Below, piece by piece: positions 1 through 34,645 of a stretch of DNA of 34,645 nt. Position 1 is the stretch's first letter, and each line of letters begins with the position of its first letter. Origin of the DNA: a virus; the IMG/VR virus record IMGVR_UViG_3300031167_000001, positions 1 to 34,645 of that record. One strand, given 5' to 3'. The notes below the pieces were generated by a model. The model was not told where the DNA came from. It made no database searches and was given only the letters and a program-made list of their open reading frames with translations. A program made the translations under genes and the position numbers.

Positions 1-1
1 T

Positions 2-508
2 ACATTGGGTAAGTCAGCATATTTAGATGGGAATACTATTGGGTATTACCACTCTGCAAAAGAGATCAACCCAGTTTTATTCCAGACGTTCAATGATCTT
101 TATCAAGAAGTGTCTGGCAAGTTATCTAAACATTTTGGTGAGTGGGTGACTATGAATCCAAAGTTAGCACTTCCTGGCTTTCATATTTTCCCATCTGATA
201 AAAAATTATTAACTGTCTCAGGGAATTGGCATTTAGATGCTCCACATACAACGCTTGGAATAGGGGAGGAGGATGCTTATGCCTTTACGGTAGCTATTGA
301 GTTGCCAACTGGTGGCGGTGGTATAGATATAAAAATTGGCGGTGAGTCTAATGAATATATTGAGTACAAGGTTGGTGAGTTGTTTATACATAACGGCATG
401 ACTCCACATCGGATTGCATCTTATAGGGAGTATAAGCCTGATGAATTTAGAATTACTTTGCAGGGCCATATCGTTAGGGACGGTACGGATCTAATAATGT
501 TTTGGTGA
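2..508 (+). CDS. 2OG-Fe(II) oxygenase, C-terminal part (gene cut by the contig ends)
   Basis: This is the continuation of the gene that starts with GTG at 34415; the joined protein is 205 aa. It resembles the prolyl-hydroxylase-like 2-oxoglutarate/Fe(II) dioxygenases. In the joined numbering the iron triad is H114-x-D116 (in NWHLDAPH) and H173 (in TPHR), with R187 (in FRITLQ) as the likely 2-oxoglutarate ligand, all in the expected double-stranded beta-helix order. The substrate is unknown; phage members may hydroxylate proteins or other small targets. It precedes the GroES-like gene by 12 bases in an accessory block. TTG at position 5 is in frame but is not the real start. Confidence 0.8.
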   Translation, partial: TLGKSAYLDGNTIGYYHSAKEINPVLFQTFNDLYQEVSGKLSKHFGEWVTMNPKLALPGFHIFPSDKKLLTVSGNWHLDAPHTTLGIGEEDAYAFTVAIELPTGGGGIDIKIGGESNEYIEYKVGELFIHNGMTPHRIASYREYKPDEFRITLQGHIVRDGTDLIMFW

Positions 509-520
509 AAGGGAAACTTT

Positions 521-811
521 ATGAAAATAGGAATGGTTAAAACAAGAGTGTTGGTAAAAGAAGAGGCCGTTAAAGATAAAAGTGATGGTGGAATTTATTT
601 GCCAAAGGAAGAGCAGGTTAAAGATGATTATGAGATATGCAGTTTTTCAGGCATAGGCCATGTGGTTGCCAGGGCTAAGAAAGTACAAGCGGTTGAAGTT
701 GGAGACAAGATTTATTTCGGGCAGAACGTAGGGGAGAAAATGGAGTTCGAGGGCGAAAAGTATTTGATGATGAATGAGTCTGATATTTTAGCAGTATTGG
801 GAGGTGAATAA
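521..811 (+). CDS. GroES-like co-chaperonin
   Basis: The 96-aa protein matches the Cpn10/GroES pattern through its length: an N-terminal strand KTRVLVKEEAV, the mobile loop with GGIYL at residues 23-27 (the GroES hydrophobic tripeptide that docks on GroEL is IVL), a GxGHVVA turn, VEVGDKIYFG and the closing NESDILAVL strand. GroES heptamers cap GroEL during folding. No GroEL gene is present, so it should work with the host GroEL, as T4 gp31 does for capsid folding. That parallel is inference. A GGGA ribosome site precedes the ATG. Confidence 0.85.
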   Translation: MKIGMVKTRVLVKEEAVKDKSDGGIYLPKEEQVKDDYEICSFSGIGHVVARAKKVQAVEVGDKIYFGQNVGEKMEFEGEKYLMMNESDILAVLGGE

Positions 812-812
812 T

Positions 813-995
813 TTGAGTTGGATACTTGTCATATTTATGAGTCAGGCTTTAAATTGCACTCCAATAGATTACAAGACGCAGATAGGCCCATTTGATAATG
901 CAGAATCTTGCAGAAATGCCCAGAAAATTATTGGTGAAGATGTTAAGAACGCTAATTTCTATTGTTTAGAAGTGGAGAAAACAAATGGACTCTAA
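813..995 (+). CDS. small Cys-containing exported or membrane protein, paralogue 1
   Basis: This is a 60-aa protein with a hydrophobic N-terminus (SWILVIFMSQAL) followed by a polar part with the pattern FDNAESC, then a second Cys near the C-terminus (FYCLEV). The TTG at 813 is preferred because GGGAGG at 799-804 sits 8 bases upstream; GTG at 804 overlaps that site. It is similar in plan to the gene at 1709-1909 on the other side of the endolysin. The function is not recognised; the location suggests lysis or envelope work. Confidence 0.6.
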   Translation: MSWILVIFMSQALNCTPIDYKTQIGPFDNAESCRNAQKIIGEDVKNANFYCLEVEKTNGL

Positions 996-1170
996 AGTTG
1001 ATGTGACCTTATCAATAGATCATTTACCGAAAAATAGCCTATGGCGTAAGACGATAGAAAAGGCGGTGGCTGAGAACCTTACCCCTATTGAGTTTGCTTA
1101 TGAGCTATCGGTACAACGTGGCTCTGAATATATGTATATACCCTCAAAAAACTATTATCATTCCAAATAA
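985..1170 (+). CDS. hypothetical protein, 61 aa
   Basis: ATG at 985 with GGAG 7 bases upstream, overlapping the end of the previous gene by 11 bases. The product is soluble-looking (VDVTLSIDHLP, then a basic helix and a Tyr-rich tail). No family is recognised. It is the last gene before the palindrome-containing gap at 1171-1284. Confidence 0.55.
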   Translation: MDSKVDVTLSIDHLPKNSLWRKTIEKAVAENLTPIEFAYELSVQRGSEYMYIPSKNYYHSK

Positions 1171-1179
1171 AAACCCCCA

Positions 1180-1220
1180 AAAAGTAGGATTCCTACCTCC
1201 AAAAGTAGGATTCCTACCTC
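1180..1220. repeat. two tandem copies of a 20-bp unit containing a palindrome
   Basis: The unit AAAAGTAGGATTCCTACCTC occurs at 1180-1199 and 1201-1220, a 21-bp period (two helical turns). Each unit holds the odd palindrome GTAGGATTCCTAC. The site lies in the 114-bp gap before the endolysin gene, where no gene fits. It may be a paired operator for a dimeric regulator, or tandem RNA hairpins; neither can be decided from the sequence. Further weak inverted repeats (AGACA/TGTCT and CTACTG/CAGTAG) follow up to about 1255. Confidence 0.75.
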
Positions 1221-1284
1221 AAGACAACTACTGTCTGGCACTTATCCAGTAGTCCTCATACCTCTGACACCATGTCTTCTCACC

Positions 1285-1707
1285 ATGACTGCTCACAGTG
1301 ATCGAGTGCATCTAATCTTGATAAAATTAGATATGGACACTAGTAAACGTGAACAATTATCTAAGAATTTTTTCCGAGATGAATTTGCCTGTAAATGCGG
1401 ATGTGGATCGGATCGCATTGACCCTGATCTAATCAGCAAATTACAAAAGTTACGGGATGTCTATGCAAAGCCTATGTCTATCACTAGCGGGGTTCGGTGT
1501 TCAAAGCATAACGCTGAGACTCCAGGGGCTTCTACATTCTCTGCCCATATTTTCGGTTTAGCTTGCGATTTCGTTTGTACAGACTCAGCTGAGAGATGGG
1601 AGTTGATTAACATGGCAATGAAGATATTTTCAAGAGTTGGCCTCTACGATGGGTGGATTCACGTTGATATTGATGCCGTCAAAAAACAGCAAGTCTTATG
1701 GTGCTGA
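1285..1707 (+). CDS. endolysin, peptidase M15 family (zinc D,D-/L,D-carboxypeptidase-like)
   Basis: The protein carries the Peptidase_M15_3 signature: SGVRCSKHNAETPGA, then the metal-site segment SAHIFGLACDF (H88, D95) and WIHVDID with H126 near the C-terminus. The family cleaves peptidoglycan stem peptides and serves as phage lysin or structural lysin. The length of 140 aa is usual for the single-domain type. An N-terminal CKCGC motif is also present in relatives. The start is uncertain: ATG 1285 has no ribosome site, and ATG 1333 gives 124 aa, closer to the usual family N-terminus. The holin-type gene follows 288 bases later, so this is a lysis block. Confidence 0.85.
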   Translation: MTAHSDRVHLILIKLDMDTSKREQLSKNFFRDEFACKCGCGSDRIDPDLISKLQKLRDVYAKPMSITSGVRCSKHNAETPGASTFSAHIFGLACDFVCTDSAERWELINMAMKIFSRVGLYDGWIHVDIDAVKKQQVLWC

Positions 1708-1708
1708 T

Positions 1709-1909
1709 ATGTGGTTACTAATAATTATCACGTTACAGCTTACCCCTCCAATTCACGTTATTAACGCAGATATGGCTGAGACATTTGCTAATGAGGAAAA
1801 ATGCCTCAATAGGGCTAAAAATATTATGGATCAGGCGTATGCAGAAGGTAAGCCAGTTCCGCCTCAAATCAATTTAGGTTGTGTGCCTTTGAATGGGAGA
1901 GATGTCTGA
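1709..1909 (+). CDS. small Cys-containing exported or membrane protein, paralogue 2
   Basis: The 66-aa protein begins MWLLIIITLQL (hydrophobic), followed by FANEEKC and a C-terminal LGCVPL. The plan equals that of the 813-995 gene: hydrophobic N-terminus, F-(D/A)-N-x-(E)-x-C, and a second Cys after about 30 residues. ATG 1709 lies one base after the endolysin stop, so translation is probably coupled; the longer in-frame opening upstream overlaps the endolysin and is unlikely. A spanin-like or membrane role is possible but unproven. Confidence 0.6.
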   Translation: MWLLIIITLQLTPPIHVINADMAETFANEEKCLNRAKNIMDQAYAEGKPVPPQINLGCVPLNGRDV

Positions 1910-1995
1910 TGAAAATGTGTCCTAAAGTTTTTTATTTAGTTTGTGGGATGGCAGTTTGCGTAGGTTGGATTATTGGCGCATGGGTGTGTAATTAA
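1909..1995 (+). CDS. 28-aa single-pass membrane micro-protein
   Basis: Too short for usual gene finders. ATG 1909 overlaps the upstream stop (TGATG) and its TAA at 1993-1995 overlaps the next ATG (TAATG), so both junctions are of the coupled type. The product has one hydrophobic stretch (VFYLVCGMAVCVGWIIGAW) with four Cys overall. Its position directly before the holin gene suggests a part in lysis, but this is inference. Confidence 0.5.
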   Translation: MKMCPKVFYLVCGMAVCVGWIIGAWVCN

Positions 1996-2393
1996 TGTTT
2001 GATTTTACAGGGATGGTATCAGGTGTCACTAGCCTGGTGGGTAAGTTTGTTGAGGATAAAGATAAAAAGAACGAACTTGAGAACGCTATCAAGTCTCAAT
2101 TGCTTGAGCATGAGGTGAAGTTTGTTTCTTATCAGAAGGATATTATTGTCGCAGAGGCAAAGAGCAGTAGTTGGTTGGCAGCTAATTGGCGGCCTGTAAC
2201 GATGCTTTGCTTTGTTGCGATCATTGCTAATAATTATATTTTATTTCCTTACATTCAATTGTTTGGTGGCAAAGCAACGCCTCTTGAGATTCCCCCGAAT
2301 ATGTGGGAGCTATTAAAGCTAGGCATAGGTGGTTACATCATGGGCCGATCAGTTGAAAAAGGAATAGAGAAATGGAAAGGGAAAGCACAATAA
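1995..2393 (+). CDS. holin, GTA_holin_3TM type
   Basis: The 132-aa protein has a charged helical N-terminal half (about residues 20-55), then the family hallmark WLAANWRPVTMLCF, a hydrophobic segment (FVAIIANNYILFPYIQLF), and LLKLGIGGYIMGRSVEK near the end. These are the conserved parts of the GTA_holin_3TM/DUF3154 family found in phages and gene transfer agents. It would form the membrane lesion that releases the M15 endolysin encoded upstream. Start ATG 1995 overlaps the micro-gene stop. Confidence 0.8.
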   Translation: MFDFTGMVSGVTSLVGKFVEDKDKKNELENAIKSQLLEHEVKFVSYQKDIIVAEAKSSSWLAANWRPVTMLCFVAIIANNYILFPYIQLFGGKATPLEIPPNMWELLKLGIGGYIMGRSVEKGIEKWKGKAQ

Positions 2394-2591
2394 ATGGTCA
2401 CTAGAGCGGAGCAAATCAATTCAGCGTATTCAAAGGCAAAGGGAAAGAGTCCACAGGCGGTCATTCAAAAGCGAATGAACAAGAAGCTGTCAGCACCAAA
2501 AGCAAAACCAAAACCAAAGCCTAAACCAATCACACCTAAAGCTGCCTCTGCCATTAAGAAGAGAGCTAATAAGATGTTTGATAGTTTTTGA
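2394..2591 (+). CDS. small basic Lys/Pro-rich protein
   Basis: ATG directly follows the holin stop. The 65-aa product is very basic, with a run of Lys-Pro dipeptides in the middle (AKPKPKPKP), and contains no membrane segment. No family is recognised. DNA or RNA binding is possible from composition alone. Its TGA overlaps the next ATG (2591). Confidence 0.55.
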   Translation: MVTRAEQINSAYSKAKGKSPQAVIQKRMNKKLSAPKAKPKPKPKPITPKAASAIKKRANKMFDSF

Positions 2592-2983
2592 TGGTGAAGC
2601 GAATTGTTGGAGCATTGGTTCTAATGGTTCTCTGTTTGTCGAGTTTTCCCTCCTTCCTTGTTTGGGCAGATGGGGTTCCGTTAGAACCGTCTATTGATTT
2701 GATGAGGGGATGGCAACCTGCAAGAGATCGGAACGTGCTTGTTACTTTTGATGATTATGAGTTTAAGCACCACATGGTTTCAACACCTGTCCCTTTTCCG
2801 AAGTGTAAGCAGGTACAGATTAAGGGCAGAGAGGTTTGGTTGTTAACACCTGATATTTTTCCAAGTTTATACATGATTGAGTTAGAGGCAAACGCTTATA
2901 GAAAACGGGGAGATACAGATTGGGAAGGCATGACAGGTAAAACAAGTGGCTGGATTAAAGATTATCAAGATTATAAAGATTAA
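2591..2983 (+). CDS. exported protein with signal peptide, unknown function
   Basis: The N-terminus MVKRIVGALVLMVLCLSSF... reads as a signal peptide, with a likely cut after VWA near residue 26. There is no lipobox (Leu precedes the Cys). The mature part of about 100 aa is soluble, with FDDYEFKHHMVSTPVPFP and an SLYMIELEANAYRKRGD helix. ATG 2591 overlaps the upstream TGA (TGATG); TTG 2588 is a poorer choice. It sits where an inner spanin subunit could lie, but it lacks the usual long coiled coil. Confidence 0.6.
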   Translation: MVKRIVGALVLMVLCLSSFPSFLVWADGVPLEPSIDLMRGWQPARDRNVLVTFDDYEFKHHMVSTPVPFPKCKQVQIKGREVWLLTPDIFPSLYMIELEANAYRKRGDTDWEGMTGKTSGWIKDYQDYKD

Positions 2984-3140
2984 GAAGTTAAAAGAGATTA
3001 TCCATGATGCAAATGATGTTTGTAAGTCAGGTGATATTCCATCCTGGTTAGGCAACTTTGAGAATTACCAATCTGCTGCGGATAAACAACTGAAGGATGA
3101 GCGTCAATTTAACTTGGAGAAAATGCTTGAATCAGATTGA
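2946..3140 (+). CDS. hypothetical small protein, 64 aa
   Basis: An open frame with GTG at 2946 overlaps the previous gene by 38 bases. The first 17 residues are a Lys/Ile run created by the overlap and may not be translated. The remainder (HDANDVCKSGDIPSWLG...) looks protein-like and charged. No later ATG is available except near the end, so the start is doubtful. Confidence 0.35.
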   Translation: MAGLKIIKIIKIKKLKEIIHDANDVCKSGDIPSWLGNFENYQSAADKQLKDERQFNLEKMLESD

Positions 3141-3156
3141 GTGGGAAGGTTGGGGA

Positions 3157-3240
3157 ATGGATGTTGTTATTCGCTTGATTGATCCTGAGTCTGAGTTAGC
3201 TGAATTTCTATTTCAATGTGATGAATATTTCGATGATTAA
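3157..3240 (+). CDS. possible 27-aa micro-gene
   Basis: ATG 3157 follows GGAAGG (3144-3149) by 7 bases. The product MDVVIRLIDPESELAEFLFQ... is acidic and ends in CDEYFDD. An in-frame TTG at 3127 would give 37 aa. It fills the space between two overlapping small genes. Confidence 0.35.
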   Translation: MDVVIRLIDPESELAEFLFQCDEYFDD

Positions 3241-3385
3241 CAATATTGAGTATGAGATGAGATACGCAGAGATTCAGGGTGACTTGATTGAGTTGACTGA
3301 TGACCTAGCTGCAAGATTCCCATGTGATACAGAAATGCAATTACTGGATAAGGTAAGTATTTTTTTAAATGAGTATGAAGCGTGA
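3221..3385 (+). CDS. hypothetical acidic protein, 54 aa
   Basis: ATG 3221 overlaps the previous micro-gene. The product is helical and acidic (NNIEYEMRYAEIQGDLIELTDDLAARF). Its stop at 3383-3385 overlaps the next GTG (3382), a GTGA junction. No family is recognised; it may support terminase only by position. Confidence 0.45.
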   Translation: MNISMINNIEYEMRYAEIQGDLIELTDDLAARFPCDTEMQLLDKVSIFLNEYEA

Positions 3386-3546
3386 GTGAACTTGGCAAGC
3401 GGGAAGTGTATGCGAAATTTCCAGAACCAGATTCTATAACTTGTGATCTCAATATCTTGGATGAACAGGATGCAGAATATTTGGAGCTGATTAATTGGGA
3501 TGATAGATATTTAAATATATTTGTTGATAGATATTTTAATGAGTGA
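3382..3546 (+). CDS. hypothetical acidic protein, 54 aa
   Basis: GTG 3382 is joined to the upstream stop (GTGA), and its TGA at 3544-3546 overlaps the terminase small subunit ATG at 3539. The product (MSELGKREVYAKFPEPDSI...) is rich in Asp, Glu and Tyr with no membrane segment. Unknown function. Confidence 0.45.
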   Translation: MSELGKREVYAKFPEPDSITCDLNILDEQDAEYLELINWDDRYLNIFVDRYFNE

Positions 3547-4075
3547 ATTAAACGAAAAACAGAAAACTTTTTGCCGTGAGTACCTTGTTGATCTCAACGC
3601 AACACAGGCTTATATAAGGGCTGGTTATAGCGAGAATGGAGCAAGGGTAAGTGCTTCACAACTACTTGCGCATCCTAACGTACAGGCGTTTATACAGAAG
3701 GCTTCAAAGGAACGTCAAGAGCGTACAGAGATAAACGGTGATGATCTTTTACAGTTCTGGCATGACCTTACTTATACACCGATGGATGAGATGTATAGCC
3801 AGGGGCCAGATGGAACTTTAGTGCCTAAAGCATTTGATGAGATGAGTGATAGAGCAAAGCGTTGTGTGTCTGAAGTTAAGAGTATGTTTACGGCAGATGG
3901 TAAAGGCTTCCAATCTATTAAACGATTAGATCAGATTAAATCATCTGAGATGTTGGGCAAGTCCCTGGGATTGTTCAAGGATAAGTTAGAGGTAAGTGGA
4001 GGCAAGGAGCCTATCAAGGTATTAAACATTATTGGGGTTAAAGCGGATAAAGATGAGTCCAGCGATAGCAACTGA
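3539..4075 (+). CDS. terS: terminase small subunit
   Basis: The 178-aa protein begins MSELNEKQKTFCREYLVDLNATQAYIRAGYS, with ENGARVSASQLLAHPNVQAFI following: the Terminase_2 family N-terminal HTH that recognises packaging sites. The C-terminal part (KSSEMLGKSLGLFKDKLEVSG) is the usual oligomerisation tail. ATG 3539 overlaps the upstream stop; the longer TTG 3521 form adds six unlikely residues. It overlaps terL by 23 bases, as expected for the pair. Confidence 0.9.
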   Translation: MSELNEKQKTFCREYLVDLNATQAYIRAGYSENGARVSASQLLAHPNVQAFIQKASKERQERTEINGDDLLQFWHDLTYTPMDEMYSQGPDGTLVPKAFDEMSDRAKRCVSEVKSMFTADGKGFQSIKRLDQIKSSEMLGKSLGLFKDKLEVSGGKEPIKVLNIIGVKADKDESSDSN

Positions 4076-5333
4076 GGAAGTACCTGTTGAAGTGCCAGAA
4101 CCGTTTGTTGAGTTGTTCTATCCACATCGGTACAAGGCATATCATGGTGGTAGAGGCTCTGCAAAGTCTCACTCATTTGCCAAGGCATTAATCAGTCAGG
4201 CATATAACGCTGACAAGATGCACAAGCCTATTAGGATTTTATGTGCCAGGGAGATACAGAGATCAATCAAGGACTCAGTTAAGTTACTGCTTGACGATCA
4301 GATTAAGTTGTTAGGTTTGCATAATCATTTCACAAGTTTGCAGAATGAGATAAGAGGAGAAGGTGGATCAATATTTCTCTTTGCAGGTTTAGGGCAGCTT
4401 ACAACGGATCAGATAAAGAGTATGGAAGGAATTGATCGTTGCTGGATTGAAGAGGCACAGACAATTTCTCAGCGATCATTAGAGGTGCTGATACCAACTA
4501 TCAGAACACCTGGTTCAGAGTTGTGGTTTAGCTGGAACCCTAGAAACGCTAACGATCCGGTTGATAAGTTATTCCGAGGTGAAGTAACACCAGAGAACGC
4601 AGTTATTAGAAAAGTTAATTATGATTCAAACCAATTTTTCCCTAGTGAGTTAAATGCAGAAAGAAAATTCGACAAAGAACAGAAGCGTGATCGGTATGCT
4701 CACATCTGGCTTGGTGAGTATGAGCCAACAGCTATTGGTGCTATTTGGGATCGTCAAACATTTCATCAAAACAGACGTGACGAAGTTCCAGAGATGGGGC
4801 GTATCGTTGTGTCAGTTGATCCTGCAATTTCGTCCGAGGCGAAATCTAACGAGCATGGAATTATCGTGTGTGGTTTGGGTTCTGACAGCCGGGGTTATGT
4901 TCTTGATGATGTATCTAAACAGGGAACGCCTAGGGAGTGGGCTAATCGGGCTATAGCCGTTTATGATAAATGGGAGGCCGATGCAATCGTCATTGAAATT
5001 AATCAAGGTGGTGATATGTGTAGAAATACTTTAGAGAGTATTCGCCCAGGAGTCCCAATAGTGGAAGTGCGGGCATCTAGGGGCAAACACATTCGTGCAG
5101 AGCCAATCAGTTCTTTATACAGTTTGGGAAGGATTTCTCATGTAGGAACCTTTCCTGAGTTAGAAGATCAGCTTTGCCAGATGACTTCAGGTGGTTATGA
5201 GGGTGATGGATCACCGGACAGAGTAGATGCAATGGTGTGGGGATTTACTCACTTATTTCCAAAGATGGTGCAAAGACCAAGCAAGCCAACTAAACGGCTT
5301 GTACCTTACTCAACTGGCGGGTGGATGGGTTAA
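4053..5333 (+). CDS. terL: terminase large subunit (PBSX-like)
   Basis: The 426-aa packaging motor carries Walker A GGRGSAKS (residues 32-39), Walker B RCWIEEAQ (about 129-136), the SWNPRNANDP coupling motif near 160, and a C-terminal RNase H-like nuclease with VSVDPA (D256), IVIEINQGGD and SPDRVDAMVWG. This order is that of the PBSX/Terminase_3 families. ATG 4053 is chosen over TTG 4032; both overlap terS. With TerS it cuts and pumps DNA into the procapsid through the portal. Confidence 0.93.
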   Translation: MSPAIATEEVPVEVPEPFVELFYPHRYKAYHGGRGSAKSHSFAKALISQAYNADKMHKPIRILCAREIQRSIKDSVKLLLDDQIKLLGLHNHFTSLQNEIRGEGGSIFLFAGLGQLTTDQIKSMEGIDRCWIEEAQTISQRSLEVLIPTIRTPGSELWFSWNPRNANDPVDKLFRGEVTPENAVIRKVNYDSNQFFPSELNAERKFDKEQKRDRYAHIWLGEYEPTAIGAIWDRQTFHQNRRDEVPEMGRIVVSVDPAISSEAKSNEHGIIVCGLGSDSRGYVLDDVSKQGTPREWANRAIAVYDKWEADAIVIEINQGGDMCRNTLESIRPGVPIVEVRASRGKHIRAEPISSLYSLGRISHVGTFPELEDQLCQMTSGGYEGDGSPDRVDAMVWGFTHLFPKMVQRPSKPTKRLVPYSTGGWMG

Positions 5334-5350
5334 CAAGCGAAAGGGAATTA

Positions 5351-5488
5351 ATGCTCGAACAGTTAAACAAAGCAATCTTAAACACAGATAGAACCATGCT
5401 CAAGTTTAAAGCTGAATACGACAGGCTAAAGAATATTAGAGCCGATCTTGAAATGGAACGTAAGAAATTACAGAAAGTGGAGAAATAA
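5351..5488 (+). CDS. 45-aa coiled-coil protein
   Basis: ATG 5351 has an AAAGGGA ribosome site just upstream. The product (MLEQLNKAILNTDRTMLKFK...) is a single charged helix with heptad-like Leu/Ile spacing and many Lys and Glu. It is followed after one base by the next ATG. Unknown role in head assembly. Confidence 0.55.
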   Translation: MLEQLNKAILNTDRTMLKFKAEYDRLKNIRADLEMERKKLQKVEK

Positions 5489-5489
5489 T

Positions 5490-5786
5490 ATGGGTTTTGA
5501 CAAAGTTTTACTGGATGCCTTATTGGGACGAAATGGCGGGGCATCTGATCCGCTAGGAATCAATGACCCGTTGGGGATTATGGGCAAGAGTGGGAGTGGT
5601 ATTGGCACTTCAATTATCGGGAAGTTGTTAGGGATGGAGGAAGATGAGGGTAGTGACGCACCAGCATACGGTCAAAACTACGGTGGTATCACTCCCGTGC
5701 AAACACAATCAGATGCCCAATCAGCATCAGGTGGTAGTGCAAAGGGTGGGTTAGGTGCGCTTGGTTCGCTGTTTGGCGGCAAGTAA
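5490..5786 (+). CDS. glycine/serine-rich head-region protein, 98 aa
   Basis: ATG 5490 follows GGAG; the longer opening from 5448 overlaps the coiled-coil gene and is not preferred. The protein has two DPLGI repeats (residues about 20-30), a Gly-rich middle and a C-terminal SAKGGLGALGSLFGGK tail. It is low in complexity and its family is not recognised. Position between TerL and portal suggests a virion or assembly role. Confidence 0.55.
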   Translation: MGFDKVLLDALLGRNGGASDPLGINDPLGIMGKSGSGIGTSIIGKLLGMEEDEGSDAPAYGQNYGGITPVQTQSDAQSASGGSAKGGLGALGSLFGGK

Positions 5787-5788
5787 GT

Positions 5789-6034
5789 ATGGCGTTGTTT
5801 GAAGTTGCAGAGGAATTGAAAGCGCAAAAGGAACAACTGCTCAACGCAAAATATATGTACCACAAATTAATCTGGACTCGATACAGGGAATCAATGGGAA
5901 ATGGCATGAAGCAGGTAGTGGCTCGAAAGAGATACAAGGTTTCAATGGAAGTCTATGACTCTATCGTTAACGATTTAGCAGATGACCTTCTTCTTAAAGA
6001 ACGTCAAGACAGTATTGATAAGGGGTTTGTATGA
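5789..6034 (+). CDS. hypothetical helical protein, 81 aa
   Basis: MALFEVAEELKAQKEQLLNAKYMYHKLIW and the rest are predicted to be mainly helical and charged. The stop overlaps the next ATG (6031) by four bases (ATGA), so the two are probably co-translated. No family is recognised. Confidence 0.6.
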   Translation: MALFEVAEELKAQKEQLLNAKYMYHKLIWTRYRESMGNGMKQVVARKRYKVSMEVYDSIVNDLADDLLLKERQDSIDKGFV

Positions 6035-7251
6035 ATTTAGCTGAAATGTTAAGAGGCAATCCATTAGCACAAAAGAGATTAGCAGATAATTTTGCTATGG
6101 ATCAGCAGGGTGATCTTGCTCGCATGATGCAACAGCATGGAACGGTACAAGACCCTGCAAGAGTTCAAGAGCCTCAAGCATTAGGCAACTTACCAATGGA
6201 TGTGCCTCAATATACTCCAGATAATGCGCCTGACTTTAGTGAGCAACTGATGAACCTTATGCCGATTGCAGGGATGTTGAAAGCTGGAGGCAAAGTTAAT
6301 CCATACTTAAAAGGTGTGGCAGAAGGTGATGAGTTGATCGGTATGCACAATCTCTCTGCTGATAATTTAGCACACGCACAGGAAATTGGTGGCCTACCAG
6401 TTCCAAGTATTGGCATTGCTAAAGCCAATGCACCGCTTGAAGGCTTTGGTGATATTTCTCTGATTGCTAGACAAGATATGGTTACTCCCGGCAGAGGTAA
6501 TCCCGTAGTTGGGGCAGATGCTTACAGCAAACGGTATCCCAATATTGTTGAACATAATGGTGAGGATAAAATTTTCAAGGGCTTCACTAATAGCGGCAAT
6601 AGGAGATATGCACCGCACACGCTTGACAATGTTGTGAAAGAAATGAAAGGCCCGGTTACAGATACGGAAGGTTGGAATTATGGAGCGGGATCGTTGCGAT
6701 CGAATTATGCTCCTAAGTTTAGAACCCTAGAAGGGATTCAAAAAGCCAGAGATCAGGTAGTACCTGAGAAAAATATGCCAGCAGTTCGGGAAGAAATGAA
6801 TGAAAGGCTTTTTGGATTGGCAGATGATTTATTGCCTTACGATAAGCATTATAAAAAATACGAGTTGGGCTATGGAGATACGGTTACTGCTAGGCTTGGG
6901 CCTAAAGAAAGATTGTCGGATTATTATGAAGGCATACCCCCTGAACTGTCAGCCAAAATTAGCAAGTTCAAAAAGGAATTAGTAGATTCACCAACTGCAT
7001 ACTTTGAGGCTAAACCACAACGGGGAGTGCAGTTGCAAGAGTTTGGTGGTGCGATTGTTCCTGATAATGTTGATGCCCGTACTTTAGAAATTCTAAAGCG
7101 AAACGGCATTGAGAATGTTGAAAGATACGGAGGGGCAGAAGAGGGGAAATACAAGACTAAGGCAGAAGCCATGAAACAGTTTAGAGATTTAATGTTTTCT
7201 ACTGGTGGCTCTGGGTTCTTAGCATCACAGTTATCAGGACAAGATAGATAG
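6031..7251 (+). CDS. unknown 406-aa protein, polyvalent-protein-like, between terL and portal
   Basis: Residues about 100-160 carry the string LIGMHNLSADNLAHAQEIGG, then LPVPSIGIAKANAPLEGFGD and ISLIARQDM. This resembles a module I associate with large polyvalent and MuF-type proteins of phages and conjugative elements; that link rests on memory of the pattern. The rest contains YAPKFRTLEGIQKARDQVV and a C-terminal charged helix. There is no recognised catalytic motif. Its place just before the portal gene suggests a virion-carried, perhaps injected, protein. Confidence 0.7.
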   Translation: MNLAEMLRGNPLAQKRLADNFAMDQQGDLARMMQQHGTVQDPARVQEPQALGNLPMDVPQYTPDNAPDFSEQLMNLMPIAGMLKAGGKVNPYLKGVAEGDELIGMHNLSADNLAHAQEIGGLPVPSIGIAKANAPLEGFGDISLIARQDMVTPGRGNPVVGADAYSKRYPNIVEHNGEDKIFKGFTNSGNRRYAPHTLDNVVKEMKGPVTDTEGWNYGAGSLRSNYAPKFRTLEGIQKARDQVVPEKNMPAVREEMNERLFGLADDLLPYDKHYKKYELGYGDTVTARLGPKERLSDYYEGIPPELSAKISKFKKELVDSPTAYFEAKPQRGVQLQEFGGAIVPDNVDARTLEILKRNGIENVERYGGAEEGKYKTKAEAMKQFRDLMFSTGGSGFLASQLSGQDR

Positions 7252-7264
7252 TTTTTAAATGTAG

Positions 7265-7297
7265 TTGGAAAGGATTTCCAACAAGCCCAGGAGGGCT
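7265..7297 (+). promoter_or_regulatory. two hairpins before the portal start, second one holds the ribosome site
   Basis: First hairpin 7265-7281: stem TTGGAA/TTCCAA around loop AGGAT, followed by CAAG. Second hairpin 7284-7297: AGCCC/GGGCT around AGGA; the AGGAGGG ribosome site at 7289-7295 lies in its loop and 3' arm, 10 bases before ATG 7306. The first hairpin has a close counterpart before the coat gene. A translational control element is inferred. Confidence 0.65.
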
Positions 7298-7305
7298 ACT
7301 ACAGT

Positions 7306-9174
7306 ATGGATGAAAAAGAAGAAACAGAAGAACACGAAAAAGAAGAGAAGAAGGATAAAAAGAAAGCCTCTAAAAAAGAAGAAGCTATCCTGGTTCAAGC
7401 CAAGGAGTTCTTTGAAGAGTCTCAAGATGGTTCTGACTTCAATCGTAACCGATATGAGGACGATACTAATTTCGGCAGGTTAGGAGATCAGTGGCCTCAA
7501 GAGATTAAGAGGCAGAGGCTTTTAGAGTCACGCCCTTGTCTTACCATTAACAAAATACCTGCCTTTGTTCGGCAAGTAGTTAATGATGCAAGACAAAACA
7601 AACCTGGCATCATAGTTTCCCCCGTAGATAACGGTGCAGACAAGGCAACGGCAGAGGTTATCAATGGATTGGTTAGAGCCATCCAGAGAAACTCTAACGC
7701 TGATATTGCCTTTGATACTGCGCTCGATCATTCCGTATCAGGAGGATTTGGTTTCTTCCGTATCAGCATTGAATATGCCAGCCCTGAGTCGTTTGACTTA
7801 GAAGCAAAAATTAACAGAATCCCAAACCCTTTGCTTGTTCATTGGGACGTTAACTCAACTGAGTTTGATGCCTCCGATTGGAACTATGCCTTTGTCAGTG
7901 AGTTTGTAACTTCAGACGATTTTGAGACTCGGTGGCCTGACTATGAACCAGTTTCATTTGAAGGTGATAATCGTGGTGCTGTTAATGATTTTCAGACAAC
8001 TAAAGATCAGATCCATGTAGTTGAGTACTTCTACCGTGAACCAATAGAAAGAACGCTGGTTGAGTTAAGCAACGGGATGGTTATTCGTGAAGATTCAATA
8101 ACTGATGAGCATCGTATGTTGATGCTGGTTGAAGACATAAGCATTAAGCGTGAGCGTGTTGTTAAGACTCACAAGGTAATGCGAAGAGTATTGAGTGGCA
8201 GCGCAGTTTTAGAAGAAGATGAGTGGCCTGGTGAATCAATCCCTGTCTGCCCTGTTTGGGGTGAGGAAATAATCTACCAGGGGCAAAGACATTTTCGATC
8301 CATGATTACTGATGCCAAAGACCCACAGATGATGTTCAACTTCTGGAGATCAGCTTCTACTGAGTTAGTGGCACTAGCTCCTAAAGCTCCCTGGGTTGGG
8401 CCAAAAGGTTTTATCCATCCAGACGATCAAGAGCGTTGGGATACGGCAAATATAAGAAGTTACTCAACATTAGAGTATGACGCAACAGCAGGTGGCGCAC
8501 CTACCCGACAAGGTTTTGCAGGCGTACCCGCAGGAGTAGTTCAAGAGGCACTAAATAGTTCAGACGATATAAAATCGATAATCGGCATACATGATGCCGG
8601 GTTGGGAGCAAGATCGAATGAGACCTCAGGAAAGGCTATTATTGCTCGCCAAAAAGAGTCTGATGTTTCTAATTTTCACTTTGTCGATAATTTGTCGAGG
8701 GCGATTCAATACTGCGGCCGATGCCTTGTGGAGATTATACCTAGTGTTTATACGGCAAGGTCTACGCTTAGAATTATCGGGAACGATCAAAAAGAAAAAG
8801 TAGTGCAGATGGTTAATGCTGGCAATGAGGGTCAGCCACCACCACAAGTTGATGAAGGCCAAGAGGTTGAAGACAAAATGTATAACCTCTCAGTTGGCAG
8901 ATATGACGTAACAGTAAAAGCTGGCCCAACATACGAATCTCAGCGTGAAGAAACAAGAGAAACTCTGATCGAGATCATGCGACAGATTCCTGGGTCAGCA
9001 GAAATTATAGGAGATGTATTGTTAGAACACATGGACTTTGAAGGTGCGGAGAAAGTGGCTGAAAGACTAAGGCCACCAAGCCCACCTCAAGCTCCACCAC
9101 AAGTTGATCCAGGGACGGGTCAACCAATTCAGGCACAACCACAAGCAGGTGGGATGCCGCCACAAGGGATTTAA
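7306..9174 (+). CDS. portal protein, P22 family
   Basis: The 622-aa protein opens with a very acidic/basic tail (residues 1-30, Glu and Lys), then RPCLTINKIPAFVRQVVNDARQNKP, AEVINGLVRAIQRNSNADIAFDTA and SGGFGFFRISIEYA, the hallmark N-terminal body of P22-type portals (Phage_P22_portal). The C-terminus is Pro/Gln-rich. P22 gp1 is about 725 aa, so this is a shorter form. It forms the dodecameric ring at one vertex, contacts TerL during packaging and the adaptor after it. Confidence 0.93.
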   Translation: MDEKEETEEHEKEEKKDKKKASKKEEAILVQAKEFFEESQDGSDFNRNRYEDDTNFGRLGDQWPQEIKRQRLLESRPCLTINKIPAFVRQVVNDARQNKPGIIVSPVDNGADKATAEVINGLVRAIQRNSNADIAFDTALDHSVSGGFGFFRISIEYASPESFDLEAKINRIPNPLLVHWDVNSTEFDASDWNYAFVSEFVTSDDFETRWPDYEPVSFEGDNRGAVNDFQTTKDQIHVVEYFYREPIERTLVELSNGMVIREDSITDEHRMLMLVEDISIKRERVVKTHKVMRRVLSGSAVLEEDEWPGESIPVCPVWGEEIIYQGQRHFRSMITDAKDPQMMFNFWRSASTELVALAPKAPWVGPKGFIHPDDQERWDTANIRSYSTLEYDATAGGAPTRQGFAGVPAGVVQEALNSSDDIKSIIGIHDAGLGARSNETSGKAIIARQKESDVSNFHFVDNLSRAIQYCGRCLVEIIPSVYTARSTLRIIGNDQKEKVVQMVNAGNEGQPPPQVDEGQEVEDKMYNLSVGRYDVTVKAGPTYESQREETRETLIEIMRQIPGSAEIIGDVLLEHMDFEGAEKVAERLRPPSPPQAPPQVDPGTGQPIQAQPQAGGMPPQGI

Positions 9175-9177
9175 ATT

Positions 9178-10098
9178 ATGAATGACTCAACATCCACGGA
9201 CGGAATTGAGGCAGTAGAAACATCTGAAGCAGAAATCACAGAAACCATTGATACGGACGTTGAGGATTCGCAAGAAGACCTCGATGAAAGTTATGAGGGT
9301 GACTCTGATGATGAATCAGATGGGGAAGAGTACCGTGAGTACAACTTTGGCGGCAAAGAATTTAAAGTGCCAAGAGATGCGTTAGACGATGAGACATCAG
9401 AACAATTCGAAGCCTATGGCAAAGGGTTGCAATCTGATTACACGAAGAAAACGCAAGATATAGCCGAAGCAAGAAAGCACATTGAAGCCAGAGAACAATC
9501 AGCAGAAAAACTACTCTCACTTCAAGGTGACACATTAGATATTTATTCAAAAGGTCTTGCAATACGTCAAGAACTTGCTGATTTAAACCAGATCAATCTC
9601 AACTCACTTTGGCAATCGAATCCCGATCAGGCCAGACAAGTTTCAGATATGATCTCGCAAAAACAGGCAGAGTTCAATGCAACAGTTCAACAGGTTAGTT
9701 CTAGGGAAAATGCAATGTCTCAACAGAGACAGGTTGATATACAAACACGATCAGCCCAGGGTGAGAAAGCCTTGAATGAACGCATCCCCGGATTTACTAG
9801 CAAGTCTAACGAGGTAGTTGAGTATTTCTGCAAAAACTTTGGCGCATCAAAGAAAGAGGCCGAAGCAAACTGGAGAGCAGACCCCGTTACAAGCGAACTG
9901 GCATATAAGGCAATGTTGTACGACAAGATGAAAGCGAATGTTAAGAAGGGGAGCAAGGTGCAACCAACTCCTGCAACTGAAACCAGGCCCGTAAAGGGGA
10001 AAGGTGGAAGGCACAAGTCAAACACTCCGACAGATAAAGATTCATCGGCAGCTTGGCTTGCCAAACGTAACGCACAACTAAGAAAAAGAACGGGATAA
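9178..10098 (+). CDS. scaffold protein
   Basis: The 306-aa protein has a very acidic N-terminal third, a central helical Gln/Glu-rich part (TKKTQDIAEARKHIEAREQS to SQKQAEFNATVQQVSS) and a basic C-terminal tail (GKGGRHKSNTPTDKDSSAAW). Position between portal and coat, composition and the basic end, which in P22 gp8 binds coat protein, all fit a scaffold. Sequence identity with P22 gp8 cannot be judged here. Confidence 0.8.
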   Translation: MNDSTSTDGIEAVETSEAEITETIDTDVEDSQEDLDESYEGDSDDESDGEEYREYNFGGKEFKVPRDALDDETSEQFEAYGKGLQSDYTKKTQDIAEARKHIEAREQSAEKLLSLQGDTLDIYSKGLAIRQELADLNQINLNSLWQSNPDQARQVSDMISQKQAEFNATVQQVSSRENAMSQQRQVDIQTRSAQGEKALNERIPGFTSKSNEVVEYFCKNFGASKKEAEANWRADPVTSELAYKAMLYDKMKANVKKGSKVQPTPATETRPVKGKGGRHKSNTPTDKDSSAAWLAKRNAQLRKRTG

Positions 10099-10120
10099 CC
10101 CCGTTTAATTAATAATGTAT

Positions 10121-10141
10121 TTGAGCAGGATGCTCAACAAG
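10121..10141 (+). promoter_or_regulatory. hairpin before the coat gene, twin of the one before portal
   Basis: Stem TTGAGC/GCTCAA around loop AGGAT, followed by CAAG, 22 bases before the coat ATG; GGAAGGA at 10147-10153 is the ribosome site. The loop and the flanks are the same as at 7265-7285, while the inner three base pairs differ with full compensation (GAA/TTC there, AGC/GCT here). Confidence 0.7.
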
Positions 10142-10163
10142 TCTATGGAAGGACTAATACACA

Positions 10164-11372
10164 ATGGCAAATTCACTAATTACACCAACCGCAGTAACCC
10201 GTGAAGCATTACGGATATTGCATCAGAAGTTAAATTTTGTAGGCTCAATAAATCGTCAATACGATGACCGCTTTGCAAAGAGTGGCGCAAAAATCGGGGA
10301 CAGTTTGAGCATCCGGCTCCCGAATGAGTATGTGGTGCGTACTGGTGCGGCTCTCTCCACCCAGGACACAGTTGAAGCCACCGAAACCCTGCAAGTTGCA
10401 ACGCAGAAAGGTGTTGATCTCAGCTTCTTGTCTTCTGATCTAACAACGGACTTGGATGACTTCTCTGACCGTATTCTAAAACCTGCTATGTCAGTGTTGG
10501 GTGCGGCTATCGAGAGCGATGCCATATCCATGTACGCAGACGTTTCAAAAGAAGTCTCTGACGTTGGTGCGGCTATGACCATCGTGGACGTTCTCAATTC
10601 CAGTAAAGGTCTTACAGATTCCCTTGCTGCTGATGAACGCACATTGATCCTGAACACTCAGGCGAATGTTGACCTGGTTGATGCACTGAAGGGATTGTTT
10701 AACGATCCTGCGAAGTTGTCTGAGAATTACCGCAAAGGCATGGTTGCTAATAACTTCCTTGGCTATACGGATGTTTACCAGAACACACTGATGCCTCTAC
10801 ATACTACTGGCACTGATGATGGCACTGGTGACTATCTTGTAAATGGTGCAAGTGAGTCTGGATCATCTATTACTGTTGATACGGGCGCAGGTACTTTGGT
10901 TAAAGGTGATGTTATCTATTTCACGGGAGTGAATAGTGTTCATCCTGAGACTAAGGCTGACACTGGAATCCTCAAGGCGTTTGCAGTTGCAGCTACAACT
11001 GGAACTTCAGCGACTGCCATAACCATCACCCCATCGTTGGTTGCATCAGGAGCCAAGCAGAATGTAACGGCTGTCCCTGCTAACAATGCCCCTGTGTTGT
11101 GTGTGGAGTCTGATCGTTCAACCGCAGTTGCGGCTTCTGCTGATTACGGTATCTCATTGGGATTCTGTAAAAACGCATTTGCATTTGCAACGGCTGATCT
11201 AATCATGCCGAAGGGTGTGGACTTCTCAGCCCGTGAAGTGATGGACGGTATTTCAATGCGTGTTGTTCGTCAATACACAATTGCTGATGACAAGTTTCCT
11301 TGTCGTTTGGATGTTCTCTACGGATATAAAACTATCCGTGAGCAAGAGGCAGTTCGTATCGGAAGCAACTAA
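10164..11372 (+). CDS. major capsid protein, P22 coat family
   Basis: MANSLITPTAVTREALRILH, then LNFVGSINRQYDDRFAKSG and AKIGDSLSIRLPNEYVVRTG at the N-terminus, and MPKGVDFSAREVMDGISMRV-VRQYTIADDK at the C-terminus, match the P22 gp5 coat family, an HK97 fold with an inserted I-domain. The Ala/Thr/Gly-rich section at about residues 200-300 is probably that insertion. The length of 402 aa is near the 430 aa of P22. It co-assembles with the scaffold encoded just upstream, and folding by host GroEL, with the phage GroES-like protein, is plausible. Confidence 0.93.
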   Translation: MANSLITPTAVTREALRILHQKLNFVGSINRQYDDRFAKSGAKIGDSLSIRLPNEYVVRTGAALSTQDTVEATETLQVATQKGVDLSFLSSDLTTDLDDFSDRILKPAMSVLGAAIESDAISMYADVSKEVSDVGAAMTIVDVLNSSKGLTDSLAADERTLILNTQANVDLVDALKGLFNDPAKLSENYRKGMVANNFLGYTDVYQNTLMPLHTTGTDDGTGDYLVNGASESGSSITVDTGAGTLVKGDVIYFTGVNSVHPETKADTGILKAFAVAATTGTSATAITITPSLVASGAKQNVTAVPANNAPVLCVESDRSTAVAASADYGISLGFCKNAFAFATADLIMPKGVDFSAREVMDGISMRVVRQYTIADDKFPCRLDVLYGYKTIREQEAVRIGSN

Positions 11373-11378
11373 GAATAT

Positions 11379-11402
11379 GGGGAGTGCTTTTACAGGCTCC
11401 CC
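11379..11402 (+). terminator. possible weak terminator or mRNA 3' hairpin after the coat gene
   Basis: Stem GGGGAG/CTCCCC with a 12-nt loop, followed by TACTTTTAAC. The T-run is short, so partial termination or protection of the abundant coat mRNA is more likely than a full stop. Confidence 0.4.
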
Positions 11403-11424
11403 TACTTTTAACTAGGAGACATTT

Positions 11425-11601
11425 ATGGCGGCATCAGGGGCAGTAACAATGCCAATGGTAGTGGATAAGCACGATAGCTGGAGATTCAGAAATAACAAAG
11501 GAAACATAGAGCAGAAATTATTTAAAGCTGGTGAGAAGATCGGGAGTTTCTGGTACGAGAACAGAGAAAAAGCGGGATACCGAAAGCCTAAAAAGGATTA
11601 A
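11425..11601 (+). CDS. 58-aa small head-region protein
   Basis: ATG 11425 with AGGAG six bases upstream. The product (MAASGAVTMPMVVDKHDSW...) is short and basic at its end (GYRKPKKD), with several aromatic residues. No family is recognised. It lies between coat and adaptor genes, where a capsid-decoration or connector protein would fit. Confidence 0.6.
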   Translation: MAASGAVTMPMVVDKHDSWRFRNNKGNIEQKLFKAGEKIGSFWYENREKAGYRKPKKD

Positions 11602-11607
11602 TTAATA

Positions 11608-12327
11608 ATGTCATTTTTGACGATACTGCAAGACGTAGCCGATGAGATCGGGATTGCTCAACCTGCGACGGGTATAAGCAACGCCAACCCAGAAGTTTTA
11701 AAGCTGATCCGTTATGTGGATAAGGTTGGCACTGTTCTTATGAAGTCTTTCTCCTGGCAACTGCTGACTAAGGAAAAAACTTTTACATCGGTTGCAACGG
11801 AACAGCAAACCTCAACAATTATTGCGGATGATTTTGATCGCTTCATACCTGAAACATTTTGGAATCGTGATGACAATAAGTTAATTGCTGGGCCAATTAC
11901 ATCTAAGGAATGGCAGGGATTGAAAGCTGCTGACTACGACAATAACACCAATAGAAAATTCAGATTAAGAGAGGACAATATTTTAATTGTTCCTGTCCCT
12001 GTCGCTGGTAACACTTTAGCTTATGAATATGTATCTAATAAGTGGGTAGATACTGCGGCTGGTGGTGCGCCTAAAACATCATTCACAATTGATACAGATG
12101 TCCCAATAATTGATGAAGAGTTGTTAACGCTTGGCGTTGTCTATGAGTTTTTGAATGGCTCCGGTTTACCTGCTGGAGCAGCAGCAAAAGCATACTTAGA
12201 TTATTTTAAGATGCTGGCGAAAAACGATCAACCTACCTCAACCGTTATGGTTGCTGGTGATATATTCTGGGGATCAAACTCAAGACATTATCACGGTACG
12301 CCTTCTGCTAGTGGAGCCGTAATATGA
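11608..12327 (+). CDS. head-tail adaptor (SU10 adaptor / gp4-like position)
   Basis: The 239-aa protein begins with a helical repeat LTILQDVADEIGIAQPATGI, then LLKSFSWQLL-type text (VLMKSFSWQLLTKEKTF) and a beta-rich C-terminal half. This resembles phage adaptor proteins that bind below the portal ring, such as the SU10 adaptor family. Position directly after the coat gene cluster agrees. The assignment to a specific family is moderately sure. Confidence 0.65.
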   Translation: MSFLTILQDVADEIGIAQPATGISNANPEVLKLIRYVDKVGTVLMKSFSWQLLTKEKTFTSVATEQQTSTIIADDFDRFIPETFWNRDDNKLIAGPITSKEWQGLKAADYDNNTNRKFRLREDNILIVPVPVAGNTLAYEYVSNKWVDTAAGGAPKTSFTIDTDVPIIDEELLTLGVVYEFLNGSGLPAGAAAKAYLDYFKMLAKNDQPTSTVMVAGDIFWGSNSRHYHGTPSASGAVI

Positions 12328-13868
12328 GTTTAGGCATAGCGGTTAATGACCCCTCATCAGTTACTAAAACATCATCGGCCCCTACTGGTGGCTGGGATAC
12401 AATGTCCGCATTTTCGGATATGCCAGCAAAAAATGCGGTGATACTTGATAACTTTTTCCCTGAAACGGAGCAAGTTACTTTAAGGCGTGGGTCAATTTCT
12501 TACGCTACTGGCATGGCAGGTAATGTTGAGACACTGTTAGAGTATGCCCCTCATAACGGAGACAATGAATTATTCGCCTGTAACGGTGGATCAATTTACG
12601 ATGTTTCACTTGCAGGTGCAGTTGGCACAGCAGTAGTTACGGGACGATCAAACAATAGATTTCAATCAACTCAAATTGGTACTTCTGGGGGGCAATTCCT
12701 TTTTGCCTGTAACGGTCAAGACACTCCACAAACTTATAACGGTTCTGCCTGGGCTGACAGCGTAGCAGCAGGGCCAACTATAGCCAACTTGATCTGGTGT
12801 ACAACGCACCAGGCAAGGATATTTTTTGGTGAGAAAAACAGTCTATCATTTTGGTTTTTAGGAACCCGTGCCATAGCGGGTACAGCATCAGAGTTTCCAC
12901 TTGACGCTATTTGTAAGAAGGGTGGTTACATAATGTCAATGGGTAGCTGGACAAGGGACGGTGGTAGTGGCCCTGATGATGTTGCCGTATTCCTGACAAG
13001 TGAGGGTGAGGTAGCAATTTACTCTGGCACAAATCCATCAAGCGCAAGCACCTGGGCATTAGTTGGTGTGTTCCAATCGGGCAGACCAATTGGTAGACGT
13101 TGCATGGTTAAGAATGGTGGAGATTTAATTCTAGTAACAGAGGACGGATTTACACCTGCATCACAATATTTTGCGGTTGATCGTGCAGGGATAGAAAATG
13201 TTTCAATCTCCAGGCAAATAAATGATGCCGTTAATACTGCCGTGAATAGTTACGGAAGTATATATGGCTGGCAGCCCGTTCTCTTTCCTAGAGGGCAGAT
13301 GTTGATTTTCAATATCCCTGTCAGTGGAACAGAGATGCACCAATACGTTTTCAATACCCTCACAAATGCACCTTGCAGATTCAAAGGCATGAACGCTGTT
13401 TGTTGGGGAATGATGGGTGATCGCATATTTTTTGGGAAGACAGATGGAACAGTACACGAATTTAGTGGTAGCACAAATCCAACCTCTGATGCTGGTGTTG
13501 ACATAACGGGGGACGGTATGGGTGCGTTTAGTTATTTTGGTTCAAAGGCAAGTGAGAAGAACTTTAAATTAGTTGAGCCAATCTTTGCAAGTACCGGGAA
13601 CCCAAACCCTGCATTAGATTTGAATGTAGATTTTACGGTTTACTCTCCAATAGGACAACCCTCACCGCTACCTAACTCTGCCGGACAATGGGGAGTTGCA
13701 AAATGGGGCGTATCACTTTGGGGTAAGTCAGGCCAAATATTTAAAGCATGGTTAGGAGTTCGTGGCATTGGACGTTCTGCGGCTTTAAGGATAAGGGTGA
13801 CAACCGATGTTGCAAGGCCATCCTGGATCGCAACTAATTACACTTTTGTGAGAGGTGGACATATTTGA
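12324..13868 (+). CDS. tail nozzle/stabiliser protein, beta-propeller-like
   Basis: The 514-aa protein opens with PTGGWDTMSAFSDMPAKNAV and ILDNFFPETEQVTLRRGS, the common start of podovirus tail proteins that sit below the adaptor (the position of P22 gp10). Repeated blades such as LFACNGGSIYDVS, FLFACNGQDTPQTYNGSAW and GGDLILVTEDGFTPAS suggest a beta-propeller. ATG 12324 overlaps the adaptor stop by four bases. Confidence 0.75.
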   Translation: MSLGIAVNDPSSVTKTSSAPTGGWDTMSAFSDMPAKNAVILDNFFPETEQVTLRRGSISYATGMAGNVETLLEYAPHNGDNELFACNGGSIYDVSLAGAVGTAVVTGRSNNRFQSTQIGTSGGQFLFACNGQDTPQTYNGSAWADSVAAGPTIANLIWCTTHQARIFFGEKNSLSFWFLGTRAIAGTASEFPLDAICKKGGYIMSMGSWTRDGGSGPDDVAVFLTSEGEVAIYSGTNPSSASTWALVGVFQSGRPIGRRCMVKNGGDLILVTEDGFTPASQYFAVDRAGIENVSISRQINDAVNTAVNSYGSIYGWQPVLFPRGQMLIFNIPVSGTEMHQYVFNTLTNAPCRFKGMNAVCWGMMGDRIFFGKTDGTVHEFSGSTNPTSDAGVDITGDGMGAFSYFGSKASEKNFKLVEPIFASTGNPNPALDLNVDFTVYSPIGQPSPLPNSAGQWGVAKWGVSLWGKSGQIFKAWLGVRGIGRSAALRIRVTTDVARPSWIATNYTFVRGGHI

Positions 13869-14308
13869 GTCGAGAAGTCCCACAGTTACTTTACGGCAGA
13901 TCGGATGAAGTTGCCGAGTGGGTTGCCTTACAGATACCCGAAGCTAATCACGGATTCCAGCAAGCAACTGCAATTGGGGTTGTGTCAGAGGGTAAGTTAA
14001 TAGCAGGGGTTGTTTATAACGAATGGCAACCAGATTATAAAACTTTGCAGTTAAGCATTGCAGCTACCAGCCCAATGTGGGCAAGGAAAGAAGTTATTAG
14101 CGGATTACTTGCATATCCTTTTTACCAGTTAGATGTTTATAAATGCTGGATGACAGTTCCCTCAGATAACGAGGCATCTTTAAGAATGACAACCAAAGTT
14201 GGATTCGTGAAAGAAGGTATCATGGCACATCAATATGGAAAGAAACGACACGCTGTTATCAAGCGAATGTTTAAGCCAGATTATGAACGATTATGGAGAG
14301 ATAAGTAA
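13865..14308 (+). CDS. GNAT-family acetyltransferase-like protein
   Basis: TTG 13865 overlaps the upstream TGA. The 147-aa product has the GNAT fold order: IGVVSEGKLIAGVVYNEW, LQLSIAATSPMWARKEVI, and VPSDNEASLRMTTKVGFVKEG (motif B, the NxxxxRxxxKxGF pattern). Such genes are frequent in head-tail blocks of podoviruses. The substrate is unknown; modification of a virion or host protein is possible. Confidence 0.75.
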   Translation: MSREVPQLLYGRSDEVAEWVALQIPEANHGFQQATAIGVVSEGKLIAGVVYNEWQPDYKTLQLSIAATSPMWARKEVISGLLAYPFYQLDVYKCWMTVPSDNEASLRMTTKVGFVKEGIMAHQYGKKRHAVIKRMFKPDYERLWRDK

Positions 14309-15778
14309 ATGATGATTATAACAATGGACGTTGAACAATTAGAGCGATTCTATTCCAAATTGGATCAGAAGGGTAAGAGTGGTGGTGGTGGCGGTTCTGC
14401 GCCTCCTGCGGCTCCCGATCCTGTTGCAACGGCTTAATTGCTAGGCCAGTATTCAAGCGATTGAATATTAAAAATATCGGATGAATTCAGGGAAAGTCCT
14501 TCGGGATAATCCTGAGCCAAGCCTTATAGGGATATAGGGAAGGTGCAACGACTAACGGCATACAGCTAGAACAGCAATGAAGCCGACACGAGCGTCCGAC
14601 ATCTCGCAGAGATGATGATATAGTCTGGGCTTACTGGTAACAGTAAGAAATAAGGTTTAAATGGCCTTATGATAACAAAACCGAATGCACAAGGGGCTGC
14701 AAATAAAGCTGCGGCAATTAGTCAAGGCGAATTGGCTATGGTTAACCAAGCAACGCCATACGGGAATATTGAGTACACACCGAGGGGTGTTTCTGAGGGC
14801 TACAAAGATAAAGACGGCAAACAAGTAGCTGGTACTCCACAGTACACAGCAACCACAACGCTTGATCCTTCAAGCCAAAGACAACTTGATTTTACAAACA
14901 GAGCGGGTGAGCAGTATGGACAAATTGCCAATACTCAACTGGATGAGATCGCTGGAAAGTTATCACAGCCCGTTGATTTTAGTAATCTAGGGCAAGCTCC
15001 CGTTGCCGATCTGAGTACGCTTGGTAATACTCCTACAGCGAATTTTAATTCTCTGGGCAATGCTCCTACCGCAAACTATGACTCTCTTGGCAATGCTCCG
15101 GTTGCAAATGAGCAGACGAGGCAAGCAGTTCGACAAGGTATTCAAGATCGTGAAAAACCTTTTCAAGATAGACGGCTGCAAGAATTACAGAGCAGATTGG
15201 ATACCCAGGGAATAGCGCAAGGTTCAAAGGCTTATTCCGATGCCATGCTTGATAACAGCAGAGGTGTGAACGATTTCAACCTGGGGGCAGATAGCCAAGC
15301 ATTAAATCAAATGTCTCAACTGTATGGCTTGGAGGCGGATCAACGTAATAGAGCAACAAATGAAATTGGGCAACTTTATGGGTTGCAAGCAGATCAACGT
15401 GGTAGAGCGACAAATGAAATTGGGCAGCAGTTTGATTTTGCTAACCAAGCGAGGGATAGAAGCCAACGAGAGATTGAGTCCCAATATGCACTCGATGCCA
15501 ATGCAAGAGATAGAGGCGTGAACGAATTAACTCAAGAGAGGTCGATACCTCTAAATGAGCTTGCTTCCATGTTATCCGGTAGCTCCGTCCAGGGGCCATC
15601 ATTTATTTCAACACCATCTCCATCTATTCAGGCTGGGGATATTCAAGGCGGCACATATGCAAATTATCAGGGAGCGCAAAACGCTTACAACCAGCAACAG
15701 CAAGCAAAATCTTCTGCTAAAGGTGGCATAGGTAGCACCGTTGGTTCACTAGCAATAGCTGCGGGAACAGCTTATTAA
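14309..15778 (+). CDS. virion-type protein, split by a group I intron (join 14309-14434, 14684-15778)
   Basis: Exon 1 (ATG 14309, GGAGAG eight bases upstream) encodes 42 aa ending APPAAPDPVATA; exon 2 begins NAQGAANKAAAISQGELAMV, giving a 406-aa protein. The joined text PDPVATANAQGAANK is the pattern I know from N-termini of podovirus tail or internal proteins. The stretch between is the intron described separately. Exon 2 has repeats: three NSLGNAPTAN-like units (residues about 160-185) and LYGLxADQRxRATNEIGQ units. An ATG at 14669 inside the intron opens a false start of 369 aa. It is followed by the PAPS-reductase-like gene with a TAATG overlap. Confidence 0.8.
14435..14683 (+). ncRNA. group I self-splicing intron, 249 nt, no homing endonuclease
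   Basis: Core elements in order: P1, exon GGCT paired with AGGCC (14443-14447) giving the U-G pair at the 5' splice site after 14434; P2 hairpin ATTCAA-GCGA-TTGAAT (14451-14466); P5 with a UUCG loop (14497-14506); R segment GTGCAACGACTA (14543-14554); S segment GATATAGTC (14617-14625), pairing as P7 (GACTA/TAGTC); P9 CTTACTG-GTAA-CAGTAAG (14630-14647); P9.1 ATAAGG/CCTTAT (14650-14670); P9.0 GG (14628-14629) with CC (14681-14682); terminal G at 14683. The in-frame TAA at the intron start ends unspliced translation. The exact 3' splice site is inferred from reading frame and P9.0. Confidence 0.85.
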
Positions 15779-16506
15779 TGGTAATTCATTTTAGTGGTGG
15801 AAAAGATAGCTTAGTCATTCTGCATAAGTACAAGGATGATCCAGCATTAGAGGCCGTATTCTTTGGAGATACAGGTTCGGTTTATCCCCATATGATTCAG
15901 TTTGTTCGTGATACTTGCAAAAAGTTTAATGTCCCCCTGGTGATGGTCAAGCCAGAGAGGGATATGCACGAATATCAAGAAGAGCATGGGATACCATCCG
16001 ATATGGTTCCAACCACCAGATCACCAGAGTTTGCCCATGTTGCAAAAGAGAAAAAGCAGAAGGTTCAATCTCATATTCAATGTTGCAGCAATATGTTGTG
16101 GAAGCCTTTATACATGGCAACCCTAAAAACAAAAGACAAGGTTGTTTTTCGTGGCATTAAAAACTCAGATGAACATGGGACGTTGCCAAATGGAACGGTA
16201 GATGAGAACGGTGTTAAGTGGGTTAATCCAATATGGGATTGGACAGATGATGATGTGTTTAATTATCTTCTGAAACATAAAATTGAGATTCCAAAACATT
16301 ACAAAGATGTAAACGCTAGTTTTGACTGTTGGTTATGCACAGCGCATATCCACTCACCATCGGATAAGGCTCGATTAGTTTGGACGAAGAAAAACTATCC
16401 TACATATTGGAGAGCAATTACAAATCGCTTCAAGAAGTTACGGCAAGCGATCTCTGAGGAAATGAAAGTGATAGATACAACAATTGATTTTGTATTAAAT
16501 AAATAG
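15778..16506 (+). CDS. PAPS/APS reductase-like PP-loop protein
   Basis: The 242-aa protein starts with the PP-loop SGGKDS (residues 6-11), then GDTGSVYPHM, a Cys pair CCSNMLWKPL (C102, C103), PIWDWTDDDVFNYL near 151-164, and CWLC (C184, C187). These fit the CysH/phosphoadenosine phosphosulfate reductase family; the CC plus CxxC set matches [4Fe-4S] APS-reductase types. The C-terminal ECGLH catalytic Cys motif is absent, so sulfur transfer or nucleotide binding rather than sulfate reduction is possible. Its location among tail genes is common in phages but unexplained. ATG 15778 overlaps the previous stop. Confidence 0.8.
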   Translation: MVIHFSGGKDSLVILHKYKDDPALEAVFFGDTGSVYPHMIQFVRDTCKKFNVPLVMVKPERDMHEYQEEHGIPSDMVPTTRSPEFAHVAKEKKQKVQSHIQCCSNMLWKPLYMATLKTKDKVVFRGIKNSDEHGTLPNGTVDENGVKWVNPIWDWTDDDVFNYLLKHKIEIPKHYKDVNASFDCWLCTAHIHSPSDKARLVWTKKNYPTYWRAITNRFKKLRQAISEEMKVIDTTIDFVLNK

Positions 16507-16515
16507 AGGCTCTGC

Positions 16516-18129
16516 ATGAAAAGTTTAGGAAGTTACACTTTAGGGGATCAGTATGTATCCCCAAACAGACGATTGTCTAATATGCTTACCCAGAAAGGCT
16601 CAAAGGGTGGCCCATCAAATAGCTGGCAAGAAACAATGGGCAGAATTGCACAGCAGTTAGCGGGTGCATATATAGGTTACAAGGATACGCAAAACAAAAA
16701 TAAAGCCTTTGACGCTCAAACTGGACTTGAGCCTGATTCGTATTCCCAACAGCCTACCATGAACGATCAGGATATTATGGGAAGCCCTGCCGTACAAAAG
16801 ATATTGCAGAAACCCAATGATGCTGAACGTATGCAAAACCCAAATATCCAAAATAATATGAAAGCAATTGGGTATGAACAAGATCAAATTAATCAAGCAG
16901 AGGGAATGAACCAGGGCATCAACGATAAACTAGGCTCATACAAGAACCCCGCAGATGCTCAACGTGAGATTGATTTCAACAACCAATCAATAGCTCAAGC
17001 TAATCAGAACATTGATAGCTATGGCGATCAGTTTAATCGGACTATGGGTAACATCCGAGGTAGAGAGCTTACTGACGATCAGAGAGCAGAGCGTGTCGGT
17101 GAGGAATTGATTGGGCAAAGAAATGCAAGCATGGAGGATACATTAAACCAAAAAATGAATCCCCGTGATTATTCAATGCAGCAGCTAAGAGGGCTTGAGA
17201 ATAACCCCTACGCCAAGCGCATCCTTGCTCAGATGATGATGCAAAATGCTGATAGGGATTACGCTTCTGGATTGGCTAAGACAGCAAGAGAACGAGAACT
17301 TGCCGATATACAATCTGGGCGAGATTACACAAGCGAAGAAAATAGGCTCAATCGGGAAGGGAAAATTGCGGCTGTTAATGCGAAACCTCTTGTCCCAGGC
17401 CGAGATATTCCATTGCCAAAAAATGTGCAAAAGCAGAGGATTCAGCAGCGTAAGGCGGGGCGTAGTTTTGTCAGCCCGTTGGATCAGGAAAAAATAAACA
17501 AACTGCAAAAAGAAAATGAAAATTATCTGACTCCAGCGCAGAAAAAGGTTGATGAGGTTTTCGCTAAAGATTACTCAGCAAATTACGTTTCTGGTGGGGC
17601 CGCAGATGCTAGAAAAAGTTTATCACAATTAACTGATGTGATTGGTAGGTTGGAACTTGGGACTGAGAACCTATCTGGCCCTGTTATGGGTAATATGCCA
17701 GACGCATACAACAACTTAATGAACCCCAACATGGTTGATGTGAAGGAAACAATCTCTGAAGTGGTACAGCGTAATCTGCGTGTAATTCTTGGAGCTGCCT
17801 TTACAGCAAAAGAAGGCGAGGGATTGATTGCTAGAGCATACAACCCTGCTCTAGATGAAAAAATAAATGCTAAGAGGGTAAGGCGTTTAATGACAGCAAT
17901 GGAGCAAGCCTTGGACGCTAAAGATAAAGCGGCTCAATATTATGAGGACAATGGGACGATGAACGGTTTTAAAGGAACCGCAAACTTTAGTATGAGCGAT
18001 TTCGATAATGTCTTAGACCCTGATAAAAACAAAGGGCGCAGGGCGGGTGAACCTAATAATGGTGGCCCATTAAGCCCAGATAAGAAAAAACGATTAGAAG
18101 AATTAAGAAGCAAAGCGAGAGGTCAATAA
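16516..18129 (+). CDS. internal virion/ejection-type protein, 537 aa
   Basis: The protein is rich in Gln, Asn and charged helices (NPNIQNNMKAIGYEQDQINQ, AQREIDFNNQSIAQANQNI) and has no enzyme motif. Its C-terminal third (TPAQKKVDEVFAKDYSANYV, RVILGAAFTAKEGEGLIARA) resembles a part seen in podovirus ejection proteins. It lies between the tail and fibre genes, where P22 has gp7, gp20 and gp16. The function is inferred from position and composition. Confidence 0.6.
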   Translation: MKSLGSYTLGDQYVSPNRRLSNMLTQKGSKGGPSNSWQETMGRIAQQLAGAYIGYKDTQNKNKAFDAQTGLEPDSYSQQPTMNDQDIMGSPAVQKILQKPNDAERMQNPNIQNNMKAIGYEQDQINQAEGMNQGINDKLGSYKNPADAQREIDFNNQSIAQANQNIDSYGDQFNRTMGNIRGRELTDDQRAERVGEELIGQRNASMEDTLNQKMNPRDYSMQQLRGLENNPYAKRILAQMMMQNADRDYASGLAKTARERELADIQSGRDYTSEENRLNREGKIAAVNAKPLVPGRDIPLPKNVQKQRIQQRKAGRSFVSPLDQEKINKLQKENENYLTPAQKKVDEVFAKDYSANYVSGGAADARKSLSQLTDVIGRLELGTENLSGPVMGNMPDAYNNLMNPNMVDVKETISEVVQRNLRVILGAAFTAKEGEGLIARAYNPALDEKINAKRVRRLMTAMEQALDAKDKAAQYYEDNGTMNGFKGTANFSMSDFDNVLDPDKNKGRRAGEPNNGGPLSPDKKKRLEELRSKARGQ

Positions 18130-20132
18130 TGGGACGCTTAACCGAAAGAGAAGAGCTTGAGTTGCTGGAGCTGGAAGAATTAGAAAATCAACAACAACAG
18201 GTTACACAAGCACCGCAAGAACCGCAAGAACCAGCAGATGCCCCCTGGCAAGAGGATGTTAAAGGTTTCATCCGTCAAGTAGGTAGTGGTGCTACTTTTG
18301 GTTTGAGTGATAGATTCGCTGATGGAATGCACTCATTTGAAAATGATGTGCGTGAATCATTTGGGTTTGATCCATCTGAAAATACCAAAACAAGCAAGCA
18401 ATATCGAGATCAATTCACAGAGCAGCATCCTTATGTTTCAACAGGTGCTTCTATAGCTGGAGGTATCGTCAACCCCATTGCAAGAGGAGTTGGTAATTGG
18501 GCAATGGCTGGGAAATCTTTACCAGGGCAGATGCTTAAAGGTTCTGCTTCTGGTGCTGGTTTAGGTGGGGCGCAAGCAATCGGTGAATCTGATGGGCCTA
18601 TGTCAGAACGATTACAGGCTGGTGCTAATGCGGCAAAGATGGGTGCGTTAATTGGGCCTATTATACCTGCGGCTGTTAAGGCTGGAAGTGCTGGAGTAGC
18701 TAAGTTTGGGGATACCGTAGCTTCTTATGGCGGCAAGGAAAAGCAATTAAGCCAAGCATCAAGAGTAATGGCAAGAGCATTAAAAGATGATGGTTATACA
18801 GCCAAATCTGCAATGGCTAAAATGAAAGAGTTGGGGCCAGAGTCAACGCTTGCTGATCTTGGTGATAGTGTCAGGTCAGTTCTGCGCTCTGTTTATGATA
18901 GAGGCGGTGAAGGCGCACAAAAAGTTGCCCAGTATTTTAGTAAGCGGCAGGGTGGCTCAATGATCCCTAAAGGTCAAGATGGTTCTGGCTTGCAAACAGG
19001 CCATGCGGCTGGACGAGTCGAGGGAATGATTGATGATTTAGGATTTGGAAACTACCATGATCGAACCGCATTAAACAAATTACAGGAAGAGGCCACCGAG
19101 CTTTACGACAAAGCATACGCTGCAAATAAGGTGATTAATAATAAAACAGTTGACGAATTATTAAACCGTGAAGGCATGGGCGAGGTAATGGATAAAGCCA
19201 GGTCTAGTATGAGATTGCGAGGCCAAAATGTGAGCCAGTACAGCAAAGAGGCAACAGCAGATCATATTTCGGCTGGCGGTACAGGCAAGATGGGTGAAGG
19301 TTTGAAATTGAAATTTTTAGATAAAATAAAAAAAATATTATACGACATGGAGGAAAGCGAGAGAGATTCTATTACTGGGCGTTTAACGGATAAAGGTGGG
19401 GCGTGGAAAGATATTAGAAGGGACTTAACAAATGCACTCGATCAAGCCGATGACACTGGATTTTATGCTCAAGCTAGAGCCAAGGCGGGGGATAAATTAT
19501 CATCTGAGCAAGCAAGGAGAAGCGGTGCAAAGTTTATCAGCAAATCGGAATATGCAGATGAGCAAGTAATGGCAGATGAGTTGGCAGATATGTCAGCGCA
19601 TGAATTGCAGAATTTCAGAATAGGAGTTGCCCAAGCACTTAAGGGTAAAGTGGGGGCTAGAAAATACAAATCAGGAAATGCCCCAGATTCAATCAAAGGT
19701 GATGATGCCCTCGAAAGGCGTATCAAGGTTGCCTTTGGTGACGGTGACTCATTTTTTGATTTCAAGAATCAATTGCTTGCAGAGGATGAACTGTACAAAA
19801 CATATGCAAAACTTGGAGGAACACAGACAAGTAAAAATTTGGGTTCAACTGAATATGCGGCAGAAAACGATAGGATTATGCAGGGCTTGCAAAATATGGC
19901 ACTGAATCGTCCAGTGCGGGGAACGATAGATGTGGCAATGGGAGTCAAGGATAAGTTCTTCTTGCCTAAAGGTATGTCGAGTGAGTTGGCAGATTTATTA
20001 ACCAGCCAAAATTTATCACCAATAGAACAACAATTTCAAGCTCAAATCATGAGTCAATTAAAACAAAAGGGACTAGCCGGAAAATTATTAGCGGGTACGT
20101 CTGGTGGCGTGGGCGCACTCAATGGGAGATAA
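18129..20132 (+). CDS. internal virion/ejection-type protein, 667 aa
   Basis: ATG overlaps the previous stop (TAATG). Residues about 35-120 hold FIRQVGSGATFGLSDRFADG and HPYVSTGASIAGGIVNPIAR, and then Gly/Ala-rich segments that could insert in membrane. The second half is helical and charged, with KLGGTQTSKNLGSTEYAAEN near the end. A membrane-active N-terminal part with helical body is usual for podovirus ejection proteins that guide DNA through the cell envelope. Family membership is probable but not proved. Confidence 0.65.
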   Translation: MGRLTEREELELLELEELENQQQQVTQAPQEPQEPADAPWQEDVKGFIRQVGSGATFGLSDRFADGMHSFENDVRESFGFDPSENTKTSKQYRDQFTEQHPYVSTGASIAGGIVNPIARGVGNWAMAGKSLPGQMLKGSASGAGLGGAQAIGESDGPMSERLQAGANAAKMGALIGPIIPAAVKAGSAGVAKFGDTVASYGGKEKQLSQASRVMARALKDDGYTAKSAMAKMKELGPESTLADLGDSVRSVLRSVYDRGGEGAQKVAQYFSKRQGGSMIPKGQDGSGLQTGHAAGRVEGMIDDLGFGNYHDRTALNKLQEEATELYDKAYAANKVINNKTVDELLNREGMGEVMDKARSSMRLRGQNVSQYSKEATADHISAGGTGKMGEGLKLKFLDKIKKILYDMEESERDSITGRLTDKGGAWKDIRRDLTNALDQADDTGFYAQARAKAGDKLSSEQARRSGAKFISKSEYADEQVMADELADMSAHELQNFRIGVAQALKGKVGARKYKSGNAPDSIKGDDALERRIKVAFGDGDSFFDFKNQLLAEDELYKTYAKLGGTQTSKNLGSTEYAAENDRIMQGLQNMALNRPVRGTIDVAMGVKDKFFLPKGMSSELADLLTSQNLSPIEQQFQAQIMSQLKQKGLAGKLLAGTSGGVGALNGR

Positions 20133-20135
20133 ATA

Positions 20136-21311
20136 ATGGGTAGAGATTCAAGCGGTACATATACAAGAACGCAAAGTGATTATTCTTTCAATACGGTAAT
20201 CAGTGAGACTCAGATCAATTCAGAGTTGAATGATATTAAAGCAGAGATTACTGCATCACTTGAAGCAAGCGGTAAGAAAACATGGACAGGTAATCAAAAT
20301 GCTGGCTCCACTAAAATTACTGCGTTGGCAGTTGGTTCGGCTCTCACCGATTCAACCACCCTGGGGCAAGTGCAAAATGGTGGAGCGCAGTACGCTGCTG
20401 GCACTGGCACTGATACCATCACCGCTACAATGGCCCCTGCTATCACTGCATATACGGCTGGTCAAACTTTTAGGATTAAGCAAGCGGCTGGTGCAAATAC
20501 TGGTGCGACAACCTTAAATTTAAATTCAGTAGGTGCGAAAGCAATTACAAAAAGAGGAACAACTGCACTAGGGGCTGGTGATATTCCAGCAAGCACAATG
20601 TTTGAGGTTGCGTATGACGGCACACAATTCCAATTAATAAATGTTGGCATGGATCATGGTGATTTGCTTGCATCTAATAATTTATCTGATGTCGGGACTG
20701 CGGCAACGGCTTTGACTAACCTTGGTGGAATTGGTTCGGCAACGACTGACACTCTTACTAATAAATCAATTAACCTAGCCAATAACACCTTGACATCTAC
20801 ATTGGCTCAACTCAATACAGCGATTAGCGATGCAACTTTAGTTTCTGATGCAATCACAGCCTCTAGTACTGAGACATTAACCAATAAAACTATAGGAGCC
20901 TTCTCGCTCGATGCTACACCGGGAGCGGATCATACGGCTGTTGGGCCGCAAACAAATACTTTAGCATCGGGATATAGTTCAGCAGTTATGGACTTAGTTT
21001 ATCTTGGAAGTGCCAGCAAATGGCTGGAAGCTGATGCAGATGCGTCAGGCACAAGTATAAATTTACTGGGTATCGCACTCGAAGCGAAGACTGACACGCA
21101 AGCTATGGCTGTAGCTCTATCTGGTAGTTTCGTAAGAGATGATACATGGAGTTGGACACCGGGGGTTCCTCTTTATATAAGCGGAACGATTGGCGAGATT
21201 ACAGCTACCAAACCCACAGGCAGTGGGGATATTGTTAGAACGGTTGGATATGCAGTAACTGCTGACATTATCTTTTTTGCTCCTTCATCTGACTATGTGA
21301 CACTAGCATAA
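20136..21311 (+). CDS. tail fibre/spike stem protein
   Basis: The 391-aa protein has phage-fibre features: a conserved N-terminal region (GTYTRTQSDYSFNTVISETQ) that probably binds the tail, then NTGATTLNLNSVGAKAITKR, repeated LTNKSI/LTNKTI motifs (TDTLTNKSINLANNTL, TETLTNKTIGAF) and a beta-rich end. Low Cys, high Thr/Ala/Gly and a GGAG-like start site (GGGAG upstream) fit a trimeric fibre. The receptor is unknown. Confidence 0.7.
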   Translation: MGRDSSGTYTRTQSDYSFNTVISETQINSELNDIKAEITASLEASGKKTWTGNQNAGSTKITALAVGSALTDSTTLGQVQNGGAQYAAGTGTDTITATMAPAITAYTAGQTFRIKQAAGANTGATTLNLNSVGAKAITKRGTTALGAGDIPASTMFEVAYDGTQFQLINVGMDHGDLLASNNLSDVGTAATALTNLGGIGSATTDTLTNKSINLANNTLTSTLAQLNTAISDATLVSDAITASSTETLTNKTIGAFSLDATPGADHTAVGPQTNTLASGYSSAVMDLVYLGSASKWLEADADASGTSINLLGIALEAKTDTQAMAVALSGSFVRDDTWSWTPGVPLYISGTIGEITATKPTGSGDIVRTVGYAVTADIIFFAPSSDYVTLA

Positions 21312-21325
21312 GGAGAATATTATAT

Positions 21326-22270
21326 ATGGCAACTATATCAAATATCAACGGCATACCAGAAGACAATATATCGCATTACAATGGTGGTGTGTCATCCCTT
21401 TATACCGCTCGGAACGGTGATACTTGGGGACATTATGTATCTACTGTAGCGACTGGCGGAACAATCACTACAGATGGCAATTTCAAGGTACACACATTTA
21501 CTTCTTCTGGAACTTTTGCTGTAACAACTTTAGGCACTACTACTAGTGTCCAGTATTTATTGATTGCTGGCGGTGGCGGTGGCGCTCATGGGTACTATGG
21601 AGGTGGCGGAGGGGCTGGCGGTTACTTAACAGCAACAGGATTTGGAATTTCAGATGGAGCCAGTCTAACCGTGACAATCGGTGGAGGAGGAGCTATCGGG
21701 GCGCACAATGCAAATGCAATAGCTGGTAGCAACTCTGTTTTTGCCACAGTCACTTCTACTGGTGGAGGTTATGGTTCTGGGTATAGTTCTGGAAACGCTG
21801 GTGGTAATGGTGGTTCAGGTGGAGGTGGCAGTGGAGTTTTGCTGGCAGCGTCAAAAGCGGGCGGAACTGCAACAGCAAGTCCCGCACAAGGTCATAATGG
21901 TGGTACTTCCTCAACAGGTATAGTTTCTAGAGCGGCTGGTGGTGGTGGAGCGGGGGCAGTCGGACAAAGCTGTTCAGGCGGTGGGGCTACTTCTACTGGT
22001 GGCACTGGTGGGGTTGGATTAGCTTCAAGTATATCTGGGAGTAGTGTTTACCGAGGGGGTGGTGGTGGTGGCGGTTCATACCATACCTCTTCAGTAGTCT
22101 CATTAGGCGGAAATGGTGGCGGTGGGAATGGGGTTGGTCACTTCACTGGAGGTCCAGCAAGTACGGCAGGAACCACCAATACTGGTGGTGGGGGCGGGGG
22201 TTCAAACTTTCTAGCAAGTTCTGCTGGTGGATCCGGGATAGCAATAATCCGATACCAATTTCAAGAATAG
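21326..22270 (+). CDS. glycine-rich tail-tip (receptor-binding) protein
   Basis: The 314-aa protein has an N-terminal domain (SNINGIPEDNISHYNGGVSS) and a beta strand part KVHTFTSSGTFAVTT-SVQYLLIAGGGGGAHG, then many Gly runs of up to five or six residues (GGGGGAGGY, GGGGAGAVGQ, GGGGGGS). This matches glycine-rich adhesins that form polyglycine-II sheets at fibre tips. SD AAGGAG precedes ATG. Located just after the fibre gene, it probably sets host range. Confidence 0.7.
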   Translation: MATISNINGIPEDNISHYNGGVSSLYTARNGDTWGHYVSTVATGGTITTDGNFKVHTFTSSGTFAVTTLGTTTSVQYLLIAGGGGGAHGYYGGGGGAGGYLTATGFGISDGASLTVTIGGGGAIGAHNANAIAGSNSVFATVTSTGGGYGSGYSSGNAGGNGGSGGGGSGVLLAASKAGGTATASPAQGHNGGTSSTGIVSRAAGGGGAGAVGQSCSGGGATSTGGTGGVGLASSISGSSVYRGGGGGGGSYHTSSVVSLGGNGGGGNGVGHFTGGPASTAGTTNTGGGGGGSNFLASSAGGSGIAIIRYQFQE

Positions 22271-22278
22271 GGAGACTA

Positions 22279-22653
22279 ATGGCACATTTCGCAGAAGTAG
22301 ATGAAAATAATATTGTACAGCGAGTCATTGTTATCTCTCAGGAAAACATAGATTCTGGTAATTGGGGAAGTCCTGAAACTTGGGTTCAGACTTCTTATAA
22401 CACTATAGGTGGTAAACATTACGATCAAGATAGAGCAGAGGATTCCGGTGTTGCATTAAGATATAACTACGCTGGCTCAGGGTTTACATATGATACAAAT
22501 AAAGATGCTTTTATCCCTCCTAAGCCATATCCTAGCTGGACTTTAGTGGAAGCTACTTGTTTGTGGGAATCTCCAGTTGCCCACCCCGGTGATGATGGTA
22601 AACGGTACACATGGGATGAGGACACAACTAATTGGGTTGAAGTAACAGAATAA
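22279..22653 (+). CDS. tail-fibre-associated hypothetical protein, 124 aa
   Basis: MAHFAEVDENNIVQRVIVIS, followed by SPETWVQTSYNTIGGKHYD, is a recurrent phage pattern seen beside tail fibres of marine phages. The C-terminal part is Trp/Tyr-rich (YPSWTLVEATCLWESPVAHP, then a YTWDEDTTNWVEV end) and looks like a small beta domain. It has AGGGAG before the ATG. Possibly a fibre chaperone or tip accessory. Confidence 0.65.
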   Translation: MAHFAEVDENNIVQRVIVISQENIDSGNWGSPETWVQTSYNTIGGKHYDQDRAEDSGVALRYNYAGSGFTYDTNKDAFIPPKPYPSWTLVEATCLWESPVAHPGDDGKRYTWDEDTTNWVEVTE

Positions 22654-22666
22654 AAGGAGGCATCAT

Positions 22667-23005
22667 GTGGGATCGGCAAATGAAATTAGCACCCTGGTTC
22701 AAGAAATTGGAATACCGATGGTCACGGCCCTGCTTTTTGCGGGTTGTGGTTGGTATCTTGTCCGTTACATCCTCACCTCTATTGTAGCAAAGATTACTGA
22801 AGCCCAATCACAAACTGAAAAAGAAATAAGAGATATAAGGAATAATGACATCCGCGAATTAAAAGAAATAATCGTTGCACTTATAGATAAAAGCTCAACG
22901 CAACAGACAGACTTAATCCGTTTAGATAGTATGCTGCGTGTAAAATTCGGGTTGGAGTTGGACGAGAAGCGCATAGGCAGAAACCCTGATAATAAGGTGA
23001 AATAA
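22667..23005 (+). CDS. single-pass membrane protein with coiled coil, 112 aa
   Basis: GTG 22667 follows AGGAGG by six bases. The N-terminus has one membrane segment (IPMVTALLFAGCGWYLVRYILTS), followed by a charged helix with coiled-coil character (AKITEAQSQTEKEIRDIRNN). A different-frame ATG at 22665 gives only a 40-aa open frame and is less likely. The fold resembles small holin or lysis-regulator proteins; this is inference, since a holin is already present at 1995. Confidence 0.6.
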   Translation: MGSANEISTLVQEIGIPMVTALLFAGCGWYLVRYILTSIVAKITEAQSQTEKEIRDIRNNDIRELKEIIVALIDKSSTQQTDLIRLDSMLRVKFGLELDEKRIGRNPDNKVK

Positions 23006-23007
23006 TA

Positions 23008-23226
23008 TTGGATAAGATCAGCGAATTACTAATAACATTATTAGGATTAGTAGGCGGGATTTCAGCTTGGATAATCCGTAAATTATTTCGTGACGTTGAT
23101 AAAGCTCATGCCAGGTTGAATGAACTTGAGAGGGGGTTGGTAACACGCCCTTTCTTAGAGAGTCAGCTTGCACCAATCAGGCAGGATGTGAACTTAATAC
23201 TAAAAGCACTAATTGAAAAGAAGTGA
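23008..23226 (+). CDS. small membrane protein, 72 aa (holin-like)
   Basis: TTG 23008 lies two bases after the previous stop. One N-terminal membrane helix (LLITLLGLVGGISAWIIRKLF) is followed by an amphipathic charged part. It is the last gene of the plus-strand late block. A role with the upstream 112-aa protein is suggested by adjacency and similar plan. Confidence 0.6.
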   Translation: MDKISELLITLLGLVGGISAWIIRKLFRDVDKAHARLNELERGLVTRPFLESQLAPIRQDVNLILKALIEKK

Positions 23227-23231
23227 GTATT

Positions 23232-23393
23232 TCATTTAGGTTTGAACGCTCTAGCTAATAACCAGTTCCATAACCTGGTTACAACTCTCTCTGTCTTCTT
23301 GCTCATAATAAATGGGAAATAAATAGCCGCAAATATTACGGGCAAGAAGAAGTCGATCACTTCATACATATATCTGCTGAATAAATCCATCAT
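23232..23393 (-). CDS. 53-aa membrane protein coupled to the repressor gene
   Basis: Too short for most gene finders. On the minus strand ATG (23393-23391) comes one base after the repressor TAA (TAATATG) and the frame ends at 23232, facing the plus-strand late block. The product has one hydrophobic stretch (VIDFFLPVIFAAIYFPFIM) and a basic, Trp-containing C-terminal helix (VVTRLWNWLLARAFKPK). Being transcribed with the repressor, it could be expressed in the lysogen; superinfection exclusion or immunity is an inference from that context only. Confidence 0.55.
   Translation of the reverse strand: MMDLFSRYMYEVIDFFLPVIFAAIYFPFIMSKKTERVVTRLWNWLLARAFKPK
23259..23281. terminator. weak hairpin at the convergent gene junction
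   Basis: Stem TAACCAG/CTGGTTA, loop of 9 bases, lying inside the 3' part of the minus-strand 53-aa gene, 33 bases beyond the last late gene. No clean T-run follows on either strand, so it is only a possible terminator for late transcription. Confidence 0.25.
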
Positions 23394-23394
23394 A

Positions 23395-24114
23395 TTAATA
23401 GCTTTGCATTAGCCAACACATTTTTCCCAAAATAAAGGTGTCTCCATTAATATCATCATGCGTGATTTGCATTTCTTTGAAAGCGGGGTTATCAGAACAA
23501 ACTCTCACTAAATCTCTTTCAATATACAGTCGTTTCACCACCGCTCCCTCATATTCAAGCCAGATAGCATAAAGCTCCCCAGAAACCACCTGTTTACTGT
23601 CCGTATCAACACCCACCACTGCCCCATCCCTAATAGTGGGTTCCATAGATCGTCCACGAATCAAAACAGATTGCATATTTGGTTTTAACCAGTGTTTTGG
23701 AATATCGATGGTTTGGATTGGATCATATTCAAACAATTCGATAGGGCCACCAGCACCAGCAAAAGCATAAACACCAACTTCCACCGAACCCTTCTCTATA
23801 TCCCCAATAGCAGGATTATTTCCTGATCTATGCGGTTGGTTGTCCATAGTGGGTAAAGTGTGTTGTGTGGCATCTGACGGCTTCCTGCTCTGCGTGTGTG
23901 TTGCACTATTTGCTCTTTTTGCCTGTTCTAATAGGCAAACTCGCTCAATTTCTTTAAAGCTCCTCAATTTAGGTTCTATCTTGCCAGTCTCCCATGAATT
24001 GATAGAGCGAATCGAGAAACCAGTTTCATTGGCAAGCTCTCCTTGAGTCCAATTAACCAGCTTTCTGAGCCTATATATTTCTTCAGCTAAATTCATAATA
24101 GGATAAGAGTGCAT
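23395..24114 (-). CDS. CI/LexA-type repressor with S24 peptidase domain
   Basis: The 239-aa protein has an N-terminal HTH_3 (RLRKLVNWTQGELANETGFS and SINSWETGKIEPKLRSF, about residues 15-55), a Gln/Ser-rich linker, and a C-terminal peptidase S24 domain with catalytic S156 (RGRSMEPTIRDG) and K194 (AVVKRLY). A candidate RecA-stimulated cut site is Ala-Gly in YAFAGAGG (119-122). It should bind the divergent operators at 24148-24176 and keep the prophage silent until SOS. No ribosome site precedes the start, so the transcript may be leaderless, as with lambda cI. ATG 24096 is an alternative start. Confidence 0.9.
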   Translation of the reverse strand: MHSYPIMNLAEEIYRLRKLVNWTQGELANETGFSIRSINSWETGKIEPKLRSFKEIERVCLLEQAKRANSATHTQSRKPSDATQHTLPTMDNQPHRSGNNPAIGDIEKGSVEVGVYAFAGAGGPIELFEYDPIQTIDIPKHWLKPNMQSVLIRGRSMEPTIRDGAVVGVDTDSKQVVSGELYAIWLEYEGAVVKRLYIERDLVRVCSDNPAFKEMQITHDDINGDTFILGKMCWLMQSY

Positions 24115-24141
24115 GATAAGAATAAAGATTCATTTTTTCTG

Positions 24142-24176
24142 TTGACAATACGCATATACTTGCGTATCATGCGTAT
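24142..24176 (+). promoter_or_regulatory. early rightward promoter (PR-like) with repressor operators
   Basis: TTGACA (24142-24147), a 17-bp spacer and TATCAT (24165-24170) make a strong sigma-70 promoter. The spacer and -10 hold ATACGCA (24148-24154) facing TGCGTAT (24161-24167), an inverted repeat, with a second TGCGTAT at 24170-24176 and one more ATACGCA at 24212-24218. These are the natural operator candidates for the adjacent repressor. A weaker leftward promoter for the repressor (TTGTCA, 17 bp, TTATTC on the minus strand) could overlap. Confidence 0.75.
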
Positions 24177-24201
24177 ATAGATCAAAACAAGGGGTTGTTA
24201 T

Positions 24202-24396
24202 ATGATTCAGAATACGCAAAAAAACATAAAAGTCAATCGGCAGATGAGGGTTTGTACCAACCTTGTGACAACCCCATGCACATCGAACTCTCATCTGCCT
24301 TCTCAACTATACCACATTCTTGAAGCTGGCCCGGTTTTCTCCTCCTCTCTCGGCCTCTTCTCGGATGTGGTTTTTTGTTTCCAGGGGGATTTATGA
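24202..24396 (+). CDS. first early gene, 64 aa, unknown
   Basis: ATG 24202 follows AAGGGG (24189-24194) and lies about 25 bases after the expected transcription start, where lambda has cro. The product is Ser/Thr- and hydrophobic-rich (PVFSSSLGLFSDVVFCF) without a helix-turn-helix. Its TGA overlaps the next ATG (24393, ATGA), which supports translation. The nucleotide sequence also contains long inverted repeats (GGCAGATGAG at 24239-24248 and CTCATCTGCC at 24290-24299), so part may work as RNA structure. Confidence 0.45.
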   Translation: MIQNTQKNIKVNRQMRVCTNLVTTPCTSNSHLPSQLYHILEAGPVFSSSLGLFSDVVFCFQGDL

Positions 24397-24704
24397 GCAT
24401 TGATAAAAATTGGGAAGAAGCTCGCATGGAAGTTGATGGGATTTTTTCAAAGATTCGGCATCACATTCTTCACTCAAATTTTGACTTACCCGGCAATTTT
24501 GATTGCGTAATTACGCAGGACGAGTTTGAGGCATCAAGGAATTGGGAGTCTCGATTAACTGAGTTGTTAGCGGAATTGGACAATGCCAAAGACGATTTGT
24601 ATTTCACTGAACATTTGCAAGTTGAGAAAGATGAATCAACTCATACCGATGATTTTAAATCACTCTTTAAACCAGTTGGATTCGATCAAGGAGTTTCACG
24701 ATGA
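24393..24704 (+). CDS. hypothetical early protein, 103 aa
   Basis: ATG 24393 has AGGGGG just upstream; the longer opening at 24375 is less likely. The acidic helical product (MSIDKNWEEARMEVDGIFSK ... ELLAELDNAKDDLYFTEH) is not in a recognised family. It is joined to its neighbours on both sides by overlapping stop and start codons. Confidence 0.6.
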   Translation: MSIDKNWEEARMEVDGIFSKIRHHILHSNFDLPGNFDCVITQDEFEASRNWESRLTELLAELDNAKDDLYFTEHLQVEKDESTHTDDFKSLFKPVGFDQGVSR

Positions 24705-24802
24705 AGGAAAGACGATACAAGTATTTTTTCTTAGATTGTTTAGGGGCTTTATGTTTCGGAGCCTTAATTTATACCTTGTGGGTTTTAGGTCTTTCACTTT
24801 AG
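24701..24802 (+). CDS. 33-aa membrane micro-protein
   Basis: ATG 24701 overlaps the upstream TGA (ATGA). After a basic start (MKERRYKY) the rest is one hydrophobic helix (FFLDCLGALCFGALIYTLWV). The next gene has AGGAG right after its TAG. A short early membrane protein of unknown role. Confidence 0.45.
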   Translation: MKERRYKYFFLDCLGALCFGALIYTLWVLGLSL

Positions 24803-24812
24803 GAGCTATCCG

Positions 24813-24980
24813 ATGGGATTCGTTAAAGAATTTTTAGCTAAAGATTTTTGTGGGCAATGCGGATTTGAATTACTAGATGAAGAGGAATCGTACTGCTCAG
24901 ATCATTGTGAAGGATTGGGTAAGCACGATATGGATGAGCATCAGGATTGTGATTACAAAGTAGAACCAAAAGACCTCTGA
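24813..24980 (+). CDS. small zinc-ribbon-like protein, 55 aa
   Basis: ATG 24813 follows AGGAG. The product has CGQC (C13, C16), then YCSDHC (C28, C32) and a late Cys in HQDCDYK, a pattern that could bind zinc. No family is recognised. It belongs to the early operon before the recombination genes. Confidence 0.55.
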   Translation: MGFVKEFLAKDFCGQCGFELLDEEESYCSDHCEGLGKHDMDEHQDCDYKVEPKDL

Positions 24981-25077
24981 AGATTAGCTGAGATGCTATG
25001 AAATCCGTTTGTGTCATCAAAGAGGCGGGGGCTTCGGCACAAGCGGATAAGGTTAAAAACTAAAAATGGGGGAACAA

Positions 25078-25779
25078 ATGACAACTAAAGAAAAGGTTTT
25101 AAATATTCACCAACGATTGAACTTAATTATGGGTGATGTCGATTATATAAAAAAAAATAAAAGCATAAAAATTGGCGGGGGCGGTTACTCAGTCGTAGGG
25201 CATGACTCTGTTACTGCGTTGATACATCCGTTGCTTGTGAAATACGGAGTCACATTAATTCCGAGCATTACAGAGGTGTTACAAGAAGGCAATCGCACAA
25301 GCGTAAAAATGGAATTTTCATGGATCAACATAGATGACCCAAAAGATTGCGTAATTAATTGTTGTGCCGGGTACGGGATTGACCAGCAGGATAAGGGCAT
25401 CGGGAAGGCTATAAGTTACGCACAAAAAAATATTATTTTGAAAACATTACATATCGAAACTGGGGAGAGAGACATTGAAGAGGATGATATTGATTTTATC
25501 AATGAGCCTTTAACGCCTTCATTAACTCTGAGTGAGACAGATAAGATTGGGCTTAAAGAGTTCGTCAAGAAACCCATAAACAAAAAAACAGAGCCTACTT
25601 TATCCGTAGATCAACGAAGAGAATTTGTGGAACACGTTTCTACAAGTGGCATTAGTTTTCCAATAGCCGTTGAATTAATACAGGCACATGGTTATGCAAA
25701 AACTGATGATATTCCCGTTTCTAAGTTGGAGTCTCTTAAAGATGAAATTGCAAGTTTAGGGAAAGGGGTTCCCGCATGA
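25078..25779 (+). CDS. erf: Erf-family single-strand annealing protein
   Basis: The 233-aa protein shows the ERF family core: GGGGYSVVGHDSVTALIHPL, LLVKYGVTLIPS, and GYGIDQQDKGIGKAISYAQK followed by ILKTLHIETGERD. P22 Erf anneals single strands and circularises the injected DNA. The C-terminal part (EFVEHVSTSGISFPIAVELI) is a separate small helical domain. Start ATG 25078 is chosen since GGGGGA lies just upstream; ATG 25066 adds four residues. It overlaps the next gene by four bases. Confidence 0.85.
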   Translation: MTTKEKVLNIHQRLNLIMGDVDYIKKNKSIKIGGGGYSVVGHDSVTALIHPLLVKYGVTLIPSITEVLQEGNRTSVKMEFSWINIDDPKDCVINCCAGYGIDQQDKGIGKAISYAQKNIILKTLHIETGERDIEEDDIDFINEPLTPSLTLSETDKIGLKEFVKKPINKKTEPTLSVDQRREFVEHVSTSGISFPIAVELIQAHGYAKTDDIPVSKLESLKDEIASLGKGVPA

Positions 25780-26456
25780 ATACAACTGTAATGACAAAGC
25801 CGAGTTTAGGTGAGGATTTATCACGAAGGGCAAACACAATTTTAGACTTTTGCAGGAATTTAATAATTGATGATGATGATGGTTTTTCTGTAGCTGATAG
25901 AAAGGCCAGCGAAACCGCATCATTAGAAAAAGGGATTATTGAATACTGGAAAGACCCAAAGGCCAGCGCATATAAATCTTGGAAAATTATTTGTGCCAAA
26001 GAATCTGAAATGCTTACACCTATCAAAGAAGGGGGGAAAGAACTAACTGCAAAGATGCGTATGTATCGGATGCACAGGGAAAAGATAGAACGTACTCAGC
26101 AAGAAGCTAAACAATTAAAGCGTGAAACAGATGCAAGGGTAGAGGCGTTTAAATTGGCAGAACAAGGCGCACCTAAAGAAGTTACTGATGCAGTTGCAAA
26201 ACTTTTGAGTGAGCCAGTAGAAACCAGTTCAACCCAGGAGTTGCGAAGCAAAACAAGTTTCGCACTCGATTATGAAGTCAGAGTTATTAAGGGCAAAGAG
26301 CATTTAATCCCTGCCGAAATATTAAAACCTACAACACCACAAATGGTTAAGGCGTTGGAGGCGAAGGTTAAAAAATTAGCAAAATTAACAGGCGGGGAGC
26401 AGATACCTGGCCTAGAAATTATTCAAACTGAAACAGCTAGAAGGAGACAGATTTAA
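25776..26456 (+). CDS. recombination-operon helical protein, 226 aa
   Basis: The protein is mostly charged helix (residues about 60-140: KEGGKELTAKMRMYRMHREK, then IERTQQEAKQLKRETD) with a C-terminal domain (TSFALDYEVRVIKGKEHLIP, TTPQMVKALEAKVKKLAKL, then GGEQIPGLEIIQTETARRR). This plan is common next to phage annealing proteins; its C-terminal text resembles proteins with a helical swivel and a short wHTH-like end. The function is not known; it may help the Erf protein or inhibit a host nuclease. Confidence 0.6.
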   Translation: MNTTVMTKPSLGEDLSRRANTILDFCRNLIIDDDDGFSVADRKASETASLEKGIIEYWKDPKASAYKSWKIICAKESEMLTPIKEGGKELTAKMRMYRMHREKIERTQQEAKQLKRETDARVEAFKLAEQGAPKEVTDAVAKLLSEPVETSSTQELRSKTSFALDYEVRVIKGKEHLIPAEILKPTTPQMVKALEAKVKKLAKLTGGEQIPGLEIIQTETARRRQI

Positions 26457-26689
26457 TGGGTGAGATGATTAAATTAGGCGGTTTGTGGATCAATCAAGAT
26501 AAGAACGGGAATGAGTATTTTAGTGGGAATTTTGGTTTTGGCGGGAAAATTAATATCTTTAAAAACACCTACAAAACCAAGGACAACGATCCAGATTACA
26601 CGATGAGTATTTCTGCTAAACAGAGCAAACAAGATTCTAAACAAGACTCCAATCAAGATGTTTCTGACAATTCAGACATACCTTTCTAA
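26456..26689 (+). CDS. DUF736-like small protein with SSB-type acidic tip
   Basis: The 77-aa protein starts KLGGLWINQDKNGNEYFSGN, a beta-barrel pattern like DUF736 or small phage SSB relatives, then IFKNTYKTKDNDPDYTMSIS. A Gln/Lys/Asp/Ser linker leads to DNSDIPF, which copies the DDDIPF tip of bacterial SSB that recruits repair proteins. It lies with Erf and ends at a strong terminator. Single-strand DNA binding is inferred, not shown. Confidence 0.65.
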   Translation: MGEMIKLGGLWINQDKNGNEYFSGNFGFGGKINIFKNTYKTKDNDPDYTMSISAKQSKQDSKQDSNQDVSDNSDIPF

Positions 26690-26696
26690 CCTTCCT

Positions 26697-26715
26697 GCCC
26701 CTCTTTCTGAGGGGC
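26697..26715 (+). terminator. rho-independent terminator after the recombination genes
   Basis: Stem GCCCCTC/GAGGGGC, loop TTTCT, followed by TTAATTCTT. The hairpin is perfect and placed eight bases after the stop codon of the SSB-tipped gene. It separates recombination from replication genes; read-through or a new promoter is needed for the next gene. Confidence 0.8.
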
Positions 26716-26748
26716 TTAATTCTTCCTCAACTTGAAAATACGCTCAAT

Positions 26749-27444
26749 ATGAAATGGCTAAAACATGAAACGGATTCAATGAATAGCGAAAAAATGAAGA
26801 TGATTATTCACGAATTTGGCTTTGAAGGGTACGGCTGGTTTTGGAGAATTATGGAAATTGTAGCCGCAAAAATGGACGAAACCGGGAGGCATCATTATGA
26901 GCAACCAATATCAGAATGGTGTGCAAACTTAAAAGTAAAGCAGAAGAAACTCCGTTTGTTCTTGGAACTAAACCAGTTTCAAAGCAGTTTCAAAGTTGTT
27001 TATTCTGATAACAAACTCAGAATCGAAATCCCTAACCTATTGAAAAAGCGGGATAACTACTCAAAACACTTGGAAGTTACTTCGAAGCGACTGACAAGAA
27101 AGTCTCCCCTAGATGTAGATGTAGAAGTAGATAGAGAAAACCCTCTATACAAGAGTGAAATTTCTATAGGCAAAACCTTGATGAATTTTTATCAAGATGA
27201 GTTCTTCAAGATTTTTGAAATCAAGCCGGATATGAATTATGGCAGGGACGGAAAAATTCTACAGAGTTTAGCGGGAAAACATGGGGAGACAAAATTGAAA
27301 GAATTAATCATTAAATTTTTATCAAGCACAGATCAGTGGGTATCTGCAACTGATAGATCGGTGACGGTATTTAAAAGCCAGGTGCAAAAGTTATTACTTG
27401 GTAAGGGTGTGGCAAAAATGAATCCACAGCTTGCGGGTTACTGA
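26749..27444 (+). CDS. DnaD-like replication initiator/replisome organiser
   Basis: MKWLKHETDSMNSEKMKMII followed by HEFGFEGYGWFWRIMEIVAA is the DUF4373 (Lin1244/Lin1753-like) N-terminal winged-helix found in phage replisome organisers. The C-terminal part (LMNFYQDEFFKIFEIKPDMN to KELIIKFLSS) could be the helicase-loading domain. It is followed one base later by the primase-helicase gene, which supports a role in origin opening or loading. No ribosome site precedes ATG 26749. Confidence 0.7.
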   Translation: MKWLKHETDSMNSEKMKMIIHEFGFEGYGWFWRIMEIVAAKMDETGRHHYEQPISEWCANLKVKQKKLRLFLELNQFQSSFKVVYSDNKLRIEIPNLLKKRDNYSKHLEVTSKRLTRKSPLDVDVEVDRENPLYKSEISIGKTLMNFYQDEFFKIFEIKPDMNYGRDGKILQSLAGKHGETKLKELIIKFLSSTDQWVSATDRSVTVFKSQVQKLLLGKGVAKMNPQLAGY

Positions 27445-27445
27445 T

Positions 27446-29116
27446 ATGAAAAAAACCTTTCAAGATTTTGGCATCAAAGTTACCCGATCATCGGGGCAAG
27501 AAAAAGTTACCTGTCCTGATTGTTCACATACCCGATCTAAGAAATCAGATCGTTGCCTGTCAGTCGATATTGATAATGGGCAATGGCACTGCCACCATTG
27601 TCAGTGGGTAGGCGGCCTTGGTTATGATCGTGTAGATGGATATTCACAAACTCCAAAGGTTTACACAAAGCCAACCTATACAAAACCAGCATTACCCGAT
27701 TCAGCATTAACTTTTCTTTTAGGCGAAAGAAAATTAACACCCACAATTTTAGAACGCAACAAGATTGGGTTTAAAGATGGCTGGATTCAATTTCCGTATT
27801 ACAAAAATGGAGAGGTGATTAATGTCAAATCACGGAATGGTAAAAAAGATTTTAGACAGATTCAGGGATGTGAAAAAACGGTGTACAAATTCGATGATAT
27901 TCAGGCAACCACAATTATTTGCGAGGGTGAACTTGATGCGTTGTCGTGTGACGTTGCTACGGGCCAGAATAACGCAATATCGGTTCCTGATGGGGCCAAG
28001 GGATTCACTTTTTTTCAGAGCGTTGAGAAAGCCTTTGAGGGCGTTGAGCGACTACTGATTTGTGTTGATAACGATGAGCCTGGAAAAGAACTTGAAGTAG
28101 AAATTTTAAAGCGTGTTGGTTCTCATAAATGTTTACGAGTTGTTTTGCCGGATGGAATCAAAGATGCAAATCAGTGTCTAGCTGAACATGGGGCAGAGAT
28201 GTTGCGGGTGTGCCTTGATAACCCAATTCCATACCCAGTTGATGGTGTTTTTTATATGGGTGATGTGGATTTATCTAGTTACTACGAGAAAGGCGATCAA
28301 GAGGGCATCAGTACTGGCTACAAAAACATTGACCCATTTTTTAAATTAGAACGGGATGCAGGTCAGTTGATTACTGTTACCGGGATACCTGGGCATGGTA
28401 AATCAGAATTTGTCGATCAGATAATTGTTAACTCCGCAAATAATCATGGTTGGAAGTGGGGCGTATTCTCTCCTGAGAATTTCCCGCTTGAATATCATTG
28501 CTCAAAGCTGGCTGAAAAATTAATAGGGAAGCCGTTTAAAAAAGGGTACACGAATCAAGAGGGTGAGTTTGTTGATTACAAAAACCGCATGGATAAGTCT
28601 GAAATGCGGGAAGCCCAGGCATGGTTGCACGATCATGTTTATGCGGTGCTACCACCAGAGGATGATATTAGCATTGAGGCAATTATTAGTATTTTAAAAT
28701 CCCTTGTTTTTGCACATGGGATTCGTGCGGCTGTAATTGATCCCTGGAATGAAATTAATAGTATTGATGCAAGAGGAAACACTCCAGATCATGAGTGGAT
28801 CGGGGTGCAGCTAACCAAGCTAAGAAGGTTTGCAAGAAATCATTGTGTAACAATTTTTGTTGTTGCCCATCCTACCAAGATGCAAAAAAATGAGGATGGT
28901 TCTTATCCTCCGCCAAATGCCTATGACATTAAAGGTAGCTCCACTTGGCGAGATAAAAACGATTCGATTTTATGCGTACACCGCAACGGGTTGGCGCAAG
29001 ACCCTCCCGATTATTCAGTTCAAATTCATTGTTCAAAAGTGAAAAAGAAATTTCTAGGCCAGCCCGGTATGGGACTTCTTCAGTATGACTTCCCTACGGG
29101 GAGGTATTCAGATTGA
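27446..29116 (+). CDS. bifunctional primase-helicase (T7 gp4-like)
   Basis: The 556-aa protein has an N-terminal zinc finger (C23, C26, C49, C52 in CPDC and CHHC), a TOPRIM region (ICEGELDALS, then LLICVDNDEPGKE) for primer synthesis, and a RecA-like helicase: Walker A TGIPGHGKSE near 310, Walker B AAVIDPWNEI near 428, VVAHPTK (the H motif) and KGSSTWRDKND. This is the order of T7 gp4 and Twinkle. ATG 27446 is chosen over the upstream frame that overlaps the previous gene. It would act with host DNA polymerase. Confidence 0.9.
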   Translation: MKKTFQDFGIKVTRSSGQEKVTCPDCSHTRSKKSDRCLSVDIDNGQWHCHHCQWVGGLGYDRVDGYSQTPKVYTKPTYTKPALPDSALTFLLGERKLTPTILERNKIGFKDGWIQFPYYKNGEVINVKSRNGKKDFRQIQGCEKTVYKFDDIQATTIICEGELDALSCDVATGQNNAISVPDGAKGFTFFQSVEKAFEGVERLLICVDNDEPGKELEVEILKRVGSHKCLRVVLPDGIKDANQCLAEHGAEMLRVCLDNPIPYPVDGVFYMGDVDLSSYYEKGDQEGISTGYKNIDPFFKLERDAGQLITVTGIPGHGKSEFVDQIIVNSANNHGWKWGVFSPENFPLEYHCSKLAEKLIGKPFKKGYTNQEGEFVDYKNRMDKSEMREAQAWLHDHVYAVLPPEDDISIEAIISILKSLVFAHGIRAAVIDPWNEINSIDARGNTPDHEWIGVQLTKLRRFARNHCVTIFVVAHPTKMQKNEDGSYPPPNAYDIKGSSTWRDKNDSILCVHRNGLAQDPPDYSVQIHCSKVKKKFLGQPGMGLLQYDFPTGRYSD

Positions 29117-29331
29117 TAGCTATCAAATCAAAATTGGGATACGACAAAATTTATTCAGAAAAGTTACAAGAGAATATTTATTTTATTAAGCATAGAGGTG
29201 TTCAGGTTCCAGATGCGACTTTAGCAAAATATCTACCTAGAGAAATTTCATTGATAGGCAAGGTTGAGCTTGATGAATTGCGTTTGATTAACGATGCGAA
29301 AAAACTATTCAACGGGATGTTGATTAAATAA
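29113..29331 (+). CDS. hypothetical protein, 72 aa
   Basis: TTG 29113 overlaps the primase-helicase stop (TTGA). The product is basic and alpha/beta (KLGYDKIYSEKLQENIYFIK) with no recognised motif. It is linked by position to replication. Confidence 0.55.
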   Translation: MIAIKSKLGYDKIYSEKLQENIYFIKHRGVQVPDATLAKYLPREISLIGKVELDELRLINDAKKLFNGMLIK

Positions 29332-29343
29332 AGGAAAAATTTT

Positions 29344-29871
29344 ATGTTCGAGGTAAGAGTTTACAGGCCAGATCAAAGCGGGGCAGAGGTGTTGCACCAG
29401 GTCATTAGCCGGGAAAAGATGATTGCGGATCGGGATGCTATCGAATACGGACAGGTGATGATCCAGCAGTTTAAGAAACGGTCGCAACTGCACACCTCCA
29501 CCTGTAAGTATTGCAAGAAGACGTTTCAATCAACCAACAAGGGCCAGAAGTTTTGCACTACTAAAATTATGCTGAGAAATGAAAGCTGCACTTATCTTTT
29601 TAATAAAGATAAAAACAAAAAACCATTGAAACAAAAAGTGTGTATTTGTTGCTCAAAACCATTCTCCACAAGATTAGGTCCGCAAATGTTTTGCGGTGAT
29701 CCATGCACCTATCACAGTATGCCAGTTAAAAGGCAGAAGTGCGTTTGTGGCGGAGAATTTAGAACACACAGAAGTGACATTCACTCATGTGCGAGTTGCA
29801 GAGGTGTAGATAAGAAGTATGAAAGTTTTAAAGATGGAGGCGCAAGTAATGCGGTAATTGCTTATGAGTGA
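29344..29871 (+). CDS. multi-zinc-finger protein, 175 aa
   Basis: Four Cys-pair sites are visible: CKYC with KGQKFC, CICC with QMFCGDPC, CVCG, and CASC. The first two look like repeated zinc ribbons (CxxC-xF-...-G-x-x-FC). The N-terminal 50 residues lack Cys and include an EYGQVMIQQFKKR helix. An HNH nuclease is not supported because no HNH His pair is seen. DNA or RNA binding is plausible. AAGGAAAAAT lies upstream. Confidence 0.6.
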   Translation: MFEVRVYRPDQSGAEVLHQVISREKMIADRDAIEYGQVMIQQFKKRSQLHTSTCKYCKKTFQSTNKGQKFCTTKIMLRNESCTYLFNKDKNKKPLKQKVCICCSKPFSTRLGPQMFCGDPCTYHSMPVKRQKCVCGGEFRTHRSDIHSCASCRGVDKKYESFKDGGASNAVIAYE

Positions 29872-30232
29872 ACATCAAGAGCAAGTGAATCTATTTGATT
29901 GGGCAAGGAAATTGGAAGGGAGACACCCACAATTGAGATGGATGTTTAGTATCCCAAATGGCGGCAAGCGGAAAAATGGGTGGTGGGAAAAGGCCGAAGG
30001 TTTAAAGAAAGGTGTGCATGACATTTTCCTGCCAGTTGTTCGTGAAACATATGATGGGGATATGGTTCCAGGTCTTTTTATTGAAATGAAGTTTGGCAAG
30101 AACAAACTCACCAAGGAGCAGATAGAGTTTAAAACTGCAATGGATGCGGAGGGTTATAAGACTGCAACTTGCAGAGAATGGGGAGATGCCCAAAAAGTAA
30201 TTATTGCCTATTTGGGGTTGGAAGAAAGTTGA
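29864..30232 (+). CDS. VRR-NUC domain nuclease
   Basis: The protein shows the VRR-NUC pattern: E3 and Q7 in the first helix, IPNGGKR (about 30-36), AEGLKKGVHDIFLP, then GLFIEMKFGKNKLTKEQ with E74-x-K76. These are PD-(D/E)XK catalytic residues. Such nucleases process branched or replication DNA. ATG 29864 overlaps the zinc-protein stop (29869-29871); TTG 29858 is less likely. Confidence 0.85.
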   Translation: MSEHQEQVNLFDWARKLEGRHPQLRWMFSIPNGGKRKNGWWEKAEGLKKGVHDIFLPVVRETYDGDMVPGLFIEMKFGKNKLTKEQIEFKTAMDAEGYKTATCREWGDAQKVIIAYLGLEES

Positions 30233-30711
30233 TTATTGAATTGGATGAAACTGAGCAAGTTATAGCTAAACATTTGGCGGGGCGTAGGCACAATAACAAT
30301 AGGGAAAGAGGGGTTGTGGATAGGCAGATGGGGCCGCAGTCTTCGGTTGCAACAGACCTTAATGGGATTGGTGCGGAGATGGTTTTCGCTAAAATTTTTA
30401 ATGTTTACCCAGACTTGGGGGATCGTCCCGGCAAGGAAGATGGCACAACATCAAAGGGATCAACATACGATGTTAAAACGACAAAGTATAAAAACGGTAG
30501 ATTATTGGCTGTTTTGAACAAGAGAAAAGAAGATTGCGAGTTTTATGTCCTGATGATTGGAGAATTTCCAAGGTACACAATTACAGGATACGCTTCAGCC
30601 AAAGAGCTTCTTTCGGGTAAATACATTGATGACCTTGGATACGGCAAAGGTCATGCGATGAAGCAGACAGAGCCAGCATTTGTAAGATTTAAGGATATTG
30701 GTATCCGATGA
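30229..30711 (+). CDS. PD-(D/E)XK-like protein, possible nuclease
   Basis: TTG 30229 overlaps the VRR-NUC stop; the frame extends upstream to 30169 but that part lies inside the previous gene. The 160-aa product has GIGAEMVFAKIF (E50), a DGTTSKGSTYDVKTTK segment with D81-x-K83, and a beta strand after it, as in PD-(D/E)XK enzymes. It also contains a conserved-looking basic opening (AGRRHNNNRERGVVDRQMG). A resolvase or restriction-type nuclease is possible. Confidence 0.6.
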   Translation: MIIELDETEQVIAKHLAGRRHNNNRERGVVDRQMGPQSSVATDLNGIGAEMVFAKIFNVYPDLGDRPGKEDGTTSKGSTYDVKTTKYKNGRLLAVLNKRKEDCEFYVLMIGEFPRYTITGYASAKELLSGKYIDDLGYGKGHAMKQTEPAFVRFKDIGIR

Positions 30712-30766
30712 CTTACTGCAAAGAAAATTGTGCTACAGGTTTGAAAAGTGAAGGCTAACAATATTG

Positions 30767-30775
30767 TGATACAAT
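30767..30775 (+). promoter_or_regulatory. possible extended -10 promoter of the integrase gene
   Basis: TGATACAAT is a good extended -10 box, about 54 bases before ATG 30829. A clear -35 is not seen, as expected for this class. It favours the shorter integrase start, since GTG 30748 would lie upstream of the transcript. Confidence 0.4.
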
Positions 30776-30828
30776 CCAATTCTGTTACAGGACGGCTTGA
30801 CCAGCTTTTAAGTGGGGAGAGCAAAATA

Positions 30829-31677
30829 ATGTCCAGGAAGCTAAAAACTTTATTGGAGGGGTTGAGAAGTGAACTTGAGCAGAGGAGTGTTCGCAAGAAC
30901 GTCAAAATCCTTACGCTCATTAAAAGGTACAGGCCAACGGCAAGTGAGAGAGAACGGTCAGCAATACGTTGCCATATTCTCCCGGCAATTGGAAAGCTGA
31001 CAGTGGCTCAAGTTAATGTTGATGATTTTATTAGCTCTCACATAGACAAGCCAGTTTCTTCTGCAAAGAAAATTCTGAAATGTTTTGAACGAATCATGCA
31101 ACAGCATGAGCCTACTTTTATCTTGCCAAAGGTGAAGTACAAGAACAGAGGAAAACTATGGTCTGCGGATCAGATATTGGAGGAGAGCCAAATTCTGAAT
31201 GTTATCTACAATTATGTAATGCCAGAGTATCAAGTGCCATGTTTGATTGCGGCATACTCAGGATTGAGGTTGAAGAATGTTCTTGAGTTAAAGCGATCTG
31301 AGATTGATTTCTCTGGTAACTGGATTAACGTAAAGCAGAGCAAGACTAAGAAACCTTTACAGGTTCCAATTAGCGGAAAGCTGAAAAAGGTTTTAAAGTC
31401 GATAAAGGTTTGGCCTGTTGCTGAAGATGGTTCTTTGTTTGACTTCAATTCAAAGAATGTAAGCGTCCAGGTTGGAAGAGCTTTTAACCGGGCTGGCCTA
31501 CGAGAACACAGTTTCCATTCTTTCCGGCATTGGTTTGCTTGTCACGCAATCAATAGCGGGGTGGGACTTGAAACGGTTCGAGATTTACTAGGTCATTCAG
31601 ATTTTAGAAGCACTCTAATCTATGCACGGGTGAAGCGAGAAAAGTTGCAAGAAGCAGTTATGGAAGCATTTAAGTAG
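30829..31677 (+). CDS. int: tyrosine-recombinase integrase
   Basis: ATG 30829 follows GGGGAGA by eight bases; an upstream GTG (30748) would add 27 aa. In the 282-aa form the catalytic residues are R147 (AYSGLRLKN), H230-x-x-R233 (HSFRHWF), H256 (LGHSDF) and the nucleophile Y265 (TLIYARV). An N-terminal SAM-like DNA-binding part precedes them. The attP with a tRNA-Glu fragment lies right after its stop. It inserts the phage into the host tRNA gene and, with a partner not identified here, excises it. Confidence 0.92.
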   Translation: MSRKLKTLLEGLRSELEQRSVRKNVKILTLIKRYRPTASERERSAIRCHILPAIGKLTVAQVNVDDFISSHIDKPVSSAKKILKCFERIMQQHEPTFILPKVKYKNRGKLWSADQILEESQILNVIYNYVMPEYQVPCLIAAYSGLRLKNVLELKRSEIDFSGNWINVKQSKTKKPLQVPISGKLKKVLKSIKVWPVAEDGSLFDFNSKNVSVQVGRAFNRAGLREHSFHSFRHWFACHAINSGVGLETVRDLLGHSDFRSTLIYARVKREKLQEAVMEAFK

Positions 31678-31685
31678 TACTTTTT

Positions 31686-31850
31686 GGCCGTGGGTATTTT
31701 TGACACCCCTGTAAGTCGTTGATTTTAAATAGCCCCAAGGGGAATCGAACCCCTGTTTCCGGCGTGAGAGGCCGTCAACTTTGGTCTGGCTGATCCTGTA
31801 ACAAGCTATAAAATCAATGAGATACAGGCGGTGTCAAAAATATGACGGCC
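31686..31850. repeat. long imperfect inverted repeat around the attP core
   Basis: The left arm (31686-31733: GGCCGT, TATTTTTGACACC, CCTGTA, TTGATTTT, ATAGC in order) and the right arm read on the minus strand (31850 to 31801) share the same blocks with a few mismatches. The arms are about 48 bp, separated by the tRNA fragment. They could be arm-type integrase sites placed as mirror images, or a long hairpin. Confidence 0.8.
31731..31774 (-). other. attP: attP core: 3' part of a tRNA-Glu(CTC) gene
   Basis: On the minus strand this reads as an anticodon stem-loop CGGC-CTCTCAC-GCCG with anticodon CTC, then GAAACA, a T-arm AGGGGTTCGATTCCCCT and the acceptor end TGGGGCT. Before the anticodon stem the match to a tRNA stops, and no D-arm follows. 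A tRNA 3' half beside an integrase is the usual phage attachment core: integration rebuilds the host tRNA gene. The host gene is thus predicted to be tRNA-Glu with anticodon CTC. Confidence 0.85.
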
Positions 31851-31873
31851 CATTTTAAGGGGCTTTTCCTGAC

Positions 31874-32080
31874 ATGGTACTTAAAGAGTGGATCAAATCT
31901 AATTTTGAGAGAATTTTTAAAGGTTTACAGATTTCAACGTATGAGCATCAGCTTCATATAGTTGGAACTTGCGGTTCATGTAGATACTGGAACTGCGAGC
32001 CTGGAAAAGAAAATACCCGTTGGTGCGAAGATTATGAGTCAGATCAGACTTGCACTGAATGGGTAGGTGACTGCCAATAA
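31874..32080 (+). CDS. small Cys-rich protein, 68 aa
   Basis: ATG 31874, 24 bases after the attP arm. The product has six Cys in the C-terminal half (TCGSCRYWNC, RWCEDYESDQTC, GDC), with Trp residues between them, a likely zinc- or iron-binding fold of unknown type. There is no membrane segment. The gene stands alone and could be a lysogenic conversion or accessory gene. Confidence 0.55.
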   Translation: MVLKEWIKSNFERIFKGLQISTYEHQLHIVGTCGSCRYWNCEPGKENTRWCEDYESDQTCTEWVGDCQ

Positions 32081-32421
32081 AATCACCGAAGAGAACTGAT
32101 AACCCCCAAGTAAAACCCCCCGCCTTACTTGATAACATGATTACCATTCCCGTTGATAAGCCTACAGAGCTAAATCAATGTGGCAATTTGAGTATCGTTT
32201 ATCCACCTCAATACACTAGGAAAAATAGCAGGGGGCAATAATGCCCAAATAGAACATAACAATTTAAAGGGAGCGTCTTTATAGTTTAAATACTTATTAC
32301 CATAAAAATCAAATACTTCATGTTTTAACCCAGGCAACGGGTTCATCTACACCTGACAGGGCAGGGTGGAATAGTTGCCAGCCCTATTTATTTATCTAAG
32401 GAAGGGGAGAAAGTTCTATGA
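32081..32421 (+). other. 340-bp stretch without a supported gene
   Basis: No convincing coding sequence is seen. A short frame (ATG 32137 to 32241, 34 aa, MITIPVDKPTELNQCGNLSI...) lacks a ribosome site. There is a hairpin CAAGTAA/TTACTTG (32107-32131) with a C-rich loop, and GGCAAC (near 32334) can pair with GTTGCC (near 32378). It may hold the promoter for the following operon, but no clear -35/-10 pair is visible. Confidence 0.5.
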
Positions 32422-33603
32422 GTGATAAACAAACTTGATGAGCGTTTAAAAGAGTACGCTACAGAAACTCAGTGCAAATATATTGATGCAGTAAACCAGT
32501 ACGGATCGGAACGCAAAGCGGCAAATGCTTTGGGTGTTGCCAAGTCAACTATTCACTACGCTATTATTGCCGCAAAGAAACGTGCCGCTAAACAAGGGTA
32601 TGCACCCGCCAATGATTTAACCCATCCAGTTCCACAATCCCATTACGCCAAAGGTATCTCTACACTTTACGGTGAACATGGAGAGGTCAAAGCCCAATGG
32701 GTAAAATCACAAGTTAAGGCAGAGGATTTAAGAGAAACAGCAGAACATATTGTTGATTCTTTGACAATTGAGCCTCAGAAACCAATCCCACCACCAGAAC
32801 ATTGTGATAGTGATTGGCTCACCGTTTTCCCCCTGGGCGATCCTCATATTGGACTCTATGCGTGGGGTCTTGAGACATTGGATGCTGATTTTGATTGTGA
32901 GATTGCAGAACGTAATTTATGCACCGCAATTGATAATCTTGTTTCCACTTCAATGACAACTGAGAAATGTTTGATCGCCAATCTTGGTGATTTCTTCCAT
33001 GCAGATAATCAGGCTGGCACAACTGCAAGAAGTGGAAACCAGCTTGATGTGGACACCAGAAAGCAGAGGGTGACACAGATTGGCGTGAGAATAATGAAAT
33101 ATCTCATTGATGCCTGCCTAAAAAAATTCAAGCACGTTACTGTCATAAATGAGGTAGGCAACCATGATGATGAAATGAGCTTTGTGTTGTCGTTGGTGTT
33201 GGATGGTATTTATTTGCATGAACCTAGAGTTGAGATTGATTTATCCCCTTCCAGTTATCACTATTATCGATTTGGCAAAGTCTTAATTGGTGTCACGCAT
33301 GGATACCAATGCAAGCCCGATAAGTTAGGGCAGATCATGGCAAATGATCGGAAAGAGGACTGGGGTGAAACAGATTTCCATTACTGGCTCATCGGTCATG
33401 TTCATCACATAAGCAGAAAAGAAGTCCCCGGTTGTGTCATTGAGTCGTTCAGAACCTTGGCCCCCAAGGATGCTTGGCACTCAGCGAGTGGGTATCGTTC
33501 TGGCAGGGATATGTTGAGAATTACATACAAATTTGATGCGGGTGAAAAGATCAGGGAAACATTAGGCATTAAAGAAATTGCAAACCTTAATAGGAAAAAT
33601 TAA
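32422..33603 (+). CDS. metallophosphoesterase with N-terminal helix-turn-helix
   Basis: The 393-aa protein opens with a HTH (ERKAANALGVAKSTIHYAII, about residues 30-49), a linker, then a calcineurin-like core: D140-x-H142 (GDPHIG), GD at 189-190 (NLGDFFH), GNHDDE at 246-251, THGY and GHVHH near 330. These metal ligands are complete. The GTG start is used; an ATG at 32418 with GGAAGGGGAG upstream opens only a six-residue frame. Related phage proteins may process DNA ends or nucleotides; the target is unknown. Confidence 0.8.
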   Translation: MINKLDERLKEYATETQCKYIDAVNQYGSERKAANALGVAKSTIHYAIIAAKKRAAKQGYAPANDLTHPVPQSHYAKGISTLYGEHGEVKAQWVKSQVKAEDLRETAEHIVDSLTIEPQKPIPPPEHCDSDWLTVFPLGDPHIGLYAWGLETLDADFDCEIAERNLCTAIDNLVSTSMTTEKCLIANLGDFFHADNQAGTTARSGNQLDVDTRKQRVTQIGVRIMKYLIDACLKKFKHVTVINEVGNHDDEMSFVLSLVLDGIYLHEPRVEIDLSPSSYHYYRFGKVLIGVTHGYQCKPDKLGQIMANDRKEDWGETDFHYWLIGHVHHISRKEVPGCVIESFRTLAPKDAWHSASGYRSGRDMLRITYKFDAGEKIRETLGIKEIANLNRKN

Positions 33604-33939
33604 ATGAAAAAAAAACTAAACGATCAATGGCTGGGAGGAAGTACGGATATTAGGCCGTCTTACTATGCCAAGTACCCAATAGACCCCTGGACTTTTATTA
33701 TTAAGAATCAGTTGGGCATGGATGTTGGGAGCGTCATTAAGTACGTTGTCCGCCATCAAGATAAGAATGGTGTTGAGGATTTAAACAAGGCTATCAAATG
33801 TTTGGAAATGATGAAGGAGTATTACTACGGTGAAAAGCTAGAAGAAAAAGAGGTTTGCCTGGAGGATATTTCTAGGACTTATCACAAGAATTTTAATCCA
33901 GAGGCATTGGAGCCAAAGAATGAACAGAAAGCAAGTTAA
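33604..33939 (+). CDS. DUF3310-family protein
   Basis: The pattern PSYYAKYPIDPWTFIIKNQ with VGSVIKYVVRHQDKNGVEDL and NKAIKCLEMM is the DUF3310 (SaV-like) core, common in phages and sometimes called nucleotide-kinase-like without firm proof. The C-terminal 30 residues are a linker-like tail. It starts right after the metallophosphoesterase stop (TAAATG) and overlaps the next gene. Confidence 0.75.
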   Translation: MKKKLNDQWLGGSTDIRPSYYAKYPIDPWTFIIKNQLGMDVGSVIKYVVRHQDKNGVEDLNKAIKCLEMMKEYYYGEKLEEKEVCLEDISRTYHKNFNPEALEPKNEQKAS

Positions 33940-34210
33940 GGATTTTCTTAAAAGTTTAAAGAAGCTCGATCCCATAATTATTGAGTGGGTAGATGCAGAG
34001 GGTGATCCATCTGGAGGCTGGCAAGATTTAAATGCACCGATGACTGAATCCCATGTTACTGCAAAAACAGTTGGCTTTTATTTAGGCCATAGCAAAACTT
34101 TATTAAGGACTTTCTCTGATATTGATTTGAGCAATGGTACAGGGAATATGAGAAATGATATTCAGTTGTCCAATGTCAAAAGTGTGAAGGTATTAAATGT
34201 TTTGGATTGA
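33920..34210 (+). CDS. phage accessory protein, 96 aa
   Basis: The text IIEWVDAEGDPSGGWQDLNA, then KTVGFYLGHSKTLLRTFSDI, matches a frequent small phage protein with a W-x-D...GGW motif, all beta, whose function is not known. It overlaps its neighbours at both ends, so it is co-translated with the DUF3310 gene. Confidence 0.65.
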   Translation: MNRKQVKDFLKSLKKLDPIIIEWVDAEGDPSGGWQDLNAPMTESHVTAKTVGFYLGHSKTLLRTFSDIDLSNGTGNMRNDIQLSNVKSVKVLNVLD

Positions 34211-34418
34211 AACTTTCTTGAGTGTCCTGACTTTGGTTGCAATGTTTTTATTAAGAGATAAGCACAGGTACGCTCCAATATTGGGGGTATCGGCAAATAC
34301 TTGTTGGGTTATAAATTGGGTTTTTATAACTCATCAATATGGATATTTATTCTTAGATGCAGGGATCGCATTTATCTATTGGGATACTTTGTGCAAACAA
34401 TTGAGAGGTGAGTGGTGA
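34197..34418 (+). CDS. small membrane protein, 73 aa, two or three helices
   Basis: ATG 34197 overlaps the previous stop region. Hydrophobic segments ETFLSVLTLVAMFLL, ILGVSANTCWVINWVFI and YLFLDAGIAFIYWDT follow each other with short polar turns. It resembles small inner-membrane proteins of phage accessory blocks; no family can be named. Its TGA overlaps the GTG of the oxygenase gene. Confidence 0.6.
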   Translation: MFWIETFLSVLTLVAMFLLRDKHRYAPILGVSANTCWVINWVFITHQYGYLFLDAGIAFIYWDTLCKQLRGEW

Positions 34419-34645
34419 ACAGAATACCTTTGGATATTGATGCTGTTGGCATAGCTCAACGGCTAAAAGATTTAAATGCTGGGAGTATGCCCTGGGAGAG
34501 TAGGAGCAATGATTTCCCATTCTATACATTGGGTAAGTCAGCATATTTAGATGGGAATACTATTGGGTATTACCACTCTGCAAAAGAGATCAACCCAGTT
34601 TTATTCCAGACGTTCAATGATCTTTATCAAGAAGTGTCTGGCAAG
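34415..34645 (+). CDS. 2OG-Fe(II) oxygenase, N-terminal part (continues at base 2)
   Basis: GTG start overlaps the TGA of the upstream membrane-protein gene (GTGA, 34415-34418), with a GAGAGG ribosome site at 34403-34408. It adds 38 residues (beginning MNRIPLDIDAVG) before the part at the other end of the window. From 34525 on the sequence is the same as bases 1-121, so this is one gene cut by linearisation, not two copies. The catalytic residues all lie in the downstream part. Confidence 0.8.
   Translation, partial: MNRIPLDIDAVGIAQRLKDLNAGSMPWESRSNDFPFYTLGKSAYLDGNTIGYYHSAKEINPVLFQTFNDLYQEVSGK
34525..34645. repeat. 121-bp terminal repeat (same as bases 1-121)
   Basis: The last 121 bases equal the first 121 with no difference. 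The repeat lies inside one open reading frame and has no special sequence, so it marks circular closure in assembly of a circular or circularly permuted genome, not a biological direct terminal repeat. Confidence 0.9.

Follow-up and report, generated by a model that had tools for sequence, protein, structure and literature searches.

A duplicated, covarying three-way-junction RNA over the start sites of portal and coat in a phage head module: a candidate element of translational control

Head assembly in tailed phages depends on coat, scaffold and portal proteins being made in precise and very different amounts, and feedback is a known logic in assembly. To our knowledge, how these amounts are set is understood for only a few tailed phages. 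Autogenous operators are represented by the MS2 coat operator, the T4 gp32 and RegA sites, and r-protein leaders such as that of S15. In P22, the scaffold protein regulates its own synthesis post-transcriptionally, and we know of no RNA site of such kind for this phage. The locus described here resembles the P22 case in that the head module is homologous and the proposed control would be exerted at head-gene mRNA, but the elements precede the portal and coat genes, not the scaffold gene.

The window (the whole stretch of DNA analysed, 34,645 nucleotides) is a 34.6-kb IMG/VR virus record (IMGVR_UViG_3300031167_000001, positions 1 to 34,645). Its genes include those for small and large terminase, portal, scaffold, P22-type coat and tail proteins, and it also encodes a CI-like repressor, an Erf-type annealing protein, a primase/helicase and an integrase; because of this gene set, from the terminases to the integrase, the phage is classified here, by gene content, as temperate and podovirus-like. 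The part of the head module that matters in the following comprises:

7306..9174 (+): portal gene (PHROG 156, E 2e-132)
9178..10098 (+): scaffold gene, starting 3 nt past the portal gene, with no leader of its own (PHROG 3927)
10089..10105 (+): small separate hairpin across the scaffold stop codon, found in phages with or without the element
10164..11372 (+): P22-type coat gene (PHROG 283, E 2.5e-60)

The stem of the hairpin at 10089-10105 reads ACGGG/CCCGU, and CAGG/CCUG in the relative L120; it is possibly a processing or attenuation site. Immediately 5′ of the portal gene lies a gene with a PBECR5 nuclease-like domain (Pfam PF18814; 6031-7251, +), which among the compared relatives occurs only in L121 and L130. 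Elsewhere, the window contains a gene for a GroES-like co-chaperonin (521-811, +), a 21-nt tandem repeat (CCCCAAAAAGTAGGATTCCTA; 1175-1216, +) outside the predicted genes, and a group I intron (14430-14647, +; 100 bits to Rfam RF00028) flanked by an acyltransferase-like and a virion protein gene. A phosphoadenosine phosphosulfate reductase-like gene (15778-16506, +) sits amid the structural genes and, among the compared relatives, is present only in the near-identical contig G006 (L113).

A sequence-only reading of this DNA had described two hairpins of the same design, one before the portal and one before the coat gene, and both descriptions proved exact to the letter: TTG GAA AGGAT TTC CAA CAAG at 7265-7285 and TTG AGC AGGAT GCT CAA CAAG at 10121-10141. 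From base composition, the 15 fixed bases are expected ∼6e-5 times in the genome, even before complementarity of the triplets is required; the whole record holds exactly two such copies. Folding indicated that the described hairpin is only the first arm (P2) of a three-way junction of 45-47 nt, of which the outer helix (P1) and a hairpin bearing the Shine–Dalgarno sequence (SD; P3) had been overlooked. The two elements, E1 and E2, are built as follows:

7259..7303 (+): E1, whole; portal leader, three-way junction (R1/R2 70.7/66.2 bits; fold z-score -3.05)
7260..7264 (+): E1, P1 5′ strand UGUAG, partner CUACA at 7299-7303 (its G-C pair is U-A in E2)
7265..7281 (+): E1, P2 hairpin UUGGAAA-GGA-UUUCCAA, the one described before (sequence and five-sequence alignment)
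7285..7296 (+): E1, P3 hairpin GCCC-AGGA-GGGC with the SD AGGAGG at 7289-7294 (covariation)
7299..7303 (+): E1, P1 3′ strand CUACA, ending 2 nt short of the portal ATG at 7306 (sequence and five-sequence alignment)
10115..10161 (+): E2, whole; coat leader, three-way junction (R1/R2 74.7/68.3 bits; fold z-score -2.85)
10116..10120 (+): E2, P1 5′ strand UGUAU, partner AUACA at 10157-10161 (covariation checks)
10121..10137 (+): E2, P2 hairpin UUGAGCA-GGA-UGCUCAA, the one described before (sequence and five-sequence alignment)
10141..10154 (+): E2, P3 hairpin GUCU-AUGGAA-GGAC with the SD GGAAGGA at 10147-10153 (alignment, SD analysis)
10157..10161 (+): E2, P1 3′ strand AUACA, ending 2 nt short of the coat ATG at 10164 (sequence and five-sequence alignment)

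Comparing the pairings of E1 and E2, P1 and P3 thus also vary between the copies by compensating changes. With the covariance model, the two sites scored 74.7 and 70.7 bits, versus at most 8.9 bits elsewhere in the window, where neither pattern nor model search revealed a further copy.

Relatives of the portal and coat genes were drawn from IMG/VR. The 15-base pattern alone was too loose for scanning the collection (at least 119 matches, with one true element among the matches listed), but a tighter pattern matched in five contigs, every time before a coat gene. The element, with different letters in its stems, precedes the coat gene in L120 (coat 91% identical) and in L174/L175/L176 (71% identical); L113/L155, whose coat and E2 are those of the window, was not counted as independent. 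When the covariance model (R1) was built from E1, E2 and L120 only, leaving out L174 and L137, it recovered both, directly 5′ of the coat ATG: L174 with 36.1 bits (E 4.5e-6 in 0.89 Mb) and L137 (coat 56% identical) with 24.8 bits (E 0.006 in 0.89 Mb). The element ends at, or no more than 3 nt from, the coat ATG in L120, L174 and L137; L174 and L137 have the coat copy only. The search among relatives that the sequence-only reading had called for therefore found the element before the coat gene in L120, L174/L175/L176 and L137, rather than finding it absent from all of them.

Compensatory changes in the relatives back P1 and P3 as well as P2. In the five-sequence alignment, which was fitted to the model and hence is biased towards it, and in which two of the sequences stem from one genome, 98.8% of helix cells were paired, compared with 27-50% when partners were slid. 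Two-sided changes were found in 8 of 16 pairs and in all three helices (two of five in P1, four in P2, two of four in P3). In a hand-set check of four sequences all 64 cells were paired, and 200,000 random redraws reached 60 at most; the minimum-energy fold of L174 is the full junction. Based on the covariation, the hand-set check and this fold, the junction structure is well supported, although five sequences from four genomes are still few. Since the fold is preserved in related phages whose letters in it differ, the element is real, and the earlier proposal of an RNA element under selection at the starts of portal and coat is strongly supported. Outside the pairs, the letters are as follows: the P2 loop, closed by A-U, is GGA in E1, E2 and L120, GAA in L174 and GGGA in L137; P2 and P3 are joined by CAA (by UAA in L137), with an extra base before P3 in L174 and L137; and the P3 loops are AUGGAA, AGGGAA, AAGGAG and ACGGAG, with a tetraloop AGGA in E1.

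By itself, P2 is a near-perfect DNA palindrome, and the leaders of close relatives differ by precise insertion or deletion, as might be expected if the feature acted at the DNA level (as an operator palindrome, promoter or terminator) or were a neutral recombination scar. Such an origin is nevertheless very unlikely. P1 and P3 also covary, and G-U wobbles are present, which leave RNA pairing intact but would break a DNA palindrome; moreover, the fold persists down to 56% coat identity. No promoter-like site was found at either element. An intrinsic terminator was rejected: P2 is followed by CAACAAG instead of a U tract, and neither location has a terminator-like site on the + strand.

The SD overlaps the P3 loop and 3′ arm in all copies, with a mean unpaired probability of 0.57-0.86, and is strongest where the structure is strongest (predicted SD duplex of E1, -10.3 kcal/mol). 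Unfolding the start region is predicted to require 4.4-13.5 kcal/mol where the element is present; in the closest phages without it, the coat leaders require 1.6-3.3 kcal/mol, and for the portal leader of L121 the value is 4.1 kcal/mol. The element-free L172 and L166 gave 1.3 and 8.1 kcal/mol, so this contrast is not universal. In the mRNA, the three helices would come together as a junction that runs up to the start codon and encloses the SD within P3, in its loop and 3′ arm; because the SD sits there, the ribosome would have to open the junction to initiate, and initiation would thereby be lowered. E1 would govern portal and the abutting scaffold gene, E2 the coat gene. Since scaffold follows portal by 3 nt and is leaderless, the two elements would span both translation units of the head module, and, as each unit has its own copy, one ligand could adjust both jointly. 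This ligand would most likely be a protein, at best guess the phage's own coat or scaffold protein acting in feedback when unassembled. Tentatively, we thus favor a cis-acting RNA for translational control of the head module, probably bound by a shared protein, for which a phage head protein is the likeliest candidate.

The same observations would also fit a junction that works without any partner in trans, presenting the SD and thereby fixing the initiation rate or protecting the mRNA: the SD lies in P3 of every copy with the predicted unpaired probability given above, its strength climbs with that of the structure, and element-free relatives have short A+U-rich leaders instead. This appears rather unlikely, as simpler devices would suffice to set a constant rate, as unpaired letters are kept too (the A-U pair closing GRA or GGGA, the YAA linker, the A-N-GGA-N loop), and as one genome uses the same fold twice, which is most simply explained by a shared protein acting in trans. 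A compact junction over the SD is likewise reminiscent of a small-molecule riboswitch or an RNA thermometer. A conserved core of the size needed for a ligand is absent, few letters in loops and junction are conserved, and the genes are structural, not metabolic, which makes this possibility highly improbable.

The sequence-only reading had likened the hairpins to CsrA/RsmA targets. Two GGA loops, one of them over the SD, do resemble such targets: in E1, E2, L120 and L137 both loops contain GGA, with a GGA-to-GGA spacing of 18, 19, 19 and 20 nt, and for bridging by CsrA more than 18 nt has been reported as optimal (PMC7652899). A host CsrA/RsmA dimer could accordingly bridge the P2 and P3 loops and block the SD. 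Furthermore, CAGGAUG in E2 and L120 matches the CsrB repeat CAGGA(U/A/C)G, and the P3 hexaloops, found in four of the five copies, all conform to ANGGAN. Other features weaken the likeness. The P2 loop of L174 is AGAAU instead of AGGAU; P2 has a loop of 3-5 nt on a stem of 6-7 bp, whereas most selected CsrA ligands have a hexaloop on no more than four pairs; and the GGA of P3 is expected anyway from the SD. Neither the phage nor the sampled relatives were found to contain csrA. The putative attP core, just past the integrase gene, corresponds to the 3′ portion of a tRNA-Glu-like gene with a CUC anticodon loop (31730-31773, −), and it matches 8 of 337 alphaproteobacteria (with 2-3 mismatches) and none of 321 gammaproteobacteria, from which the host is probably an alphaproteobacterium. 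CsrA was present in 8 of 58 sampled alphaproteobacterial genomes and in none of the eight matching the attP core. The host assignment is itself indirect, and regulation by CsrA is best called quite unlikely rather than excluded.

The distribution of the element is patchy. Neither full copy is present in L121 (coat 96% identical), where the flanks align and only the leader differs; the element is therefore dispensable. On the coat tree it is scattered, requiring four changes. Partial elements also occur: the 3′ half is kept before the coat gene of L160 (AAAGGACTAATACACAATG) and before the portal gene of L121 (AAAGGACTACTACAGTATG), and the 5′ half before the portal gene of L129-L134 (ATGTAGTTGAAAAGGATTTYCAA-ATG), where the GGA of the P2 loop is ∼7 nt from the ATG and most likely acts as the SD. 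We read these halves as two routes of decay from the full element; it is possible that an older half-element later gained the remainder. The whole records of the relatives and six named phages contained no extra copies (scores were at chance level or due to half-elements), nor did 82 more loci that were scanned. No gene was exclusive to element-bearing phages among the contigs compared, which are fragments. Close relatives without the element, or with half of it, are ready natural controls for a duplicated, covarying start-site RNA on head genes, which itself offers a short and testable handle.

More distant coat leaders, 20-60 nt 5′ of the coat ATG, are built differently. A GNRA loop caps a stem of five pairs, a conserved mismatch (A.C or C.C) lies five pairs below the loop, and UCCC...GGA holding the SD follows. 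Carriers include L177, L178, L189, L190, L198, L203, L251, L259, L285, L336 and L344, among others. Twelve of these leaders gave 95.8% paired cells and two-sided changes in five of eight pairs, and those scanned (L177, L181, L189, L198, L203, L210) had no Rfam match. Like the element, they consist of a hairpin and then a second hairpin with the SD, at the same location; unlike it, they have no P1, a GNRA tetraloop with the conserved mismatch, and an SD paired with UCC. The GGGA loop of L137 hints at a common origin of both designs, but is suggestive only. Both could belong to an old, fast-evolving family of start-site RNAs that environmental temperate phages carry in P22-like head modules, that is often lost or decays to plain ribosome-binding sites, and that a head-assembly protein would read. 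We consider this generalization unlikely; if true, such reading would keep coat, portal and scaffold in proportion.

Neither site matched Rfam 15, relaxed thresholds included (best 18.5 bits versus 48.5 needed), and a literature search found no published account of such an element. It is thus a new, uncatalogued RNA motif of a known type, the structured translational leader. With CsrA/RsmA leaders of the glgC type it shares a GGA in a hairpin loop and a second GGA at the SD, ∼18-20 nt apart; it differs from them in having P1 and a strict three-way junction, a short P2 loop, GAA in one member, and a host probably without CsrA. Its fold was not recognised as any of the MS2, T4 and r-protein operators, and its protein partner is putative; like them, it places a folded RNA across the translation start of genes whose products are assembled with one another.
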